The translations under genes were made by a program, and so were the position numbers. From Pseudoduganella lutea (GTDB taxonomy: Bacteria; Pseudomonadota; Gammaproteobacteria; Burkholderiales; Burkholderiaceae_D), in NCBI RefSeq assembly GCF_004209755.1, contig NZ_CP035913.1, forward strand, positions 682,001-746,000: 64,000 nt of DNA. Reading direction: 5' to 3'. This document shows, piece after piece, positions 1 through 64,000 of this stretch (position 1 is its first letter; each line of letters begins with the position of its first letter). The notes beneath the pieces were generated by a model. The model was given only the letters and a program-made list of their open reading frames with translations. It did not search any database and had not been told where the DNA came from.

Positions 1-1
1 G

Positions 2-217
2 CCCACCTACTACGACTACAACTGGACGGTGCGCGCCGACATGCCGGCCGACCTGAAGAAGAAGATCACCGATGCCTTCCTGGCCCTCGATCCGTCCACG
101 CCCGAAGGCAAGGAAATCCTCGACCTGCAGCGTGCCACGAAGTTCATCCCGACCAAGGCGGAAAACTACGTGAACATCGAAGCCGCGGCAAAGAACGCCG
201 GCCTGCTGAAGAAGTAA
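2..217 (+). CDS. Phosphonate-type ABC transporter substrate-binding protein, C-terminal fragment
   Basis: Only the last 71 residues are inside the window; the gene starts upstream of the edge. The reading frame is open from base 2 to a TAA stop. The visible part (lysine-rich helices, a segment on a helper helix DLKKKITDAFLALD, then a short tail ending GLLKK) fits the end of a PhnD-like periplasmic binding protein. The stronger argument is context: four bases later starts a PhnC-like ATPase followed by two PhnE-like permeases on the same strand, the usual phnDCE order. It would capture phosphonate, phosphite or a related ligand in the periplasm; the substrate cannot be told from this fragment. 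Confidence 0.75.
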   Translation, partial: PTYYDYNWTVRADMPADLKKKITDAFLALDPSTPEGKEILDLQRATKFIPTKAENYVNIEAAAKNAGLLKK

Positions 218-220
218 GCC

Positions 221-1084
221 GTGGAAGGCAGCGACGTGACGCGTGACCGCGACAGCGTGACCTCCGATACGTTCATCTATCGGCTGGAAGAAATGTCCGC
301 CCGCCATGCGGGCGGCACGCGGGCATATGCGCTGCAAGGCATCACGCTGGCCGTGCGGCCTGGCGAACAGCTGGCGCTGATCGGCCCTTCCGGGGCCGGC
401 AAGACCACGCTGCTGGCCACGCTGTCGGTGGGCCACGCGCCGGACGGCGGCAGGTTCGAGGCGTTCGGCCTTGATCCCTGGCGCCTGTCCGACCGCGAGC
501 GCCACAAGCTGCGCGCGCGCCTGTTCCTGGCCCCGCAAACGCCGCCATTGCCGCCGCGTCAGCGCGTGGTCACCGCCGTTCTCGCGGCGCGGTTGCCGCA
601 GTGGAGCCTGTGGCAGGCGCTGGCATCGCTGGTCAGGCCCGCCGAGCCGGAAGCGGCCTGGCGCGCGCTGTCCCGCTTCAACCTGGGCGACAAGCTGTAT
701 GCGCGCGTGGACCGGCTGTCCGGCGGCGAGCGCCAGCGCTGCGGCCTGGCAAGGCTGCTGCTGTCGTCGGCGCAGGCCCTGCTGGTGGACGAGCCGCTGT
801 CCGCGCTCGATCCCGCACTGTCGCAACTCACATTGACCACGCTGCAGCAGGAAGCGGCGGCGCGCAACGCCGCCCTCGTGTGCAGCCTGCACCAGGTGGA
901 TCTCGCCCTGGCGCACTTTCCCCGCATCGTGGCGCTGAAGGAAGGCCGCATCGTGTTCGACCTGCCGCGCGACCAGGTCACGCAGGCCATGATCGACGAC
1001 TTGTACCTGAACGAACAGCCGCCCGCGAACACGCCGCATCCGGTCGACCTGCCGGCCAAGCTGGCCGTCGGCGCCTGCCTCTGA
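221..1084 (+). CDS. phnC: Phosphonate ABC transporter ATP-binding protein (PhnC-like)
   Basis: ATPase that would power a phosphonate/phosphite-type importer. Walker A GPSGAGKTT lies at residues 55-63, the ABC signature LSGGERQR near residue 167, and Walker B LLVDEP just after it, followed by the D-loop SALD and the H-loop histidine in SLHQ. Length 287 residues is slightly long for PhnC (about 260-280) because the N-terminus has about 20 extra residues. The start used is GTG at 221; the recognisable domain begins around residue 20, so a later start (for example ATG 293 to 296 region) is possible. It lies between the binding-protein gene and two permeases, with only a 3-base gap upstream, so co-transcription is likely. 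Confidence 0.85.
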   Translation: MEGSDVTRDRDSVTSDTFIYRLEEMSARHAGGTRAYALQGITLAVRPGEQLALIGPSGAGKTTLLATLSVGHAPDGGRFEAFGLDPWRLSDRERHKLRARLFLAPQTPPLPPRQRVVTAVLAARLPQWSLWQALASLVRPAEPEAAWRALSRFNLGDKLYARVDRLSGGERQRCGLARLLLSSAQALLVDEPLSALDPALSQLTLTTLQQEAAARNAALVCSLHQVDLALAHFPRIVALKEGRIVFDLPRDQVTQAMIDDLYLNEQPPANTPHPVDLPAKLAVGACL

Positions 1085-1104
1085 TCCACCGCCACCGCAG
1101 AACG

Positions 1105-1950
1105 ATGCAAAGCATTCCCGCCGCACCCTATGCCGAGCGCCATCCCGATCCCGCGTGGCGCGGTCGCGTCACGTACACGGTCGTCGCGCTGCTGATCCTG
1201 TGGCCGATGCTGGTCGCCAGCGAATTCAAGCCATCGATCCTGTTCGATGGCGACAGCCTGGCCGCCACGCTGCGCTTCCTCGCCGATTTCCTGCCGCCGG
1301 CGCACTCGCCCGAGTTCCTGCTGCTGCTGCTGCGCGAAACGTGGCAGACCGTCGCCATCGCTACGGCCGGCCTCACGCTGGCGCTGCTGGGCGCCATCCC
1401 CGCCACGCTGGTCGTAACCGAGCGCCTGTCGATCTCGCGGCTTGGCACCGGCCGCATGGCATGGGCTTCGCGCGCCGTGCGGCAGGCCATGCGCTGGCTG
1501 CTGGTATTGCTGCGCAGCGTGCCCGAACTCGTGTGGGCGCTGCTGTTCGTGCGCATCATCGGCCTCGGCCCCACCGCCGGCGTGCTGGCCATCGCCCTCA
1601 CCTATTGCGGCATGCTGGGCAAGGTGTATGCCGAGATCCTCGAATCGTCCGAGCGCCATGCCAGCGACACGCTGCTGGCCAACGGCGGCTCGCGCCTGCA
1701 GGCGCTGCTCTATGCCGCGCTGCCGGAATCGGCCTCCGAACTGGTGTCGTACACCGTGTACCGCTGGGAATGCGCGATCCGCGGTTCCGTCGTGATGGGC
1801 TTCGTCGGCGCCGGCGGCCTGGGCCAGCGGATGGATGAATCGATGAAGATGCTGGCCGGCGGCGAGGTATCGGCGATGCTGCTGGTGTTCGTGCTGCTCG
1901 TCGCCTGCGCCGACGTCGTGTCCAAAGCCTTGCGAAAGCGCCTCGGATGA
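1105..1950 (+). CDS. phnE: Phosphonate ABC transporter permease (PhnE-like), first copy
   Basis: Inner-membrane permease of the phosphonate-type importer, 281 residues. The hydrophobic segments include one at about residues 20-40 and others around the middle and C-terminus. The permease-type EAA-like loop is visible in the segment around LLANGGSRLQALLYAALPES, followed by the family-typical ending with GFVGAGGLGQ. The start is ATG 1105, 20 bases after the ATPase stop; the open frame extends far upstream but that part is antisense-type filler inside phnC. The stop overlaps the start of the next permease by four bases (ATGA). Two consecutive permease genes are common in phn-type clusters and suggest a heterodimeric channel. 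Confidence 0.85.
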   Translation: MQSIPAAPYAERHPDPAWRGRVTYTVVALLILWPMLVASEFKPSILFDGDSLAATLRFLADFLPPAHSPEFLLLLLRETWQTVAIATAGLTLALLGAIPATLVVTERLSISRLGTGRMAWASRAVRQAMRWLLVLLRSVPELVWALLFVRIIGLGPTAGVLAIALTYCGMLGKVYAEILESSERHASDTLLANGGSRLQALLYAALPESASELVSYTVYRWECAIRGSVVMGFVGAGGLGQRMDESMKMLAGGEVSAMLLVFVLLVACADVVSKALRKRLG

Positions 1951-2741
1951 CCGCGCCCCGGATGCCTTCGCCGCCGCCACGCCGCTGGTCGGGCGCCGTC
2001 ATGGCGCTGCTGCTGGCCGCGCTGGTCGTGGCCAGCTTTGCCAGCCTGCCGCTGCAGTTCGCGGCATTCTTCACCGCCGACGCGGTTTCCTCCGTGGCCG
2101 AATTCCTCGCCGGGTTCGCCCCGCCCGAAACGGGCGCGGGTTTCCTGCGCAAGACCGCCATCGCCACCGCGGAAACGCTGGCCATGTCCGCGGTCGGCAC
2201 GCTGCTGGCCGTGGTGGCCGGCGTGCTGCTGGCGATCCCCGCCGCCGGCCGCTTCGGCCGCCCTTTGCGCGGCGCCGTGCGCGCCGTGCTGAATGTGCTG
2301 CGCTCGATTCCCGAACTGGTATGGGCATCGGTACTGCTGATCGCCGCGGGCCTGGGCCCGTTTCCCGGCGCGCTGGCCCTCGGCGCGCACACGGCCGGCG
2401 TGCTGGGCCGCCTGTTCGCCGATGCGCTGGAAAACGCCACGCCGCTGCCCGAGCAGAGCCTGCGCACCAACGGCGCCACGCCGATGGCCGCATTCCTGTA
2501 TGCCACGCTGCCTCAGACGCTGCCGCAAATGCTGTCCTATACGCTTTATCGCTGGGAAAACAATATCCGCGCCGCCGCCATCCTCGGCGTCGTCGGCGCG
2601 GGTGGCCTGGGCCAGATGCTGAAATACCACCTGTCGCTGTTCCAGATGGAGAAGGCCGCCACCGTGATCCTGGCCATGCTGCTGCTGGTGGCACTCGTGG
2701 ATGCCGCCAGTTTCTGGCTGCGCCGTACCCTCACGCGATAA
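1947..2741 (+). CDS. phnE: Phosphonate ABC transporter permease (PhnE-like), second copy
   Basis: Second inner-membrane permease, 264 residues, paralogous to the preceding one. It shares the block RSIPELVWA with RSVPELVWA of its neighbour, the coupling segment around LRTNGATPMAAFLYATLPQ, and the conserved GVVGAGGLGQ near the C-terminus. The ATG start overlaps the stop of the first permease (ATGA), which points to translational coupling and a heterodimeric membrane unit. It is the last certain member of the import operon; the next gene begins 48 bases downstream. Confidence 0.85.
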   Translation: MTAPRMPSPPPRRWSGAVMALLLAALVVASFASLPLQFAAFFTADAVSSVAEFLAGFAPPETGAGFLRKTAIATAETLAMSAVGTLLAVVAGVLLAIPAAGRFGRPLRGAVRAVLNVLRSIPELVWASVLLIAAGLGPFPGALALGAHTAGVLGRLFADALENATPLPEQSLRTNGATPMAAFLYATLPQTLPQMLSYTLYRWENNIRAAAILGVVGAGGLGQMLKYHLSLFQMEKAATVILAMLLLVALVDAASFWLRRTLTR

Positions 2742-2789
2742 CGACCCGCCGATGACGGCATCACCACCCCGATACCCGACAGGAACCCG

Positions 2790-3470
<681 letters not shown>

Positions 3471-3611
3471 GACGTCATATTTTTGTATAGGACGCGCGCT
3501 TTTTTTTATAACCGTAGTATGATTTAAATAACTTGCTTGGTTATCAATAGTTTTGTACTTTCCAACAAGCCAACGCCTTTTCACGCATTTCTTTTGAGGG
3601 AGGGGAGCAAA

Positions 3612-3899
3612 ATGAGCGTAAGGCAAAAAAAACTCGAGCTGATCGAAGCGATGAACCGGGCGCGGGCACTGGAACCTTCCAGTTTCGTGCCGAACAAGTT
3701 GCTGGACACGCTGATCGAACGGATGAACCTGAAAAACGACGCCGAGCTGTGCCGGGTGCTCGAGGTGCAACCGCCGATCATCAGCAAGATCCGGCACCGC
3801 AAGCTGGCCGTTGGCGCAACGATCCTGTTGCGCATGCATGAGAAATCCGAATTGAGCATCCGAGAACTCAAAGAACTCACCAATGCGTCAGTGCACTGA
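3612..3899 (+). CDS. Small helix-turn-helix (Cro/XRE-like) DNA-binding protein
   Basis: A 95-residue protein; start chosen at ATG 3612 because a strong GGGAGGGGAG ribosome site lies just upstream, although the frame is open from 3537. Residues about 30-75 look like a lambda-repressor-type helix-turn-helix: NDAELCRVLEVQPPIISKIR has the expected helix, turn and recognition helix spacing. No other domain is visible, so it could be a transcriptional repressor or a plasmid/phage-type Cro relative. It sits alone in an AT-richer stretch between the ABC operon and the efflux genes, and a rho-independent terminator follows. Target genes are unknown. Confidence 0.7.
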   Translation: MSVRQKKLELIEAMNRARALEPSSFVPNKLLDTLIERMNLKNDAELCRVLEVQPPIISKIRHRKLAVGATILLRMHEKSELSIRELKELTNASVH

Positions 3900-3913
3900 T
3901 GTGTGCAATGCCT

Positions 3914-3948
3914 GGCGCCGGCATCGCATTCCCGGCGCCCTTCTTTTT
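3914..3948 (+). terminator. Rho-independent terminator of the small DNA-binding protein gene
   Basis: Perfect 8-bp stem GGCGCCGG (3914-3921) and CCGGCGCC (3932-3939) with a 10-base loop, followed by CTTCTTTTTC. It lies 15 bases after the stop codon of the gene ending at 3899. Confidence 0.75.
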
Positions 3949-3955
3949 CTCCGCG

Positions 3956-3985
3956 GTCAAACTCCTCGCAGTCAAACTCCCCGCA
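3956..3985. repeat. 15-bp tandem duplication
   Basis: GTCAAACTCCTCGCA (3956-3970) is followed directly by GTCAAACTCCCCGCA (3971-3985), identical at 14 of 15 bases. It lies in the non-coding gap between the small regulator and the efflux operon (3900-4192), which otherwise shows only the terminator and a second short repeat. Confidence 0.7.
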
Positions 3986-4083
3986 TTAACAGCTTTCTTC
4001 ATTAATCGCTTCCCGCGATAAAGCGCCTCGCCGTTTTCCCGGTGTCGCATGCCCCGGTTCACGTTCCCGCAGTCTTCGCGCAA

Positions 4084-4109
4084 TCTTCCCGCATCTTCCC
4101 GCATCTTCC
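4084..4109. repeat. 10-bp tandem repeat, 2.6 copies
   Basis: Unit TCTTCCCGCA is present at 4084-4093 and 4094-4103 and partly at 4104-4109; degenerate copies precede it (TTCCCGCAGTCTTCGCGCAA). It is non-coding and about 85 bases before the efflux operon start. Confidence 0.65.
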
Positions 4110-4192
4110 TTTCGGGAGAAGCCGCCCTCTCCTGCCCGCCCTAGACTGGTGCACGGCATGCCTGCCGGCAGCCGATTCCGGAGGGTAAAGCG

Positions 4193-5410
4193 ATGTCCGA
4201 ACCGTTCCGCCAGCCATTGCGCCGTCCGCTGGGCGTGGCCGCCATGCTGTCCATTTCCATCCCCCTGTTCCTGTCGACCGGCTGCGATCGCGCCGAGGGC
4301 CAGGCACCCGCTGCCGGCGCACCGCCGCCCGCCCCCGTTTCCGCCGCCGCCGTCGTGGAACGGAACATCGTCGAAACGCAGGAATTCTCCGGCCGGCTCG
4401 AAGCGGTCGAGCGCGTGGAGATCCGCCCGCGCGTGCCGGGATACATCACGGCCGTGCACTTCACGCCGGGCGCGCTGGTGAAGAAAGGCCAGCCACTGTT
4501 CACGATCGATGCGCGGCCCTACCAGGCCGAAGTCGAACGGGCCGAAGCCAACGCGAATTCGGCCCGCGCGCGGGCCGGGCTGGCCAAGGTGGAACTGGAG
4601 CGCGCCGAACTGCTGCTGGGCGACCGCGCCATTGCGCGCCGCGAGTTCGACGAGCGGGTCGCCGCGCAAAAGGACCTGGATGCGGCCGCCCGCTCCGCCG
4701 GGGCCGAAGTGGCGACGGCACGCCTGAACCTCGGCTATACGCGCGTGACGTCGCCGATCGACGGCCGCGCCAGCAAGGCCGAGATCACGGTGGGCAACCT
4801 GGTCGACCAGAATGCCGTGCTGACGTCCGTCGTCTCGACGGACCGCATCTATGCCAGCTTCGATGGCGACGAGGACACTTACCTGCGCGTGCGTTCCCGC
4901 ACGCGCCAGCGGGAGCCCGTGCCCGTGCGCATCGGGCTGGCCAACGAAACGGGCTTCCCGCATGCCGGCAAGCTGGAATTCGTCGACAACCGCCTCGATC
5001 CGGCCACGGGCAGCGTGCGCATGCGCGCCACCTTCGCCAATGCGGACGGCACGCTGGTACCCGGCCTGTTCGCCCGCGTGCAGGTCTCGGCGGGCACCGA
5101 GGGCGACGGCAGCGCCGGTGCCGCACGCGTACTGCTGATCCACGACCGCGCCGTGAACACGGACCAGGACCGCAAGTTCGTCTACGTCGTCAAGGATGGC
5201 AAGGCCGAGTATCGGCCCGTGGTGCTGGGCCCGGCCGCGGACGGCCTGCGCGTCGTGCGCAAGGGCCTGGCGCCGGGCGAGAAGATCGTCGTGGGCGGCC
5301 TGCAGCGGGTGCGCCCCGGTGCGCCGCTGCAGCCGAAGATCGTGCCGATGGACACGGATCCCGATGCGCCGGCGAAGGCCGGAGCCGCCGCGCAGCCGAA
5401 GGCGGGGTGA
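4193..5410 (+). CDS. RND efflux periplasmic adaptor lipoprotein (AcrA/MexE-like)
   Basis: Membrane fusion protein, 405 residues, that would link the inner-membrane RND pump to an outer-membrane channel. The N-terminus has a lipoprotein-type signal with lipobox LSTGC (cysteine at about residue 27). The order is typical of the family: barrel-sandwich half (RVPGYITAVHFTPGALVKKGQPLF), a coiled hairpin rich in Ala/Glu/Arg at about residues 105-175, second lipoyl half (TRVTSPIDGRASKAEITVGNL without a break), beta-barrel, and membrane-proximal domain. A GGAGG ribosome site precedes ATG 4193. The stop overlaps the pump gene by four bases. No outer-membrane factor gene follows, so the pump probably borrows a TolC/OprM-type channel from elsewhere. 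Confidence 0.9.
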   Translation: MSEPFRQPLRRPLGVAAMLSISIPLFLSTGCDRAEGQAPAAGAPPPAPVSAAAVVERNIVETQEFSGRLEAVERVEIRPRVPGYITAVHFTPGALVKKGQPLFTIDARPYQAEVERAEANANSARARAGLAKVELERAELLLGDRAIARREFDERVAAQKDLDAAARSAGAEVATARLNLGYTRVTSPIDGRASKAEITVGNLVDQNAVLTSVVSTDRIYASFDGDEDTYLRVRSRTRQREPVPVRIGLANETGFPHAGKLEFVDNRLDPATGSVRMRATFANADGTLVPGLFARVQVSAGTEGDGSAGAARVLLIHDRAVNTDQDRKFVYVVKDGKAEYRPVVLGPAADGLRVVRKGLAPGEKIVVGGLQRVRPGAPLQPKIVPMDTDPDAPAKAGAAAQPKAG

Positions 5411-8400
5411 CCATGAATTTTCCCCGCTTCTTCGTCGACAAGCCGATCTTCGCGGCCGTGCTGTCGATCCTGATCTTCGTGGCCGGCCTCATGTCGATCG
5501 TTTCGCTGCCGGTCTCCGAGTACCCGGAGGTGGTGCCGCCCTCGGTGGTGGTGCGCGCCCAGTACCCCGGCGCGAACCCGAAGGTGATCGCCGAAACGGT
5601 GGCCGCGCCGCTGGAAGAGCAGATCAATGGCGTCGAACACATGCTGTACATGGATTCGAAGGCCACGTCCGATGGCGCGCTGGCGCTGACCGTCACGTTC
5701 AAGGTGGGCACGAACGTGGAACAGGCGGAAACACAGGTGCAGAACCGCGTGCAGCGGGCACTGCCGCGGCTGCCGGAGGAAGTGCGGCAGATCGGCGTGA
5801 CCACGGCGAAATCGTCGCCGAACCTGACGCTGGTGGCGCACCTGGTGTCGCCGAAAGGCCGCTACGACGATGTCTACCTGCGCAACTACGCGGTGCTGAA
5901 CGTGAAGGACCAGCTGTCGCGCATTCCCGGCATGGGCGAGGTGATCCTGTTCGGTGCCGGCGACTACGCGATGCGCATCTGGATCGACCCGCAAAAGCTG
6001 GCCGCGCGAGGCATGACGGCATCCGACGTGACCGATGCGATCCGCGAGCAGAACGTGCAGGTGGCGGCAGGTGTCGTCGGCGGCTCGCCCACCAAGGGGT
6101 CGCAGTTCCAGCTCACTGTCAACACCGCCGGGCGCCTGAAGACGGTCGACGACTTCGGCGCGATCATCGTGCGCACCAATGCCGATGGCGCCGTCACGCT
6201 GCTGCGCGACGTGGCCCGCGTCGAGCTGGGCTCAAACTCGTATTCGCTGCGCTCGCTGCTGAACAACAAGTCGGCGGCAGCGATCGGCATCTTCGAGGCG
6301 CCGGGTGCCAATGCGCTGCAATTGTCCGACGACGTGCGCGCTACGCTGAAACGGCTGGAAGCGGACTTTCCCGAGGACGTGGAATGGCAGGTCGTCTACG
6401 ACCCCACGCAGTTCGTGCGCGAATCGATCCGCGCCGTCATCCACACGCTGCTCGAAGCGGTGGCACTGGTGGTGCTGGTGGTGATCGTGTTCCTGCAGAC
6501 GTGGCGCGCATCGATCATCCCGCTGCTGGCGGTGCCCGTGTCGATCGTCGGCACGTTCGCCGTGATGATGCTGTTCGGCTTCTCGATCAACACGCTGTCG
6601 CTGTTCGGCCTCGTGCTGGCCATCGGCATCGTGGTGGATGACGCCATCGTCGTGGTGGAAAACGTGGAGCGCAACATCGCTTCGGGCCTGTCGCCGCACG
6701 ACGCGACGATCCAGGCGATGAAGGAAGTGTCCGGCCCGATCGTGGCGATCGCGCTGGTGCTGTGCGCCGTGTTCGTGCCGATCGCGTTCGTGTCCGGCCT
6801 GACGGGCCAGTTCTACCGCCAGTTCGCGCTGACGATCGCGATCTCCACGGTGATCTCGGCCCTGTGCTCGCTCACGCTGGCGCCGGCCCTGTCGGCCGCG
6901 CTGCTGCGCGCCCACGATGCGCCGAAGGACCGGCTCACGCGCGCCATGGACCGGGTGCTGGGCCCGTTCTTCGGCTGGTTCAACCGCTTCTTCAGCCGCG
7001 CCTCGGAATCGTATGGCCGCGGCGTGAAGGGCGTGATGGCGCGCAAGAGCCTGGGCATCGGCGTCTACCTCGCGCTGACGGTGGCGGCCGTGTTCGTGTT
7101 CCGCGCCGTGCCGGCCGGCTTCGTGCCGCAGCAGGACAAGCAGTATCTCGTCGGCTTCGCGCAACTGCCCGACGCGGCATCGCTGGACCGCACCGATGCC
7201 GTCATCCGCCGCATGTCGGCCATCGCCAAGGACGTGCCGGGCGTGATGGACGCGGTGGCCTTCCCCGGCCTGTCGATCAATGGCTTCATCAACGCGCCGA
7301 ACACGGGCATCGTGTTCCTCGGCCTGAAACCGTTCCACGAGCGCACATCGCGCGAACTGTCGGGCGACGGCATCGCGGCCGAGGTGAACAAGCGGATGGG
7401 CGCGATCGAGGATGCGTTCATCATGGTATTCCCGCCGCCGCCCGTGAACGGGCTGGGCGCGATCGGCGGCTTCAAGATGATGGTCGAGGACCGCGCGAAC
7501 CTCGGCTACGACGCGCTGTACGCCGCCGTGCAGGCCCTGCAGGCGAAGGCGTGGCAGGAGCCGCGACTGGCGGGCGTGTTCTCCAGCTACCAGATCAACG
7601 TGCCGCAACTGTTCGCCGACGTCGACCGCACCCGCGCCAAGCAGCTCGGCGTGCCGCTGCAGTCCGTGTACCAGACCTTGCAGATCAATCTCGGTTCGCT
7701 GTACGTGAACGACTTCAACCAGTTCGGCCGCACGTACCAGGTGGTGGTGCAGGCCGATGCGCCATTCCGCTCGCAGCGCGAGCAGATCGCGCAACTGAAA
7801 GTGCGCAGCGACAAGGGCGAGATGATTCCGCTGTCGTCACTGATGCGCATCAGCGACACCTACGGGCCTGACATGGTCAACCGCTACAACGCCTACCTGT
7901 CGGCCGACATCAGCGGCGGCGCCGCGCCCGGGGTGTCGTCCGGCCAGGCGCAGGAGGCGATGACGGCGCTGGCCCGCGAAACGCTGCCGAAGGGGATCAC
8001 ATTCGAATGGACGGACCTGACCTACCAGGAAATCCTGTCCGGGAACACGATGGTGCTGGTATTCCCCCTGTGCGTGCTGCTGGTGTTCCTCGTGCTGGCC
8101 GCGCAGTACGAAAGCTGGACGCTGCCGCTGGCGGTGATCCTGATCGTGCCGATGTCGATCCTGTGCGCCCTGGTGGGCGTGAAGCTGACCGGTGGCGACA
8201 ACAACGTGTTCACGCAGATCGCGCTGTTCGTGCTGGTGGGACTGGCCTCGAAGAACGCGATCCTGATCGTGGAATTCGCCCGCGAGCTGGAAGACCATGG
8301 CCGCACCGTGGTGCAGGCCGCGCTGGAGGCATGCCGCCTGCGGCTGCGGCCCATCCTGATGACATCGATCGCCTTCATCATGGGCGTGCTGCCGCTGGTG

Positions 8401-8589
8401 TTTTCCAGCGGCGCCGGCGCCGAGATGCGCCACGCGATGGGCGTGGCCGTGTTCGCCGGCATGCTGGGCGTGACGTTCTTCGGGCTGTTCCTCACGCCGC
8501 TGTTCTACGTGCTGCTGCGCTCCCTGGCGCTGCGCGTTTCGGGCGCGCCGCACAAGCGGCACCATGCGGACACGGGGTTGGGCGCCTGA
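5407..8589 (+). CDS. RND multidrug efflux pump inner-membrane transporter (HAE1 family, MexF-like)
   Basis: Proton-driven exporter of 1060 residues, the normal size of AcrB/MexF pumps. It starts with the family-typical FFVDKPIFAAVLSI first membrane helix, has two large periplasmic loops, and in the middle carries the TM4 proton-relay aspartate pair in GIVVDDAIVVVENVER. The second half repeats the architecture, including the KNAILIVEFA motif and GVLPLVFSSGAGAEMR before the last helices. The protein resembles the MexF/BpeF-like branch more than AcrB by its short N-terminus and FPPPPVNGLG segment. It overlaps the adaptor gene by ATGA and is convergent with the next gene, leaving a 5-base gap. 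Substrates cannot be deduced. Confidence 0.92.
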   Translation: MTMNFPRFFVDKPIFAAVLSILIFVAGLMSIVSLPVSEYPEVVPPSVVVRAQYPGANPKVIAETVAAPLEEQINGVEHMLYMDSKATSDGALALTVTFKVGTNVEQAETQVQNRVQRALPRLPEEVRQIGVTTAKSSPNLTLVAHLVSPKGRYDDVYLRNYAVLNVKDQLSRIPGMGEVILFGAGDYAMRIWIDPQKLAARGMTASDVTDAIREQNVQVAAGVVGGSPTKGSQFQLTVNTAGRLKTVDDFGAIIVRTNADGAVTLLRDVARVELGSNSYSLRSLLNNKSAAAIGIFEAPGANALQLSDDVRATLKRLEADFPEDVEWQVVYDPTQFVRESIRAVIHTLLEAVALVVLVVIVFLQTWRASIIPLLAVPVSIVGTFAVMMLFGFSINTLSLFGLVLAIGIVVDDAIVVVENVERNIASGLSPHDATIQAMKEVSGPIVAIALVLCAVFVPIAFVSGLTGQFYRQFALTIAISTVISALCSLTLAPALSAALLRAHDAPKDRLTRAMDRVLGPFFGWFNRFFSRASESYGRGVKGVMARKSLGIGVYLALTVAAVFVFRAVPAGFVPQQDKQYLVGFAQLPDAASLDRTDAVIRRMSAIAKDVPGVMDAVAFPGLSINGFINAPNTGIVFLGLKPFHERTSRELSGDGIAAEVNKRMGAIEDAFIMVFPPPPVNGLGAIGGFKMMVEDRANLGYDALYAAVQALQAKAWQEPRLAGVFSSYQINVPQLFADVDRTRAKQLGVPLQSVYQTLQINLGSLYVNDFNQFGRTYQVVVQADAPFRSQREQIAQLKVRSDKGEMIPLSSLMRISDTYGPDMVNRYNAYLSADISGGAAPGVSSGQAQEAMTALARETLPKGITFEWTDLTYQEILSGNTMVLVFPLCVLLVFLVLAAQYESWTLPLAVILIVPMSILCALVGVKLTGGDNNVFTQIALFVLVGLASKNAILIVEFARELEDHGRTVVQAALEACRLRLRPILMTSIAFIMGVLPLVFSSGAGAEMRHAMGVAVFAGMLGVTFFGLFLTPLFYVLLRSLALRVSGAPHKRHHADTGLGA

Positions 8590-8594
8590 CGGCG

Positions 8595-9392
8595 TCAGGC
8601 CGCGATCGCCATCTCAACCGCCCCATCCACGCCATAATGCCGTGCATAGCGCGCATCGAGGTTCGCGAGCGGCATCAGCAGGAACAGGTCGGCGCTGTCG
8701 AAATCCGGGTCCCAGGCCGGCTCGCCGCACAGCCACGCGCCGGAACGCATGTAACCCTTCAGCAGCGCGGGCACATTGGCCGCGGCGGCCGGTTCGATCT
8801 TCGTGTGCGGGAATGGCAGGTGCGGCGTGACGCGGTATTCGGCCGGCGCCATGTGCGTTTCGCGCAGTTGCCGGAACACGGCGACGGCGTTGTGGCCACC
8901 GTCCGCGAGGCTGATGCTGGCGCAGCCGGCCAGGTAGTCGCAGCCCTGCCGTCGCATGTACTCGCCCAGCGCGGCCCACAGCAGCATGATGACGCTGCCG
9001 CCCCGGTAATCGGGATGGATACAGGCGCGGCCGGCTTCGATGATGCGCCCGCGCAGCGGATTGAGGCGGCCCACGTCGAACTCGCCCTCGGAATAAAAAC
9101 GGCCGAGCCGGCGCGCGCCGGCGGGCGCCAGCACGCGGTAGGTGCCCACCACCTGGAGCGTGCTGGTATCGCGCACGAGCAGGTGGTCGCAATGTTCGTC
9201 GAATTCGTCGCAATCGAGGCCGTCCGGCCGTGCCAGCGCGGTGAGATTCATGCCTTCGATGAAAACGCGGTAGCGCAGGCGCTGCGCTTCGCGCAACTCT
9301 TCCGCGGTGGTGGCGATGCTGGTGGCAAGGCGCGGGCGCGGGGCCCGGACGCCGGCTGCAGTATTCGTCTGCTGGATGGTCGTCTGCTGCAT
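8595..9392 (-). CDS. olsB: OlsB-like L-ornithine N-alpha-acyltransferase (GNAT fold)
   Basis: A 265-residue protein of the OlsB/hemolysin-like acyltransferase family, which uses 3-hydroxyacyl-ACP to acylate ornithine in the first step of ornithine-lipid synthesis. Visible family features are the N-terminal LREAQRLRYRVFIEGMN block, CDEFDEHCDHLLV, the strand VVGTYRVL, and RIIEAGRACIHPDYRGGSVIMLLW, which holds the acyl-carrier binding region. The companion O-acyltransferase OlsA is not adjacent, so the ornithine-lipid role is by family; other members acylate different amines. Start ATG 9392 has GAGGA upstream. It is convergent with the efflux operon. Confidence 0.75.
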   Translation of the reverse strand: MQQTTIQQTNTAAGVRAPRPRLATSIATTAEELREAQRLRYRVFIEGMNLTALARPDGLDCDEFDEHCDHLLVRDTSTLQVVGTYRVLAPAGARRLGRFYSEGEFDVGRLNPLRGRIIEAGRACIHPDYRGGSVIMLLWAALGEYMRRQGCDYLAGCASISLADGGHNAVAVFRQLRETHMAPAEYRVTPHLPFPHTKIEPAAAANVPALLKGYMRSGAWLCGEPAWDPDFDSADLFLLMPLANLDARYARHYGVDGAVEMAIAA

Positions 9393-9548
9393 GCTTCGTC
9401 CTCTCGGTGAAGTGGAGACGAAGCACAGCGTAGCGATGGATTACTTCAACAACATGACAGCAAGATAACGGTTCGGTGACCGTGGCGCCGGCGCGTCAGC
9501 TTCCATGGAGGAAGCCGGCGTGCCGGCGCCGCCCGGCAGACGAGGCGC

Positions 9549-10274
9549 TCAGTCCTTCTTTGGACGGCCCGTCTTCAGTTGCGGCAGCGAAGCCAGCACG
9601 TTCTGCAGCGTGGCCATGTCGATCTGGCTGATCAATGCCACGCCGATGCGCAGCAATTCGCTTTTCTTGATCTCGAAGCCGGCTTTCAGGCAAGCCTTCT
9701 TCACTTCACCCAGCACCGCGTACTCCGCTTCCGGCATCGTGAAGCTGTCACGCACCAGGCGCTCCTTGCGCGGCGCCGCGACTTTCTCGACAGGCTTGGC
9801 CGCGGCCTTGGCCACCGCTTTGGCAGGCTTTGCCGGCTTGGCTGCCTTGGCGGCCTTCGGCTCGGCCTGCGCCGCTGCCGGCTTGGCGGCCTTTGCTTTC
9901 ACGGCCTTGGCGGCGGGCTTGACTTCGGCCTTCGGTTCCGCCTTGCTTTCCACGCTGGCGGCGGGCTTGGCAGCGGCTTTGGCCGGCTTCTGCGCTTTCG
10001 GTTTGGCGGCAACGGCCACCTCCGCCTTCGGCGCGGCTTTCGTCGCCCGGGCCTTTGCCGGCGTGGCCGGCTGCGCTTCGGTGGTGTCCTTCACCGCGGC
10101 TTCCTTCGCGGCCGTTTCCTTCGCGGCGGGCTTGCGCGCCGCCGGCTTTGCCGTGGGCTTCGTTTCGGTTTTCGCGTCGGCCCTGGCTGCCGGCTTGTCG
10201 GCGGCGGGAGCGGGGTTGGCCAGCTTCGTGGCGGTATCGGCGGAAGTCTTCGTTACATCGGTCTTGGCGTTCAT
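9549..10274 (-). CDS. Alanine/lysine-rich histone H1-like protein
   Basis: A 241-residue basic protein. Start ATG 10274 is chosen because GGAGC lies six bases upstream and because the open frame further upstream overlaps other genes. Residues about 15-165 are a low-complexity array of Ala, Lys and Pro (repeated AKPA/KAAK motifs), as in bacterial histone H1-like and AlgP-type proteins that bind DNA through a disordered tail. The last 70 residues are ordered-looking: RDSFTMPEAEYAVLGEVKKA and LLRIGVALISQI, ending GRPKKD; this block resembles a small folded domain that is probably the conserved core. The likely role is nucleoid organisation or regulation. The promoter region just upstream is AT-rich (10275-10330). 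Confidence 0.65.
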   Translation of the reverse strand: MNAKTDVTKTSADTATKLANPAPAADKPAARADAKTETKPTAKPAARKPAAKETAAKEAAVKDTTEAQPATPAKARATKAAPKAEVAVAAKPKAQKPAKAAAKPAASVESKAEPKAEVKPAAKAVKAKAAKPAAAQAEPKAAKAAKPAKPAKAVAKAAAKPVEKVAAPRKERLVRDSFTMPEAEYAVLGEVKKACLKAGFEIKKSELLRIGVALISQIDMATLQNVLASLPQLKTGRPKKD

Positions 10275-10362
10275 TGATGCTCCTGAAAAAGTTGAACTAT
10301 ATAAATAATATATACCATTTTTAAGGAAAGAGCACCTACCATTACACGTTCGGTTGCATTTC

Positions 10363-10857
10363 TTAAGGAATTTCAAATTTCCCTGCCGCACCACCCTGCC
10401 CCGAACCGCCGCGCGCCGCGAGCAGGGCCTCGAGTTCCGCATTGCGGCGTGCCAGGTCGCGGCGGACGGCGCGCAGCGCGAGATGCGTGGCCACGCGGGC
10501 AAACAGGATGGGCGGGCTGACCGGTCGCGTGATGTAGTCGACCGCACCCGCCGCCAGGCCACGCGCCTCGTCTTCCGGCTGGCTCTTCGCGGTGGTGAAG
10601 ATCACCGGCATGTCGGCCGTGCGCGGGTCCTGCACGATGCGGCGGCAGGCTTCGAGGCCATCCATGTCCGGCATCATCACGTCCAGCAGCACGAGATCCA
10701 CGCCGCCCGCCGCAAGGATCTGCAGGGCTGTGGCGCCGTTGGTCGCCACCTTGGTCCGGTACCGTTCCTTCAGCAGTGCCGACAGCAGCATGATGTTGTC
10801 GGGCGTGTCGTCCACGATCAGGATCGTCGCGCGGTCGATGTCGCGTGGGTCGTTCAT
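10363..10857 (-). CDS. Stand-alone response regulator (REC domain)
   Basis: A 164-residue single receiver domain with no DNA-binding or enzymatic output domain. The acidic pocket is D16-D17 (ILIVDDTPD), the phospho-acceptor is D59 (LLDVMMPDMDG), and K93 follows TTA. The position that normally holds the invariant beta-5 lysine before proline is arginine 113 (YITRPVSPP), which may alter phosphorylation-dependent switching. The C-terminal 30 residues are helical. The start overlaps the stop of the upstream hybrid kinase by four bases, so it is the last gene of a three-gene operon and is most simply a partner of that kinase. Confidence 0.85.
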   Translation of the reverse strand: MNDPRDIDRATILIVDDTPDNIMLLSALLKERYRTKVATNGATALQILAAGGVDLVLLDVMMPDMDGLEACRRIVQDPRTADMPVIFTTAKSQPEDEARGLAAGAVDYITRPVSPPILFARVATHLALRAVRRDLARRNAELEALLAARGGSGQGGAAGKFEIP

Positions 10858-13800
10858 GAAGCCTCCTCCCGGGCGGCGGCATCGAGCACCTGCCGGGCCG
10901 CGTCGAAATTATAGGCGGCGATGTGCGCGGCCAGGCGTTCCAGCGCGGTCGCCGGCAGTTGTGCCGCCAGCACCGTGCGCACGCTGGCGAAGTAATCGTT
11001 GCTGTCGCCGCTGTAGTCGGCCAGCAGTCCGCGCAGCCGGGCCAGCGCCTCGGGCACGGTGCCGGTGTCGGGCGGGGTCGGCGCCACGCTCGGCATGTTC
11101 GCGGCGTCGGCACCATCGTCAGCGCCCGTCCCGGCGAAATGCGCATCGAGGCCGGCGATCGCGGTGCGCAGCGCTGTCGTCAGTTCCTCGACCAGCGTGG
11201 CGGTCGGCACTTCGTCGCGATCGAGCAGTTCCTCGATGGCGCGCGCGGCCGCTTCCACCGCGTTGGCACCGACGTTGCCGGCCACGCCCCGCAGCGTGTG
11301 GGCACGCTTGCGCGCGTCGTCGCGTGCGCAGTGCAACAGGCTGGTCGCCACCTCGGCCGCGGCATCGCGCTGCGAATTGCGGAACCGGTCGAGCAACTGC
11401 AGATACAGCGTTTCGTTGCCGGCCACGTGGCGCAGGCCGCGCACCGTGTCGATTCCCGGCAGGACCGGCAGGCCGCCGCTCACGCCCGGTGCGCGCGGCA
11501 GCCGCGGCGCCACCGGCGGCATGGCCCGGCCCAGCCAGCGCGCCAGCGTGGCATACAGCATGTCCGGATCGATCGGCTTGGTCACGTAATCCTGCATGCC
11601 TTCGGCCAGGCAGCGCTCGCGGATGTCGGCCAGCGCATGCGCGGTCATCGCAATGATCGGCAAGCCGTCGAAGCGGCGGTCGCGGCGCAGCGCCAGCGTG
11701 GTTTCATGGCCATCGAGCAGCGGCATTTCCAGGTCCATCAGCAGCAGGTCGTAGTAGCCCGCGCCGGCCTGCGCGAGCCGGTCCAGCGCCTCGCGGCCAT
11801 TGCCGGCAAACTCCACGGCGATGCCCTGTATGCCCATCAGTTCCGCGGCGATCTGCTGGTTGACGGGATTGTCCTCGACCAGCAGGACCCGGCCCGTCAC
11901 ATCGAGCCTGCCGGCCTCGATCGGCAGGCCGTGGCGGCGCGGCGGCGCGAACAGCGATACGAGCGTATCGACCAGCACCGACTGGCCGATGGGCTTGAAC
12001 AGGTAACCGACGAATCCGGCGTCTTCGGCCTCGCGCTGCACTTCCTCGCGGCCGAACGCCGTCAGCAGCACCATGCCCGGCTTGCGTTCCAGCGGCGCGG
12101 CGGCCACGCGGCGCGCCAGCTCGATGCCATCCATGCCCGGCATCTGCCAGTCGGTCAGCACCAGCGCATACGGGTCGGCGGCCGCATCGGCCTCCACCAC
12201 GCCGGCCAGCGCCTCGGCCCCGGACGACGCCATATGCACCCGCAGCGGCAGCGCCCGCGCCGCCTCGCCCAGTACTTCGAGCGCCATGGGGCTGTCGTCC
12301 ACCAGCAGCACGCGCGCATTGTTCAGCGCGGCCGGCACCACCGGGGCCCGCTCGGGCTGGCCCGACAGGCCGAATTCCAGGTCGAACGAGAACACCGACC
12401 CCATCCCTTCCTCGCTGGTGACCGTGATCGTGCCGCCCATCAGCCGCACCAGCTGCTGCGAGATCGACAGCCCCAGGCCGGTGCCGCCGAACTGGCGCGA
12501 CGTGGAACCGTCGGCCTGGTTGAAAGCGCGGAACAGCTTGCCCATCTGCTCTTCCGGCATGCCGATGCCGGTGTCGCGCACGGAGAAACGCAAGGCGGTC
12601 CGTCCGGGCCCTGGCGCCGGCAACTGCGTGCAGCACAGTTCCAGCTCGCCCTGCGCCGTGAACTTGACGGCGTTGTTGACGAGGTTGATCAGCACCTGCC
12701 CCAGCCGCAGCGGGTCTCCCTCCAGGTGGCGCGGAATGGCCGGCGGCACGTTGAACAGGTATTCGAGCTGTTTTTCCGCGGCGCGCTGGCTCGTCACGCT
12801 GGCCACGTTGGCCAGCACCTCGTCGAGGAAGAACGGGATCTGCTCCACTTCCAGCCGGCCCGCCTCGATCTTGGAAAAGTCGAGGATGTCGTTGATGATG
12901 CCCAGCAGCGCCAGCGCCGCGCGGTGGATCTTGCTCACGTAATCGTGCTGCTTCGCGTTCAGGTCGGTGCGCAGCGCCAGGTAGGCCATGCCGATGATCG
13001 CGCTCATCGGCGTGCGGATCTCGTGGCTCATGTTGGCGAGGAATTCCGACTTGGCGATATTGGCCGCCTCGGCCCGCACGTTGGCGGCCACCAGTTTCTG
13101 TTCCCGCTCCCTGCGTTCGCTGATGTCGCGCACGAACCCGCAAAACTCGAACTGCTCGGCATCGAGGTCGATGCGCGTGATCGACAGTTCGATGGGAAAC
13201 TCGGTGCCATCCGCATGCAGCGCCTCCACCTCGATGCGCCGGTCGAGCACTTCGCCGGGGCTTTCGCCGGCCAGGTAGCGCGCCATGCCCTTGCGGTGGT
13301 CGCCACGGTAGCGCGGCGGGATGATCAGCGTGTCGAGCTGCTGGCCCAGCGCCTCGTCGCGCTCGTAGCCGAAGATGATCTCGGCCTGCCGGTTCCAGCC
13401 CACCACGCGGCCGTTGCGGTCCATGTTGACGACGGCATCGAGCGCCGTGTCGACGATCGCGCGCAGCTTGCGTTCGGAATCGCGCGCCACGGCGATGGTG
13501 CGCTTCAGTTCCTGCGTGCGGGTATCGATCTTCTGTTCCAGGTCGCCATTCAGCTCGCGCAACTCGCTTTCGGCATAGCGCAGCCGCGTCAGCGTGTCGC
13601 GGAAGCTGCGCACGGCGATGGACAGCCGCCCTACCTGGTCGGCGCGGCCGATGCCGGAGAGCTGGATGTCGGTCTTGCCCTGGGCAAGCTTTTCCAGCGA
13701 TTTCTGGATGTCGCCGAACGGGCGCACGGTCTTGCGCGCGACGACGAAGACCGAGCCGACGATCGTCAGCGCCAGCAGCAGGTTCACGGTCAGCGCATGC

Positions 13801-14267
13801 AGCAGCTGCTGCTGGAGTGCCTCGTCGGCTTCGCGCCGCGAGTACGTGAGGTCGATGGCGCCCACCTTGTAGTTGCGGGCGCCATCCTGGAAGCTGATGT
13901 CGCGGTGCACGGTGATCGCGCCCGCCGGGTCGAACTTGCCGGTGCCGAAGCCGGCCAGCTCGGCGCCGTTCGGCGCCAGCACGCGCAGCATCAGCACTTC
14001 GGGCGTGGCGCGCATGGCATCGACCACGCTGGTGATCGCCGCGCCGTTGATGTCGAACAGCGGGCGCGCCAGCGCCTGCGAGAGCACCGTCACGAGCCGC
14101 TCGGAACGCTCCTGCAGCTGGACCTCGGCCTCGGCGTGCAGCGTGCGCACGGCATACGTGGTGTAGGCGGCCGTGGACAGCGCGACGGCCAGGAAGATCG
14201 ACACGGCCAGGCGCAGCACGATGTCGCGCCGCCAGGTATCGCGCAGGTTGCGCAGCGCTGTGAGCAT
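10854..14267 (-). CDS. Hybrid sensor histidine kinase with two receiver domains and Hpt
   Basis: A 1137-residue membrane phosphorelay kinase. Order seen: TM1 about 17-38, periplasmic sensor about 40-155, TM2 about 157-177, HAMP about 180-235, coiled linker, PAS about 268-390, HisKA with H415 (NMSHEIRTPMS), HATPase with N531 region (NLVNNAVKF) and G-boxes DTGIGM and GGTGLGLSI, first receiver with D706, second receiver with D845, and a C-terminal Hpt domain with H990 (KRAHTLRGVAGNVG). This is the BarA/EvgS-like arrangement, so phosphate would travel H415, D706 or D845, H990 and then the separate regulator. It lies between a periplasmic binding protein gene (one-base overlap, TGATG) and the response regulator. 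Confidence 0.92.
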   Translation of the reverse strand: MLTALRNLRDTWRRDIVLRLAVSIFLAVALSTAAYTTYAVRTLHAEAEVQLQERSERLVTVLSQALARPLFDINGAAITSVVDAMRATPEVLMLRVLAPNGAELAGFGTGKFDPAGAITVHRDISFQDGARNYKVGAIDLTYSRREADEALQQQLLHALTVNLLLALTIVGSVFVVARKTVRPFGDIQKSLEKLAQGKTDIQLSGIGRADQVGRLSIAVRSFRDTLTRLRYAESELRELNGDLEQKIDTRTQELKRTIAVARDSERKLRAIVDTALDAVVNMDRNGRVVGWNRQAEIIFGYERDEALGQQLDTLIIPPRYRGDHRKGMARYLAGESPGEVLDRRIEVEALHADGTEFPIELSITRIDLDAEQFEFCGFVRDISERREREQKLVAANVRAEAANIAKSEFLANMSHEIRTPMSAIIGMAYLALRTDLNAKQHDYVSKIHRAALALLGIINDILDFSKIEAGRLEVEQIPFFLDEVLANVASVTSQRAAEKQLEYLFNVPPAIPRHLEGDPLRLGQVLINLVNNAVKFTAQGELELCCTQLPAPGPGRTALRFSVRDTGIGMPEEQMGKLFRAFNQADGSTSRQFGGTGLGLSISQQLVRLMGGTITVTSEEGMGSVFSFDLEFGLSGQPERAPVVPAALNNARVLLVDDSPMALEVLGEAARALPLRVHMASSGAEALAGVVEADAAADPYALVLTDWQMPGMDGIELARRVAAAPLERKPGMVLLTAFGREEVQREAEDAGFVGYLFKPIGQSVLVDTLVSLFAPPRRHGLPIEAGRLDVTGRVLLVEDNPVNQQIAAELMGIQGIAVEFAGNGREALDRLAQAGAGYYDLLLMDLEMPLLDGHETTLALRRDRRFDGLPIIAMTAHALADIRERCLAEGMQDYVTKPIDPDMLYATLARWLGRAMPPVAPRLPRAPGVSGGLPVLPGIDTVRGLRHVAGNETLYLQLLDRFRNSQRDAAAEVATSLLHCARDDARKRAHTLRGVAGNVGANAVEAAARAIEELLDRDEVPTATLVEELTTALRTAIAGLDAHFAGTGADDGADAANMPSVAPTPPDTGTVPEALARLRGLLADYSGDSNDYFASVRTVLAAQLPATALERLAAHIAAYNFDAARQVLDAAAREEAS

Positions 14268-15163
14268 CAGGGTTGCTTGCCCTTGCCGGCAACCGGCAAT
14301 TCGGATTTTTCAAGCTTGCGGTACTCGGCGCCGTTGCGCTCCGTTTCCACGGCATCCCAGATGCGCCGCGCCAGGTCGGGCTGGCGCTCGACCAGGCGAT
14401 GCGACAGCAGCAGGAAGTAGGGTTTTTCCACCAGCGGCTTGGGCAGTGCCTCGATCTGCGGGCCAAACGGGCCGGCCAGCAGCGTGCGCGCATCGCTGCC
14501 GCCCAGGGCCGCGGCGGCCAGCCTGCCGGCCAGCAGCTTGCGCACCAGTTCATCGGAGCGCTGGCTGCCTTCGTCGACCGTGACGTTCAGGCTGCGCAGC
14601 AGGTCGGTGATGGAATAGCCGAGCTGCGCGCCGACGGCGCCATCGATGTTGTGCAGCGCCTTGCCGTCCCATTCGACATTGCTGCCCTTGCGGCGGATGA
14701 GGATGTAGCGGTCGATGTGCATGCGCTTGGCGATATCCGGCGTGGCACCGCCCGGGAACTCGCCGATCTCGCGCCGGTCGGTCTTGAAGCTGACGGCGAA
14801 TGCGCCATCCACGGCATTGGCCTTGAGCTGCGCGAGGCAGCGCTTCCAGGGCATGCTCTGGAAATCAAAGCGGATGTTTTCACGCCGGCCCACCAGCTTG
14901 AGCAGCTCGAAGTTCAGGCCGCGGCCATCCTCGGTGCGCCACGGTCGCACGTTGGCGCGCTCGTAGCACAGCGTGACGACGGGCGGGGCGGCCAGTGCAG
15001 TGACAGGTGAAGTTGCCGCTGCGGTGGCCGATCCGGTGGCAGATTCAGCGGCAAACACGGCCGGCGCGGGCATGGCGTACAGCCCGGCCCACGCGCCCAG
15101 CGCCGCCGCCATCCTCGTCATCCGCCCAGTGCTCCCGACCGCCATCCCCGCCTCCATGCTCAC
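14267..15163 (-). CDS. Periplasmic substrate-binding-like protein (SBP_bac_3 type)
   Basis: A 298-residue secreted protein with an N-terminal signal peptide (hydrophobic stretch AAALGAWAGLYAMPAPAVFA). Its body resembles the family 3 solute-binding fold used by amino-acid ABC importers and by EvgS-type sensors: FELLKLVGRRENIRFDFQSM, KANAVDGAF and AVGAQLGYSI are typical. No ABC permease or ATPase is nearby; instead it is the first gene of an operon with a hybrid kinase and a response regulator, so it probably presents a ligand to the kinase sensor domain. GTG 15163 is used as start; ATG 15157 two codons later is an alternative with similar support. Confidence 0.78.
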   Translation of the reverse strand: MSMEAGMAVGSTGRMTRMAAALGAWAGLYAMPAPAVFAAESATGSATAAATSPVTALAAPPVVTLCYERANVRPWRTEDGRGLNFELLKLVGRRENIRFDFQSMPWKRCLAQLKANAVDGAFAVSFKTDRREIGEFPGGATPDIAKRMHIDRYILIRRKGSNVEWDGKALHNIDGAVGAQLGYSITDLLRSLNVTVDEGSQRSDELVRKLLAGRLAAAALGGSDARTLLAGPFGPQIEALPKPLVEKPYFLLLSHRLVERQPDLARRIWDAVETERNGAEYRKLEKSELPVAGKGKQP

Positions 15164-15253
15164 AACCTATAGTGTAAGCAAAAGTACAAGGCCCGTGGAG
15201 ATTCTCTTTGACAATTTCCACCGGCCTGCACAGGGTGGCGGCCCTGGGGGAAC

Positions 15254-16000
15254 TCAGCCGGTCACTTCGACGACGCGCCCGTTCAATGGCTGCACGGGCC
15301 GGGCATTCATGCGGTACAGCTTGCGGAAGGCGGACAGCTGGCCCTTCGAGAGCTCCACCGGCTGCTTCAGCACCTGCCAGTGCACGCCTTCGCTGCACGG
15401 CGGCGTCGTCAGCGAACCCATATACGCGTAGTAGGCGTGCTGCCGCGGCAGCAGTGCGCCAAGGTCGAGCTCGCCCGCCACCGCATGGTGGTCGCCGGCG
15501 TGCGCCGGCAGTCCGGCGAAAACGGGTTTTAGAGCAGCATTCTCCTTGCCCTGCCTGAACAGCACGGCCACCACGGCCAGTTCGCCGGCGTCGTTCCGGT
15601 GGACCAGGTGCGCCACCAGCGGATACCGCTTGCCGTTGATCTTTTCCTCGCTGGGCGTGTGGAAGTGGAACTGCACGAGCTTGTAGTCGCCGCTGGCAAG
15701 GTGCACGGCGCCGCCCTCGGCCAGGTTCACCTGCACCGTGTGCCCGTTGTTGACGATGTCGGCAGTGCTGGCCGCATAATGGAAATCGATCGGCGCGGGC
15801 GCGCCAGTCTTCGCGCCGCGGATGTCGATCGGCGACTGCGCCTTGCCCAGCTTGCAGGCGGCGAAGTCCTGTTCGAGCTCGCCCCAGTGCGCGGTGCCGG
15901 CCTTGCCCGTGTATTCCCAGTGCGCGGCGCCCTTGTCGGCGGCGTGCACGCTTCCCATGGCAGCCAGGGCGGCTGCCAGCATCAGTAGTGTCTTTTTCAT
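15254..16000 (-). CDS. Periplasmic alpha-carbonic anhydrase
   Basis: A 248-residue exported enzyme that interconverts CO2 and bicarbonate with a zinc ion. Start ATG 16000 gives a good signal peptide (MKKTLLMLAAALAAMGSVHA). Family blocks are present: HWGELEQDFAACKLGKAQSP, the zinc-histidine segment VQFHFHTPSEEKING, AHLVHRND with the third histidine, and the C-terminal YMGSLTTPPCSEGVHW. Length and motifs are normal for bacterial alpha-CA. It lies alone in front of the frameshifted oxidoreductase, in the same direction but 280 bases away. Confidence 0.92.
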   Translation of the reverse strand: MKKTLLMLAAALAAMGSVHAADKGAAHWEYTGKAGTAHWGELEQDFAACKLGKAQSPIDIRGAKTGAPAPIDFHYAASTADIVNNGHTVQVNLAEGGAVHLASGDYKLVQFHFHTPSEEKINGKRYPLVAHLVHRNDAGELAVVAVLFRQGKENAALKPVFAGLPAHAGDHHAVAGELDLGALLPRQHAYYAYMGSLTTPPCSEGVHWQVLKQPVELSKGQLSAFRKLYRMNARPVQPLNGRVVEVTG

Positions 16001-16281
16001 GGTTGACCCGGTTCGTTGAGTGACATTCGGTGCCGGTGCCCGCGCAGGCATCGGCACGCCGACGGTAACAAGCGCGCGGTGAAAATTTAGTTAAGGCAAG
16101 ATGAGCCGAAACTTAAGCAGCGCGCACCCGAAGCCGGCATTCGCGCTGCTTCGGCACGCAACGCAGTATCGGCGCCGGGCGGCCGCGCGGGCACTCCCAT
16201 CGGGCCAGGCGCGGCCCGGAACGAAGGACAGACGGGTCAAGGGAACCGCCAGTGCCACCGGTCGCCGCAGGCCGGCCGGGT

Positions 16282-17346
16282 TCAGGTCTCCTGGGGTTCC
16301 GGGCCGCGCGTGCGCCCCGGCAGCGCGAGCTTCACCGGCCGGTGCGTGCGCGCCGACTCGTAGATCGCTTCCGTGATGCGCTGGTCCTGCAAGCCTTCCT
16401 CGCCCGGCGTGTGCACGTCCTTGCCCTGCTGGATGCACTGCGCGAAATGGTCCAGCTCCGCGGTGAACTGGTTCTGTTCCTCGGCCTGGATGTCGCTGGC
16501 CTGCTCCTTGCCGTCGACCACGCGCGAGATGCGCAGCCGGTTGCCATGGTAGGCATAGCCAGGGTTCATCTCGGCCCACGCGTCGGCCCCGTTCAGGCGG
16601 AACATCTGCGACTTGTGCGCCGCATAGCTGGTGCTGCAGCTGGCGATGAAGCCGCTGGGGAAGCGCAGGACGAACTGGCACGACTCTTCCACTTCGCGGA
16701 ACCGCGCATCGCCCGCCGTCGACCACGTGCTGCCGATCACCTCGTTCGGCTCCTCGCCGCTGAGGAAGCGCGCCGCGTTGATGCAATACAGGCCGATGTC
16801 CGGCAATGCGCCGCCGCCGGCCAGCGCCCGCTTCAGGCGCCAGTGCTGCGGGTCGCCCATGTTCTGTGAATTGACGGAGACGAATTCCTTCAGCGCGCCC
16901 AGCTTCTTTTCGCGGATCATCTTCACGAGGGTGCGGTCCAGCGCTTCGTACTGGCTGCGGTAGGCGATCATCAGCTTGCGGCCGGCCTTGCGGCACGCAT
17001 CGATCATCTGCCGGCATTCCGCCACGCTGTTCGCCATCGGCTTTTCGCACAGCACGTGCTTGCCGGCGCGCGCGGCGCGCACCGTGTACTCGGCATGCAT
17101 GTGGTTCGGCAGCCCGATATACACGCCCTGCACGTCCGGCATCTGCGCCAGCCTGTCATAGTCGCGGTAATCGAGCACCGCGCTTTCCGGGATGTTGTAT
17201 TGGTGCGCGATCTTCAGGCCCTTGGCCCGGTCGCCGGTCACCAGCGCGACGGGCTTCGCATGCTTGCTCTGCGCAAAAGCGGGCAGCATCTCGTTGATGG
17301 AAATCCGCCCCAGCCCGACGATGGCGATCCCACGCGTTCGTTCCAC
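16282..17346 (-). CDS. Gfo/Idh/MocA-family NAD(P)-dependent oxidoreductase, main part
   Basis: A 354-residue open frame with the Rossmann motif AIVGLGRIS, the family lysine in HVLCEKPMAN, and a C-terminal GFO-like alpha/beta domain ending near SARTHRPVKL. Homologs of this type are glucose-fructose oxidoreductase-like dehydrogenases acting on sugars or inositol. The frame as it stands would begin at GTG 17346, but a separate upstream frame (17347-17513) encodes a Tat signal and linker of the same protein, so the true gene appears to be one unit broken by a single-base deletion at about 17329-17331. The actual substrate is unknown. The first 300 bases of the intergenic gap downstream (16001-16281) show no further gene. 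Confidence 0.82.
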   Translation of the reverse strand: MERTRGIAIVGLGRISINEMLPAFAQSKHAKPVALVTGDRAKGLKIAHQYNIPESAVLDYRDYDRLAQMPDVQGVYIGLPNHMHAEYTVRAARAGKHVLCEKPMANSVAECRQMIDACRKAGRKLMIAYRSQYEALDRTLVKMIREKKLGALKEFVSVNSQNMGDPQHWRLKRALAGGGALPDIGLYCINAARFLSGEEPNEVIGSTWSTAGDARFREVEESCQFVLRFPSGFIASCSTSYAAHKSQMFRLNGADAWAEMNPGYAYHGNRLRISRVVDGKEQASDIQAEEQNQFTAELDHFAQCIQQGKDVHTPGEEGLQDQRITEAIYESARTHRPVKLALPGRTRGPEPQET

Positions 17347-17513
17347 GGATCGCCGGGCGGCTCGGTGCGCTCGGGCTTTTCGGCTTTGTCAAAGATCGGC
17401 GGGAATTCGACCCGGTCCTTTTCGCTGGCTCCGGCCTGCAATGCGGGCGTGGACAATGCGGCCAGGGTTCCCACATAGCGCAGGAAATCCCGGCGCGGCG
17501 GCTGGTTCTCCAT
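17347..17513 (-). pseudogene. Tat-signal N-terminus of the adjacent oxidoreductase, out of frame
   Basis: Read from ATG 17513, this frame gives MENQPPRRDFLRYVGTLAA, a twin-arginine signal (RRDFL) with a hydrophobic core, then a linker ending GDPWNER. At the run GTGGG (17329-17333 on the forward strand reads CCCAC) the natural continuation of the oxidoreductase (R-V/T-G-I-A-I-V-G-L-G) lies in another frame; one extra G in the GGG run would join the two frames into one Tat-exported protein. So this is the 5 prime part of the gene ending at 16282. Whether the deletion is real or an assembly error cannot be judged from the sequence. Confidence 0.75.
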
Positions 17514-17748
17514 GTGATGGCTTCCTTGAAATGATAAAAAACCATCGTCGCATGCGGTGTTTACCGGCAGCGCTCGCTTGCCCGATTGCAAAGATGGATG
17601 GGTTCACCTGCCACTTTTGTTGCTATGAACCATCAATTTCAGTCGTCGCGGGCCTTGGAGATTGCCACGCGGCGAGAAGGTCACTACAGTGCGAAAAGCC
17701 GCTTTAATTTACGACCAGCAATATCAATCCGCGCCTGCGCCGGCCCCC

Positions 17749-18300
17749 ATGAAGATTCCCACGATTCCGACAGCCCGTATCCAGGCACCTCCGGCCATGC
17801 CGCGGCACGGCCAGGCGGGGTTCACGCTGGTCGAACTGATCACGGTGATCGTCATTCTCGGCATCCTTGCGGCCACCGCGCTGCCGAAATTCGTCGACCT
17901 GGGATCGGACGCGCGCATCGCTTCCGTGAAAGCCGTCGGGGGCGCGCTGGCGGCCACGTCGGCCATGGTGCATGGCAAGGCGCTGATCGACCCGTCGGCC
18001 ACCACTGTCACCAGCGAGAATGTGGTCGTCACGCTGGAAGCCGGCTACCCTTCGGCAGCCCGCGTCGGCAACATGGCACTGGCGGCGGGGCTCGACACGG
18101 CCGACTACATCATCCGCTACGGCTCGGCCACCGCGACGGCCACCCAGCCGGCCCTGCCCATCAACTCGTTCGCGGCCATTCCTGTCGACGTGCAGAACAC
18201 GCCGAAGGCGCTGGGCTGCTATGCCCAGTACACAGGGGCCAGCCGGACGGGAAATGCGGTTACGCCGCCGGTAATCACCGTGGTGACGAGCAGCTGCTGA
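17749..18300 (+). CDS. Type IV pilin-like (MSHA-type) protein
   Basis: A pilin or pseudopilin of about 165-183 residues. The prepilin peptidase motif is clear: short basic leader, then G|FTLVELITVIVILGILAATALP, the hydrophobic helix with the glutamate at position 5 after cleavage. The globular part contains KFVDLGSDARIASVKAVGGAL, as in MshA pilins, and two cysteines near the C-terminus (LGCYAQ and TSSC) that could form the D-region disulfide loop. ATG 17749 is used; ATG 17797, eight codons before the motif, would give the usual short leader, so the start is uncertain. No other pilus gene is adjacent. Confidence 0.8.
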   Translation: MKIPTIPTARIQAPPAMPRHGQAGFTLVELITVIVILGILAATALPKFVDLGSDARIASVKAVGGALAATSAMVHGKALIDPSATTVTSENVVVTLEAGYPSAARVGNMALAAGLDTADYIIRYGSATATATQPALPINSFAAIPVDVQNTPKALGCYAQYTGASRTGNAVTPPVITVVTSSC

Positions 18301-18342
18301 CTGTCAGGTTTGGCGAAACTTACAAACTGTGTTTAGCTTTAC

Positions 18343-19074
18343 TTACTCAGCTCCGGATCCAGCACCTGCAGCGATGGCGGGTTCTTGAGTCGGGTTTCCG
18401 GGCCTGTCCTTTGCAAGCAGGGTCCATCCAGCATCACCCCTGTCGTGGCCCTCGTAAAAAACCAGACCTGGCAAATCCTCAGGCAGCGCAAGAGCAGGCT
18501 GCGATCCTGATAACAATGCGCGAACGGGTTCGATAATGCTCTTGCGGAGGGCGTCTTCGCTATTCAGATCGAGCAGCCGGATAGAAAAAGTCCACTGCGG
18601 CAGTTGTCCTTCTTTCTCGCTGTCCCAGAACAGCAAGCGGCTTTCCTTGATCTCGGTTGAGTCATCCCAGGCCGAGGGAAATTCGACGTAGAAACCGGAC
18701 TCCAAAAAATCCGTTTCATAGTGCCAGAATGAAACGTGTACTACAGGACCCAAGCTTTCCTGGGTCGCGCCTACAAGGGGCGGAATGCCGCTACCAAACA
18801 GGCTGATCTGGTAATTGATCCATGCGTCGATGGTGTCGTTACGCCGTCTTTTGCCTGCGGCAGGAAAACTCATCGCATACTTAGTGCTACCCCATCCAGA
18901 CGCTGTTTCATCCCAGGCTTCCCGCCATGGCCCTGCGCTACGCAGCTGACCGAACTCTCCCTTTTCGAGCGCAGCTTCCGTCATGGCACTCAACGAATTG
19001 GTCAATTCCTGCACCTGCGACCAAATACTCTCTACAAGCTCAAAACTCCGCACGATCTTTGTCCCGGCATTCAT
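18343..19074 (-). CDS. Hypothetical protein in lower-GC islet, partner of the nuclease-like gene
   Basis: A 243-residue soluble protein that I do not recognise. It has no signal peptide or membrane segment. The middle is rich in aromatic residues and beta-strand-like patterns (VVHVSFWHYETDFLESGFYV, then WTFSIRLLDLNSED); the N-terminal 60 residues are helical and acidic, as in a coiled N-terminal domain. Codon use (frequent AT-rich codons) and base composition are visibly unlike the surrounding genes. It is the second gene after the PD-(D/E)XK nuclease-like protein (31-base gap, same strand), so the two probably form an operon. Function unknown; a modifier, sensor or immunity role is conceivable. 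Confidence 0.55.
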   Translation of the reverse strand: MNAGTKIVRSFELVESIWSQVQELTNSLSAMTEAALEKGEFGQLRSAGPWREAWDETASGWGSTKYAMSFPAAGKRRRNDTIDAWINYQISLFGSGIPPLVGATQESLGPVVHVSFWHYETDFLESGFYVEFPSAWDDSTEIKESRLLFWDSEKEGQLPQWTFSIRLLDLNSEDALRKSIIEPVRALLSGSQPALALPEDLPGLVFYEGHDRGDAGWTLLAKDRPGNPTQEPAIAAGAGSGAE

Positions 19075-19105
19075 AAGCTCTCCCTCTATGGTATTGGGTA
19101 GTTCC

Positions 19106-19912
19106 TTATTCCTTGGTGCCCAGCCAGAATTTCAACGCGGCATTATCGCTATCTGCGATCGCATTGGCCAGCTGTATCGCGGCGTGAAAACCCACGAATG
19201 GACGAATACCGACATGGCCCAAGAATTCACCAATCAGAACGCTCCACCGCTTCAATGGTGCGGAAGTATCCGGCCGAGCAGCCAGTTTTGAAATCTCATG
19301 CTTGAATTCATGCCAGCGCACGGCTCGCAAGCGATTTACCGTCACGCCATCCGGCTCATTCTGGACCCAGGCCTGGCTATCTGGCAGGAGTTCTTTTACA
19401 CGCTTTCCAATGAAAACATGGAGCGAATGACCATGCTGGCCACTTTGATAACGAGACCATTGCTTTTCCAACTGGTCAGCACCACTGACACCAGCATCCC
19501 ACTTCAGTTCCACAAGAAGGGATCTCGGCTCGCCCTGTGCATCTAAAAACCTGATGACGAGATCCGGCTCGATACCATTCTTTCTTGGCCAGAACTCGAA
19601 AGTACAGGCCACAGGAGAATAACCCTGGAAATAGTCCGATGGCAGTGGCCCGCACAGGCTGTTCGATTCTGCGCTCGCCAGCACTTGCTTCCATAACGTC
19701 CAGTTGTCTGAAGCGGATAGAAACTCAAGGGGGCCAAATATGATGGAAGTGATTTCATCTTCCGAGCTGACTCGCGGCTCCGAAGGATCCCTGATGCCAA
19801 GGTAACGGGTGTAAGCCTTGCTTTTATTACGCGTGAATGCATGCAGCATATTGAACCTGTCAAGGTACGCGGAAGTTTCGATGCTAGCACTACCGTCTGC
19901 TGGTCGCCGCAC
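19106..19912 (-). CDS. PD-(D/E)XK nuclease-like protein in lower-GC islet
   Basis: Up to 268 residues; the recognisable protein may start at Met22 (ATG 19849). A PD-(D/E)XK-type active site can be read: acidic helix with E52 (EDEITSIIFGPLEF), D117 in EPDLVIRF, and E135-L-K137 in LLVELKWD, followed by DQLEKQWSRYQ with a glutamine in the right helix. Spacing matches restriction-endonuclease-like folds. The rest is a helical C-terminal part with no motif I recognise. No methyltransferase is nearby, so a classical restriction system is unlikely; it could be a defence, repair or mobile-element nuclease. Composition differs from neighbours and points to transfer. Confidence 0.6.
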   Translation of the reverse strand: MRRPADGSASIETSAYLDRFNMLHAFTRNKSKAYTRYLGIRDPSEPRVSSEDEITSIIFGPLEFLSASDNWTLWKQVLASAESNSLCGPLPSDYFQGYSPVACTFEFWPRKNGIEPDLVIRFLDAQGEPRSLLVELKWDAGVSGADQLEKQWSRYQSGQHGHSLHVFIGKRVKELLPDSQAWVQNEPDGVTVNRLRAVRWHEFKHEISKLAARPDTSAPLKRWSVLIGEFLGHVGIRPFVGFHAAIQLANAIADSDNAALKFWLGTKE

Positions 19913-20227
19913 GGCTTGGACTGGACGGAGTCCTTGCCTCCCCTGGCAGGAACTGGCTTGTTAATAACAAGCAGCTCGCCGTTATAGAAACGCAGCGAGC
20001 ACAATCGAACGGTGCCAGGGAGTTCATGCGCCGAGATATTCGGATTCGAATAAAAGAGCGGCTTGCATCAATAGCTGGCAAGTAGCTTGCAGTGCCGCCC
20101 AAGCTGGCTATTTCAACAACGCATTTACCAGCAATGAGAATAGGTCCGCACCATTCCAGGCGTTTTGGCTTTCGCCAGCGCAGGGCGGCAAACTGCCTTC
20201 CCCACGCCGGCCGAATAATGTTCCCAG
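19913..20227. other. Gap of about 315 bases with a possible broken ORF
   Basis: No complete gene. On the minus strand, about 20060 down to 19860 there is a protein-like open stretch out of frame with the nuclease gene, starting after a TGA near 20076; it reads as a moderately hydrophobic, ordered-looking segment (YNGELLVINKPVPARGG) but has no convincing start and no recognisable family. It may be the remains of the gene that preceded the islet or part of an alternative N-terminus. Confidence 0.3.
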
Positions 20228-21694
20228 TCAGGTCCCCGTCCGCAACCCCAGGTCCACGCCCACCTCGTCCCAGTGCTCCTGCTCCTTCTCGACCCAGTAG
20301 GACAGCGTGGGATGCCCGCTGACGAGCGCGCGCGGCAGTTCCAGTTCGATGCGGTTCTTCATGCGCAGCTTCGGCTGGGCGTCGGCCACGGCGATGCGGG
20401 CATGCATGAAGACGACGGCCAGCCGCAGCGCGACCACGGCGCGGGCGAAGTCGGGGTCGGACAGGAATTCCTCCACCTTGCGCAGGTTGCCCTTCTGCGC
20501 CAGCACCAGCCGGCTCATCGTGCGCTGGTCGCGCGTGGTGAAGCCCGGCAGGTCGGCGTTCTCGATCAGGTAGGCGGCATGCTTGTGGTGGCCCGTCTGC
20601 GACACGGCCTGCCCCACTTCATGCAGCAGCGCGCTCCAGTACAGCAGCCGCGCCGTGGCGTCGTTCGCAAGCTTGAGCTGTTCCACCAGCGCGAGCGCAT
20701 CGTCGGCCACGCGCGCGGCACGCGCCTCGTCGACATGGAACTTGCGGGCGAAATCACGCACCGACTGCTCGCGGCGGTCGCGCCGCATCTCGCGCATCGT
20801 GAGATCCCACATCACGCCCATGCGCAGACCGGCTTCGATCGGACACAATTCCTCGATATCGAGTTCGTGCATCACCCCGATCAGGATCGCCAGGCCGCCG
20901 ACCACGGTGGAGGCGCGGTCCGGGCGCAGCCCCGGCAGGTCGATGCGGTTGACGTGGCCGAGCGCGATGAAGCGCCGCTTCAGCGCTTCCAGGCTGTCCG
21001 GCGTGATGCCCTTGCCAAGGCCGTTCTTTTCGATGACCTCGGCGATCGAGCGGATCGTGCCGGACGAACCGTAGGCCCGCTTCCAGAATTGCGGCATGTA
21101 GGGCGGCGCGCCATCCTCGAAGTGGCTGCGCGCGGACAGGATCGCCGCCTCGTACGACGGTCCGTCGACGTAGCCGTTGACGAAGAACGCGAGGCTCTGC
21201 TTCACGCTGCCCACGCTGAACGACTCGACCCGCTCGATATCGAAACCGCGGCCCAGGATCAGCTCCGTGGACCCGCCGCCGATGTCGACGACCAGGCGCC
21301 GCTCGTTCGGCTGGGCCAGCGCGCTCGCCACGCCCATGTAGATCAGCCGCCCCTCCTCCTCGCCCGAAATGATTTCGATCGGAAAGCCGATGGCCGCCTC
21401 GCACTGGGGCAGGAACGTGGCGATGTTCTGCGCCTGCCGCATCGTGGACGTGGCCACCACGCGCACCGCGTCGAGCTGGTAGGCCGACAGCGTAATGGCG
21501 AAGTTCTGCAGGCAGGCGATGGCGCGCTGCTGGGCCGCTTCGGTGAGGTTGCCGGCGGCATCGAGCCCGGCGGCCAGCCGGATCGGTTCGCGCATGCTCT
21601 TGAGCACGCGGATCGTGTCGCCATCGTGTTTGCCTATCGACAGGCGGAAACTGTTCGATCCGAGATCGACCGCTGCATACATCGGGGATTCCAT
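20228..21694 (-). CDS. ppx: Exopolyphosphatase / Ppx-GppA family phosphatase
   Basis: A 488-residue enzyme that degrades inorganic polyphosphate (Ppx) or pppGpp (GppA). Sequence features: N-terminal MYAAVDLGSNSFRLSIGKH, the actin-like ATPase fold with LVVDIGGGSTELILG (phosphate-2 region), and GSSGTIRSIAEVI; the C-terminal third (from about 300) is an HD-like helical domain with LLHEVGQ. Length and motif set fit Ppx of betaproteobacteria. Start ATG 21694 or 21682 (fifth codon). It runs convergently with nothing on its 3 prime side except the unassigned gap and divergently from the region at 21.7 kb. Confidence 0.85.
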   Translation of the reverse strand: MESPMYAAVDLGSNSFRLSIGKHDGDTIRVLKSMREPIRLAAGLDAAGNLTEAAQQRAIACLQNFAITLSAYQLDAVRVVATSTMRQAQNIATFLPQCEAAIGFPIEIISGEEEGRLIYMGVASALAQPNERRLVVDIGGGSTELILGRGFDIERVESFSVGSVKQSLAFFVNGYVDGPSYEAAILSARSHFEDGAPPYMPQFWKRAYGSSGTIRSIAEVIEKNGLGKGITPDSLEALKRRFIALGHVNRIDLPGLRPDRASTVVGGLAILIGVMHELDIEELCPIEAGLRMGVMWDLTMREMRRDRREQSVRDFARKFHVDEARAARVADDALALVEQLKLANDATARLLYWSALLHEVGQAVSQTGHHKHAAYLIENADLPGFTTRDQRTMSRLVLAQKGNLRKVEEFLSDPDFARAVVALRLAVVFMHARIAVADAQPKLRMKNRIELELPRALVSGHPTLSYWVEKEQEHWDEVGVDLGLRTGT

Positions 21695-21802
21695 TAATTT
21701 ATATTGTTTATATTGAAAATCCTATCACATTAGTCCGCCCACATGACGGCTTGATGACAGGATAATCGTGTGCACAGGACAAACCGCGCGTTCCAGGTCT
21801 GT

Positions 21803-22978
21803 TCAGGTGCCGGTGCCCTCTTCCTCCACCAGCGGTGGCGGCGCGGCCACCACCCGGTTGCGGCCATGCAGCTTGGCCGCCTGCAGCGCCTCGTCGGCGC
21901 GTTTGAACAGGCTGACGGGCGTATCGTCGGGGCGGATCGTCGTCACGCCCAGGCTGGCCGTCAGCGAGATCACGGCGCGCTCGGCCTTTACCGGCGCGGC
22001 CTCGATCGATGCGCGGATACGCTCGGCCACGTGGACGGCGTCGGCCAGCGCGGTGCGCGGCAGCTGGATCGCGAATTCGGCACCGCCCAGCCGCCCCATC
22101 AGGTCACTGTCGCGCAGCTGGCGGCGGCAGGCAACGACCATGGCCTTCAGCACCTGGTCGCCCACCGCATGGCCATAGTGGTCGTTGACGCGCTTGAACC
22201 CGTCGAGATTAAGGATCAGCAGCGCGGTCGGGGTGCCGGGGCGGCGTGCCAGCGCGAGCCATGGCGCCAGCGCACCGTAGAAGCCGCGGCGGTTGGGCAC
22301 GTCCGTCAGCGCATCCACCATTTCGAGGCGCGCGAGTTCGCCCTGCAACGTCTCGCGCGCCAGCAGCAGGTAACCGGCGCTGACGATCAGCATCGCCAGG
22401 AAAAAGGCCACGTAGGCGAGACCCTGCAGCTGCGCCGGCCCGAACCCGGCCCAGCCCTGCGGCAGCGCGATCGCCAGCAGGCCGCGGCCGGCGATCGCCA
22501 GCGCCGGCACGGCCAGCGCCAGGGTCAGGAAACGCCGCAGCATCGAGGCACGACGCCAGTCCAGCGCCAGCGCCGCCACCCCGGCCAGGTAGAACGCGCC
22601 GACGATGGCGTAGCCGCCGGCCACCCGCAGGCCGCTGTCCACGTCCAGCGCATAGCAGGCGAGCCATGCCGCGGTCCCCAGGCCCAGCGCCGGCAGCACG
22701 ATGCGCCGCCAGCCGGTACGCCCCGCGTGCTCCCACAGCGCGCCGGCATCGAACGCCACGCCGGCGAACAGCAATACGTTGGCAAGGGGACCGGCCAGCA
22801 GTTCGGGAATCACGCCGCGGAAGTAAAGCAGCAGCCAGGCCACCGCCTGGAATTGCCTGGCCAGCGCAAAGGTGGCCAGCGCGCCGCGCTGGCGATTGTC
22901 CGTATCGTGAAAGAAAAGGGCTGCACACAACGCGAGATTGCCGAGCGCCAGGGTGAGTACCAGCGTCCTGACGTCCAC
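21803..22978 (-). CDS. Membrane diguanylate cyclase-like protein with degenerate GGAEF motif
   Basis: A 391-residue protein with six to seven predicted membrane helices in residues 1-207 and a GGDEF domain at about 215-375. The cyclic-di-GMP synthesis signature is GGAEF (298-302) instead of GG(D/E)EF; the metal-binding aspartates in LNLDGFKRVND and the substrate segment LTDVPNRRGFY are intact, but the third signature residue, normally acidic and metal-coordinating, is alanine. It may be inactive, a c-di-GMP/GTP sensor, or still weakly active. It starts at GTG 22978, one base after the stop of a 91-residue gene, so the two are co-transcribed. Confidence 0.8.
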   Translation of the reverse strand: MDVRTLVLTLALGNLALCAALFFHDTDNRQRGALATFALARQFQAVAWLLLYFRGVIPELLAGPLANVLLFAGVAFDAGALWEHAGRTGWRRIVLPALGLGTAAWLACYALDVDSGLRVAGGYAIVGAFYLAGVAALALDWRRASMLRRFLTLALAVPALAIAGRGLLAIALPQGWAGFGPAQLQGLAYVAFFLAMLIVSAGYLLLARETLQGELARLEMVDALTDVPNRRGFYGALAPWLALARRPGTPTALLILNLDGFKRVNDHYGHAVGDQVLKAMVVACRRQLRDSDLMGRLGGAEFAIQLPRTALADAVHVAERIRASIEAAPVKAERAVISLTASLGVTTIRPDDTPVSLFKRADEALQAAKLHGRNRVVAAPPPLVEEEGTGT

Positions 22979-22979
22979 G

Positions 22980-23255
22980 TCAGATCTCGTGCTCGACGTT
23001 CGTCGTCCCGTCGCCCACCTTGGATGCCCACGCCCGGCTGAAGAATTCCTTTTCTTCCTCGGTGGGTGTGTCGTGCCAGAACACGATCAGCGTGCCCTTG
23101 TGGTCATGCAGCTGGCTGCATTTCTCGATGAAGTTCTGCCGGCCGGCCGCATCGGCCAGCGCAGCCGCGTAGCCATAGACACGGTTCAGGCGTTCGATAC
23201 GGTCCGGCTCGGTGAAACTGTTGGTCGCGGTAATGGTCGGGTGATCCAGGAACAT
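22980..23255 (-). CDS. Small conserved-looking hypothetical protein upstream of the GGAEF protein
   Basis: A 91-residue soluble acidic protein. Start ATG 23255 is chosen because GGAG lies six bases upstream; ATG 23267 is four codons earlier. It is Asp/Glu/Lys-rich with a possible helical pattern (PDRIERLNRVYGYAAALADA), then KGTLIVFWHDTPTEEEKEFF. No known motif. Its stop is one base before the GTG of the membrane GGAEF protein, so it probably belongs to the same transcript and may work with it. The 133-base region upstream of it (23256-23387) is the divergent promoter region with the spermidine synthase-like gene. Confidence 0.6.
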   Translation of the reverse strand: MFLDHPTITATNSFTEPDRIERLNRVYGYAAALADAAGRQNFIEKCSQLHDHKGTLIVFWHDTPTEEEKEFFSRAWASKVGDGTTNVEHEI

Positions 23256-23387
23256 TGTATTCTCCATCGAGAGCCGGCCGTGGCAATGTACCCACAAAAC
23301 GTTTTCGTGTAAATGCGCCGCCGGGGTACACTTTCGGCGAGCCAGTGAGCTTAGCAGAAAGCGTCCCCGACACCAACCCGAGCCACC

Positions 23388-24245
23388 ATGCCGCACACCC
23401 TTGATCCGGCGCCCGGCCAGCCGCTGCCCGCCGGCCAGGGCCCTGCTCTACAGCCTGCCACTCAACCCATGCCCTTGCCCGTCGGCCAGCCCGCTGCGAA
23501 TGGAAATGGGGGAGCCCTGCTCAGCCGGCGCAAAGGTCGCCTGACGCTGGAATTCGCGCCGGGCGAAGTGCAGAGCCAGATGGACCTGGCCGATCCGCAT
23601 CGCCTCGTGCTTGCCTACGCCCGGGCCATGATGTGCTTCGTGCTCTTCAAGCCGCGCCCGGCGCATATCGTGATGGTGGGCCTGGGCGGCGGCTCGCTGG
23701 CCAAGTTCTGCCACCACTACCTGCCGGACGCCCGCATCACCGTGCTGGAACTGTCCGCGGACGTGATCGCGCTGCGCGAGCACTTCGCCGTGCCGCCGGA
23801 TAACGACCGATTTCGCGTGATCCATGCCGATGCAGCCCGCCACATGCCGCAGCTGGCGGGCACCGCGGACGTGCTGCTGGTCGACGGCTTCGACGCTTCC
23901 GGCCTGCCGCCCGCACTGGGCAGTGCACGCTTCTACGCCGATTGCCGGCGCGCGTTGCGGCCCGATGGCCTGCTCGTGGCGAACATCTTCAGCTACGACC
24001 CGAACTACCACGCCATGGCGAACCGGCTGCGCCAGGCGTTCGGCGGCCATGTCTGCCAGTTCCGTGGCATTGCCGGCAACAATCACATCCTGTTCGCGCT
24101 GCGGCCCGCAGCCGGTGCGCCGACGCGTGCCTGCCGCCTGGTGCAGCGCGTGGCGCTGTGCGGCGCGCTGTGGCCCGGCCTGGCGCCGTTCAACCGCCTG
24201 CTGGCCCACTGGATCGTGGGGCGGCTGCGCCAGACGGCGGCTTGA
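23388..24245 (+). CDS. Spermidine synthase-like (Rossmann methyltransferase fold) protein
   Basis: A 285-residue protein. The core at about residues 60-225 is the spermidine synthase fold: IVMVGLGGGSLAKFCHHYLP is the cofactor-binding Gly-rich motif, ARITVLELSADVIALREHF follows with the acidic residue after beta-2, and VLLVDGFDASGLPPALG gives the catalytic DxxD-like region (VDGFD). The N-terminal 45 residues are proline/alanine-rich and the C-terminal part is helical. Such stand-alone homologs are common in proteobacteria and may be aminopropyltransferases or orphan transferases; without SpeD nearby the polyamine role is not proven. Confidence 0.72.
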   Translation: MPHTLDPAPGQPLPAGQGPALQPATQPMPLPVGQPAANGNGGALLSRRKGRLTLEFAPGEVQSQMDLADPHRLVLAYARAMMCFVLFKPRPAHIVMVGLGGGSLAKFCHHYLPDARITVLELSADVIALREHFAVPPDNDRFRVIHADAARHMPQLAGTADVLLVDGFDASGLPPALGSARFYADCRRALRPDGLLVANIFSYDPNYHAMANRLRQAFGGHVCQFRGIAGNNHILFALRPAAGAPTRACRLVQRVALCGALWPGLAPFNRLLAHWIVGRLRQTAA

Positions 24246-24272
24246 CGCCCCCTCCGGCAAGCCGCGCCTGCG

Positions 24273-25243
24273 CTATTGCCCGAGCAGTTTCTTCAGACTC
24301 AGCAAGTTGTTTGCATTGCCCGCCGGCTTGGCTTGGGCCTGTGAGCCAGCGGATGGGTCAACGGGTCGGGCATCAAAACTTGCATCGACAGCGGCGCCCA
24401 GCCATCGATTGCTTCCACCGTCGACATTGGGCGCTCCCGAGCGTCCGAACGTCGTCGTGATATACGCTGCATCCATGCTTGGCTTGATGCGGATCAGCGT
24501 ACCATCCTCGCGCACGATTTGCGGAGTCCCGGCAATTCGCAGGCCGGTCGCCTGGAAGATGTCGCGCAAGTGCAGCTCGGCCTTCTCGGCCACGCGCGGA
24601 TCGGCAAACGCGCACTGGCGCGGCTCCGGTATGGCCCGGGTAGTCCAGTAACGTTGCCAGGCATCGTCGGGCCGGGCGTCGCACCATATGCGGGATACGG
24701 TGCCCCATGCCTGCTGCCCCCCTGGGACAACCGTTGAAGCGATGAGGGCACCACATAGATCGTGGAATCGAGCTTGGCAGCGTGCTTTCGCATGCTGTCC
24801 TCGAACTCTTTGCAGAATCCGCAGTCAATAGCGCTAAACATCAGCAAGCGCCGCCCTCCGCCATTGCCGTATGTCAGCTTGGGGAGCTTGTCGTAGTCAA
24901 CCGATGAAAGGACTTCTCGCTGAAGCTGGTTTCTTTCATCCGGCGTCATTGCACGTGGCTGCGCTCCGGCAGGCGACACGACGTTGAAACCGCGCGAATC
25001 GCCAAATAGCGTCCCTGTTTCGTTGGTGAAACCAATAAACCGGCCTTGCCTGTCAGATAAAACATACATGCCCTTGACGAGGGTCGGCCCGACCGCGGTT
25101 GTCTTCTCATCGACACCGAGGCTGGCCTTTGCCCGAGCCAGATTGCCGAACAGGTTATGGGCAGCAGTCTGGCCATCGGCAGTCGCAGTGCTGGAGACCA
25201 GCGTTGCAAACGCGACCCATAATATCTTTCCGCGCAGTTTCAT
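24273..25243 (-). pseudogene. Thioredoxin-fold (DsbC/DsbG-like) protein with frameshift
   Basis: Start ATG 25243 has AAGGA six bases upstream and a signal peptide (KILWVAFATLVSSTATA). The protein has a DsbC-like thioredoxin fold with active site C141-G-F-C144 (DCGFCKEFED) and, after the frameshift, the cis-Pro loop GTPQIV. The frame shifts at the run of six C/G at 24717-24722: before it the frame is that of 25243; after it, the continuation GQQAWGTVSRIWCDARPDDAW to VAEKAELHLRDIF is in another frame. One extra G would restore one about 320-residue periplasmic disulfide isomerase-like protein. The C-terminal frame ends at 24273. The interruption may be an assembly error. Confidence 0.7.
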
Positions 25244-25596
25244 AGTTTTCCTTATCATAAGAGTCGAGATTAACCGTAGTTTGAAGTTTCTATGGCTTGC
25301 CGCATGCAAGATGATGACGACAACATTATCAAGTCCAATGCAGGCCCCAATTCCATGATAACGACTCGGCCTTTTTTGACCTCCTCGTGGACCGCGGCAT
25401 CGCACATGGCGAGCATCCGGTTATCTTAATGCTGTACAAAAATAAAACGTATCCGATGCACCGGTGCATTGGCAGCGAATCAGGACAGCGATGTCCGCTA
25501 TGAAGCGGAACGCTGTTTATCCTGGCAACTGATTCACGTGGGATTCCCTGCCGCGCGAGTCGGGTTCGGCCGCGGCGTTACCTGCTTTCGTCGCGT

Positions 25597-26199
25597 TCAC
25601 GGCTTCTCGTCGGGCTGCGTGTCCTGGAGCTGTTCCAGGGTCGTTCGTGTCACGAAAATGGGAAGCGGCGAAAATTGCTTGTCCTTATCGGAAATGAAGT
25701 GCACTGCAGCGTGTTCACGACTGTCGTGTGCCGTTTCCTTGACCGGTTCCCCGTGGCTGGCCGGAATGCTGGCGGAACCTTCGTCAATGTAGGTAATGCC
25801 GGAAATCTCGACGTCGACAGGCGACCGAAATGGCGTCAGGCCGCACCAGAAGGCCTCCAGGCCTTCCCTGACCAGCCGCGTGACCTGATCGTTTTGTCCG
25901 GCAAGGACATGGGGCACGCTGAGCGACAGCTGAAAGCGGGTGATCGTGCCGTCGCCATGCGGAACGAGCGTGCAGTAGCCGCTGATGAAAATGGCCTGGT
26001 CGCGCCACAGAAGGTTGAAATGTCCTGGCGGCTCGCTGTCCGCCGGGTTGCGCCAGGGCTGCCCGCCCAGGGAAAGGAAGGTCGCTCCCGCCTCCGCGTC
26101 GAAGGAATACGTCTTCGAGAGCGACAGGACCGGCCCCGCGAGACGCCGGACAAGCAGCGCTGTTTCAGCAGGATCAAGCGTGGCAAGCTGGAAAGTCAT
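25597..26199 (-). CDS. Hypothetical protein of 200 residues
   Basis: I do not recognise this protein. It has no signal peptide. The sequence alternates short strands and loops (FNLLWRDQAIFISGYCTL, ITRFQLSLSVPHVLA), contains several aromatic and histidine residues, and ends with an acidic-polar tail (QPDEKP). The start ATG 26199 is preceded by GAGTACTCAC, a moderate ribosome site, and its first codons overlap the 3 prime end of the broken HAD gene. It belongs to a small cluster of lower-scoring genes (25.6-27.1 kb) between the DsbC-like and GGDEF-EAL genes, possibly a toxin/immunity-type or mobile remnant region. Confidence 0.5.
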   Translation of the reverse strand: MTFQLATLDPAETALLVRRLAGPVLSLSKTYSFDAEAGATFLSLGGQPWRNPADSEPPGHFNLLWRDQAIFISGYCTLVPHGDGTITRFQLSLSVPHVLAGQNDQVTRLVREGLEAFWCGLTPFRSPVDVEISGITYIDEGSASIPASHGEPVKETAHDSREHAAVHFISDKDKQFSPLPIFVTRTTLEQLQDTQPDEKP

Positions 26200-26581
26200 T
26201 GTGAGTACTCATTTTCGGGTTGGTGGTGATAGGCCTTGCAATCTGTTCGACACGCGATACCGGATTCATTCCACAAGATCGAGCAATGGCTCGAGGGAAT
26301 ACAGCACGTGCGGTGTCGAGCGAGCGGCTCCGCGGATCATGCTCCAGCTTTTCGAGTTCCTCCGCTTCGAGGTTGATCCGCAGCACGGCTGCGGCATCGC
26401 GCAAGCCCAGGCTGCGTCCCATCAGCGTTCGGGCATCTTCATCGGTCTTCGGCCTGCCGCGCAATTGACCAAGTCCCAGCAGTCCCGCGAATGGACTGCG
26501 CTTGTCATTGATGTGCGCGATCGTCCCATAGACGTCGAACACGACGGCGCAGATCCTGTTTGATCCCCCGAGCTTTGGCAA
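26174..26581 (-). pseudogene. Truncated HAD-family hydrolase fragment
   Basis: The 135-residue frame starts like a haloacid dehalogenase-type phosphatase: CAVVFDVYGTIAHIND contains motif I (DxYGT) followed by a cap-like helix (about 30-82, ending EAEELEKLEHD). After residue 82 the sequence becomes low-similarity and basic (PRSRSLDTARAVFPR), with none of motifs II-IV needed for catalysis, so the 3 prime two thirds of the gene are missing. The stop (26174) lies inside the beginning of the next gene. A deletion or recombination near 26335 seems to have removed the remainder. Could still be translated, but an active hydrolase is not expected. Confidence 0.6.
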
Positions 26582-26871
26582 CAGTTTCTCCGTCTGTAAA
26601 TAACCATGAAGATAGAAGTTTCCAATGGACGGACAGGCTTTGACGCGCCAATATGGGCACAGGATTGAACCAGTCTTATCCGGACGTTGATGATAGCAGC
26701 TTGTTCCGGTCGTGGATGAGCTTTGGATTTACGGTACACGCTTTATATTGGTGTTTTTTGGCGTGGTGAATGTGCTGCCAGCTCGGCCAGGAACCCCAGG
26801 GTTTTTTGCCGGGCGGTCGTTGTCATGAAAATCGCGGCCGTGCATGGCCAAATGCCGAAGGATTTTGGAAT

Positions 26872-27123
26872 ATGCAACTGTTATTGAAATCGCTGGACAA
26901 TCCGGAGCAGGAATTGAGGTTTGCCATCTCCGATCCCGAGTATTGTCCCGATGGCGCTGGTTGCGAGGTCAGGCTCAATGGGAACGTTCTTTTTCGTTCC
27001 GTCATCGGCGTCGACCCGATCAATGCAATCGAAAATGCCATTACCGCCATTCGTGCCTATCTTGCCGGATCCCGGGAGAACATTGCATGGAGCGATGGCT
27101 CCCGCTACGCCGGCCCGCCATAG
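26872..27123 (+). CDS. Small hypothetical protein (83 residues)
   Basis: Start chosen at ATG 26872, with GAAGGA and TGGAA upstream. The protein reads as an ordered small domain: beta-strand-like MQLLLKSLDNPEQELRFAIS, then a loop DPEYCPDGAGCEVRLNG with two cysteines, then a helix ENAITAIRAYLAG and the tail RYAGPP. No known family recognised; the size and style resemble immunity-type proteins of polymorphic toxin systems, but no toxin is adjacent. It stands alone, transcribed away from the HAD remnant. The 270-base gap after it (27124-27395) holds only the upstream region of the GGDEF-EAL gene. Confidence 0.5.
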   Translation: MQLLLKSLDNPEQELRFAISDPEYCPDGAGCEVRLNGNVLFRSVIGVDPINAIENAITAIRAYLAGSRENIAWSDGSRYAGPP

Positions 27124-27395
27124 CGGCCCGCACCAGCCGGCAATACTGACGTCGCACCCCTGCCCCGGCCACTGGCCCGGCCGTCGTTCCACGGCCCGCG
27201 CCTCCGGCTCGTCATTGCGGCGGCGCCGAGCGCATCGCGTTCGTATCCGCGAGAAGCCGGAATGCGATCGAAAATGGTGCGCAAATGCAACAATACGTTC
27301 TTAGAAGATATAATCTCTCGAAGGCTCCCTGCTTTTATGACACACTGACGGCCGGGCTTGCTCGCCCGGTGGTTTCGTTCAGACACAGGAGTCCC

Positions 27396-30266
27396 ATGGC
27401 ACGCAGGTTCACCCCGGTTTCGCTGGCAGCGGCGGTCACGCTCGCCGTCGGCCTGTGCGTGACGGGCGCCCTGTTCATTGCCGTCAGCGCGCTCGAATAC
27501 GGCAGGCTGTCGGAAAGTTTCGAGCAGCGCGCGAACCTGCGCTTGGCGGCGATCCGCCGCGGCCTGGACGATGCCGTCGAGGTGCTGACCGTCACGAACC
27601 AGTTGTTTCGCACGATGCCCGGCGTGACGCAGGAGCAGTTCGGCGACTTCGCCCGCCCGCTGCTGCACCGCCACCCCTTCATGGTGTCGTTCACCCACCA
27701 GCACCTGATGACGCATGATGAGCGCCTCGCCTTTGAAGCGCTCATGGGGCGCACGCGCCCCGGCTTCACCGTGACCGAGCTGCGCGCCGGCCGCTTCGTC
27801 CCGGCGGCGCGGCGCGACCGCTACCTGGTCACGGAATTGTTCGCGCCACTGCAGGCGCACAACGGCGCGCTTGGACTCGACGTGCTGCCGATGGAGTCCG
27901 CGGAAGCAACGGTGGAACGCATGCTTTATACGGGCAAGCCGACCGCCACGCCGCTCGTCAGCGTGCTCCACCCGGCGCGGCGCGACAGCTTCGTGCTGCT
28001 CGTGCCGCTGTACCTTCCGGGCATGCCCACGGAAACGCCGCTGCAGCGCCGCGCCGCCTGGATGGGCCAGACGGCCGCGCTGATCCGGGCACCGCACCTG
28101 GTGCACACGATCCTGCAGTACGGCGGCCTGCTGGACGATCCCCACCTGCTGCTGCGCGTGTACGCCGGCGATGACGCGGACCTCGTCTACGCGACCGGCC
28201 CCGATGCCGAAGCGGACAACCGCGCCCTGTTCACGCTGCCGCCATGGCTGGCGTTCCATCACCCGCAGCACGTGGCCAAGCGGTTCGACCTGCTGGGCCA
28301 GACGTGGCGGGTGCGCGTGGATGCGCTGCCGCGGCCCTTCCTGGCCGACCATGCCGGCTCGCTGATCGCGCTGGTCGGCGGCCTGCTGTTCTCGATGCTG
28401 GCCGCCGCCCTCGTGCACATACTGGAGCAGCGCTCGCGCCGCGTGCAATGGCTCGTGGACGAGCGCACCGCCGACCTGCAGCGCAGCAATGCACGGCTGA
28501 ACGACGACGTGGCGGCGCGCAAGCGCACCGAGCGCGCCCTGCAGGAAAGCGAACACCGCTTCCGCCGGCTGCTTGCACTGTCGTCCGACTGGTACTGGGA
28601 GCAGGACGCGAATTTCTGCTTCACCTACCTTGCCGACGGCTTTTTCGACAAGGCGCATGTGCAGCGCAAGCAATACCTCGGCCGCACCCGCTGGCAGATC
28701 AGGCCGGATTTCCTCGAATCGACGGCTGGCCGCGACCATCTCGCGCTGCTGCAGGCGCGGCAGCCGTTCGCCGGCCTGGAACACGAGATCACTGGCGACG
28801 ATGGCGTGACGCGCTGGTTCCAGTCCACCGGCGAACCGGTCTACGATGCCCAGGGCGACTTCCGCGGCTACCGCGGCACCGGCAGCGAGATCACGGAACG
28901 CAAGCTGACGGAGCAGCGCATCCGCCACATCGCGCACCACGATGCGCTGACCGGGCTGCCGAACCGGATCCTGCTGCAGGACCGGCTGGCCCAGGCGGTG
29001 GCCTATGCCAACCGCGGCGGGCGCCGGATGTGGGTGCTGCTGATCGACCTGGACCGATTCAAGTTCGTCAACGACACGCTGGGCCACAAGGCTGGCGACC
29101 ACCTGCTGCGCACGATCGCCGGGCGCCTGCGCGCGGCGGTGCGCGAGACCGATACGGTGGCGCGGCTGTCCGGCGACGAGTTCGTGGCGATCCTGTCCGA
29201 GCATGCCGACGAGGCGCTGGCGCCGGAGATCATCGACCGCATCATGGCCGCACTGGCGCAGCCGATGACGCTCGATGGCAAGGAGTTCTGCGTGACCTGC
29301 AGCATCGGCGTGGCCAGCTACCCGGCCGACGGCACGCCGGCCGACCACCTGATCGAGCATGCGGATATCGCCATGTATGCGGCCAAGAAGCTGGGCCGCA
29401 ACCGCTGGCAGTTCTACCATGGCGCAATGAACGAGGAAACGCGGGAACGGCTGCGCATCGAAGGCGCGCTGCGCAACGCGCTGGAGCGCGGCGAGTTCGT
29501 GCTGCACTACCAGCCGCAGGTGGACCTGGCGAGCGGGCGCATCGTCGGCATGGAAGCCCTGCTGCGCTGGCAGCACCCCGAGCTGGGCATGGTGCCGCCG
29601 CAACGCTTCATCGGCCTTGCCGAGGAAACGGGCCTGATCGTGCCGATCGGGGCCTGGGTGCTGCGCACCGCCTGCGCACAGGCGAAGGCTTGGAACGACG
29701 CGTGGGCACCAGGCGGGCTGCCGCCGCTGCGGGTGGCCGTCAACCTGTCGGCGCGCCAGTTCGCCCAGCCCGACCTCGTGCCGTCGATCGCGCAGGTGCT
29801 GGCCGACACGGGCCTGCCGGCCGCGTGCCTGGACCTGGAACTGACGGAAAGCCTGTTCGTGGACGACGTGGCCCAGGCGGTGGAGGTGCTGCACCAGCTC
29901 AAGGCGCTGGGCGTGGCGCTGTCGATCGACGATTTCGGTACCGGCTACTCGAGCTTCTCGTACCTGCGCAGGTTCCCCATCGACGTGCTGAAGATCGACC
30001 GCTCGTTCGTGGCCGATATCGCCAGCGACGCGGACGAGGCGGCGATCGTCGTCTCCATCATCGCGCTGGCCCGCAACCTCAAGTTGCGGGTGATCGCCGA
30101 AGGGGTAGAATCACTGGCTCAGCTGGAATTCCTGCGCGCCCACGGCTGCGACGAAATGCAGGGCTATTATTTCAGCCGGCCGCTGCCGGCGGAGGAATTC
30201 GAGCGGATGATACAGAGCGGCAGCACGCTCGCGCCGGCGGCGGAGCCGGAACTGCTGCCAGCGTAA
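27396..30266 (+). CDS. CHASE-PAS-GGDEF-EAL cyclic-di-GMP protein
   Basis: A 956-residue membrane signalling protein. Start ATG 27396 is preceded by CAGGAG; the frame is open further upstream. Order: TM1 about 10-33, a CHASE-like periplasmic sensor about 40-310, TM2 about 322-342, PAS about 385-505, GGDEF about 510-680, EAL about 690-945. The diguanylate cyclase signature is SGDEF (592-596), often still active, with intact DLDRFKFVND; the phosphodiesterase part has E720-A-L (MEALLRW), NLSARQF, and DDFGTGYSSFSYL, and looks catalytically complete. Net effect on c-di-GMP could be synthesis or breakdown. It is followed 28 bases later by a small gene. Confidence 0.92.
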   Translation: MARRFTPVSLAAAVTLAVGLCVTGALFIAVSALEYGRLSESFEQRANLRLAAIRRGLDDAVEVLTVTNQLFRTMPGVTQEQFGDFARPLLHRHPFMVSFTHQHLMTHDERLAFEALMGRTRPGFTVTELRAGRFVPAARRDRYLVTELFAPLQAHNGALGLDVLPMESAEATVERMLYTGKPTATPLVSVLHPARRDSFVLLVPLYLPGMPTETPLQRRAAWMGQTAALIRAPHLVHTILQYGGLLDDPHLLLRVYAGDDADLVYATGPDAEADNRALFTLPPWLAFHHPQHVAKRFDLLGQTWRVRVDALPRPFLADHAGSLIALVGGLLFSMLAAALVHILEQRSRRVQWLVDERTADLQRSNARLNDDVAARKRTERALQESEHRFRRLLALSSDWYWEQDANFCFTYLADGFFDKAHVQRKQYLGRTRWQIRPDFLESTAGRDHLALLQARQPFAGLEHEITGDDGVTRWFQSTGEPVYDAQGDFRGYRGTGSEITERKLTEQRIRHIAHHDALTGLPNRILLQDRLAQAVAYANRGGRRMWVLLIDLDRFKFVNDTLGHKAGDHLLRTIAGRLRAAVRETDTVARLSGDEFVAILSEHADEALAPEIIDRIMAALAQPMTLDGKEFCVTCSIGVASYPADGTPADHLIEHADIAMYAAKKLGRNRWQFYHGAMNEETRERLRIEGALRNALERGEFVLHYQPQVDLASGRIVGMEALLRWQHPELGMVPPQRFIGLAEETGLIVPIGAWVLRTACAQAKAWNDAWAPGGLPPLRVAVNLSARQFAQPDLVPSIAQVLADTGLPAACLDLELTESLFVDDVAQAVEVLHQLKALGVALSIDDFGTGYSSFSYLRRFPIDVLKIDRSFVADIASDADEAAIVVSIIALARNLKLRVIAEGVESLAQLEFLRAHGCDEMQGYYFSRPLPAEEFERMIQSGSTLAPAAEPELLPA

Positions 30267-30293
30267 AGACTTACCGAACGGGGGATAACAACA

Positions 30294-30569
30294 ATGAATG
30301 CACGAGCCAAGAAACAATTCCTGCTGAAGCCTCAGCATGCGCGCACCAACCGCAAGATGCGCGACCTGGTCGACAAGGCCGTGACCGCGCTGCCCGAGGT
30401 GGGCATCCGCAAGTCCGCCGAATTCCTCGCCTCGATGCACGTGCCCGTCGAGGTGGCCGTGCGGGCCCTCGTGTACCCGAAGCGGCGCCGCGCCGTCACG
30501 CCACCGTCGTACAAGCGGCCCGGCGTCAAGTACGCGTCACGGCCGACGGCGACTTCGAACGCTTCCTGA
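30294..30569 (+). CDS. Small basic hypothetical protein (91 residues)
   Basis: A 91-residue, Lys/Arg-rich protein, ATG 30294, 28 bases after the GGDEF-EAL gene and with GGGGGA upstream. Helical N-terminus (KQFLLKPQHARTNRKMRD), middle segment AEFLASMHVPVEVAVRALVY, and a basic proline-rich tail. No domain recognised; it may bind nucleic acid. Both genes probably share a transcript. Confidence 0.55.
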   Translation: MNARAKKQFLLKPQHARTNRKMRDLVDKAVTALPEVGIRKSAEFLASMHVPVEVAVRALVYPKRRRAVTPPSYKRPGVKYASRPTATSNAS

Positions 30570-30632
30570 GCCGGCAAATTTACCGGTTCCAGGTTCAGTC
30601 CTGCCGCCTTTGGTTTGGTTCCTGTTTCGCCC

Positions 30633-31124
30633 CTACTGCCCCTTTGCCTTGTTCTTGGCCCCGTGCAGCGCCAGCCGCGCGGCCTTGCGCGCCTCGGCCT
30701 GCTCGAAGCGGGCGACCTGTTCCGGCGTTTCCGGCACCAGCTGCGGCACCGCCACGGGCTTGCGGTCCTTGTCCACCGCCACCATCGTGAAGTAGCAGCT
30801 GTTGGCGTGCCGCACGAGCCGCTGCTGGATGTTTTCCGTCACCACGCGGATGCCCACCTCCATCGACGTGCGCCCCGTGTAGTTCACTGAAGCGAGGAAC
30901 GTCACCAGTTCGCCCACGTGGATCGGCTGCAGGAACATCACCTGGTCGACCGACAGCGTCACCACATAGCTGCCCGAGTAGCGGCTGGCGCACGCGTAGG
31001 CCACGCTATCGAGGAACTTCAGGATCGTGCCGCCGTGGACATTGCCCGAGAAGTTGGCCATGTCGGGCGTCATCAGGACGGTCATCGTCAGCTCGTGGGC
31101 CGACCAGTGCATTGCGCTTTCCAT
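30633..31124 (-). CDS. Acyl-CoA thioesterase, hotdog fold
   Basis: A 163-residue YciA/BFIT-like acyl-CoA thioesterase. The family block GNVHGGTILKFLDSVAY contains the catalytic aspartate in the HGG-KFLD segment, followed by VTLSVDQVMFLQPIHVGE, which is the second strand pair of the hotdog fold. The C-terminal 40 residues are a charged helix. It would hydrolyse acyl-CoA esters in the cytoplasm. It is convergent with the small gene at 30294 and lies 92 bases from the start of the M16 peptidase pair on the other strand. Confidence 0.88.
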   Translation of the reverse strand: MESAMHWSAHELTMTVLMTPDMANFSGNVHGGTILKFLDSVAYACASRYSGSYVVTLSVDQVMFLQPIHVGELVTFLASVNYTGRTSMEVGIRVVTENIQQRLVRHANSCYFTMVAVDKDRKPVAVPQLVPETPEQVARFEQAEARKAARLALHGAKNKAKGQ

Positions 31125-31215
31125 CGTGCTTTCCAGTGGTTGAGGGTCCTACACATTCTAACGGCAATGCCGTATGCTTGCGCATCATCAATTTCACCAT
31201 TGAAAGGGCGCCCCC

Positions 31216-32532
31216 ATGAAGTGGAAACTTGCCGCCTTCGTGGCCGGCAGCATGCTTGCCGCCTCGGCCCAGGCCGCGTTTACGTCCGACCAGGTGCAGT
31301 CGTTCACGCTCGCCAACGGCATGAAGTTCATCGTCCTGGAAAGCAGCACGATCCCCAACGCGAACATGTACACGTTCTGGAAGGTCGGCTCGCGCAACGA
31401 GGCGCCCGGCACCACCGGCCTGTCGCACTTCTTCGAACACATGATGTTCAATGGTTCGAAGAACTACGGGCCGAAGATGTTCGACCGCACCATGGAAGCG
31501 AACGGCGGCAGCAACAACGCCTACACGAGCAGCGACGTGACCGTGTACCAGGACTGGTTTCCCGCCACTTCCCTTGAAACGATCTTCAAGCTGGAGAGCG
31601 ACCGCATCGCCCACCTGACGATCGATCCGAAGATGGTCGAGAGCGAACGCGGCGTGGTGCTGTCCGAACGCAGCACGGGCCTGGAAAACTCGAACATCCG
31701 CATGCTGATGGAAGACCTGAACAGCGTGGCCTACTCGGCCCACCCGTATTCGTGGCCCGTGATCGGCTTCGAGTCGGACATCAAGGCCTGGACGCAGCAA
31801 GACCTCGTCAACTACTTCCGCACCTACTATGCGCCCGGCAACGCGGTGGCCGTGATCGTTGGCGACGTGAAGGCCGACCGCGTGAAAACGCTGGCCACGA
31901 AGTACTTCGGCGCGATCCCGAAACGGGCGGCGCCGCCGGCCGTGAAGACGGTGGAACCGGAGCAGAAAGGCGAGCGGCGCCTGTTCGTCGCCAAGCCTTC
32001 GGCCACGTCGGCCAACCTGATGGTGGCATACAAGGCGCCCCGCGCGGACAGCCCCGATTACTACGCGCTGAACGTGCTGCAAGGCGTGCTCACCGAAGGC
32101 AAGACATCGCGCCTGTACAAGGCGCTCGTGGAAAAGCAGCTGGCGACCTCCGTCGGCACCGACGCCACCGATGGCTTCGATCCGGGCCTGCTGTACGTGT
32201 TCGCCGTGGCCGCGAACGGCGTCGACGGCGCGAAGGTGGAAAAGGCGCTGCTCGACGAAATCGACAACGTGGTGAAGAACGGCATCACCGAGCAGGAGCT
32301 GCAGGCCGTGAAGAACAAGAAGCTGGTCAACCTGTACCGCGCGCAGGAAACCATCAACGGCAAGGCGCAGCAACTGGGCAACTACGAAACCTTCTTCGGC
32401 GACTGGCGCAAGCTGTTCGCAGCGCCGGCCGAATTCGAAAAGCTGACCACCGCCGACATCCAGGCCGTGGCCGCCCGCTACCTGAAAAAGCAGCAGCGCA
32501 CCATCGGCGTGCTGGCCGCGAAGGAGGAATAA
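31216..32532 (+). CDS. M16 zinc peptidase, catalytic partner
   Basis: A 438-residue exported insulinase-family peptidase. A signal peptide is present (KLAAFVAGSMLAASAQA). The zinc motif is H71-F-F-E-H75 (GLSHFFEHMMFNGS), and ESERGVVLSE downstream supplies the third ligand glutamate. This is the active subunit type of the bacterial two-subunit M16 proteases, paired with the next gene, which lacks the motif. AAGGG precedes ATG 31216. The stop TAA overlaps the ATG of the next gene by one base (TAATG) with a strong AAGGAGGAAT ribosome site, so the two are translationally coupled. Confidence 0.92.
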   Translation: MKWKLAAFVAGSMLAASAQAAFTSDQVQSFTLANGMKFIVLESSTIPNANMYTFWKVGSRNEAPGTTGLSHFFEHMMFNGSKNYGPKMFDRTMEANGGSNNAYTSSDVTVYQDWFPATSLETIFKLESDRIAHLTIDPKMVESERGVVLSERSTGLENSNIRMLMEDLNSVAYSAHPYSWPVIGFESDIKAWTQQDLVNYFRTYYAPGNAVAVIVGDVKADRVKTLATKYFGAIPKRAAPPAVKTVEPEQKGERRLFVAKPSATSANLMVAYKAPRADSPDYYALNVLQGVLTEGKTSRLYKALVEKQLATSVGTDATDGFDPGLLYVFAVAANGVDGAKVEKALLDEIDNVVKNGITEQELQAVKNKKLVNLYRAQETINGKAQQLGNYETFFGDWRKLFAAPAEFEKLTTADIQAVAARYLKKQQRTIGVLAAKEE

Positions 32533-33932
32533 TGAAGAAACTGGTATTCACCACCGCCCTGGCCGGCGCCGCCGCGGCGCATGGGGCTGCGCAAGGGGCT
32601 GAATTCAAGCTGCCGCAGTTCGAGACGACAAAGCTGTCCAATGGCCTGACCGTGATGCTGATGGAGCGCCACGAAGTGCCGCTGATCGCCGTGCGGGCCG
32701 TCGTCAAGGCTGGCGCCGTGAACGACGGCACGCAGGCCGGCCTGGCCAACCTGACCGGCGACGCGATCCTGCTGGGCAGCGAAAAGCACGCCAAGGCCGC
32801 CATCGACGAGGCATTCGACTTTCGCGGCGCGCAGCTCGCCGGCGGCAGCGCCACCGAGCAGACCACCGTGCAGGCGAACTTCGCGAAGAACGACGCGGCG
32901 GCCTTGCTGCCGCTGTTCGCCGAGATCGTGCAGCAGCCCAGCTTCGAAGCGGCCGAACTGGACAAGCTGAAGAACCGCAAGGTCAGCGGCCTGAAACAGG
33001 CCAAGGAAAGCCCGCGCCAGGTCGCCGGCACGTATTACCGCAGCATGCTGTACGGCGACGCGCCCTACGCCAGCCCCGCGGGCGGCACGGTGAACAGCCT
33101 GGCCGCGCTCAAGCGCGCCGACGTGCAGGGCTTCCATGGCCGCTACTTCAGGCCGGACAATGCCGCCATCATCGTCGTCGGCGATTTCGACCCGGCCGCG
33201 ATGCGCCGGCAGATCGAAACGCTGTTCGGCCAATGGACGGCCGACGGCCCGGCGCCGCAGCGTGCCGACTACGGCAAGCCGCTGGCGGCCAAGCCGCGCG
33301 TGTGGCTCGTCGACAAGCCCGATGCGATCGAGACCACGTTCGTCATCGGCGGCCCCGGCATCGCCCGCAACGATCCGGACTACGTGCCATTGCAGGTGCT
33401 GAACACGGTGCTGGGCGGGCGCTTCACGTCGTGGCTGAACGACGAGCTGCGCGTGAACTCGGGGCTTACATACGGCGCCAACAGCGCCTTCTCCCCGCTG
33501 GCGCAATCGGGCACCTTCGCGGTGTCCAGTTTCACCGCCTCGGCCAAGACGGAAGCGGCGCTCGACCTGGCGCTGAAGACGTACAACCGGCTGTGGGAAA
33601 AAGGGATCGACAAGGCCACGCTTGATTCGGCGAAAGCCTACGTGAAAGGCCAGTTCCCGCCCCGCTTCGAGACAAGCGAGCAGCTGGCCAGCCTGCTGGG
33701 CGACATGTATGCGCTGGGCGTGGACCGCGCCCAGATCGACAACTTCATGCGCGACGTGGACGGGCTGACGCCGGCGAAGGCGAAGCAGCTGGTCGACCGG
33801 CACTTCCCGCGCCAGAACCTGCAGATGGTGTTGGTCGGCAAGGCCGACGATATCCGCAAGGTGGCGGCCAAGTATGGCGAGGTGACGGAACTGGAGATCA
33901 GTGCGGATGGCTTCAGGCCTGGCAGGAAGTGA
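32532..33932 (+). CDS. M16 peptidase-like protein lacking the zinc motif
   Basis: A 466-residue exported protein (signal peptide KKLVFTTALAGAAAAHGA). It shows the M16 fold (KLSNGLTVMLMERHEVPL, NLTGDAILLGSEKH, LASLLGDMYALGVD) but where the active partner has HXXEH it reads LANLTGDAILLG, so it cannot bind catalytic zinc. The conserved C-terminal substrate-binding block is kept. Such pairs form heterodimers in which this subunit shapes the chamber. It starts by one-base overlap with the catalytic gene and with a near-perfect Shine-Dalgarno sequence. Confidence 0.88.
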   Translation: MKKLVFTTALAGAAAAHGAAQGAEFKLPQFETTKLSNGLTVMLMERHEVPLIAVRAVVKAGAVNDGTQAGLANLTGDAILLGSEKHAKAAIDEAFDFRGAQLAGGSATEQTTVQANFAKNDAAALLPLFAEIVQQPSFEAAELDKLKNRKVSGLKQAKESPRQVAGTYYRSMLYGDAPYASPAGGTVNSLAALKRADVQGFHGRYFRPDNAAIIVVGDFDPAAMRRQIETLFGQWTADGPAPQRADYGKPLAAKPRVWLVDKPDAIETTFVIGGPGIARNDPDYVPLQVLNTVLGGRFTSWLNDELRVNSGLTYGANSAFSPLAQSGTFAVSSFTASAKTEAALDLALKTYNRLWEKGIDKATLDSAKAYVKGQFPPRFETSEQLASLLGDMYALGVDRAQIDNFMRDVDGLTPAKAKQLVDRHFPRQNLQMVLVGKADDIRKVAAKYGEVTELEISADGFRPGRK

Positions 33933-34042
33933 ATCTGGCTGGTCTCGAGAACCAGGCCGGGTGATGCCGGAATAGGGAGGCATCTGAAGGTCTGGTTTCG
34001 GGCCAGAAGCGGCCGTTAGCCTCGAACAATTTGCAGGGAGGT

Positions 34043-34444
34043 ATGGTGTTATTTGTGGTGGAAAAGAAGGCTCCCAAGCAAGATCCGACTACGGCTCAGG
34101 TAATCGCTGCGATCACGAAGTTGCGGTCTTATGGACCGTCATCTTTTGCATCACTCACCGATGCGCACGGGAATTACCTGCAGGTGGCCGGAGGAGGGTT
34201 AACCTGTCTGCTCGAAAGGCGAACTGCGGCAGGTGCGCAGCACTTCCGGGCATATCTAGAAAAGCCAAGCGGCATACATCCGGACGGTACCACCCTTGCC
34301 TTCAGCGGTGGCCAAGTAAAGCTTCGAGCCGACGAGTGGATATCCGCTCCGCTTGTCATTGACGCTTTTACCGCATTCTTGCAAGGTCACGAGCTTCCTC
34401 AGACTATACGCTGGCGAGACATCACAACCTTACTCGGCAGCTGA
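34043..34444 (+). CDS. Hypothetical protein (about 130 residues)
   Basis: An ordered-looking small protein without signal peptide, not recognised. The start is uncertain: the frame opens at TTG 34031, ATG 34043 is only one base after GGGAGG and GTG 34046 is four bases after it. The sequence shows an N-terminal helix (AQVIAAITKLRSYG), strands around GNYLQVAGGGLTCLLERR and TLAFSGGQVKLRADEWI, and helix VIDAFTAFLQGHELPQ. This layout resembles immunity-type small proteins, but no toxin is nearby. Codon use is less GC-rich than neighbours, suggesting a gained gene between the M16 pair and the GH115 gene. Confidence 0.45.
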   Translation: MVLFVVEKKAPKQDPTTAQVIAAITKLRSYGPSSFASLTDAHGNYLQVAGGGLTCLLERRTAAGAQHFRAYLEKPSGIHPDGTTLAFSGGQVKLRADEWISAPLVIDAFTAFLQGHELPQTIRWRDITTLLGS

Positions 34445-34598
34445 AGGTCCGCTTCGGGGCGAAAGCAGTCGGCCGAGACAGGCTGCTTCCGCTGTGCGCG
34501 GACCGCTTCGCCAATACGACACCATCGTCGAACTGGCGAGCTGATCGCACGCCGAAAGCAATTCTGCTTCGAGACTGGCAGCGGCTCGGCGACTCGGA

Positions 34599-37574
34599 TC
34601 ACTCCCGGGAACGGACGATCCGCGGGCTTTCCGGCGGTCCCAGGTAACTTGGCTGCAATCCTCCTGCATCGATGACGAGCCGCTGCAAGACGAGCTCGGG
34701 GTCCAGCGCCCAGAACTTCACCGTGTGCTTCCCGGGCTGGTCGACCTCCAGCGTGGTGGCGAACTTCGCCACGCCGTCCGATACGATCCGGCGCCAGTAG
34801 TCTTCTGACTGGTCGGCGTGCACGTTCACCTCCTGTGGCGGACCATCGTCGATCGACACCGCGTAGCGGAAGCCATTGCCGGGCTGGAACTGCAGCGTCG
34901 GCGACAGTACCGCATGCAGTTGCACCTTGCCTGCGCTGAAAAGATGCACGTCGTACTCGAGGCGCATGCCATCCTGTACGGTCAGGGCTGGTGCGGCACC
35001 GGGCATCGTCGTCACGCCGGACAGCGTGCGGCCGTAGCCGGGAATGGTCTGCCACCGCCGGCCCGCCGGCGCCAGGGCGCGGCTGTAATGTTCGGCCTCG
35101 ATCGCGATCACGCCGCGCGTTTCGACGTGGCCTTCTACGGTATCGGTACGCGCATGCACCGGCACCCTGACGACAACCCTGGCCTTGTCCGGGCCGTGTA
35201 CGGTGAGCTCCGCCTCCGTCACGCCGGCCGGCACCGCATCCCAGTCGACATCGACGGCGATACGCCGCTCCTTGCTAACGCGGCCGGCCGGGTGGCTGAT
35301 CTTCAGCCACGGCTGGCTGGCGGTGACCGTGTAGTCGAACGGTGCGCTGCTCCGGTTGAACAGGTTGATATGGCGAGGCTGGCGTTCGTACCGGTCGAGC
35401 GCCGGCAGGACCAGCTGGCGGAGCGGGAAGACAGGCCAGGCGACGGGATTGCCATCGACAGCCACGCCCATCTGGTCCGAAGGGTGGATGCCGTTCGGCG
35501 CCGCCAATTGGCCCGGCTCGGGAATGCGCAGTTCGGAAACGGCCGGCATCACATCGCGATACGGCTGGTCCCAGTTCGTGTAGCCGAAACGGGTCTGCGA
35601 CATCATGTGATTCCACTTGCCGCCGCTGATCCCTTGCTGGTACTGGCGTGCCAGTTCCGCATCGTGCTGGAACAGCTGGCGCACCCGCGCCGCCATGTCG
35701 TTCGTGCTGACCCGCCCCTGGCGCGCGTAGAGCTGGTTGCGGCCGGCTGACACGTAAAGGTCCACCGCGTTCGCGGAGGCCCGCACCGGGTATTCCACAA
35801 GCTGGAAGTAGGCGTCCCGCATGGCCTTGGGCAGTGTCTTGCCGATGCGTTGCGCCTCTTCCGACAAGGCGGTGTAGTCCGCGACCATGCGTTCTGCCTC
35901 GTCGTAGTTCACTAGGCTGTAGGTATCCGGCGCCAGCTGTTCGGGCCGGCGGCGGGCGTTGTTGCGCGTGTATTGGTCGACGATGTCGGCGATCCGGTGC
36001 GCGTGCCGCTCACCGAATTCCCGGGCTGCCCACTGGCGGAGGTAATCGGGAAGGCGTTCGGCGGGCCAGGCCGCAGGATCCCATGCATACGCAAGAAAGA
36101 ATTCGGTCGGCACTTCCATTGGCTTCAGGTCGCCCACGTTGACGATCCACATCCTGTTGGCACCGTATTCGTTGGCCAGGTTCATCTGCTCCCAGACCTT
36201 GCCTATCTGGGTGACGTTCAGCCACTTGTAGGAGCGGGGCACGCCAACGTAATCGAAGTGGTAATACACGCCGGCACCGCCGCGCCGCTTGCGCTCCTCG
36301 GGCGTCGGCAGGCGGCGGATATTGCCCCAGTTGTCGTCGCACCAGAGCAGCAGCATGTCGTCCGGCACGCGCATGCCCTTCTCATAGTAGTCCTGTACTT
36401 CCTTGTACAGGGCCCACAACTGGGGAACCGTTTCCGGCTCGCGCTGCCATTCATTGCGGATCAGCTCGCGCTGGTCCGAGACGATGCGTTCGAGCAGCCC
36501 CACGTTCGCGCTTTCGGACATCGGCTCATCCCCGTCGCCACGCATGGCCATCGTGATGACGCTTTCGTAGTTCTTCGTATTGCGCAAGCCACCGGCCCAG
36601 AACTTGCGCAGCGTGTCGCCATTGCGCTGGTAGTCCCAGGGACCTTTGCCATAACGGTGCCACTCCTGCTGGGCGCGCATCATCGGCTCGTGGTGCGAGG
36701 TACCCATGACGATGCCCATCATGTCCGCCAGCTCGCCATTGCCCTTGTCGTCGTCATAGAACGACGAGTACCACATTGCCGGCCACAGGTAATTGGCCCG
36801 CATGCGCAGCATCAGTTCGAACAGCTTCTCGTAGAACTGCCGGTTGAAGCCGCCGAAGCGCTCCTTTGCCCAGTTGGTCAGCGCAGGCGCCTCGTCGTTC
36901 AGGAAAATGCCGCGGTATTGCACGGCGGGTTTTTCGGTCACGCGTGTGGCGAGCGGAACGGTCAGCGAAGCGTGGCGAGGGATCGGCACGTCGGCCCACC
37001 AGTGCCACGGCGATACGCCGATCTGTTCCGACAGCGTATAGAGGCCATATATCGTGCCGCGTTTGTCGCTGCCCGCAATCACCAGTGCACGCTTCACGCC
37101 CGGCATCGGATCGACGACAGCCTGGATCAGGAAACCTTCCCACTGTCCGGAAAGATGCGCCGCATCGATTTTCCCCTCCTTTGCCAGCTGATCGATCACA
37201 GGGTGCCGGCCCAGCGTGCCGGCGATGATGATGTCGCCGGCCATGGTCACGGTCTCCGTGCGCCAGGCGGGCGTGGCGCCGCTGACCTTGCCGATATCTC
37301 TCTGCAAGTCGCGTGCCGCCCGCAGCACGCCGGGAAAATCGCCGCGCGATACCAGCAGCGGGGCTGCGCGTCCTGTCTTGGCAACGATCATGCCATCGCG
37401 CCCGTCCAGTTGCACGAAGCGTCCGGTGCCGAGCGCATTGGCCGGTGCCACCGCCATCAGGCAGATCAGGGCCGCGAGGATCCGGGTTATCTGGATACGA
37501 TTGAAAAATCGCCACCGTTTCAAGGCGAAAACAGTCGCAAGGCTGCTCGAGCGCGAGCTCATCCATTTGGTCAC
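34599..37574 (-). CDS. GH115 xylan alpha-1,2-glucuronidase
   Basis: A 991-residue exported glycoside hydrolase of family GH115, which removes (4-O-methyl)glucuronic acid from xylan side chains. GTG 37574 is chosen as start because AAGGAG lies five bases upstream; the longer frame (37610) would add 12 residues. The signal peptide core is about residues 31-47. Family segments include LRMRANYLWPAMWYSS, MGIVMGTSHHEPMMRAQQEW and VYYHFDYVGVPRSYKW, with a C-terminal beta-sandwich (about 750-990). No other xylanase gene is in the window. The upstream region holds LacI-type operator-like repeats (37601-37665), so carbohydrate-dependent repression is likely. Confidence 0.9.
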   Translation of the reverse strand: MTKWMSSRSSSLATVFALKRWRFFNRIQITRILAALICLMAVAPANALGTGRFVQLDGRDGMIVAKTGRAAPLLVSRGDFPGVLRAARDLQRDIGKVSGATPAWRTETVTMAGDIIIAGTLGRHPVIDQLAKEGKIDAAHLSGQWEGFLIQAVVDPMPGVKRALVIAGSDKRGTIYGLYTLSEQIGVSPWHWWADVPIPRHASLTVPLATRVTEKPAVQYRGIFLNDEAPALTNWAKERFGGFNRQFYEKLFELMLRMRANYLWPAMWYSSFYDDDKGNGELADMMGIVMGTSHHEPMMRAQQEWHRYGKGPWDYQRNGDTLRKFWAGGLRNTKNYESVITMAMRGDGDEPMSESANVGLLERIVSDQRELIRNEWQREPETVPQLWALYKEVQDYYEKGMRVPDDMLLLWCDDNWGNIRRLPTPEERKRRGGAGVYYHFDYVGVPRSYKWLNVTQIGKVWEQMNLANEYGANRMWIVNVGDLKPMEVPTEFFLAYAWDPAAWPAERLPDYLRQWAAREFGERHAHRIADIVDQYTRNNARRRPEQLAPDTYSLVNYDEAERMVADYTALSEEAQRIGKTLPKAMRDAYFQLVEYPVRASANAVDLYVSAGRNQLYARQGRVSTNDMAARVRQLFQHDAELARQYQQGISGGKWNHMMSQTRFGYTNWDQPYRDVMPAVSELRIPEPGQLAAPNGIHPSDQMGVAVDGNPVAWPVFPLRQLVLPALDRYERQPRHINLFNRSSAPFDYTVTASQPWLKISHPAGRVSKERRIAVDVDWDAVPAGVTEAELTVHGPDKARVVVRVPVHARTDTVEGHVETRGVIAIEAEHYSRALAPAGRRWQTIPGYGRTLSGVTTMPGAAPALTVQDGMRLEYDVHLFSAGKVQLHAVLSPTLQFQPGNGFRYAVSIDDGPPQEVNVHADQSEDYWRRIVSDGVAKFATTLEVDQPGKHTVKFWALDPELVLQRLVIDAGGLQPSYLGPPESPRIVRSRE

Positions 37575-37600
37575 AGTGTCTCCTTCGTGAGGCTTGATAT

Positions 37601-37665
37601 CCGCTACCATCGCGTATCATTTTTTGTTAGCGCAAACAAGATAGCTCGCGATGGTAGCGGTGTCA
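37601..37665. promoter_or_regulatory. Operator-like repeats upstream of the GH115 gene (xyl-box type)
   Basis: A 14-bp perfect inverted repeat CCGCTACCATCGCG (37601-37614) and CGCGATGGTAGCGG (37647-37660) flanks a near-palindrome TGTTAGCGCAAACA (37625-37638, 12 of 14 symmetric). TGGTAGCGGTGTCA (37652-37665) overlaps the right arm. These resemble the 14-bp TGGTAGCGCTAACA boxes of xylan-utilisation regulons bound by LacI-family repressors: 12 of 14 and 11 of 14 matches. They start 27 bases upstream of GTG 37574. The regulator gene is not in the window. Confidence 0.55.
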
Positions 37666-37711
37666 AACTTCGCAATGCAGTACGGTCATCGAAGCACCGG
37701 AATTGCGCGGA

Positions 37712-37745
37712 CCTGACAATCACGGTACTGAATCCCCATAGGCCA
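37712..37745 (-). pseudogene. Short remnant of a class C beta-lactamase-like gene
   Basis: These 34 bases match 42375-42408 at 28 positions in the same orientation. Read on the minus strand in the proper frame they give GLWGFSTVIVR, matching GLWGFGTLIVR near the C-terminus of the serine hydrolase gene at 42282-43310. Only this piece is recognisable; the rest of the paralog is lost. Confidence 0.5.
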
Positions 37746-37794
37746 ACAGCCGGCCTGGAAACAAGCGCGGGGCCGCCTGCCGCGTGACCTGCCT

Positions 37795-38508
37795 TTACCG
37801 TGCCCAGCGCTGGTCACGCGCCGCGCGTTCACCTTGCGCATCGAGTGCATCGCCGGCGATGCGCTCATCGATCGCATCGAGTACCGCCTGCGGCATCTGC
37901 GCGCTCGCCTGGCGGTATTGCTGGTCGCGCGCCGCCGGGGTTTCCGTGAGCACGGCAATGCGCCAATCACCGGTATCCCGGCATGCCAGGCCGGCCGTTC
38001 GCTGGACCGTGAAACTGCGGCAGTAGGCGCCTTCCGTCGAGACGAAGCTGACCCCGATGCGCACGCCATCCGACGATTCGGCAGCCAGTTGGTTCGACAG
38101 CGCGCTGGCAAGCGTTCCCCGGGCGGTCGCGCCACCGCCCTGTTCCAGCACTACTTGGCTGGCGTCGTCACGCAGCACCTGCCACCCGGCGCCGCCCGCG
38201 AACACCCCGATCGCCAGCGAAGCGGCTAATGCGCCCCACTCCGGCCATGACCAGCGGCGCCGCTGTGCCCGCTCGCGCACGGCCGACATGGGCACGACGT
38301 TGTCAGCCCGGGGCCGCAGGCGTGCCGGCACCGGCTCGTCCAGAACGCCCGCGAAGGCGTCGAAGACGTCCCGCCGCAATGCCTTGTGGCGGGCCACGGC
38401 CTGGGCGATCGACGGGTCGGTTTGCATTGCCTGTTCAATGGCTTCGCGCTGCGGCGCATCGAGTTCGTTGTCCGCATACGCCATCAATAGTTCATCCGAG
38501 ATCTTCAT
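37795..38508 (-). CDS. Membrane anti-sigma factor of the adjacent ECF sigma factor
   Basis: A 237-residue protein: cytoplasmic N-terminal domain about 1-90 (DELLMAYADNELDAPQREAIE is the anti-sigma-like acidic start; the usual zinc-binding HXXXCXXC is absent), one membrane helix about 92-112 (ALAASLAIGVFAGGAGWQVL), and a periplasmic part of about 125 residues with two cysteines (YCRSFTV and LACRDT). It begins one base after the sigma factor stop (TGAaATG), the usual tight arrangement, so it probably binds and inactivates that sigma factor until a signal arrives. Confidence 0.8.
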   Translation of the reverse strand: MKISDELLMAYADNELDAPQREAIEQAMQTDPSIAQAVARHKALRRDVFDAFAGVLDEPVPARLRPRADNVVPMSAVRERAQRRRWSWPEWGALAASLAIGVFAGGAGWQVLRDDASQVVLEQGGGATARGTLASALSNQLAAESSDGVRIGVSFVSTEGAYCRSFTVQRTAGLACRDTGDWRIAVLTETPAARDQQYRQASAQMPQAVLDAIDERIAGDALDAQGERAARDQRWAR

Positions 38509-38509
38509 T

Positions 38510-38989
38510 TCATGTCCCTGCCAGCAAGCCCTGTAACGCCTCGCGTGCGCGCGCCAGGCGGCTCGTCAATGTTCCCATCGGTACACCAAGCACCTCGGCC
38601 GCCTCTTTATATGGCAGGCCCTCGACCAGTACCAGTGCGATCACCATGCGGTGGTCTTCCGACAGCATGCTCATGGCTTTTTCCACCGCGAGCTTTCGCT
38701 GATGCGCCTCGGCCGAGTCATCGCCGACGTGCTCGCCCGCCTCCTCCGGCGCGAACAGGTCGTCGCGCCGGATCCGGCTGCGCGCCTCGTCGATCCACGC
38801 ATTCTTCATGATGCGAAATATCCAGCTGTCGAGCCGCGTGCCGGCCTGGAACTGGTCCTGGCGCACCAGCGCGCGTTCCGCCGCGACCTGTACCAGATCG
38901 TCGGCGTCCTCGCGATTGAACGTCAGCGCGCGCGCAAAACGGCGCATGCGGGGCAGCAGGTCGGCAATGTCGGCATTCAGTTTCATCAT
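38510..38989 (-). CDS. ECF RNA polymerase sigma factor
   Basis: A 159-residue sigma-70 family factor of the small ECF type. Region 2 at about 1-70 includes the family pattern around ADDLVQVAAERAL and the -10 reading helix LDSWIFRIMKNAWIDEAR; region 4 at about 100-155 includes the helix-turn-helix PYKEAAEVLGVPMGTLTSRLAR. It starts with ATG 38989 and is followed immediately by its membrane anti-sigma gene. Target promoters are not evident in the window, but such pairs usually control their own operon. The subtilase gene begins divergently 89 bases away. Confidence 0.88.
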   Translation of the reverse strand: MMKLNADIADLLPRMRRFARALTFNREDADDLVQVAAERALVRQDQFQAGTRLDSWIFRIMKNAWIDEARSRIRRDDLFAPEEAGEHVGDDSAEAHQRKLAVEKAMSMLSEDHRMVIALVLVEGLPYKEAAEVLGVPMGTLTSRLARAREALQGLLAGT

Positions 38990-39077
38990 CTGTCATTGGC
39001 AGAACGACGGCGGCGGGGATTTTATTCCATTCCCCGGACGTTTTACATGCAATGCCGACCGATACTATCATTGCGCC

Positions 39078-40331
39078 ATGATCCCGCCACGCTACCTCTG
39101 CACGCTGCTCCTTTGCCTTTGCAGCACCGCCAATGCCCAGCTGCGCCTGCCATCGCTGCAGGTGCCACAGCCGCTCAACACGGATCTGCTGCGTGGCCCT
39201 GTCGAACGCCTCGTCGACACGCGGGTCCTGGCCGACGTGCGTGGGCTGCGCCGGGAACTCGTCGACAGTCTGCTGCGCCGCCACCCGGACATCGTGGAAG
39301 CCGATCCGCGCGGCGAGCCCGCGGTGCGGGGCGAAATCCTCGCCTGGTCGCCTTCGGCCGAAGGATTGACGGCGGCGCGAACCCTCGGGCTGGCGGTGGT
39401 GCGGGAAGAACGATCCGACGAGCTCGGCCTGCATATCGTCGTGCTGAGGGCGCCGCAAGGTGCCGCCACGGCCCGTCTGCTCGAGGCCCTGCGCATGGCC
39501 GATCCGGCTGGCACGTATGACTTCAACCATTTGTACACGGGCTCGGGCAACGCGACCGGCATCCCGGCCGGCAGTGGGCCGGCCGCCGTCGTGGGCCTGG
39601 TCGACAGTGGCGTGGATGCAGGCCACGCCGTGTTCGACGATGCCGATATCCGCCGGGACGGGTGTGGCGGCACGGCGCAACCCCATGCGCATGGTACCGC
39701 CGTCGCCGCCCTGCTGGTCGGCCGTGCGGACGGTTTCAAGGGCGTGGCGCCGGAAGCGACGCTGTTTGCCTATGACGTCTATTGCGACAGTCCCACGGGT
39801 GGTTCCGCGCTGGAGATCGGCGCCGCCCTCGCCTGGATGGCAAAGAGGAACGTGGGTGTCGTCAATGTGAGCCTCGTCGGCCCATCGAATGAAGCGTTGC
39901 GCCGGACCGTGGCAGCCATGGTCGCACGGGGGCATCTGCTGGTCGCGGCCGTCGGCAACGATGGCCCGGCCGCGCCTCCGCTCTATCCGGCCAGCTACCC
40001 GGGCGTCGTGGGCGTGACCGGTGTGGACCGCCGTGGACGCCCGTTGCCCGAAGCAGCGCGCGGACCGCAGGTCATGTTCGCCGCGCCAGGCAGCCAGATG
40101 ATCAGCGCATCGCCCGGGTCCCCGCCGTTCCGGCAAGTGCGCGGCACGTCGTATGCCGCCCCGATCGTCGCGGCGCTGCTGGCAACCCGCCTGCCGCATC
40201 CGGACCCGGTCCGCGCGCAGGCAGCCGTCACCGCGCTGGCACAGGAGGCTGTGGCGGGCGCGGACCGCAATGCCGTCGGCAACGGCGTCGTTGGCGCGGC
40301 GTTGCGAAACGATCCTTCCGCGATGCGTTGA
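39078..40331 (+). CDS. Secreted subtilisin-like serine protease (S8)
   Basis: A 417-residue exported S8 peptidase, start ATG 39078, signal peptide MIPPRYLCTLLLCLCSTANA cleaved after residue 20. The catalytic triad can be read: D176 (VVGLVDSGVD), H205 (PHAHGTAVA) and S358 (RGTSYAAPIV), with the oxyanion asparagine N294 in AVGNDGP. Between the signal and the catalytic domain lies a 150-residue N-terminal extension that may act as a propeptide. It is divergent from the sigma/anti-sigma pair, which suggests control by that ECF factor. The IS1595 element is inserted exactly behind its stop codon, so the coding region is intact. Confidence 0.85.
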   Translation: MIPPRYLCTLLLCLCSTANAQLRLPSLQVPQPLNTDLLRGPVERLVDTRVLADVRGLRRELVDSLLRRHPDIVEADPRGEPAVRGEILAWSPSAEGLTAARTLGLAVVREERSDELGLHIVVLRAPQGAATARLLEALRMADPAGTYDFNHLYTGSGNATGIPAGSGPAAVVGLVDSGVDAGHAVFDDADIRRDGCGGTAQPHAHGTAVAALLVGRADGFKGVAPEATLFAYDVYCDSPTGGSALEIGAALAWMAKRNVGVVNVSLVGPSNEALRRTVAAMVARGHLLVAAVGNDGPAAPPLYPASYPGVVGVTGVDRRGRPLPEAARGPQVMFAAPGSQMISASPGSPPFRQVRGTSYAAPIVAALLATRLPHPDPVRAQAAVTALAQEAVAGADRNAVGNGVVGAALRNDPSAMR

Positions 40332-40339
40332 ATTTTTTT
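40332..40339. repeat. Target site duplication, left copy
   Basis: ATTTTTTT directly left of the insertion sequence, identical to the right copy at 41459-41466. It starts one base after the subtilase stop codon. Confidence 0.8.
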
Positions 40340-41458
40340 GGCGCTGTACGCGTAAAGCTGGGGAACTTCCCTGTGGAATCACGGTCAGATCTTCTGTTGA
40401 GATACTTCATGTATACGCGGAGGGTGCGATGGGCGCAGCGGAGTTCCACGTGGTGTTCAAGGCGCTGGCGCAGCTCCAGCTTTCCGACGATGAGATCGCC
40501 CTTCTGCAAGGCTTCCTTGCGAACGTCGTGCAACCCGGTCAGTGCCTGCGCCTGATCGAAGAGGCTGCCGGCAAGCGGCCTTGTCCCAGATGCGGCGGCA
40601 CGCGTTGCCACCGCAGCGGTCACGCCAACGGCCTGCAACGCTATCGTTGCATTGCCTGCCGGCGCAGTTTCAATGCGCTGACCGGCACCCCGCTGGCCCG
40701 CCTGCGCCTGCGCGACAAATGGTTGCCTTACTTCCTATGCCTGATCGAGTCGCGCACGGTGCGCAAGGCCGCCGAGCGGGTGGACGTGGCGAAATCCACC
40801 AGCTTCCGGTGGCGCCACCGCTTTGTTGCCGCCGTGCGCCGAGAGCTTCGGCCGACACTCTCCGGCATCGTCGAAGCCGACGAAACGTATCACCTCGAAT
40901 CACAAAAAGGTTCGCGGCACCTGGATCGGCGGCCCCGCAAGCGTGGCGGCAAGGCATCCAAGCGCGGGATCAGCAAGGAGTTCGACTGCATCCTGGTGGC
41001 GCGTGACCGCACGCGGCAGACCTGTGAATTCGTCACCGGCCGCGGCGCGGTCAGCGCCAGCCAATTGTCCGAACACCTGAAGCCCGTGCTGGCGCTAGAC
41101 ATCCTGTTGATCAGCGATGCCGCCAGGGCGTATGCCACATTCGCCAGGCAGGCTGGCATCACGCACGAGGCAGTGAACGTCAAGGCAGGCATTCGAACGC
41201 GCGGCGCCATCCACCTCCAGGGTGTGAATGCCTGGCACAGCCGCTTCAAGGCCTGGCTGCGGCATTTCAACGGTGTGGCCAGCCGCTACCTGGCCAATTA
41301 CACGGGCTGGCAGCGCGTGCTCGATACGGCGGCGTGGCCGACACCGGCGCAATGGCTGCGTGTTGCGGTTGCGTCTGGCTGATGGCGGTACCCGCGACAA
41401 GGGGGCTCGTAGAAAGTTCCACGGCTCGAAGCAATGACCACTTTACGCGAACAGCGCC
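40340..41458. mobile_element. IS1595-type insertion sequence, 1119 bp, complete
   Basis: The element is bounded by inverted repeats (left 40340-40357 GGCGCTGTACGCGTAAAG, right 41441-41458, 17 of 18 matching) and flanked by 8-bp direct repeats ATTTTTTT. One transposase gene (40429-41382) fills the interior. The AT-rich 8-bp duplication and the transposase type fit the IS1595 group. It looks complete and probably recent, since both target copies are identical. No passenger gene is present. Confidence 0.85.
40429..41382 (+). CDS. IS1595-family transposase
   Basis: A 317-residue transposase, start ATG 40429 with GGAGG upstream. The N-terminal zinc ribbon has C52-P-R-C55 and C74-I-A-C77 (CPRCGG, CIACRR), followed by a helix-turn-helix-like segment (VRKAAERVDVAKSTSFRWRH) and the DDE-type catalytic domain starting with SGIVEADETYH and continuing with LISDAARAY and AIHLQGVNAWHSRF. 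The frame is complete and undisrupted. A remnant of a second related copy lies at 42096-42175. Confidence 0.88.
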   Translation: MGAAEFHVVFKALAQLQLSDDEIALLQGFLANVVQPGQCLRLIEEAAGKRPCPRCGGTRCHRSGHANGLQRYRCIACRRSFNALTGTPLARLRLRDKWLPYFLCLIESRTVRKAAERVDVAKSTSFRWRHRFVAAVRRELRPTLSGIVEADETYHLESQKGSRHLDRRPRKRGGKASKRGISKEFDCILVARDRTRQTCEFVTGRGAVSASQLSEHLKPVLALDILLISDAARAYATFARQAGITHEAVNVKAGIRTRGAIHLQGVNAWHSRFKAWLRHFNGVASRYLANYTGWQRVLDTAAWPTPAQWLRVAVASG

Positions 41459-41466
41459 ATTTTTTT
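41459..41466. repeat. Target site duplication, right copy
   Basis: ATTTTTTT directly right of the insertion sequence, identical to 40332-40339. Confidence 0.8.
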
Positions 41467-41551
41467 CAATCGCATGGAATAAACCGCCGGGCAGCATCGT
41501 TTTCACTGTGAAGGCAGCGGAAAGGCCGCGCCACGAAACAGGAGAACAACC

Positions 41552-42070
41552 ATGCAAGCCAAACAAATCGTCTTTATCGCCTCCCTCGCCATCGCTGCTT
41601 CGGCCAATGCCCAACTGCTGGGCGGTGGCGGCGCACTGGGTGGCTCGCTCGGTGGCGCCCTTGGCGGGAGCGGATCGATCACCCGCATGGGTGGCATGGA
41701 CAATGCCATGCGCGCACCGATGCAACCGGCGCGCCCGGTCACCGCCATGGAAACCGCCCCGGCGCGCACGCCTTCCGGATCGAGCGCCAGCGGCCAGGCA
41801 GCCGGCAGCGGCACGATCAACCTGGATGCGGCCGGCAACGCATCGGCCGCACGCTCCGCTGCCGCCGGCCTGGCGCAATCGGCGCAATCGGCGGCAGGCA
41901 CACAGGCCGCGGCGACGCGGACCTACGTCGAGACGTCCGCCGCCAACGGCGCGGGCGCCGCCCGCGATGCGGCGACTACGGCGCGCGGCGTGGCCAGTAC
42001 CGCTGCGCAGCGTGCGGCGACGCTGCAAATCCAGGCCGGCGGTGACGCCAGCGGTTCGATCACCCATTGA
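41552..42070 (+). CDS. Secreted Gly/Ala/Ser-rich protein
   Basis: A 172-residue low-complexity protein with signal peptide MQAKQIVFIASLAIAASANA. After it follows a glycine-rich stretch (LLGGGGALGGSLGGALGGSG), a Met/Pro-rich segment and a long Ala/Ser/Thr-rich C-terminal half. No enzyme domain. CAGGAGA lies about ten bases before ATG 41552. It may be an extracellular or cell-surface structural protein. Located just right of the insertion sequence, it was originally next to the subtilase gene. Confidence 0.65.
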   Translation: MQAKQIVFIASLAIAASANAQLLGGGGALGGSLGGALGGSGSITRMGGMDNAMRAPMQPARPVTAMETAPARTPSGSSASGQAAGSGTINLDAAGNASAARSAAAGLAQSAQSAAGTQAAATRTYVETSAANGAGAARDAATTARGVASTAAQRAATLQIQAGGDASGSITH

Positions 42071-42095
42071 AACGCGAAGGCGCTCTCTGCGCACC

Positions 42096-42175
42096 TGCAC
42101 GGGCCGGCGGTGCATGCTCGATACCGCGGCGTGGGCGACACCGGCGCAATGGTGGATATTGCGGTAGCGCCTGGC
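42096..42175 (+). pseudogene. Remnant of a second IS1595-type transposase end
   Basis: About 80 bases similar to 41306-41385 of the complete insertion sequence (CTCGATAC-GCGGCGTGG-CGACACCGGCGCAATGG shared). Translated it gives MLDTAAWATPAQWW, matching VLDTAAWPTPAQWL near the C-terminus of the transposase. No terminal repeat or flanking duplication survives, so this is an old fragment, not a mobile unit. Confidence 0.6.
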
Positions 42176-42281
42176 CAGGCGCGGTGCTGACCCGCCTGCC
42201 CGCCATGCCGGATTCAAGACCAGGGTCGAGCAGAGCGTTCGGCATCGTCATGCAGTCTGGCGACTGATCTGGCTGCCGTCG

Positions 42282-43310
42282 CTACTGCAGTGCGGCAGCG
42301 AGTATCCGATCCATATCGGGTGCGGCCTCCTCGCAATTGGCCAGATGGATGATCGACGTGCGGGTGTGCGGGAGCCTGACAATCAAGGTGCCGAATCCCC
42401 ACAGACCGCCGCTGTGGAACACAACGTCCTGGCCGCACCGTTGCGTCAGCTCCAGGCCGAAGCGATAGTCGGGCACGGTGCCGTCCACGAACGGCGATGG
42501 CTGCAGCATTGCATGCAGCAGGCTCGAACTGTCGGCCCACTGGCGGTGCCACGCCATCTCCCACCGCAACAGCTCGGCGATGCTGCCATAGATGCCGCCA
42601 TCGCCGACCGTGTTGGCATTGCCCAGGTGCTGTTTGTAGCCGAAGGGGCGAGCCGGGTCCGCTTCGTAACTGGACACGCGATGTTCGATCACATTGGACC
42701 GGTCGTCATCAAAGGTCAGGCGATGGATGCCAAGCGGCTCGAACAACATCTTTTTGGCGTAATCCGCAAGCGACATCCCGGCAAGCCGTTCAACCAGTGC
42801 GGCAAGCAGGATGTAGTTGCTGTTGCTGTAGCGGTATTCGGTCTGTGCCGGGCACTCGACCGTATCCATGCAGGCAATGATTCCCAGGATCGTGTCGTTG
42901 TTGAAGTAGTCAGCTTCATGGCGCCCCAGCTGGCATTGCAGGAACTGGAAATAGTCCGGGATTCCGCTGCTATGATTCAACAAACTGCGCAAGGGGAATG
43001 CCTGTTCGAATTTCGCCAGCTCGGGCAGATAAGGACAGACGTCGTCGTCGAGGCCCACAACGCCTTCACGCACCAGGGTCATGACACAGGCCGCCGTGAA
43101 TTGCTTGGATTCCGACGCCAGATAGTATGCCGAGTCGCGCGACAATGGCACTTTCAGTTCAAGTGAAGCCAGCCCATGATGGCGTTCGAACACGGTTTCG
43201 GTATCACGCATGACCGCGACACTGAAACCTGGACCGTGCGCCGGCAAGCGCGCTTCCAGCTGTCTGTAATACTCCCAAAGTGCTTGCACGGGGCCTCGAC
43301 TTTTTTGCAT
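42282..43310 (-). CDS. Class C beta-lactamase-like serine hydrolase
   Basis: A 342-residue protein of the beta-lactamase/transpeptidase-like family. The serine-lysine motif is SESKQFTA (ASESKQ), the tyrosine motif is YSNSNY (about residue 165) and a C-terminal HSGGLWG takes the place of the KTG strand. There is no signal peptide, so it is probably a cytoplasmic esterase or peptidase-type member, not a drug-resistance enzyme. Length is usual. It is convergent with the secreted protein gene and divergent from the acetyltransferase. Confidence 0.82.
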   Translation of the reverse strand: MQKSRGPVQALWEYYRQLEARLPAHGPGFSVAVMRDTETVFERHHGLASLELKVPLSRDSAYYLASESKQFTAACVMTLVREGVVGLDDDVCPYLPELAKFEQAFPLRSLLNHSSGIPDYFQFLQCQLGRHEADYFNNDTILGIIACMDTVECPAQTEYRYSNSNYILLAALVERLAGMSLADYAKKMLFEPLGIHRLTFDDDRSNVIEHRVSSYEADPARPFGYKQHLGNANTVGDGGIYGSIAELLRWEMAWHRQWADSSSLLHAMLQPSPFVDGTVPDYRFGLELTQRCGQDVVFHSGGLWGFGTLIVRLPHTRTSIIHLANCEEAAPDMDRILAAALQ

Positions 43311-43467
43311 GAGAAAGCCGGGATTGTAAGCGCCCTGGGCGCACGTGTATCGACGAATACTCGCCGACGACCGCTGTAAAGGGGCTTCGATGGATGGCGC
43401 TTCCCGGGAACGCGCCAGCGCCGAACGTCGTCAGCGTTCAACAGGCTCGCATGAGGATGGCATCGCC

Positions 43468-43947
43468 ATGGATAAACCGTACCTTCACTTGCGCAAGGAC
43501 TTGCTGGCGCCGCAGCAGGCACCGCGATTTCCTGCTGGTATCCAGCCCGTGTCCTTCAGTGTGGCGGAACACGCATCCGCCGCGCGGGATTTGCTGGCAC
43601 TGGCTTACCGTTCCGGTGGCGGGCATGTCGAGGTGTTCGAGCAATGGTGGCCAACAGTAGCCAGCGATCCGGAATACGACCCGGCCACCATCTTCACCGC
43701 TGTGGACGCGGCAGGCCGGTTGGCCGGCATCGCCTTGTGCTGGAGCGTCCCTTTCGTCAAGGACCTTGCCGTGGCACCGACATGGCAAGGGCAAGGCCTT
43801 GGCAAAGCAATGCTGCGACAAGCCTTTGTCTTTTTCCACCAGCGCAACGCGCCATCCATCGACCTGAAGGTGCATGTCGACAATCCCGCCGTACGGCTAT
43901 ACCATCGACTTGGCATGCATGCTGTGCAGCTCGAGGAGCGGTCATGA
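43468..43947 (+). CDS. GNAT-family N-acetyltransferase
   Basis: A 159-residue acetyltransferase (start ATG 43468 with GAGG upstream, although the frame is open from 43345). Motif A, which holds acetyl-CoA, is KDLAVAPTWQGQGLGKAMLRQA; the C-terminal strand DLKVHVDNPAVRLYHRLGM ends the fold. Substrate unknown. Its stop overlaps the start of the YciI-like gene by four bases (ATGA), so the two form one operon. Confidence 0.82.
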   Translation: MDKPYLHLRKDLLAPQQAPRFPAGIQPVSFSVAEHASAARDLLALAYRSGGGHVEVFEQWWPTVASDPEYDPATIFTAVDAAGRLAGIALCWSVPFVKDLAVAPTWQGQGLGKAMLRQAFVFFHQRNAPSIDLKVHVDNPAVRLYHRLGMHAVQLEERS

Positions 43948-44285
43948 CAAAGTTTCTGATTTCCTTCCCTGCGGAGGCGATGAATGTTCCCGCCGAGGAG
44001 ATGGCTGCCGTGGGCGAGGCGGCGCGTGAAGTGATCCGCGAAGCAAAAGCCGCCGGCGTCTACGTGTTCGGTGGCGGAATCAATGCCGACGTCGCCCCGG
44101 TGATGGTTGCCGGCGATGGCAGCTGTACCACCGCGACATATCGCCAGACCAGGGAGCTGGATGGGGGTTTTTGTGTGCTCGAGCTTCCATCCAGGGCGGT
44201 TGCCGTGCAATGGGCGGCCAGGATTGCGGCGGCTTGCCGCTGCGCGCAAGAGCTTCGCGAGTTCGGCTACGATCCGGAAAGCTGA
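43944..44285 (+). CDS. YciI-like (YCII-related) small protein
   Basis: A 113-residue protein of the YCII-related/DGPF superfamily, which has a ferredoxin-like dimer fold. Segments typical of the family: MTKFLISFPAEAMNVPAEE at the N-terminus, GVYVFGGGINADVAPVMVA in the middle and VLELPSRAVAVQWAARIAAACRC near the end. Members are often of unknown function and sometimes associate with sigma factors or oxidative stress. Starts by ATGA overlap with the acetyltransferase gene. Convergent with the next gene. Confidence 0.72.
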   Translation: MTKFLISFPAEAMNVPAEEMAAVGEAAREVIREAKAAGVYVFGGGINADVAPVMVAGDGSCTTATYRQTRELDGGFCVLELPSRAVAVQWAARIAAACRCAQELREFGYDPES

Positions 44286-44325
44286 CCCGGAGCCCATCGC
44301 GATCTTGCGCAGGCACCCGGGTCAG
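44282..44325. terminator. Possible hairpin between convergent genes
   Basis: CTGACCCGG (44282-44290) pairs with CCGGGTCAG (44317-44325) across a 26-base loop containing GCC...GGC. No T-run follows, so it is at best a weak bidirectional terminator. Confidence 0.35.
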
Positions 44326-44352
44326 GGAGGAACGGCGATCGCAAAGGACCGA

Positions 44353-44712
44353 TTACAGGCTGTTCGCTTCGATATCGGCCAGCGTTTCGCGCCCCTTGTC
44401 GGTGACGGCGAAGCCGGCGTCGCTGGCGACGATATGGGATTTCTTGCCGAGGAAGGCAATCACATCGTCATCGAGCTTTGCGGCGGGATCGTCGGTCAGG
44501 GCGCGCAGGCCGAGAACGCAGCGGCGCAGGAACAGCTTTTCCTTGCCCTTGTCGGTCAGCGACAGGTGGCCGCTGCGGGCGAACGACAACAATTTCAGGC
44601 CGGACAGGCGCTTCGTGTTGCGGGCAACGCAGGCGCTGGGGCGCCCGGAAATGCCGCGGCGCACTTCGTCCAGCGCATTGTATTCGTCGGTGGTGAGTTT
44701 TTCGTCTTTCAT
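44353..44712 (-). CDS. Conserved-looking hypothetical protein (119 residues)
   Basis: A 119-residue cytoplasmic protein with a mixed alpha/beta pattern and frequent charged residues (LTTDEYNALDEVRRG, LSLTDKGKEKLFLRR, VTDKGRETLADIE). The repeated DKGKEKL/DKGRETL helix pattern looks like a winged-helix or two repeats of one helical motif. No domain recognised; a transcription-factor-like fold is possible. Start ATG 44712. Confidence 0.55.
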   Translation of the reverse strand: MKDEKLTTDEYNALDEVRRGISGRPSACVARNTKRLSGLKLLSFARSGHLSLTDKGKEKLFLRRCVLGLRALTDDPAAKLDDDVIAFLGKKSHIVASDAGFAVTDKGRETLADIEANSL

Positions 44713-44787
44713 TGAACCTGTTCCATGATGGCGGATGCGGCCGTCATGGTACGCGGGCAGCACCGGCCCGGCAAGCGGCGCGGGAAA

Positions 44788-44910
44788 TTACTTGAACGCC
44801 TTGAATGCCAGCAGGAATACGCCCAGCCCGGCCACCATGCCGGCCAGCAGCCTGCGCATGCGATCGCTACGGCGGCCAAGATAGATTTTGTTGTGCAAAG
44901 AGTTACCCAT
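44788..44910 (-). CDS. 40-residue membrane mini-protein
   Basis: Short gene with a good Shine-Dalgarno (CTGGAG seven bases before ATG 44910). Product: 20 residues soluble and basic (LHNKIYLGRRSDRMRR), then a hydrophobic helix LLAGMVAGLGVFLLAF and the end KAFK. Typical of a single-pass small membrane protein. The start is supported by the ribosome site and the hydrophobic pattern. Confidence 0.5.
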   Translation of the reverse strand: MGNSLHNKIYLGRRSDRMRRLLAGMVAGLGVFLLAFKAFK

Positions 44911-45101
44911 GACAGTCTCCAGATGAATCGTCCATTACTGACTCAATTATAGGAACACTTCAGTGACGCGACTGTGACAGCAGGCACAAATAGTTAAACC
45001 TTGTATGCTGCCAGCAACACCTGTGTTCTTCTAGTCAATATAGCGCCGCACCATTCGTCCCCTTGCTACGATGGGCCATCATTCACCCACGGGAGAAAGC
45101 A

Positions 45102-45275
45102 ATGCCAGAACCTCAAAAACAGTCAAGCAGCGCGGACGATTCTGAAAAAGGCGGTCACATGATGGACGAGCCGGATATCGGCAGCGGCGAGAAATCGCCG
45201 GGCGAGAAGGAAACGGAGGAACAGATCCGCCAGATCCCGCAGCGCACGCCTGAACCGCCGAAGCCGGGCGCCTGA
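45102..45275 (+). CDS. Small acidic hydrophilic protein (57 residues)
   Basis: Start ATG 45102 is preceded by GGGAGA. The sequence is almost entirely polar (SADDSEKGGHMMDEPDIG) with Pro-rich tail (PQRTPEPPKPGA) and has no domain. Such proteins may be disordered stress or partner proteins. A terminator hairpin follows at 45303-45330. Confidence 0.5.
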   Translation: MPEPQKQSSSADDSEKGGHMMDEPDIGSGEKSPGEKETEEQIRQIPQRTPEPPKPGA

Positions 45276-45302
45276 AGCAGAGAAAGCAGAAAAGCCATAA
45301 AA

Positions 45303-45330
45303 GGCAAAGGCGGCCCGCGCCGCCTTTGCC
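45303..45330. terminator. Bidirectional terminator between convergent small genes
   Basis: GGCAAAGGCGG (45303-45313) and CCGCCTTTGCC (45320-45330) form an 11-bp perfect stem with a 6-base loop. On the minus strand the hairpin is followed by TTTTA, so it fits best as the terminator of the gene at 45342-45548, but it can serve both. Confidence 0.7.
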
Positions 45331-45341
45331 TATGCTGCCAA

Positions 45342-45548
45342 CTAGTCCATCCGGATCGGCGGTGCCGGCGCGGTCGGCTCTTCCACCGGAGGGATCTCGC
45401 TGGGGGGCTTTTCGTTCGGTGGCGGCTGGTTCGGCGGGTCCTGCTCCGGCGGCGGCGTGTCGGGGTCCGGCGTGATATGTGCTGAAATGTCCGGCGCCAG
45501 CGATGCTGGCGACGTGATGTGCGGCTGGCGGTCCAGGTCTCCACTCAT
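45342..45548 (-). CDS. Small proline-rich protein (68 residues)
   Basis: Product is Pro/Glu/Asp-rich (about a third prolines), for example PDPDTPPPEQDPPNQPPP. A GAGGAGC Shine-Dalgarno lies six bases before ATG 45548. There is no signal peptide or fold. It lies 66 bases from the previous small gene, separated by a terminator. Confidence 0.5.
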   Translation of the reverse strand: MSGDLDRQPHITSPASLAPDISAHITPDPDTPPPEQDPPNQPPPNEKPPSEIPPVEEPTAPAPPIRMD

Positions 45549-45779
45549 GTCGATGCTCCTCGGTAAATATTGCTAAAAAGCTTATCACCGTCACCGCAAA
45601 CACGGCGCCCGCGTCGTCCGCCATCGGTCCTGTCCAGTAATCCGGTCCCGACGACGGCCCCGCCGCCGCCTCCCTTCGCCTCCGCCGCCATGGCCTTCCA
45701 CGCCCAATGGCAGATCCGTCCACGGCGGCAAACGGTTTACACTGATGGCCCGACCAGATAGCGCAACGACGACCGCGCC

Positions 45780-46400
45780 ATGGAGCACACGATGAGTACA
45801 CGAGGATTCACGGGCCGCCGGCCCGGCGCCGACGCGGCGCGCCGCCTGCCGCCCGGCCAGCACGAGACCGATGATTTCCCCGTGCTGTCGCTCGGGCCGG
45901 CGCCCGCGATCGACCTGGCGAACTGGCGCTTCACGCTGCGCCAGGGTGCGCGCCCGCTGGCCAGCTGGAACTGGGAACAGTTCCTCGCCCTGCCCCGCAC
46001 CACGTGGCGCGGCGACATCCACTGCGTGACCACCTGGAGCAAATTCGACACGGTGTGGGAAGGGGTCGCATTCGACGACCTGCTGACCGCGGCCGGCATC
46101 GCCGCGCCAACGCCATTCCTGCTGGCCCAGTCGTTCGACGAGTACGACACCAACGTTCCCGTCGCCGACCTGGTGAACGGCCAGGCGATGGTGGCCACGC
46201 ATTTCAACGGCGCGCCCCTGGCGGCCGAGCATGGCGGCCCCGCGCGGCTGCTGGTGCCGCACCTGTATTTCTGGAAAAGCGCGAAATGGCTGAAGGGCCT
46301 GAAGTTCACCGAGAAGGATGAAGCAGGCTTCTGGGAACTGCGCGGGTACCACATGCGCGGCGATCCGTGGCGCGAACAGCGCTACACGGACGACGACTGA
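45780..46400 (+). CDS. Sulfite oxidase-like molybdopterin oxidoreductase
   Basis: A 206-residue protein of the sulfite oxidase-like family (YedY-type fold). The molybdenum-coordinating cysteine is in DIHCVTTWSK; VATHFNGAPLAAEHGGPARL and VPHLYFWKSAKWLKGLKF are the typical substrate-side segments. There is no signal peptide, unlike YedY, so this is a cytoplasmic relative. It probably passes electrons to the flavin reductase encoded 30 bases downstream. Confidence 0.82.
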   Translation: MEHTMSTRGFTGRRPGADAARRLPPGQHETDDFPVLSLGPAPAIDLANWRFTLRQGARPLASWNWEQFLALPRTTWRGDIHCVTTWSKFDTVWEGVAFDDLLTAAGIAAPTPFLLAQSFDEYDTNVPVADLVNGQAMVATHFNGAPLAAEHGGPARLLVPHLYFWKSAKWLKGLKFTEKDEAGFWELRGYHMRGDPWREQRYTDDD

Positions 46401-46429
46401 GCGGCCAGTGAACGGCCAATGAGCAGCCA

Positions 46430-47161
46430 ATGAGCACCAACGGCCCGGGCGCCTGGGAACACGCCGTCATCACCCGCATCGAACAAGCCACGCCGCGCAT
46501 GCGCAGCTTCTTCCTGCGCGCACCGCTGGCACGCCACGCCGCCGGCCAGCATGTCGACGTGCGGTTGACGGCGCCGGACGGCTACCAGGCCCGCCGCAGC
46601 TATTCGATCGCCTCCGCGCCCGGCGCGCAGGAACTGGAGCTGGGTATCGAGCTGCTCGATGACGGCGAAGTCTCCGCCTATTTCCATGACGTGGCGCAGC
46701 CTGGCGACACGATCGAGGTGCGCGGTCCGCTCGGCGGCCATTTCCTGTGGCACCCGGGACAGCCCGGCCCCGTTCTGCTGGTGGCCGGCGGTTCCGGCGT
46801 GGTGCCGCTCGTCTCGATCGCGCGCGCATGGCGCGGGGCCGGCGCGCCGGCGCCCATGCTGCTGCTTCACTCGGCCCGCACGTGGGAGGCGCTGGCCTAC
46901 CGCGACGAACTGCGCGGCATGGCCGGTGCGCATGCGGGATTCGGTTACGTCACCACCGTCACGCGGGCCGGCAATGACGCCGCGGATCACGCGCGCCGCA
47001 TCGACCGCCCGATGGTCGACGCGACACTGGCCCGGCTGGGCGCGGTCCCGGCGGTGTGCTATGTGTGCGGCGCCAACGCCTTCGTGGAAGCGGTGGCGCA
47101 ACTGCTGGTGGCGGCCGGTATCGCCCCGCGCGCGATCCGCACGGAGCGGTACGGAGGATAG
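46430..47161 (+). CDS. FAD/NAD(P)-binding ferredoxin reductase-like protein
   Basis: A 243-residue flavoprotein of the ferredoxin-NADP reductase superfamily without an iron-sulfur domain. The FAD motif is RRSYSIASAPG, and the NAD(P)-binding part contains VLLVAGGSGVVPLVSIARAW and YVCGANAFVEAVAQ. Its position 30 bases behind the sulfite oxidase-like gene, same strand, suggests it supplies or accepts electrons for that molybdoenzyme, like MsrQ/YedZ-type systems but with a soluble reductase. Confidence 0.82.
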   Translation: MSTNGPGAWEHAVITRIEQATPRMRSFFLRAPLARHAAGQHVDVRLTAPDGYQARRSYSIASAPGAQELELGIELLDDGEVSAYFHDVAQPGDTIEVRGPLGGHFLWHPGQPGPVLLVAGGSGVVPLVSIARAWRGAGAPAPMLLLHSARTWEALAYRDELRGMAGAHAGFGYVTTVTRAGNDAADHARRIDRPMVDATLARLGAVPAVCYVCGANAFVEAVAQLLVAAGIAPRAIRTERYGG

Positions 47162-47172
47162 GAAGTTAGAGG

Positions 47173-49128
47173 TTAGCGGTCCGCGATCGCCACGCCTTCC
47201 CGGTGTCCGGCCAGGATGGCGAGGATCTGCTCCACGCTGACCGGCTTGACCAGGTGTTCCTCGAACCCCGCCTCGAACGCCAGGTCGCGGTCCTTCTGCT
47301 GCCCCCAGCCGGTCACGGCGATCATCATCGTGCGCCCCAGGGCCGGCACGGCGCGCAGCGCCCGTGCCAGGTCGTAGCCGTTCAGGCCCGGCAGGCCGAT
47401 GTCGAGGAATGCAAAGTCGGGCGCGAAGCCTTCGGCCGCGGCCAGGGCCTGGGGACCGTCGTGGCACACGTGGACCGTGTGCCCCAACGTGCGCAGCAGG
47501 CCGCCGATCGCGTTGACGAAGTCTTCGTTGTCGTCCACCAGCAGGATGCGGTAGTGCCGGTCGCCGGCCAGGCCCGGTGCCGGCCGCTCCGCGGCCTGCG
47601 GCACTTCGGCCAGCACCGGCAGCGTCACGGTAAAGGTGCTGCCCTTGCCCTGCCCTTCGCTGGCCGCTTCCAGCGTGCCGTCATGCAGCTCGACCAGCCG
47701 GCGCGCCAGCGACAGCCCCACGCCCAGCCCCTGGCTGGAACGCTCCAGGGAAGCATCGGCCTGCACGAACATCTCGAAGATATCGGCCAGCATGCCCGGC
47801 GCGATGCCGATGCCGTCGTCGGCCACGCAAATGTGCAGGCGGCCCTCGGCGCCAACGTCCGCCGACAGCACGATATGGCCGCCATGCGGCGTGTAGCGGG
47901 CGGCGTTGTTCAGCAGGTTCGACAGCACCTGGGCGAGCCGCGTGGTGTCGCCCAGCAGGTGGACCGGCCCGGGCGGCAAGTGCACGGCCAGGTCGTGGCC
48001 CTGCGCATCGATGAACGGGCGGGCGATCTCCAGCGCGTTGGCGACCACGGCATGCAGTTCGAGGTTTTCGCGACGGATCGTCAGCTTGCCGGTATTGATG
48101 CGGGAAACATCGAGCAGGTCGTCGACCAGGCGCACCATCTGTTTCAGTTGCCGTTCCATCACACCGCGTGCCCGCAGGCTGGCCGCGGGATCGCCGCCGT
48201 TCAGGCGCATGATGTCGAGCCCCGTGCGGAGCGGCGCCAGCGGGTTGCGCAGTTCGTGCGCCAGCGTGGCCAGGAATTCATCCTTGCGGCGGTCCGCCAG
48301 CAGCAGTGCGCGTTCGGCGCCCTGGCGCACGGCCATCTCGCGTTCCAGCGTGAGGTTCGCTTCCTGCAGCGCATTGGCGCGGCGGCCGATCTCGGCCAGC
48401 ATGTCGTTGAAGGCATCGACCAGCGTGCCGATCTCGCCACTGTGGCGCGCGCCCTTGCCGCCTTCCGGGTAGGACGCGCCATGCAATTCATCATGATGGT
48501 GCTCGACGCGCAGCGAAAAGTCACGCCGCTGCATCACGGCGCGCGCCACTTCCGTCACCGCCCGCAGCGGCCGCGTGATCGACTGCTGCAGGCGCGTCGC
48601 CACCACCGCCGCCAGCAGCAGGCTCGCCATCGTGACGACACCGAGTATCGTTGCGTAGCTGACCAGGCGCTCCATCAGGCGATAGCGCGCGCTCAGGTAG
48701 ACGGTGCCGACACGTTCGCCGTTTTCCATGATCGGGTGATACACCACCATCCGGCCACCCTCGACGGCCGGGCCCGGCGGGCCAGGGCGGGCAGGCAGCG
48801 GCGGCACGTCGGCACCTGCCTCGGCATAGGCGGCGAAGATCGCACCGTTGGCGGCATAGATGGCGCCCTGCTGGATCTGCGGCCGTACCCGCAGCAGCGC
48901 CAGGTTCTGCCGCGCCGCGGCGGGATCGTTGAAGCCCACCGCGGGTGCCGACACGGTCGCCACGATCTCGGCCTGCGTGGTCAGGTCGTCGATCCAGTTC
49001 TGCTGGAACGTCGTCAGGTCGTACACCAGCATGCTGATCGACGTGGTGAGCAGCGCGGCGAACGTGGTGGCGAGCGCCATTGCCACCAGTTTCGCGCGCA
49101 CGCTACCGGAGTGGAGACGGGACAGCAC
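47173..49128 (-). CDS. Hybrid sensor histidine kinase (CHASE8-HAMP-HisKA-HATPase-REC)
   Basis: A 651-residue membrane kinase. GTG 49128 is the start, overlapping the stop of the YfiR gene (TAGTG). Order: TM1 about 14-36, periplasmic CHASE8-like sensor about 40-150, TM2 about 158-178, HAMP about 180-255, HisKA with H291 ([13 protein letters not shown]), HATPase, and a C-terminal receiver with D576 (FLDIGLPG) and the lysine in LVKPVS. No separate response regulator is adjacent. Together with the YfiR-like and TonB-receptor genes it forms an operon. Confidence 0.9.
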
Positions 49129-49742
49129 TAGTTCCCCTTCTGCACGTGCCAGGCCACCGACAGCAGGCGCGAACTGAGTTTCAGGTTGCTGCGCTCCGCG
49201 GCCGGCAGCGATACCTCGAAGCGCACGCGGTCCTCGACGATGCGGAAGTTGATCACGGCGCCATGCTGCAGGCCGTTCTCGTCGTCGGCCACGCCGAGCG
49301 CGCCGTTCTGCGCCGCGCTGCGCAATACCTTCGGCAGGTCGGTCGCCGTGCCGGCATACAGCATCTGCAGGCCGGCCACCGGCTCGCCCTCGCGCAGGCT
49401 GCGCACGGCGATCGGCCGGCCGTTGACGGTGCGCCCCGCCGTGATGCGCGACAGTTCGGCGGCCACGTCTTCCGCGCCGAGCACGCCGACGGTGAGCGGA
49501 CTGCCGCTTTCCGCGCCCTCCCTGGGCGCCAGGAAGTCCACGTAGCCGAGAAACTTGAACAGGTAAGCGGCCTTCACGCTGCGCTCCAGGTTCGGCATGG
49601 CAGGCGCGGCCGTCTGGCCCACGGCTGCCCCGCTCATCGCCAGGCACAGCAGGGCGAGCGCCAGCACCAGGAGCACGGAAAGCCAGCCCGGCCAGTTGTG
49701 CGGGGCCGTCCGGCGGCAGGGTTCGATCGCGAGTGGCGTCAT
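49128..49742 (-). CDS. YfiR-like periplasmic protein
   Basis: A 204-residue exported protein of the YfiR family (small periplasmic regulators known from the YfiBNR system, where YfiR inhibits the cyclase YfiN). Signal region about residues 20-42 (LSVLLVLALALLCLAMSGAA); body starts with SVKAAYLFKFLGYVDF and contains LTVGVLGAEDVAAELSRI. Start ATG 49742, one base after the stop of the TonB receptor gene. Its stop overlaps the kinase start, so here YfiR probably acts on a kinase sensor instead of a cyclase. Confidence 0.82.
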   Translation of the reverse strand: MTPLAIEPCRRTAPHNWPGWLSVLLVLALALLCLAMSGAAVGQTAAPAMPNLERSVKAAYLFKFLGYVDFLAPREGAESGSPLTVGVLGAEDVAAELSRITAGRTVNGRPIAVRSLREGEPVAGLQMLYAGTATDLPKVLRSAAQNGALGVADDENGLQHGAVINFRIVEDRVRFEVSLPAAERSNLKLSSRLLSVAWHVQKGN

Positions 49743-49743
49743 G

Positions 49744-51693
49744 TCAGAAACGGTAAGTAAGCCTGAGCACGGCGGTACGCTCGAACACGCTCCGGTTCGG
49801 CGCCGCTCCGAACTCGGGGTGGGACCGGTGCAGCAGGTTCTGGCCGACCAGCGCAAGCTCGAGGTTGCGCGTGGCCTTCCAGGACCATTGCAGGTCCAGT
49901 TCGTTATACGAGGGCACGGCCGGGCGCGGCAGCGCGCCGACCCTGCGCAGTGTCCAGTCCAGCTGCATGTCGTTCGGCAGGTCATGCGACGAACGGAGCT
50001 GCCAGTAATGGCTCGGGTCCGCGCCGATCAGGTCCACGCCGCCGGTCGGGTCGCGGCTCTCGGGCCGCAGCGCCGTGCGCACGCGCTGCACCACGAGGCC
50101 GCCATCCAGGCGCCAGCCATCCGCCGGCTGCCAGCGCGCCCACATTTCCACGCCGCGCGTGTGGCCATAAGCCAGGTTGCGGTATTCCGCCAGCCCGCTG
50201 TACGCGGGGCCGTCCGGATTCGGCTCCTGCGTGCGCAGGCGGCCGTACCTCGCGGCGAACGCCGTCACCGAATAGGACAAGCGTGGCGTGGGCTGGATGC
50301 GATAGCCCAGCTCGACCACCCGCGCCGTCTCCGATTCGAATGCGGGCCCGCCGGACAGGTAGCGCGGCACGCCGGCAATGATCAGGGGCTGTGCCGGGGC
50401 ATACCGGTCGCGGTCCACGCGCGACGGCGCGCGTACCGTGCGCGCCAGGTTGCCCCACACCAGTTGGCGGCTGTCCGGCGTCCACGCCAGCCGCAAACCC
50501 GGCAGCACCTCCGCGCCCGTGTAGTGGTTGTGCTCCACCTTGATGCCGGCCGTGAACCGCAGGTCGTCGCGCAATGCCACCTCGTCCTGCGCGAACAGGC
50601 CGCCCCAGTGCATCGTCAGGTCGTTCGGCAGGTACACCTGGGTGCGCCCCGTGGTGATGCGGTCGCGCGAATGCCGGTAGGTTGCACCCCATGTCACCTT
50701 GTGGGGCATGGCGGAATCCGTCGCCACCCGCAGGCTGTGCTGCGCTTCCAGCTCGACCGTGTCGAGGCGCTCGAAGATCGCGTTCGGCTGATTGCGCTCC
50801 GTATGGTCGAGCACCACCTGCAGGCGCACGTTCGAATCGTCCGACAGCCGGCGCGTGAAGCGGGCCACCAGGTTGGCGCCCGAAATCTGCGCCGCGCCCG
50901 TGCCGCGCTGCGCCAGGTTGCCCTCATAGACATCGCCCGACAGGGTGAGACCGCCGCGCGAGCGGTCCCAGTCGGCGCGAAAGCCCGCCTGGCGCCGCGT
51001 GTAGCCACTGGACGCACTCCCGGTGTCGCGCACCGCATCGTCGGCATCGGCATAGCGCGCATAGATGCGGTAATGGCCGCCATTCGGCAACGCGCCGCCG
51101 TAGCGCACACTGCCCTCGCGGTCATCCTTGCCGAACGCACCCGCCAGCAGGCCGCCCTGCGTATCCTTGGCCGAGCGCGTGATCACGTTGATCACGCCAT
51201 TCACCGCGTTGGCGCCCCAGATCGTGGCGCCGGGACCGCTGATCACCTCGATCCGCTCTACGTCTTCGAGCAGCATGTCCTGGATGTCCCATGCCACGCC
51301 GGAAAACAGTGGTGTGTAGAGGTTGCGGCCATCGACGAGCACGAGGAGCTTGTTCGATTGCAGGCTGTTGAAGCCGCGCGCCGTGATCGCGTAGTTGCGT
51401 GCATCCACGCGCGCCACCTGCAGGTTCGGAGCCAGGCGCAGTGCCTCGGGCAGCGTGCGTGCGCCGCTGCGGCGAATCTCGTTGCCCCCGATGATGTAGA
51501 TAGACGCCGACGCATTGCCAAGCCGTTCTTCCTGCCGCGAGACGGACGTGATGACGATGTCGCTCAATTGCTCGAGCGACAGCTCGGCAATATCGTCCTG
51601 CAGCGGCGCGGCGCATGCCGGTCCGCCCGCCGCCAGGAGGCAAGCCGCGACCGGCGCCCAAATTGTCAACGGACCTCTTTTGATTGGTCTCAT
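49744..51693 (-). CDS. TonB-dependent outer-membrane receptor
   Basis: A 649-residue receptor with signal peptide (residues about 1-28) and a plug domain: ELSLEQLSDIVITSVSRQEERLG is a TonB-box-like start, then NEIRRSGARTLPEALRLAPNL and GPGATIWGANAVNGVINVITR are the classical plug motifs. The 22-strand barrel follows to the C-terminal phenylalanine (VLRLTYRF). Ligand unknown. It is the first gene of the operon with YfiR and the hybrid kinase, so it might sense as well as import. Preceded by an AT-rich stretch (51700-51780) that can hold the promoter. Confidence 0.88.
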   Translation of the reverse strand: MRPIKRGPLTIWAPVAACLLAAGGPACAAPLQDDIAELSLEQLSDIVITSVSRQEERLGNASASIYIIGGNEIRRSGARTLPEALRLAPNLQVARVDARNYAITARGFNSLQSNKLLVLVDGRNLYTPLFSGVAWDIQDMLLEDVERIEVISGPGATIWGANAVNGVINVITRSAKDTQGGLLAGAFGKDDREGSVRYGGALPNGGHYRIYARYADADDAVRDTGSASSGYTRRQAGFRADWDRSRGGLTLSGDVYEGNLAQRGTGAAQISGANLVARFTRRLSDDSNVRLQVVLDHTERNQPNAIFERLDTVELEAQHSLRVATDSAMPHKVTWGATYRHSRDRITTGRTQVYLPNDLTMHWGGLFAQDEVALRDDLRFTAGIKVEHNHYTGAEVLPGLRLAWTPDSRQLVWGNLARTVRAPSRVDRDRYAPAQPLIIAGVPRYLSGGPAFESETARVVELGYRIQPTPRLSYSVTAFAARYGRLRTQEPNPDGPAYSGLAEYRNLAYGHTRGVEMWARWQPADGWRLDGGLVVQRVRTALRPESRDPTGGVDLIGADPSHYWQLRSSHDLPNDMQLDWTLRRVGALPRPAVPSYNELDLQWSWKATRNLELALVGQNLLHRSHPEFGAAPNRSVFERTAVLRLTYRF

Positions 51694-51830
51694 AAGCCGC
51701 GCCGGGCAAGTTGAATTTTTCTCAAGAAATTATAAGCGCTGCGACGGATCCCCTCGCGCACATTAGCATACCGCCCTTGTGAAATGCGCAACGAACCGTA
51801 TTTACGCCCATATTGTTATAGGGAAGACAC

Positions 51831-51995
51831 ATGTTTCCGAAACCACCACGCCCCGAACCGCCCCGCCGGGCCATTCCCACGCAGATCGTGCAGCAGCGTG
51901 ACACGCGCCGCGTGACGGATGTGCTGGTCGTCGACCGCCCCGCTCCCCCGCCGCCTTCCGCCGACGACGCCCCGGCGCCGGCCCCGGACCGGTAG
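51831..51995 (+). CDS. Small proline/arginine-rich protein (54 residues)
   Basis: A short gene with GGGAAG five to nine bases before ATG 51831. The product has a Pro/Arg-rich N-terminus (PKPPRPEPPRRAIP), a hydrophobic short strand (VTDVLVVDRP) and a Pro/Ala tail. It stands between the TonB operon and the prolyl hydroxylase-like gene. No homolog recognised. Confidence 0.4.
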   Translation: MFPKPPRPEPPRRAIPTQIVQQRDTRRVTDVLVVDRPAPPPPSADDAPAPAPDR

Positions 51996-52031
51996 GCGGA
52001 TCCGCGCCGCTTTTCGGTATACTTCACGGCC

Positions 52032-52883
52032 ATGAACAAGTACACACGCATGTCGGAAGAATGGGATCGCTGGCTCGACGCCAGCCTGGACAAGGGTTGC
52101 CGCACGCAGGACATCGTGGCCGCGATGGTGGCCGCCCACTACGACACGGCCTATGCGGAGCGCACGGTGGCCGAACGCCAGGCGCGGCGCTCGCAGCCGG
52201 CGCCGGTGGTGGCAGGCCCTTACCGCTACGGCGCGCCGACGATCCGGCACCGCAACAATACGATCGCCACGGCCGACCGCACAGTGCGCGTGACGATGCG
52301 CATCGAACAGCCGGTCGTGGCGGTGCTGGACGACGTGTTCTCGCCGGAGGAATGCGATGCCGTCGTGGCACTGGCGCGCGCACGGCTGCAACCGTCGGCC
52401 ACGCTCAGCCCCACCACGGGCGAGAATCAGGTGAAGGAGCACCGCACCAGCCAGGGCGCCTTCCTCGATGATAGCGACGAACCGCTGCTGCAGCGCCTGA
52501 ACCGGCGCATCGCCGAGATCATGAACCAGCCGGTGGAGAATGGCGAAGCACTGCACGTGCTGCACTATGGCGTGGGTGCCGAGTACAAGCCGCACCACGA
52601 TTACTTCGATCCGTCCAATACCGGCTTCGCGGCCACGCTCAAGCGCGGTGGCCAGCGCGTGGCCACGCTGATCATCTACCTGAACGACGTGGAAGAAGCG
52701 GGCGACACGGTGTTTCCGAAGCTGGGCCTGTCGATCGTGCCGCGCAAGGGATCGGCCGTGTATTTTGAATATGTCAACGAAGCCGGCCAGCTCGACGAGG
52801 CCAGCCTGCACGGCGGCGCGCCCGTGGAGCGCGGCGAGAAATGGGTGGCCACCAAGTGGGTGCGCCAGGGCGTATTCAAGTAG
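52032..52883 (+). CDS. 2-oxoglutarate/Fe(II) oxygenase, prolyl 4-hydroxylase-like
   Basis: A 283-residue enzyme of the P4Hc family. The iron site is H188-x-D190 (KPHHDYFDP) with distal H260 (SLHGGAPV) and K270 for 2-oxoglutarate. The N-terminal 90 residues are a helical extension with several basic residues; the catalytic double-stranded beta helix covers about 95-283. It hydroxylates proline or another residue on a protein or peptide partner that cannot be read from the sequence. It is the only recognisable gene in this stretch apart from the small protein ahead of it. Confidence 0.88.
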   Translation: MNKYTRMSEEWDRWLDASLDKGCRTQDIVAAMVAAHYDTAYAERTVAERQARRSQPAPVVAGPYRYGAPTIRHRNNTIATADRTVRVTMRIEQPVVAVLDDVFSPEECDAVVALARARLQPSATLSPTTGENQVKEHRTSQGAFLDDSDEPLLQRLNRRIAEIMNQPVENGEALHVLHYGVGAEYKPHHDYFDPSNTGFAATLKRGGQRVATLIIYLNDVEEAGDTVFPKLGLSIVPRKGSAVYFEYVNEAGQLDEASLHGGAPVERGEKWVATKWVRQGVFK

Positions 52884-52985
52884 GCGGATTGCAGCGGAGG
52901 CGGGTCAATGCCGGGACAGCTGGGGAAATCGCGGCGGAAATCGCGGATGGCGGCACCCGGCCGGGCGCCGCCGGTGGACGGGTGC

Positions 52986-53168
52986 TTACTCGCCTTCTTC
53001 GCCGATCTGGTCGATGATGCGCTTGCCCTGCTCGACACCGCCGTCGTTCATCCCGAGCGGCACGTAATAGTGGAATAACGGCTCGCCATCCTTGTACACC
53101 GAGCCCATGCAGATTTCATAGCCCTTGTACTGCACGGTTTTCAACTGCGACAGTTGTGCGCCGATCAT
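52986..53168 (-). CDS. Small conserved-looking protein (60 residues)
   Basis: Start ATG 53168 has a strong GGGAGG six bases upstream, preferred over the longer frame. The product is a compact beta-rich peptide (VQYKGYEICMGSVYKDGEPLFHYY) with an acidic end. No family recognised. It is convergent with the oxygenase gene. The region 53169-53429 upstream of it has no further gene. Confidence 0.5.
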   Translation of the reverse strand: MIGAQLSQLKTVQYKGYEICMGSVYKDGEPLFHYYVPLGMNDGGVEQGKRIIDQIGEEGE

Positions 53169-53429
53169 GTGTGCCTCCCCGTTATCAGTCATTGGATATG
53201 GGCCGCCCGACCGGGGGGCGGACCTCTGTTCGATATCTTCTTGCGATTCGAGTATGCCGTGCACGGAACGCGCGAACTGTGCGCGGCTTCACCAAGCGAA
53301 GCTGGACCCGGCGCAGCTATGGCGCCGGCGCAACAGGCGCCCGGCGGCGGCGGCCGGGTTGCCCGGCATATGTCGGGCAGGGAATGGAACTGGACAGTGC
53401 AGGACGCCGCGCGGGACGCCCTGTCGAAA

Positions 53430-53759
53430 TTACTTCGCCCGTGCCGGCGGCCCCGGTTCGACCAGCACCAGCTTGCCCGTCTTCGGATCGCGGTACACTT
53501 CGCCGACCCGGTCGTAGCCGCTGCCGGCCTGCGTCACGCCGGCGGCGGGCCGCTCGATCTGCCGGCCCTTCTCGACCGGCTGCGGTGCCTTGAGCGCGCC
53601 TTGGCTGCCGGCGATCGCGGCGATCAGGCCGCACGCGAAGACCAGCATCACGTCGACCAGGTTCACGAGGCTGGCGCGCGGGTCTTCGTCGCCGCCATCG
53701 AACCGGGCATCGAGGTGCGAATACAGGCGCAGGCGCTTGCGCGGTGGCCTGGCGCTCAT
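53430..53759 (-). CDS. DUF2149 protein, ExbD-like membrane partner of the CobN locus
   Basis: A 109-residue single-pass membrane protein. The membrane segment SLVNLVDVMLVFACGLIAAI carries an aspartate (D36) in the pattern L-V-D-V-M-L-V, the same as the proton-relay site of ExbD/TolR stator subunits. The C-terminal 60 residues would lie in the periplasm. DUF2149 is typically found next to a CobN-like chelatase and an ExbB/MotA-type protein, as here. Its start (53759) overlaps the stop of the ExbB-like gene (53756) by four bases. Presumably it couples proton flow to chelatase or transport work. Confidence 0.75.
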   Translation of the reverse strand: MSARPPRKRLRLYSHLDARFDGGDEDPRASLVNLVDVMLVFACGLIAAIAGSQGALKAPQPVEKGRQIERPAAGVTQAGSGYDRVGEVYRDPKTGKLVLVEPGPPARAK

Positions 53760-54211
53760 GCCGCCTGCTCCATCGCTTCTTCCATGGCTTCCAGCGTTTC
53801 CTCGTACCAGCGGCGGCGCAGCTTGCCGATCACGAGGCCGGCGATGCCGGCCACGAGTCCCAGCACGGTCGCGTCGAACGCCACGGTGACGGCGCTGGCC
53901 AGCTGCGCCGGATCGCCGGCGCCCAGCGCGGCCAGGCCCGGGCCCAGCGGGATGATCGTCGCCATCAGGCCCAGCATCGGCGGAATCCGTGCCAGCAGGT
54001 CGGCACGTTCCAGGCGGCGGCGGGCGATCGCCTGCACGTGCGCGACATTGCCGCCGGCGCGCAACTTGGGCAGGCCGTGAAACCGTTCACCGGCGGCGAT
54101 GCCGGCCTCGATCACGGCAATGGCGCAGGCCAGCAGCAGCGCCGCCAGCGAGGGCACGAGCAGCCAGCTGACCGCGTCGTGCAGCCAGCCGAAGGAATGG
54201 GGTTCGATCAT
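53756..54211 (-). CDS. MotA/TolQ/ExbB-like proton channel protein
   Basis: A 151-residue membrane protein with three hydrophobic segments: about 18-40, about 74-97 (PPMLGLMATIIPLGPGLAAL) and about 106-131 (SAVTVAFDATVLGLVAGIAGL). The second and third are the TolQ/ExbB signature region, with a threonine/aspartate-containing helix as in proton-conducting stators. Start ATG 54211 with AAGGAG six bases ahead; it overlaps the CobN stop by ATGA. Together with the DUF2149 protein it should form a proton-driven unit for the chelatase. Confidence 0.82.
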   Translation of the reverse strand: MIEPHSFGWLHDAVSWLLVPSLAALLLACAIAVIEAGIAAGERFHGLPKLRAGGNVAHVQAIARRRLERADLLARIPPMLGLMATIIPLGPGLAALGAGDPAQLASAVTVAFDATVLGLVAGIAGLVIGKLRRRWYEETLEAMEEAMEQAA

Positions 54212-57200
54212 GTGAAGCTCCTTGAAGGTTGAGGTACGGCGCGGCCGCGCCACAGGCCCGCCGCGAACAGGGCCGCAAGAACGGCCAGGCAGGCCAGCAG
54301 TCGCGCGACGGTGATGCCGGCCGGCGCCACGGCGGCGGCCGGCTCATGCAGTTCGTAGGCGCGCAAGGCAGGCGCCGCGGCGGCCAGGGCGGCGTCGTCA
54401 GTCTTGTCGTCGGCCGCGCCTTCAGGCTTTGACTGCGGCTGCTGCGGAATTTGCGTCGTGCGGGCTGTGTCCGCACTGCCGGGGACATCAGCCTTGCCAT
54501 CGACATTCGTGACGGCAGGCAACAGGTCGCCGCGCGCCTTGGCCAGCGTGGCGCCGAGCGCCTGCGCGTCGGCGCTGTCCAGCTGCGGGGAAAGCCAGGT
54601 CCACATCGGGTGGTCGGGCGCCGTGTGGCCGCTGCCGGGCAGGCCGTTGGCGGCAACGAGCCTTGCCAGCTCGCCGCCCATGCGCTTGATCGTTTCCGGG
54701 TCGGTCTTCCAGAAGCCCTTTTCGGCGGCGACCATGAAGATCGCCAGCATGTGCGCCTTCACGTGCGCATTGTGGCGCTGGCCGAGGAATTGCGGCAGGC
54801 CGAGCCCGTGCCGGTCGTCGAAGTAGACGGACTTCACTTCATCCCACGCCCAGTCCTTGACGAGGTCCGGGCGCGTTACCTGCCAGCCCCACAGGTTTTC
54901 CAGGAATTCCTGGCCCATCGTGCGTGCCCCTGCATAACCATGACCCATCAGGGGTTTCAGCCATGCCGGGTTCAGGAAACGGCCGCGCAGCTCGCCCAGC
55001 AATGCGGCCGCCAGCGGTTCCACATCCGCCCGGCCGGGCTGCGCATGCTGCAGGATCAGCGCGTCCGGCACGCGGCCGGTGCGCCCTTCGACGGCCAGCG
55101 ACAGGCCGCCCAGGTAATCGAACGCGTCGTTGTTGTCCAGCAGGCCGTACAGGTTGCTGGCGCGGCCGTGGTAGGTGCGGGCGATGCCGTCCAGCGCCGC
55201 GTCGAAGGCCGCATGCTGCGCTTCGCCGCTGCCGTCGAGGCCATACGCATGCCCCATGCGGTTGCGGTAGGCGGCACCGATGTCATCGCGCTCGCGCCAT
55301 GCGCCGGAGCGCTCGGTCAGGCGGTTCACACCCGTGCCATAGGCGCCCGGCGCATCGCCGAACACGCGCTGCGCGGCGCCCCGCCCCGCTTCCGCCACCG
55401 GCAGGCCCGCGCGTACCAGTGCGCGGTGGCGGGTCAGCCATTCGCCGGCCACGCGATTGCCCGCCACCGGTTCGTCACCCCACGCGGCACCGCCGAGTGG
55501 TGCCAGCGCGGCTTCCAGCGCTTCGCGCAGTGCAGGATCCTGCGCCACCAGCGTATCGGCCGATGCGGCGAGCGCCAGCCGGCCGGCGCGGTCGATGAGC
55601 CGGATCAGGTTCGGGTACAGGTCGCGGAACAGGCCGGACGTGGTCACCAGCGCGTCGCGCCGCGGCGCCCCCGGTTTCAGCTGCACGCCGGTGACGATGC
55701 CGCGCGCATTCCACACGGGCTCCGCCCCCATCATCGCCAGCGCGAACGCCACCATCACGCCTTCGTCGCGCACCGCGTCAGAGGCCCACAGGATGATGCC
55801 TTCGCTGCCCTGCGCCGCTTTCGCGTCCCCTCGCGCGCGGGCGATCGCCTTGTCCGCCAGGTTCGCGCCGAGCTGGTAGCCGAGCTTCGTGGGCAGGATG
55901 TCGCCATCGACCGCATGGAAATTGCGCCCCGTCGGCAGCGCCTCGGGCGAGCGCAGCGGGTCGTTCCCCTTGCCGGGTTCGATGTAGCGGCCGTCGAGCC
56001 CCGCCAGCAAGGCCCGCATCTCCAGGCGCGGCGAAGCGGTCAGCTTCGCGGCGACCTCTGCGCTCACTTCCTGGCCGTCGACGCCCCCCTTCTTCATCGA
56101 CGCGAGCATCAGGTCGATCGAGTCCTTCTTCCACGGCCGTCCGAAGATGTGCAGCCCGTGCGGCATGAATTTCTCCTGCAGCTTCGTCAGGTAATGGCCG
56201 ATCTCGTGCGCCAGCAGATCGTCGTCGGCCGCGTCGTAGCCGATGCCGCGCACCGCCAGCACGTCGGCCATCGATGCTTCCAGTTCCGCCTTCAGGTTCA
56301 GCGCCACCACGCGTTCGCGCATCAGGCTGGCCGCCTGCGTCTTCAGCGATTCGGAGTTCGCCGCCTCGTAGCTTTCCACCACCTGGCGCAGTGCCAGCAG
56401 GTCGTCGTACAGCGGCGTGCTGGCCAGCGGCGGCGTCAGGTGATCGACGATCACGGCCAGCCCGCGCCGCTTGGCCTGCGTGCCTTCGCCGACGCCGTCC
56501 ACGATGTACGGATAGATGCCCGGCAGGTCGCCGGCAATCAGGCTGGGATAATCGTCGCTTGCCAGGCCGACCGCTTTGCCCGGCAGGAATTCATAGGTGG
56601 AGTGGCGCCCCACGTGCACCAGCGCGTCGGCCTTGAAGCGGTCGCGCACCCAGTGGTAGAAGCCCAGGTACTGGTGCGGCGGCGTGATGCTGGTGTTCGC
56701 GTGCAGCAGTTCCTCGTCCACTTCCCAGCCGCGCGGCGGTTGCGGGCCGATGAAGACGTTGCCGAACACGAGTCCCGGCACCAGCATTTTCCCCGAGTCG
56801 ACCATGATCCTGCCTGGCGCGTTGCCCCACCCTTTCAGGCCTTCGATGCCGTAGCCGGCGAGCTTGCTCGCAAGCGGCGCCAACGCCTTGCAGCGGCGCG
56901 GCGCGCGCACGTCCAGGCAGGCGCGGTAGCCGTCGCCCAGCGCCGCCAGGTCGCTTATCGCCGCTTCCCGCTGCGGGTGGTCGGCCCCCTCGACGAGGTG
57001 CTGCAGCTCCTTGACGATCACGTCCACCTGCTTGCGGCCCAGCACCCACTCGCCGGCTTTCTCGGCCTCCAGCACGTCCGCATGCAGGCGCCCCAGCAGG
57101 CCGCTCGTCATCTCGTTCTGCACGCGCGGCGACAGCGTGGCGAACCACTTGCCGTAGTCGGCCGCGCTCACGGTATTGACGGTGCCGGCCAGTTCGCGCA

Positions 57201-58677
57201 GGGCGGCCCGGTCTTCCGGCAGGTTGACCCCATGCGCCATGATCCGGTCCAGCAGCGCTTCCGGCGATGCGGGCAGTTCGCCCACGGTATAGCCGGCATC
57301 CTTGAGCGCATGGAGCATGTCGAACAGCGAGGCCGGCACGTCCAGGTTGTCGGCACCGATGTTCTGGCGACCCGGCGGGTGGTTGTAGTAGATCAGCGCC
57401 ACGCGCTTGTCGCGGTTGGGCTTGTCGCGCAGCGCCAGCCAGCGCACGACGCGGGCCGCCAGCCGTTCCGCTTCCGCGTCGAGCATGACCGGCGGCCGGT
57501 TCTCGATGCCGGTCGCCTTGTCCCGCTGCGCATTGCCCAGCGCGGCCACCACGATCGGCTGGCCGATGCCCTGCAGTTCCGGCAACGCCACGCGGTATTG
57601 CACGGAGTCCGGCGGCAGGCCGTCCGGCGACAGGCGCCATTGCAGCGCCGTGCGGTCGGACAGCCGTATGCCCTTGAACACGGGAATATCGAGGCATTTC
57701 AGCGCCTCGGCGACGGCTTCGCGCCCTTCCGCCGCGCCCACCACGAAATCCTGGAGCACCACGAGCGCCGCCGGCCGCGCCGGGGCGAGCAGTTCAGGCA
57801 GCCGCTCCAGCGCCTCGCGCGACGCGCCGCCCCACCGCGTGAGGACCTGCACGCAGGGCTGGCCAGCCGCTTCGATGCGCGCACACACGGCGGCCGGCAC
57901 GGCGCCATCCATGTTCGACAGGTCCAGCACCACCACGGCGGCCTGCGCCTTCAACCCCAACTGAGCGCCATTGCCCCACGCGGCGGCGTCAAGCAGTTCG
58001 CGCCGCCCCACGCGCACGCGCAGCGTCGGTTCCGGTTGCGGGGCGGCCAGCGGCCTGGCGGGATGGAGGCGGTGCGCAAACAGCGCCGCGGTATTGTCGA
58101 CGCCGCCGGCCTGCCATACGCGGCGCGCGGCCAGCCAGCCCGGCGCCGCCGGATGCGCCTGCGCGGCCTGCAATGCCGCCGCCGGCGGCGTCTCGGTGGA
58201 CAGGTCACGCAGCGTTTCGGCGGGAAAATCGCGCATGGCGCCCTGCGCATCGCGGCTCATCAGGCTGAGGCCCGCATCGCCATTGAACGCCAGCACGACC
58301 GTGCGTGGCTTCGCATGGCGTGCCAGTGCCGCCTTCAGCCGCGCGGCCGGGTCGCCGAACAGCGAAACGGCCAGGATCGTGTCGGCCCCGCCGACGAGCC
58401 GTGCCACATCGCGCTCATCCAGCGCCATCCATTGCGCCGGCGTGCGCAGCACGATGCGGTCCTTCGGGTGCAGGGCCAGGTGGCGGTGCGCCGCCTCGAT
58501 CGCCACCGGGGCGGCACGCTCCGTGACGATGGCGAACAGCGTGGCGGCATGGCCGCGCACGCAGGCGAGGATGCACAGCAGCGCAAGCAGCGCGCGCAAG
58601 AATGGAGAAATGCTCAAAAGTAGGAACCGGCCGTGAAACGCAACAGGCCAGGCCACACCCCGGGCCCGGCACATCAT
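54208..58677 (-). CDS. Secreted, membrane-anchored CobN-like chelatase
   Basis: A 1489-residue protein related to cobaltochelatase CobN and the Mg-chelatase H subunit: family segments such as DLPGIYPYIVDGVGEG and VHVGRHSTYEFLPGKAVGL are visible. Unlike cytoplasmic CobN it has a hydrophobic leader (FLRALLALLCILACVRGHAA) and a C-terminal membrane helix (about 1457-1475, followed by RGRAVPQPS), so the bulk should sit in the periplasm. CobS/CobT ATPases are not encoded nearby; instead ExbB-like and DUF2149 genes follow by overlaps. A cobalamin riboswitch lies directly upstream. ATG 58677 is the first start but lacks a ribosome site; a later start is possible. Resembles HmuS-type dechelatases as well as B12-linked CobN homologs. 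Confidence 0.82.
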   Translation of the reverse strand: MMCRARGVAWPVAFHGRFLLLSISPFLRALLALLCILACVRGHAATLFAIVTERAAPVAIEAAHRHLALHPKDRIVLRTPAQWMALDERDVARLVGGADTILAVSLFGDPAARLKAALARHAKPRTVVLAFNGDAGLSLMSRDAQGAMRDFPAETLRDLSTETPPAAALQAAQAHPAAPGWLAARRVWQAGGVDNTAALFAHRLHPARPLAAPQPEPTLRVRVGRRELLDAAAWGNGAQLGLKAQAAVVVLDLSNMDGAVPAAVCARIEAAGQPCVQVLTRWGGASREALERLPELLAPARPAALVVLQDFVVGAAEGREAVAEALKCLDIPVFKGIRLSDRTALQWRLSPDGLPPDSVQYRVALPELQGIGQPIVVAALGNAQRDKATGIENRPPVMLDAEAERLAARVVRWLALRDKPNRDKRVALIYYNHPPGRQNIGADNLDVPASLFDMLHALKDAGYTVGELPASPEALLDRIMAHGVNLPEDRAALRELAGTVNTVSAADYGKWFATLSPRVQNEMTSGLLGRLHADVLEAEKAGEWVLGRKQVDVIVKELQHLVEGADHPQREAAISDLAALGDGYRACLDVRAPRRCKALAPLASKLAGYGIEGLKGWGNAPGRIMVDSGKMLVPGLVFGNVFIGPQPPRGWEVDEELLHANTSITPPHQYLGFYHWVRDRFKADALVHVGRHSTYEFLPGKAVGLASDDYPSLIAGDLPGIYPYIVDGVGEGTQAKRRGLAVIVDHLTPPLASTPLYDDLLALRQVVESYEAANSESLKTQAASLMRERVVALNLKAELEASMADVLAVRGIGYDAADDDLLAHEIGHYLTKLQEKFMPHGLHIFGRPWKKDSIDLMLASMKKGGVDGQEVSAEVAAKLTASPRLEMRALLAGLDGRYIEPGKGNDPLRSPEALPTGRNFHAVDGDILPTKLGYQLGANLADKAIARARGDAKAAQGSEGIILWASDAVRDEGVMVAFALAMMGAEPVWNARGIVTGVQLKPGAPRRDALVTTSGLFRDLYPNLIRLIDRAGRLALAASADTLVAQDPALREALEAALAPLGGAAWGDEPVAGNRVAGEWLTRHRALVRAGLPVAEAGRGAAQRVFGDAPGAYGTGVNRLTERSGAWRERDDIGAAYRNRMGHAYGLDGSGEAQHAAFDAALDGIARTYHGRASNLYGLLDNNDAFDYLGGLSLAVEGRTGRVPDALILQHAQPGRADVEPLAAALLGELRGRFLNPAWLKPLMGHGYAGARTMGQEFLENLWGWQVTRPDLVKDWAWDEVKSVYFDDRHGLGLPQFLGQRHNAHVKAHMLAIFMVAAEKGFWKTDPETIKRMGGELARLVAANGLPGSGHTAPDHPMWTWLSPQLDSADAQALGATLAKARGDLLPAVTNVDGKADVPGSADTARTTQIPQQPQSKPEGAADDKTDDAALAAAAPALRAYELHEPAAAVAPAGITVARLLACLAVLAALFAAGLWRGRAVPQPSRSFT

Positions 58678-58682
58678 TGCAA

Positions 58683-58872
58683 ACGGCCGGTCTTCTGGCT
58701 TGCCATCGTTCTTGCCGGCTCATGCCTTCCCGTGCGCGGCACAGTGGCGGTGGAACCGGTTCGTCTGGCTTACAGCAGCGGGGGCTGCGCCGGACTGGCG
58801 GGGGATGGAGATCCCCCGCGTCACCGGCTTCCCGTTTCACCCTCGCGCCGGCAGGCGGGAGGGCACCGTTTA
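58683..58872 (-). ncRNA. Cobalamin (B12) riboswitch upstream of the CobN-like gene
   Basis: Read on the minus strand: GGTGCC (58862-58867), GAAACGGGAAGCCGGTG (58822-58838), the CCCCCGCTGCTGTAAGCC stretch (58768-58786), GCCACTG (58742-58748), and the B12 box AGCCAGAAGACCGGCC (58685-58700). These are the conserved pieces of the cobalamin aptamer in correct order. The B12 box ends only a few bases before the first ATG of the CobN-like gene, so adenosylcobalamin probably blocks its translation. Confidence 0.9.
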
Positions 58873-58921
58873 CTCGAGACGGGATTCTACCTGCAAGCAA
58901 GCCGCGCTGTCACCGCCCCAT

Positions 58922-60298
58922 TTAGTCGGCGCCCTCCACGCGCAGGCGACGCAGCCCCACCAGCCCCGCGCCCAGCACGACGCCTGCCAGTACGAACACA
59001 GCGAACACGTCGCCCCATGGCACCAGCGGATCGGCCGCGCGCGGCGCGAACGCCGGCCGCTTGCCGAAATCCTCCGTCCCGAACGGCCGCTCATTGAACA
59101 GGTACGGGTAGTAGAACGCGCGGATACGGCGATGGAAGGCCGCGATCTCGTCTTGGTAGGCCAGCTGCGCCGGCAGGTCGGTATCGGCGAGGCGGTGCAG
59201 CACGGCCTGCGCTCCCACGCCCGGCAGCAGCCAGCCGAGCCGCCCGGTCCATGCCTGGCGCGCCAGCAAGCCTTCGCGGTAGTCGCGCACCTGCCCCGCC
59301 ACGCTTTCGTCACCCACCTGGTGGAACGCGAAATACCATTTCCAGTGGAAGCCCGGCGGCACGTGCGCCTTGTCGCGCCATTCGGGGTGGCTGGCGACGA
59401 ACTTGCGCATCGTTTCATCGCGCGGCACTTCCCACGCGCCATGCACGGTCTGCCGCTGGGCCAGCATCAGGTCCACGCCCTGGTGCACCGGGATCGCGCG
59501 CACCAACGCCACGTTGGCCAGGGCCGGCAGCACGAGCGTCAGCACGGCCCAGGTGCCCATCAGCGTGGTGGCATTGGTGACCGAACGCCAGCCGCGCGCG
59601 GACACGACCATCGACAGCCCCGTCCAGAAAGCCAGGTAGGCCGCGATCAGGATGAGGACAACGGCAAGCACGATGACGAGTGCCACGACGCCGGTGCCGG
59701 ACAACACCGCGCCGGCGCAGGCGGGAACGGCCAGGCAGGCGAACAGCAATGCATAGCGCAGCGCCACGCGCCGGCGCCACAGGCGCGCCGCATCGGGCAT
59801 CGCCAGCAGCAGCCGCAGCCGGCCTGCCTGCCGCTCGCCGGACACGAGGTCGTGCAGCAGCGCGATCGCGATCAGCGGCGCCAGGTAGATCAGCACGAAC
59901 GCGAAATCGAAACGGCCCGGCAGCGCGATTTCCGGGTTGAACGTCTCGCCCTCGTAGAGCTGCGCCTGCAGCCCCAGCGCGCGGATACGCAGCACGTAAG
60001 GCGCCACGTCGCGCAGGCCGAGCGCCAGGAAGGCGGCATCCGATGGCGCATCCCACGTGTTGTAGAACGTGTAGTAGGCCGGATTGCCGGCATCCTTGCT
60101 GGCCGGGTAGCGGGCCGCCAGCGCGGCCACGTCCTGTTCGTGCAGCGGCGCCAGGCGCGCGATGGTCTGCCGCTGGCGTTCCACTTCCTGCATGCCCGAC
60201 CAGACGGCCAGCGTGGACAACAGCAACAGCAGCAGCAAGGCTGCGATGGACAGCCGCGAGCGCACGATCAGGCGCAGTTCGAAGGTGAGCCGGCTCAT
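58922..60298 (-). CDS. ABC-2 type permease (DUF3526-like), second of the pair
   Basis: A 458-residue membrane protein: first helix about 20-35 (SIAALLLLLLLSTLAVWSGM), a long extracytoplasmic loop of about 130 residues, then a cluster of five helices in residues 160-290 and a last helix near 430. The block LIYLAPLIAIALLHDLVSGERQAG is the ABC-2 permease motif (LxxDxxxxERxxG). It pairs with the next upstream gene and an ATPase as a heteromeric exporter. Start ATG 60298 overlaps the stop of the other permease (ATGA). It ends 49 bases before the cobalamin riboswitch region of the CobN operon, so the riboswitch separates two transcription units. Confidence 0.82.
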   Translation of the reverse strand: MSRLTFELRLIVRSRLSIAALLLLLLLSTLAVWSGMQEVERQRQTIARLAPLHEQDVAALAARYPASKDAGNPAYYTFYNTWDAPSDAAFLALGLRDVAPYVLRIRALGLQAQLYEGETFNPEIALPGRFDFAFVLIYLAPLIAIALLHDLVSGERQAGRLRLLLAMPDAARLWRRRVALRYALLFACLAVPACAGAVLSGTGVVALVIVLAVVLILIAAYLAFWTGLSMVVSARGWRSVTNATTLMGTWAVLTLVLPALANVALVRAIPVHQGVDLMLAQRQTVHGAWEVPRDETMRKFVASHPEWRDKAHVPPGFHWKWYFAFHQVGDESVAGQVRDYREGLLARQAWTGRLGWLLPGVGAQAVLHRLADTDLPAQLAYQDEIAAFHRRIRAFYYPYLFNERPFGTEDFGKRPAFAPRAADPLVPWGDVFAVFVLAGVVLGAGLVGLRRLRVEGAD

Positions 60299-61746
60299 CG
60301 CACCGCCCTCCCCAGCCGGCCGGCCAGCAGCCAGGCCAGCGCGCCCAATGCCGTCAGCCACAGCGCCAGCGTGGCGCCGGCCGGCGCGGCGCGGCGCAGC
60401 GTGTCGGCCAGCGGCGCCGGTTCGTAGCGGAACGCCGGGAACCCCTGCCAGTGCTCGCGCGACACGCGGTTTTCCTTGCTCCGGTCGATGTCGTCGGCAT
60501 AAGCGAGCTTCTCCGCCTGGAGACGGTTCAGTCCCTGGATCAGCGCATAGCGATAGCGCTCGCCCTGCTCCAGGAAGCTGCGGTAGCTGGCCAGGTCTGT
60601 GCCGGCCGCCGTCATCGACAGGCGCCGCAATGCCAGCGCCGGGCTGGCCCAGCCGAAGGCGTCGATGATCTCGGCCTGGCGCTCCTGCCGGTCGAACGCG
60701 GCGGCCGCGTAGCGGTTGAACAGGTCGCTGGACTTGCGCTCGCCCTCCATGCCCACGACGCCCTTGAAGTTCACGGGCAGGTCTTCCACCCGAGCCACGC
60801 CATATTGCTTGAGCAGCCTGTCGCGGAACGCGGCGAATTTCGGATCGTTCGGATCGTGCGAATCGCCCAGTGCCAGGTACTCGCGCTGCACGTGGATCGC
60901 GTCCTCGAAACGGGTCGGCAACGCCACCGCGGTATTGGCCATGTCCGGCACCCAGCGCGGCAGCAGGATGACGATCACGGCCCACGCGGCCAGCAGCACC
61001 AGCAGTGCATCGCGGCCGCGCGCCACGCACATCGACACGAGCACCACGCCCAGCACCCACAGCAGCAGCCAGGCGGCATAGCCGGCGGCCAGCACGGTGG
61101 CCAGTGGCCAAGGCGCATGGCCGGCGGCGGCGAACCAGGCCAGCGCGGCCAGTGCCGGCAGCAGCGCCAGGCCGGCGAAGCCGGCCAGCGCCAGCAGCTT
61201 GCCCAGCACCACCTCGCGGCTGCGCACCCCCTGCGCCAGCAGCACGCGCAAGGTACCCGATTCGCGCTCGCGCGCCACGGCGGCGTGGCCGAAGAACACC
61301 AGCAGCAGCGGTGCCAGCACCTGCAGCACGAAGGCAGGCGTCAGCTGGCCGAAGCGCAACAGCAGCGAGGTTTGCCGCACGTCGCCGAAGTTGGCGCTGT
61401 TCTGCCGGTGCCCCTCCAGGAACAGCGTGTTGCCGGTGAAGCCGTCGATGCCGGGATCGAACGCGGCCAGCGGATTCAGGGGGCGGAACAGGAAATGCCC
61501 GTAATGGACCATGCGGTGCGGATGGCGATCCGGCTGCGCTTCGAATTCATGGTTGGCCTGCACCTGGTAGCGGGTCCGCTCGGCGTCGGCATTGCGCTGG
61601 TGCTCGTGGGCGGTCATCGCCGCCACCAGCATCAGCACCGTCAGCAGCAGCAGGCCTGCCACGGCCGCGCGGTCGCGGAACAGCGCCCGCCATTCCTCGC
61701 GCGCGATGCGGGTGATGCACGAGAATGCACTTCGGGCGGCGCTCAT
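60295..61746 (-). CDS. ABC-2 type permease (DUF3526-like), first of the pair
   Basis: A 483-residue paralog with the same layout: helix about 28-43 (AVAGLLLLTVLMLVAAM), loop of about 120 residues, helices about 155-265 and a terminal helix about 455-475 (GATLALWLTALGALAWLLAG). The motif HAAVAREREGSTLRVLLAQG-like segment (AVARERESGTLRVLLAQGVR) matches the ABC-2 signature. Start ATG 61746 overlaps the ATPase stop (ATGA). Together the two permeases and the ATPase form a tight operon; exporters of this type are often found beside TonB receptors in iron-regulated loci. Confidence 0.82.
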   Translation of the reverse strand: MSAARSAFSCITRIAREEWRALFRDRAAVAGLLLLTVLMLVAAMTAHEHQRNADAERTRYQVQANHEFEAQPDRHPHRMVHYGHFLFRPLNPLAAFDPGIDGFTGNTLFLEGHRQNSANFGDVRQTSLLLRFGQLTPAFVLQVLAPLLLVFFGHAAVARERESGTLRVLLAQGVRSREVVLGKLLALAGFAGLALLPALAALAWFAAAGHAPWPLATVLAAGYAAWLLLWVLGVVLVSMCVARGRDALLVLLAAWAVIVILLPRWVPDMANTAVALPTRFEDAIHVQREYLALGDSHDPNDPKFAAFRDRLLKQYGVARVEDLPVNFKGVVGMEGERKSSDLFNRYAAAAFDRQERQAEIIDAFGWASPALALRRLSMTAAGTDLASYRSFLEQGERYRYALIQGLNRLQAEKLAYADDIDRSKENRVSREHWQGFPAFRYEPAPLADTLRRAAPAGATLALWLTALGALAWLLAGRLGRAVR

Positions 61747-62504
61747 GCCGCCAGGGCGCCGTAGCGGCGGTGCAGCGAACGCACATCGAAGCGGTCGGCG
61801 CCGGTGGCCGCGACTTCCTCGAGCAGGCGGCCGGCATCGAGGAAGCCGATGCGGTCGGCCACGTCGGCGGCGCTGAGCAGGTCGTGCGTCACCATCAATA
61901 CCGCCACGCCCTGGGCGCGCAGCACGCCGAGCAGGCGGTTGAATTCCGTGGTGGCCTGCGGATCGAGGCCGGACGTGGGCTCGTCGAGCAGCAGCGCCGG
62001 TACCTTGCGGGCCAGCGCCAGCGCGATCGCCACCTTTTGCCGCATGCCCTTGGAAAAGCCCGACACGCGCCGGTCGAACGCGGCGGCGGCGAGGCCGGCG
62101 GCCGCCAGCGCATTATCGATGGCCGCGATGGCCGCGTCGGCAGCGCCATCGCCGCGCTGCCCCGCCAGGTCGAGCAGGTACGCCACGTTTTCACGCGCGG
62201 TGAGGTGTTCGTACAGCGCCACGTTCTCGGGAATGTAGGCGAGGTGGCGCCGCGCCTCGTCCGGCTGTGTCGCGGGATCGATGCCGTTCACGCGCACCGT
62301 TCCCGCGGCCGGCGTGACGAAGCCGAGGAAGAGGCTCAGCGTGGTGGTCTTGCCCGCGCCGTTCGCGCCCAGCAGCGCGTAGATCTCGCCCGGGCGTATG
62401 TGCAGGTCGAGCTGGCGCAGGATGGTCTTGCCGCCATAGCCGGCGACGACCGCCGTGGCTTCGAGTACGTGGTCCGGCAGGGCCGTGCCGTGCGTGATGT
62501 TCAA
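61743..62504 (-). CDS. ABC exporter ATP-binding protein (TTG start)
   Basis: A 253-residue ATPase of the ABC-2/CcmA-like class. Walker A GANGAGKTTT near residue 42, the signature VSGFSKGMRQKVAIALAL (one residue off the canonical LSGGQ, as in this class), Walker B LLLDEPTSGLD, and H-loop MVTHD. Start is TTG 62504 with a strong AAGGAG six bases upstream; upstream ATG frames have no ribosome site and overlap the palindrome. It is the first gene of the operon with two ABC-2 permeases. A Fur-like 20-bp palindrome lies 62 bases before the start, suggesting iron control. Confidence 0.85.
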   Translation of the reverse strand: MNITHGTALPDHVLEATAVVAGYGGKTILRQLDLHIRPGEIYALLGANGAGKTTTLSLFLGFVTPAAGTVRVNGIDPATQPDEARRHLAYIPENVALYEHLTARENVAYLLDLAGQRGDGAADAAIAAIDNALAAAGLAAAAFDRRVSGFSKGMRQKVAIALALARKVPALLLDEPTSGLDPQATTEFNRLLGVLRAQGVAVLMVTHDLLSAADVADRIGFLDAGRLLEEVAATGADRFDVRSLHRRYGALAA

Positions 62505-62565
62505 GCGATTCTCCTTCGATTGGAAAGGCATGGCCAGGGCGACACTGCCGCCCGGCACCGACACA

Positions 62566-62585
62566 AATGATAATGCATTATCATT
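62566..62585. promoter_or_regulatory. Fur-like palindrome upstream of the ABC exporter operon
   Basis: AATGATAATGCATTATCATT is a perfect 20-bp palindrome rich in the GATAAT/ATTATC half-sites of Fur boxes. It lies 62 bases upstream of the TTG start of the ATPase gene. A second shorter inverted repeat (CGCATT-TGC-AATGCG, 62586-62600) follows directly. Confidence 0.6.
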
Positions 62586-62719
62586 CGCATTTGCAATGCG
62601 CCAGAAGACGGAGTGGATTTGCATCGGCGCAACAAGTTCCGGCCGGGAAAAGCGAAGCCCACGGTCCAGGACAACGAATTGTTTCTCTCCGGCACTTACT
62701 AAGGTATAGTCACTCTGCA

Positions 62720-62794
62720 ATGGACAACCCGTTCCCGGATGCCGGCGAACCGCCATCCGATTCCAACACTGCTCCAACGCCACCCAGACGATGA
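62720..62794 (+). CDS. Possible 24-residue leader ORF before the PAS-GGDEF gene
   Basis: ATG 62720 opens a 24-residue Pro-rich frame (MDNPFPDAGEPPSDSN at its start) whose TGA stop overlaps the ATG of the next gene (ATGA, 62791-62794). Its only ribosome-site candidate is AAGG about 16 bases upstream, so it may just be chance or a coupling leader. Confidence 0.25.
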   Translation: MDNPFPDAGEPPSDSNTAPTPPRR

Positions 62795-64000
62795 CCGCCC
62801 CCACCTCCGATCTGATGTACCGCCTGCTGGTCGAACGCACTGTCGATTACGCGATCTACATGCTCACGCCGGAAGGCATCGTATCGAACTGGAATGCCGG
62901 CGCTGAACGTGCCAAGGGATACAAGGCCGAGGAAATCGTCGGCCGGAGTTTTGCCGTGTTCTACAGCGAGGAAGACCGCGCGGCGGGCCTGCCGCAAAAG
63001 GCCCTGGCCACGGCGCGCGCCGAATCGCGCTTCGAGGCGGAAGGATGGCGCCTGCGCAAGGATGGCACGCGGTTCTGGACCAGCGTGGTGATCGATGCGA
63101 TCCATGACGACGCCGGCCAGCTCGTGGGCTTCGCCAAGATCACGCGCGACATCACCGCGCAGCACGAGCAGCAGCTGAAGCTGGTGGAAGCCAAGGAACT
63201 GGCCGAGCAGTACAGCGGGCAGATGGCCGGGCTGTCGAACTTCCTCGATTCCGTGATCTCCAACATTCCCGGCAGCGTGCTGGCGCTGGACGTTCGACCG
63301 GGTGCGCAGCTGGGTGAGATCCTGCTGGCCAACGGCCAGGCGCGCCGCCTGTTCGCGTTTGACGGCGCCGACATCAAGGGCAGGCGCGTGCGCGACAGCC
63401 TCGATGGCGACGTGGCGCAATACATCGAACGCCTGGCGGCGGCCTCCCCCGGCGGCGATGCGTCGGACGACAGCATGGTGCAAACGCCGCTCGGCCCGCG
63501 CACGCTGCGCAGCCGCACGGTGGTGGGCAGCCGCCCCGACGGCGCCGGCGACTACCTGCTCGTCATTACCGAGGACGTTACCGACGAACTGGCCGCCTAC
63601 GCGCAGATTAATCACATGGCGCAGCATGACGGCCTGACCAACCTGCCGAACCGCACGTTCTTCAACGAACGCCTGGCCGCCGCGATCGTCGACAGCCTGG
63701 AGGACCGCAGCCACGCGGCGATCCTGTGCCTGGACCTGGACAACTTCAAGAACATCAACGATGCCTTCGGCCACGGCTTTGGCGACAAGATCCTGCTGAT
63801 GCTGGCCGGCCGGCTGAAGAAATGCCTGCGCGAGCATGACACGCTGGCCCGCCTGGGCGGCGATGAATTCGCCGTGGTGCTGCCGCGGGTAAAACGCCTC
63901 GACGAAGCCAAGCACGCGGCGCAGCGCCTCATCGAAGCGGTGGTACCGGGATTTGCGATCGATGGCCACAGCTTCACGGTGGGCCTGTCGGTGGGCATTG
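62791..64000 (+). CDS. PAS-PAS-GGDEF diguanylate cyclase, cut by window end
   Basis: 403 residues are visible; the gene continues past the window. First PAS about 10-122 (DYAIYMLTPEGIVSNWNAGA, KITRDIT), second PAS-like segment about 145-268, then GGDEF domain with LTNLPNRTFF, the metal site CLDLDNFKNINDAFG and an intact GGDEF (356-360). So cyclase activity is expected; an EAL domain may follow beyond the edge. No membrane segment, so it is cytoplasmic. Start ATG 62791 is used; the preceding 24-codon frame overlaps it. Confidence 0.88.
   Translation, partial: MTAPTSDLMYRLLVERTVDYAIYMLTPEGIVSNWNAGAERAKGYKAEEIVGRSFAVFYSEEDRAAGLPQKALATARAESRFEAEGWRLRKDGTRFWTSVVIDAIHDDAGQLVGFAKITRDITAQHEQQLKLVEAKELAEQYSGQMAGLSNFLDSVISNIPGSVLALDVRPGAQLGEILLANGQARRLFAFDGADIKGRRVRDSLDGDVAQYIERLAAASPGGDASDDSMVQTPLGPRTLRSRTVVGSRPDGAGDYLLVITEDVTDELAAYAQINHMAQHDGLTNLPNRTFFNERLAAAIVDSLEDRSHAAILCLDLDNFKNINDAFGHGFGDKILLMLAGRLKKCLREHDTLARLGGDEFAVVLPRVKRLDEAKHAAQRLIEAVVPGFAIDGHSFTVGLSVGI

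Follow-up and report, generated by a model that had tools for sequence, protein, structure and literature searches.

An exported CobN-family protein under a cobalamin riboswitch, with ExbB-like and DUF2149 partners, in Pseudoduganella lutea: a possible periplasmic machine for corrinoid salvage

The window (the whole stretch of 64,000 nucleotides of Pseudoduganella lutea contig NZ_CP035913.1 that was analysed) carries a gene order of riboswitch, exported and membrane-anchored CobN-family gene, ExbB-like gene and DUF2149 gene. CobNST and ChlHID chelatases are AAA+ driven, and cobalamin riboswitches usually shut genes down at plentiful B12. The features are the following.

58884..58913, minus strand: promoter-like site GTGACA-18-TAGAAT, directly upstream of the aptamer, a consensus match only
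58668..58885, minus strand: cobalamin riboswitch aptamer RF00174, full-length (model 1-189/189), 105.5 bits
54208..58677, minus strand: CobN-family ORF (Pfam match), longest ORF 1489 aa, start codon uncertain
58546..58677, minus strand: predicted signal peptide region (hydropathy), residues 1-44 of the longest ORF, ending ...RGHA/ATLF
56602..56604, minus strand: His692 of the longest ORF, motif HVGRHSTYE, equivalent to HmuS His538
55126..55128, minus strand: Asp1184, motif DNNDAFDYLGG, at the HmuS His1209 position; Asp in CobN 9uk9 too
54250..54315, minus strand: predicted C-terminal transmembrane helix (hydropathy), followed by a basic tail (RGR)
53756..54211, minus strand: ExbB/TolQ/MotA-like protein, 151 aa, PF01618; ORF open to 54253
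53430..53759, minus strand: DUF2149 protein (HmuV-like, ExbD-type transmembrane helix), 109 aa, PF09919
53652..53654, minus strand: Asp36 of the DUF2149 protein, in NLVDVMLVF, candidate ion-carrying residue

The aptamer scores above the RF00174 gathering threshold of 31.5 bits, and the promoter-like site matches 10 of 12 consensus positions, with 0.1 such sites expected in shuffled sequence. The exact start of the CobN gene is uncertain because the first ATG (58677) falls within the 3' end of the aptamer. A riboswitch-like element was found upstream on the same strand in 74 of 80 related beta/gammaproteobacterial loci, 72 by nhmmer (five of them weak, with E from 8e-10 to 7e-4) and two more by cmscan, run without L077. 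The B12 control proposed in the preliminary description is supported.

The CobN-family protein matches the Pfam CobN-Mg_chel family at 825.5 bits, over the curated cut-off, and is the single CobN-family protein detected in the window's whole genome. Its leader and anchor were called from hydropathy rather than by a signal-peptide program; of the 81 family rows, 73 have an N-terminal hydrophobic stretch scoring above 1.6 and 72 a hydrophobic helix above this value at the C-terminus, supporting the earlier claim of an export leader and a C-terminal anchor. This helix co-occurs with the ExbB/DUF2149 partners and, unlike in the window's protein, was not seen in the two proteins compared, a CobN (L120), after which ChlI/D-like genes come next, and a BchH-like protein (L121). 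Counted without two truncated CobN rows (L049 and L067), the HxGRHSTxE motif is found in 78 of 79 rows, the exception being L036 in the ORF used, and DNNDAFDYxGG in 79 of 79. The automatic label 'CobN' would imply an enzyme that inserts cobalt late in de novo B12 synthesis, a reading also favoured by family membership and a CobN-like Asp1184. However, the protein falls far under the NCBIfam cobN cut-offs (599.5 vs 1619 and 513.7 vs 822.05 bits), its export is predicted, and the ring-synthesis data given below also count against this reading, which we consider extremely improbable.

The ExbB-like protein matches Pfam MotA_ExbB (PF01618) at 34.8 bits against a cut-off of 22.9, and its AF2 model is a three-helix fold (pLDDT 93.4) for which the best 45 of the 50 Foldseek matches listed are ExbB/TolQ entries, with E from 0.0055 to 0.27 and none below 0.001. 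The DUF2149 protein matches PF09919 at 37.8 bits, over the curated cut-off; DUF2149 is the sole Pfam family found at E up to 0.01, with no match to ExbD (periplasmic domain). Its AF2 model contains a helix at residues 29-53, at a mean pLDDT of just 65.8. These matches, together with ATGA 4-base overlaps at both the CobN/ExbB and ExbB/DUF2149 junctions, bear out the overlapping ExbB/MotA-like and DUF2149 genes of the preliminary description. Asp36 is unchanged in 29 of 29 aligned sequences and all 79 homologues, among them the window's protein, have the motif N-x-x-D-x-x-L-V-F, in agreement with the ExbD-type helix claimed earlier. The DUF2149 protein has a predicted single transmembrane helix with a conserved aspartate, as ExbD and TolR do, and this Asp is a candidate essential residue. 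Among 398 sampled genomes, each of the 17 DUF2149 places is accompanied by an ExbB-like gene; a CobN-family stretch lies no more than about 1.5 kb away at 16 of them and farther off at the 17th. The figure of 16 in 398 is a lower bound because searching genomes with PF09919 has low sensitivity in this clade; it misses the window's own DUF2149 protein, which hmmscan passes.

The trio is intact in 78 of the 80 loci, both exceptions lying at contig ends, and is retained down to 44% CobN identity, so this arrangement is more than chance. With gene names taken from representatives, the genes collinear with CobN in the 80 loci are CobO (22), BtuB (19), CbiA (19), BluB (12), BtuD (11), BtuC (10) and BtuM-like (7). 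A second CobN clade with ExbB and DUF2149 partners also lies within B12 operons (L118, L119). TonB receptors are frequent neighbours, as would be expected if ExbB-DUF2149 did no more than energise BtuB or a second TonB receptor as a dedicated Ton unit, with the CobN-like protein acting alone; such a role was proposed for HmuU/HmuV in the accessible portions of PMC10100974 and PMC12583661. Yet the partners run with CobN in 78 of 80 loci and BtuB is there in 19, so that they track CobN and not the receptor. Moreover, all 10 trio genomes tested carry canonical ExbD-family genes, so that ExbB-DUF2149 is not the sole energiser, and we regard the Ton reading as unlikely.

To place the trio in its metabolic context, we searched 50 trio genomes, mostly drafts, which limits what 'not found' means; 31 of the 80 loci were left out as MAGs and near-duplicates were dropped. 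In 43 of these 50 genomes the search found no CbiC, a protein of ring synthesis. CobT turned up in 5, strong CobS in 3, where it adjoins CobT, and strong ChlI/D in 2; among the three, G017 and G032 have no second CobN-family protein. The trio thus occurs both with and without CobS/CobT, a comparison that the preliminary description had called for, and its refuting outcome, CobS/CobT in every genome with the trio, did not arise: most trio genomes yielded no AAA+ partner. Its statement that no CobS/CobT genes lie near the trio extends to the window's whole genome, in which neither CobT nor CobS was matched and the best ChlI/D-type match reaches 44 bits. A ring cluster in this genome encodes CbiX (Pfam 142.7 bits), CbiC, CbiD, CbiG and CbiM and has its own riboswitch. 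Because this CbiC pathway has the early chelatase CbiX, the trio should not be the ring-cobaltation enzyme of its own genome, and CbiX and CbiD, like the failure to find CbiC in most trio genomes, argue against a late cobaltochelatase. A second operon, BtuB-BtuC-BtuD-CobO-CbiA-CobU...BtuF-CobQ, also has its own riboswitch; the BtuF it encodes is an observation that counts against the best explanation given below. Cobalt harvesting from B12 was considered but not retained: with CbiC undetected in most of them, trio genomes would for the most part have no ring of their own for the cobalt, and cobalamin riboswitches normally turn genes off at plentiful B12. In seven trio genomes without CbiC, no cobalt transporter was the first gene after any of their 28 riboswitches (26 of the 28 first genes were named), although in the window's own genome one riboswitch controls CbiM.

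Because its kin lie in operons for B12 scavenging, in bacteria most of which apparently cannot make the ring, the trio probably serves corrinoid salvage and not B12 synthesis. As best explanation, which we hold at about an even chance, we propose a BtuS/HmuS-like periplasmic corrinoid-handling machine for salvage, driven or gated by ExbB-DUF2149. The operon would be made at scarce cobalamin, and the CobN-family body would be exported, held in the inner membrane via its C-terminal helix, and bind corrinoid let in by BtuB or by a second TonB receptor under B12 control. In place of AAA+ ATPases of the CobS/CobT type, an ExbB-DUF2149 unit of its own would drive or gate its conformational cycle; this unit resembles ExbB/ExbD and is probably ion-driven, with 5:2 stoichiometry and Asp36 carrying the ion. 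The likeliest outcome would be that scavenged corrinoids with no metal or the wrong one receive cobalt, or have their metal exchanged, ahead of import by BtuCD or a BtuM-like protein, which presupposes a natural supply of metal-free corrinoids. The data show the architecture, the riboswitch, the conservation and a genomic link to salvage and not to ring synthesis, from which physical coupling, ion use and chemistry are inferred. Points that weigh against the proposal are the canonical ExbD-family genes, the BtuF of the window's genome, the first genes behind the 28 riboswitches, the strong CobS in three genomes, and the HmuS and BtuS results from the literature described below.

Periplasmic metal chemistry on a corrinoid is, tentatively, the likeliest single step, favoured because the superfamily metal-site His and the CobN-like Asp are kept almost without exception. 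It stands ahead of pure capture and hand-over, in which the CobN-like body would be a pmf-gated periplasmic binding protein passing cobalamin from BtuB to an inner-membrane importer with no metal chemistry. In some operons the trio does follow BtuB plus BtuCD or a BtuM-like gene, together with CobO, and the failure to find CbiC in most trio genomes fits this reading as well; but the metal-site motifs would be needless for plain binding, and the window's genome already has BtuF with BtuBCD, leaving capture possible though doubtful. That an ExbB/DUF2149 ion motor directly powers a periplasmic corrinoid chelatase, the AAA+ engine of a class I chelatase having been exchanged for a proton or sodium motor, is likewise a doubtful possibility. 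In a quick, unrooted tree with SH-aLRT supports only, which covered 21 of the 81 family rows and, without L113, 10 of 11 group-B rows, a single branch separates the CobN/ChlH rows from the partnered clades, which fits a single engine swap.

If true, a tetrapyrrole metallation or handling enzyme would be run by a membrane ion motor and not by ATPases, and a gap in the known routes by which bacteria scavenge B12 would be filled. Under the ion-motor reading, a scavenged corrinoid would receive its metal, or have it exchanged, outside the cytoplasm and ahead of import. Both claims can be tested directly through the B12 switch and the one invariant Asp. The gene 'cobN' is widely taken as a B12-synthesis marker; used in this way it would miscall salvagers as producers, given the genomes that have the gene and in which CbiC was not found.

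Among known systems, HmuS gave the top PDB score with the family profile (514.7 bits, against 486.7 for CobN and 470.9 for ChlH), and the hmu cassette HmuS-HmuU-HmuV of Bacteroidota, a heme de-chelatase, has the same parts: an exported, membrane-anchored CobN-family protein, an ExbB-like protein, a DUF2149 protein and a TonB receptor, a three-part cassette also described in the accessible text of PMC10434189. The kinship with HmuS/ExbB/DUF2149 sets noted earlier therefore stands, and would suit a heme or other metalloporphyrin de-chelatase merely under B12 control. His538 of HmuS (HFGTHG, needed for activity) is kept as H692 in HVGRHST, but this His is superfamily-wide according to the part of PMC12583661 available, so H692 is not diagnostic of HmuS. 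His1209 (LSLDHxxEFMGG) is D1184 here, the heme-site ligand His254 is E317 (the alignment, which begins after the heme-site ligand Met79, is less certain in that stretch), and the Met-rich insertion of domain IV is missing, by length only (264 HmuS residues vs 59 profile positions from one aligned stretch to the next). Because these residues are changed, heme is less likely as substrate. The family is, on sequence, a clade apart from HmuS, CobN and ChlH; hmuT lies between hmuS and the ExbB-like gene, where the window's trio has no gene; and the trio has a B12 riboswitch and corrinoid-salvage neighbours. We thus find the heme reading quite improbable, and of the tetrapyrrole substrate proposed earlier it is the corrinoid option that gained support. 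As reported in part of PMC12583661, recombinant HmuS without its two membrane helices converts heme with NADH as reductant, so its partner unit is not strictly needed for heme chemistry.

Class I chelatases CobNST/ChlHID share the protein family and the metal-site His, CobN also having Asp at the second site. The ion-driven 5:2 units ExbB-ExbD, TolQ-TolR and MotA-MotB share the ExbB-like motif and fold and a one-helix partner with an invariant Asp; unlike in ExbB-ExbD and TolQ-TolR, no TonB/TolA protein was recognised in the window's set. BtuS, credited to Rodionov 2003 in the accessible text of PMC6460266, is described there as CobN-like, predicted periplasmic and membrane-anchored and thought to act in salvage; by hydropathy and genome search, the window's protein is likewise an exported, membrane-anchored CobN-like protein outside ring synthesis. 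In B. fragilis, that text examines BtuS for heme iron only, while the window's trio sits in a B12 context. Since the btuS1 btuS2 double mutant grows poorly on heme iron and still forms protoporphyrin (PMC6460266, in part), the role of BtuS/HmuS-type proteins is unsettled even for heme. Part of PMC10100974 describes hmu-like operons of Bacteroides that follow a cobalamin riboswitch and may serve cobalamin metabolism, and the accessible portions of the BtuS literature hold no description of the proteobacterial B12-operon clade or its missing AAA+ partners. The trio thus resembles a BtuS/HmuS-type cassette, to which are added the link to salvage, a clade of its own and the changed HmuS residues.

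The trio lies in the window behind a cobalamin riboswitch:

Adjoining the aptamer, minus strand: promoter-like site, 10/12 consensus match
58885-58668, minus strand: full cobalamin riboswitch aptamer (RF00174, 105.5 bits)
54208-58677, minus strand: CobN-family gene
53756-54211, minus strand: ExbB-like gene
53430-53759, minus strand: DUF2149 gene

The B12-riboswitch control claimed in the preliminary description is borne out by the aptamer directly ahead of the CobN-like gene, and the overlapping ExbB-like and DUF2149 genes are indeed there, ATGA overlaps coupling all three genes. The true start of the CobN-like gene is uncertain, since its first ATG lies inside the aptamer 3' end. Hydropathy analysis of its product recovers the export leader (ending between RGHA and ATLF) and the C-terminal anchor described beforehand, a hydrophobic helix with a basic tail. 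An ABC transporter made up of a single ATPase with two DUF3526/ABC2 permeases (58922-62564, minus strand), whose end is about 36 bases ahead of the aptamer, is probably outside the operon; a close match to it (79-89%) lies upstream of the trio in locus L039; in L008 a less similar match (31-49%) is located downstream, on the opposite strand. The genes at 47173-51693 (minus strand), for a TOL_0244-family TonB receptor (NCBIfam, 913.6 bits), then a small leader-bearing protein, and also a sensor-kinase-like protein with a receiver domain (by eye), are unrelated to the trio.

A single scan of a collection holding one genome per species yielded 185 relatives. We used the best 80 (44-85% identity in the best segment), which come from Massilia/Pseudoduganella, Dechloromonas, Zoogloea, Methylobacillus, Methyloversatilis, Stutzerimonas, Zhongshania and other taxa. 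At 78 of these 80 loci CobN is followed, within one run, by ExbB-like and DUF2149 genes, the exceptions being L067, where the contig ends within CobN, and L049, where the CobN frame stops early and an ExbB-like stretch and then the contig end follow. Hydrophobic stretches above 1.6 were seen at the N-terminus in 73 and at the C-terminus in 72 of 81 CobN-like rows (that of the window and those of the 80 loci, with truncated or over-extended ORFs counted in). Using an nhmmer model seeded with the own genome's four riboswitches and extended by its matches, and scoring same-strand elements without an opposite-strand gene between, we found a riboswitch-like element upstream in 72 of the best 80 loci, 49 immediately before CobN and 23 with same-strand genes between. 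Five of these matches are weak (L059, L062, L075, L084 and L085, the last confirmed by Rfam at 66.1 bits), and Rfam, run on seven of the eight nhmmer misses, adds L063 and L064. L056 has a divergent element only, and neither nhmmer nor Rfam found one upstream in L058, L072, L082 and L086. The Zoogloea loci L027 and L031 carry a second ExbB-like/DUF2149 pair (at about 360-1180), several kb upstream of the trio.

The ExbD-type aspartate (D36) earlier pointed out in the DUF2149 helix is kept, its motif occurring in 79/79 rows. Both ExbB-like motifs, GLMxT and xTVxGL, which we take to correspond to the regions of ExbB Thr148 and Thr181, are found in 77/78 rows. These threonines are termed conserved in passages of PMC12215075. 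With the predicted model of the ExbB-like protein (pLDDT 93.4), Foldseek ranks 1-45 are ExbB/TolQ entries, which agrees with the ExbB/MotA-like channel proposed beforehand, though no hit had E <0.001. Among 398 sampled Pseudomonadota genomes, DUF2149 was found in 16 genomes at 17 places, with an ExbB-like gene within about 1.5 kb at all 17 and a CobN-family stretch as near at 16; at the remaining place, L109, CobN lies further along.

Eleven of these 17 places were extended for gene context: two of them, L118 and L119, are B12 operons whose CobN belongs to a different clade and comes last (ExbB-DUF2149-CobN), a weaker riboswitch-like match was obtained at L109, and the other eight lie beside TonB-receptor genes, with no riboswitch-like match found. 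We compared 50 trio genomes from isolates, for the most part draft assemblies, comprising that of the window and those of 49 among the 80 loci; 12 of them encode a second CobN-family protein. Eleven such proteins were fetched, from 10 genomes; eight have adjoining ExbB-like and DUF2149 genes (DUF2149 checked with Pfam in three, by eye in the rest), and the others are one with a TonB receptor only, one CobN beside ChlI/D and one BchH-like protein. A C-terminal helix, at a bar (>1.3) looser than the earlier 1.6, is present in all 20 copies from the extended loci and second copies, 16 of which have an N-terminal hydrophobic stretch >1.5, and in neither the CobN beside ChlI/D nor the BchH-like protein.

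Genes collinear with CobN in the best 80 of 185 loci, named from NCBIfam/Pfam matches of single representatives, several under the NCBIfam cut-off (e.g. BtuB, 412 vs 600 bits), are CobO (22/80), BtuB and CbiA (19/80 each), BluB (12/80; named by resemblance, Pfam giving just nitroreductase), the TonB13 cluster and BtuD (11/80 each), BtuC (10/80), the PepSY cluster (9/80), the TonB7 cluster (8/80), and BtuM-like and CobU genes (7/80 each), CobU and other neighbours being named by likeness to clusters. The BtuM-like neighbour matches PDB 8c7p, 'Cobalamin ABC transporter' (E 7e-54), presumably itself BtuM-like. L025 has the order riboswitch-BtuB-BtuC-BtuD-CobO-CobN-ExbB-DUF2149. Two further TonB receptor types recur beside the trio, one of them frequently paired with a PepSY membrane protein (L015:13101-16622; downstream of the trio in L019 and L025; L119:597-4287); a riboswitch-like element lies <=400 bases upstream of 8/23 such receptors on the trio's strand, and in one B12 operon the PepSY pair also adjoins a CobN of the second clade. 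The own genome's fourth riboswitch (contig C1:5945930) precedes a TonB receptor (L091:2317-4314) that shares 43-54% identity with the receptor type adjoining the trio at 12 of the best 80 of 185 loci.

The ring-synthesis enzyme CbiC was found in 7/50 trio genomes, and the trio goes with salvage, not synthesis. CobS/CobT do not accompany the trio in all genomes, in keeping with the replacement of ATP by ion flow suggested in the preliminary description: CobT was found in 5/50 and strong CobS in 3/50 (504-549 bits, slightly below the cut-off of 558.6), with weaker CobS matches (95 and 117 bits) in two more. AAA+ partners are thus rare, yet not nil, because three trio genomes, G017 (L032), G032 (L057) and G044 (L078), carry neighbouring CobS and CobT genes; no second CobN-family protein was found in the genomes of G017 and G032. 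Strong ChlI/D occurs in 2/50, G047, where it adjoins a CobN without C-terminal helix, and G028, which also encodes a BchH-like protein. The own genome has one CobN-family protein and, behind its own riboswitch, a ring cluster of CbiM, CbiF, CbiX, CbiC, CbiD and CbiG; therefore the window trio is not expected to insert cobalt into that ring. Another own-genome riboswitch precedes BtuB-BtuC-BtuD-CobO-CbiA-CobU...BtuF-CobQ (BtuB, BtuC and BtuF as best-matching families, under cut-off). Of the 28 riboswitches (L131-L158) in seven trio genomes without CbiC, four precede ribonucleotide reductase, one precedes MetE and another (L157) a short ORF plus a radical-SAM protein; most of the remainder lie ahead of TonB receptors or the trio.

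The working order probably runs from the cobalamin switch to CobO. At low cobalamin the riboswitch would open, and the CobN-like body would lie in the periplasm, held by its C-terminal helix beside ExbB-DUF2149; corrinoid entering via BtuB would be bound by this body, ion flow through ExbB/DUF2149 would drive or gate its conformational change, and the corrinoid would be handed to BtuCD or the BtuM-like importer, then to CobO. By analogy, ExbB-DUF2149 may couple ions to the CobN-like body, and metal chemistry on the corrinoid is suggested because metal-site residues are kept. Cobalt-free corrinoids occur in nature.

Among the matches listed (titles and abstract starts), we found no description of a proteobacterial B12-linked trio, which may be in print elsewhere. 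In passages of the sources, HmuS is an NADH-dependent heme de-chelatase with predicted anchoring by N- and C-terminal helices (PMC12583661), hmuYRSTUV includes CobN, ExbB and DUF2149 (PMC10434189), HmuU/HmuV are likened to ExbB/ExbD, while in Bacteroides a cobalamin riboswitch precedes a few operons of hmu-like type, which may have a part in cobalamin metabolism (both PMC10100974); the BtuS family is attributed to Rodionov 2003 (PMC6460266), and HmuS/BtuS are also treated in PMC13227078 and PMC10846266. A family profile of 30 members (window and 29 of the 80 loci) scored HmuS highest in PDB (514.7 bits; CobN 486.7, ChlH 470.9); the single window sequence placed ChlH (367.7) slightly over HmuS (363.9) and CobN (349.0). 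A quickly built tree with 45 rows (unrooted, 26 rows of unusual composition, PDB rows partial) places the trio family in a single clade (SH-aLRT 100, stem 1.72) separate from HmuS, CobN and ChlH, and one branch (support 95) divides CobN and ChlH from the partnered clades. Where the superfamily motif is HFG(T/A)HG (PMC12583661), the trio family has HxGRHST (78/79 rows), retaining the His required in HmuS. Unlike HmuS, it has Glu317 (longest-ORF numbering) in place of His254 and Asp1184 in place of His1209 (DNNDAFDYxGG, 79/79 rows), where CobN also has an Asp.
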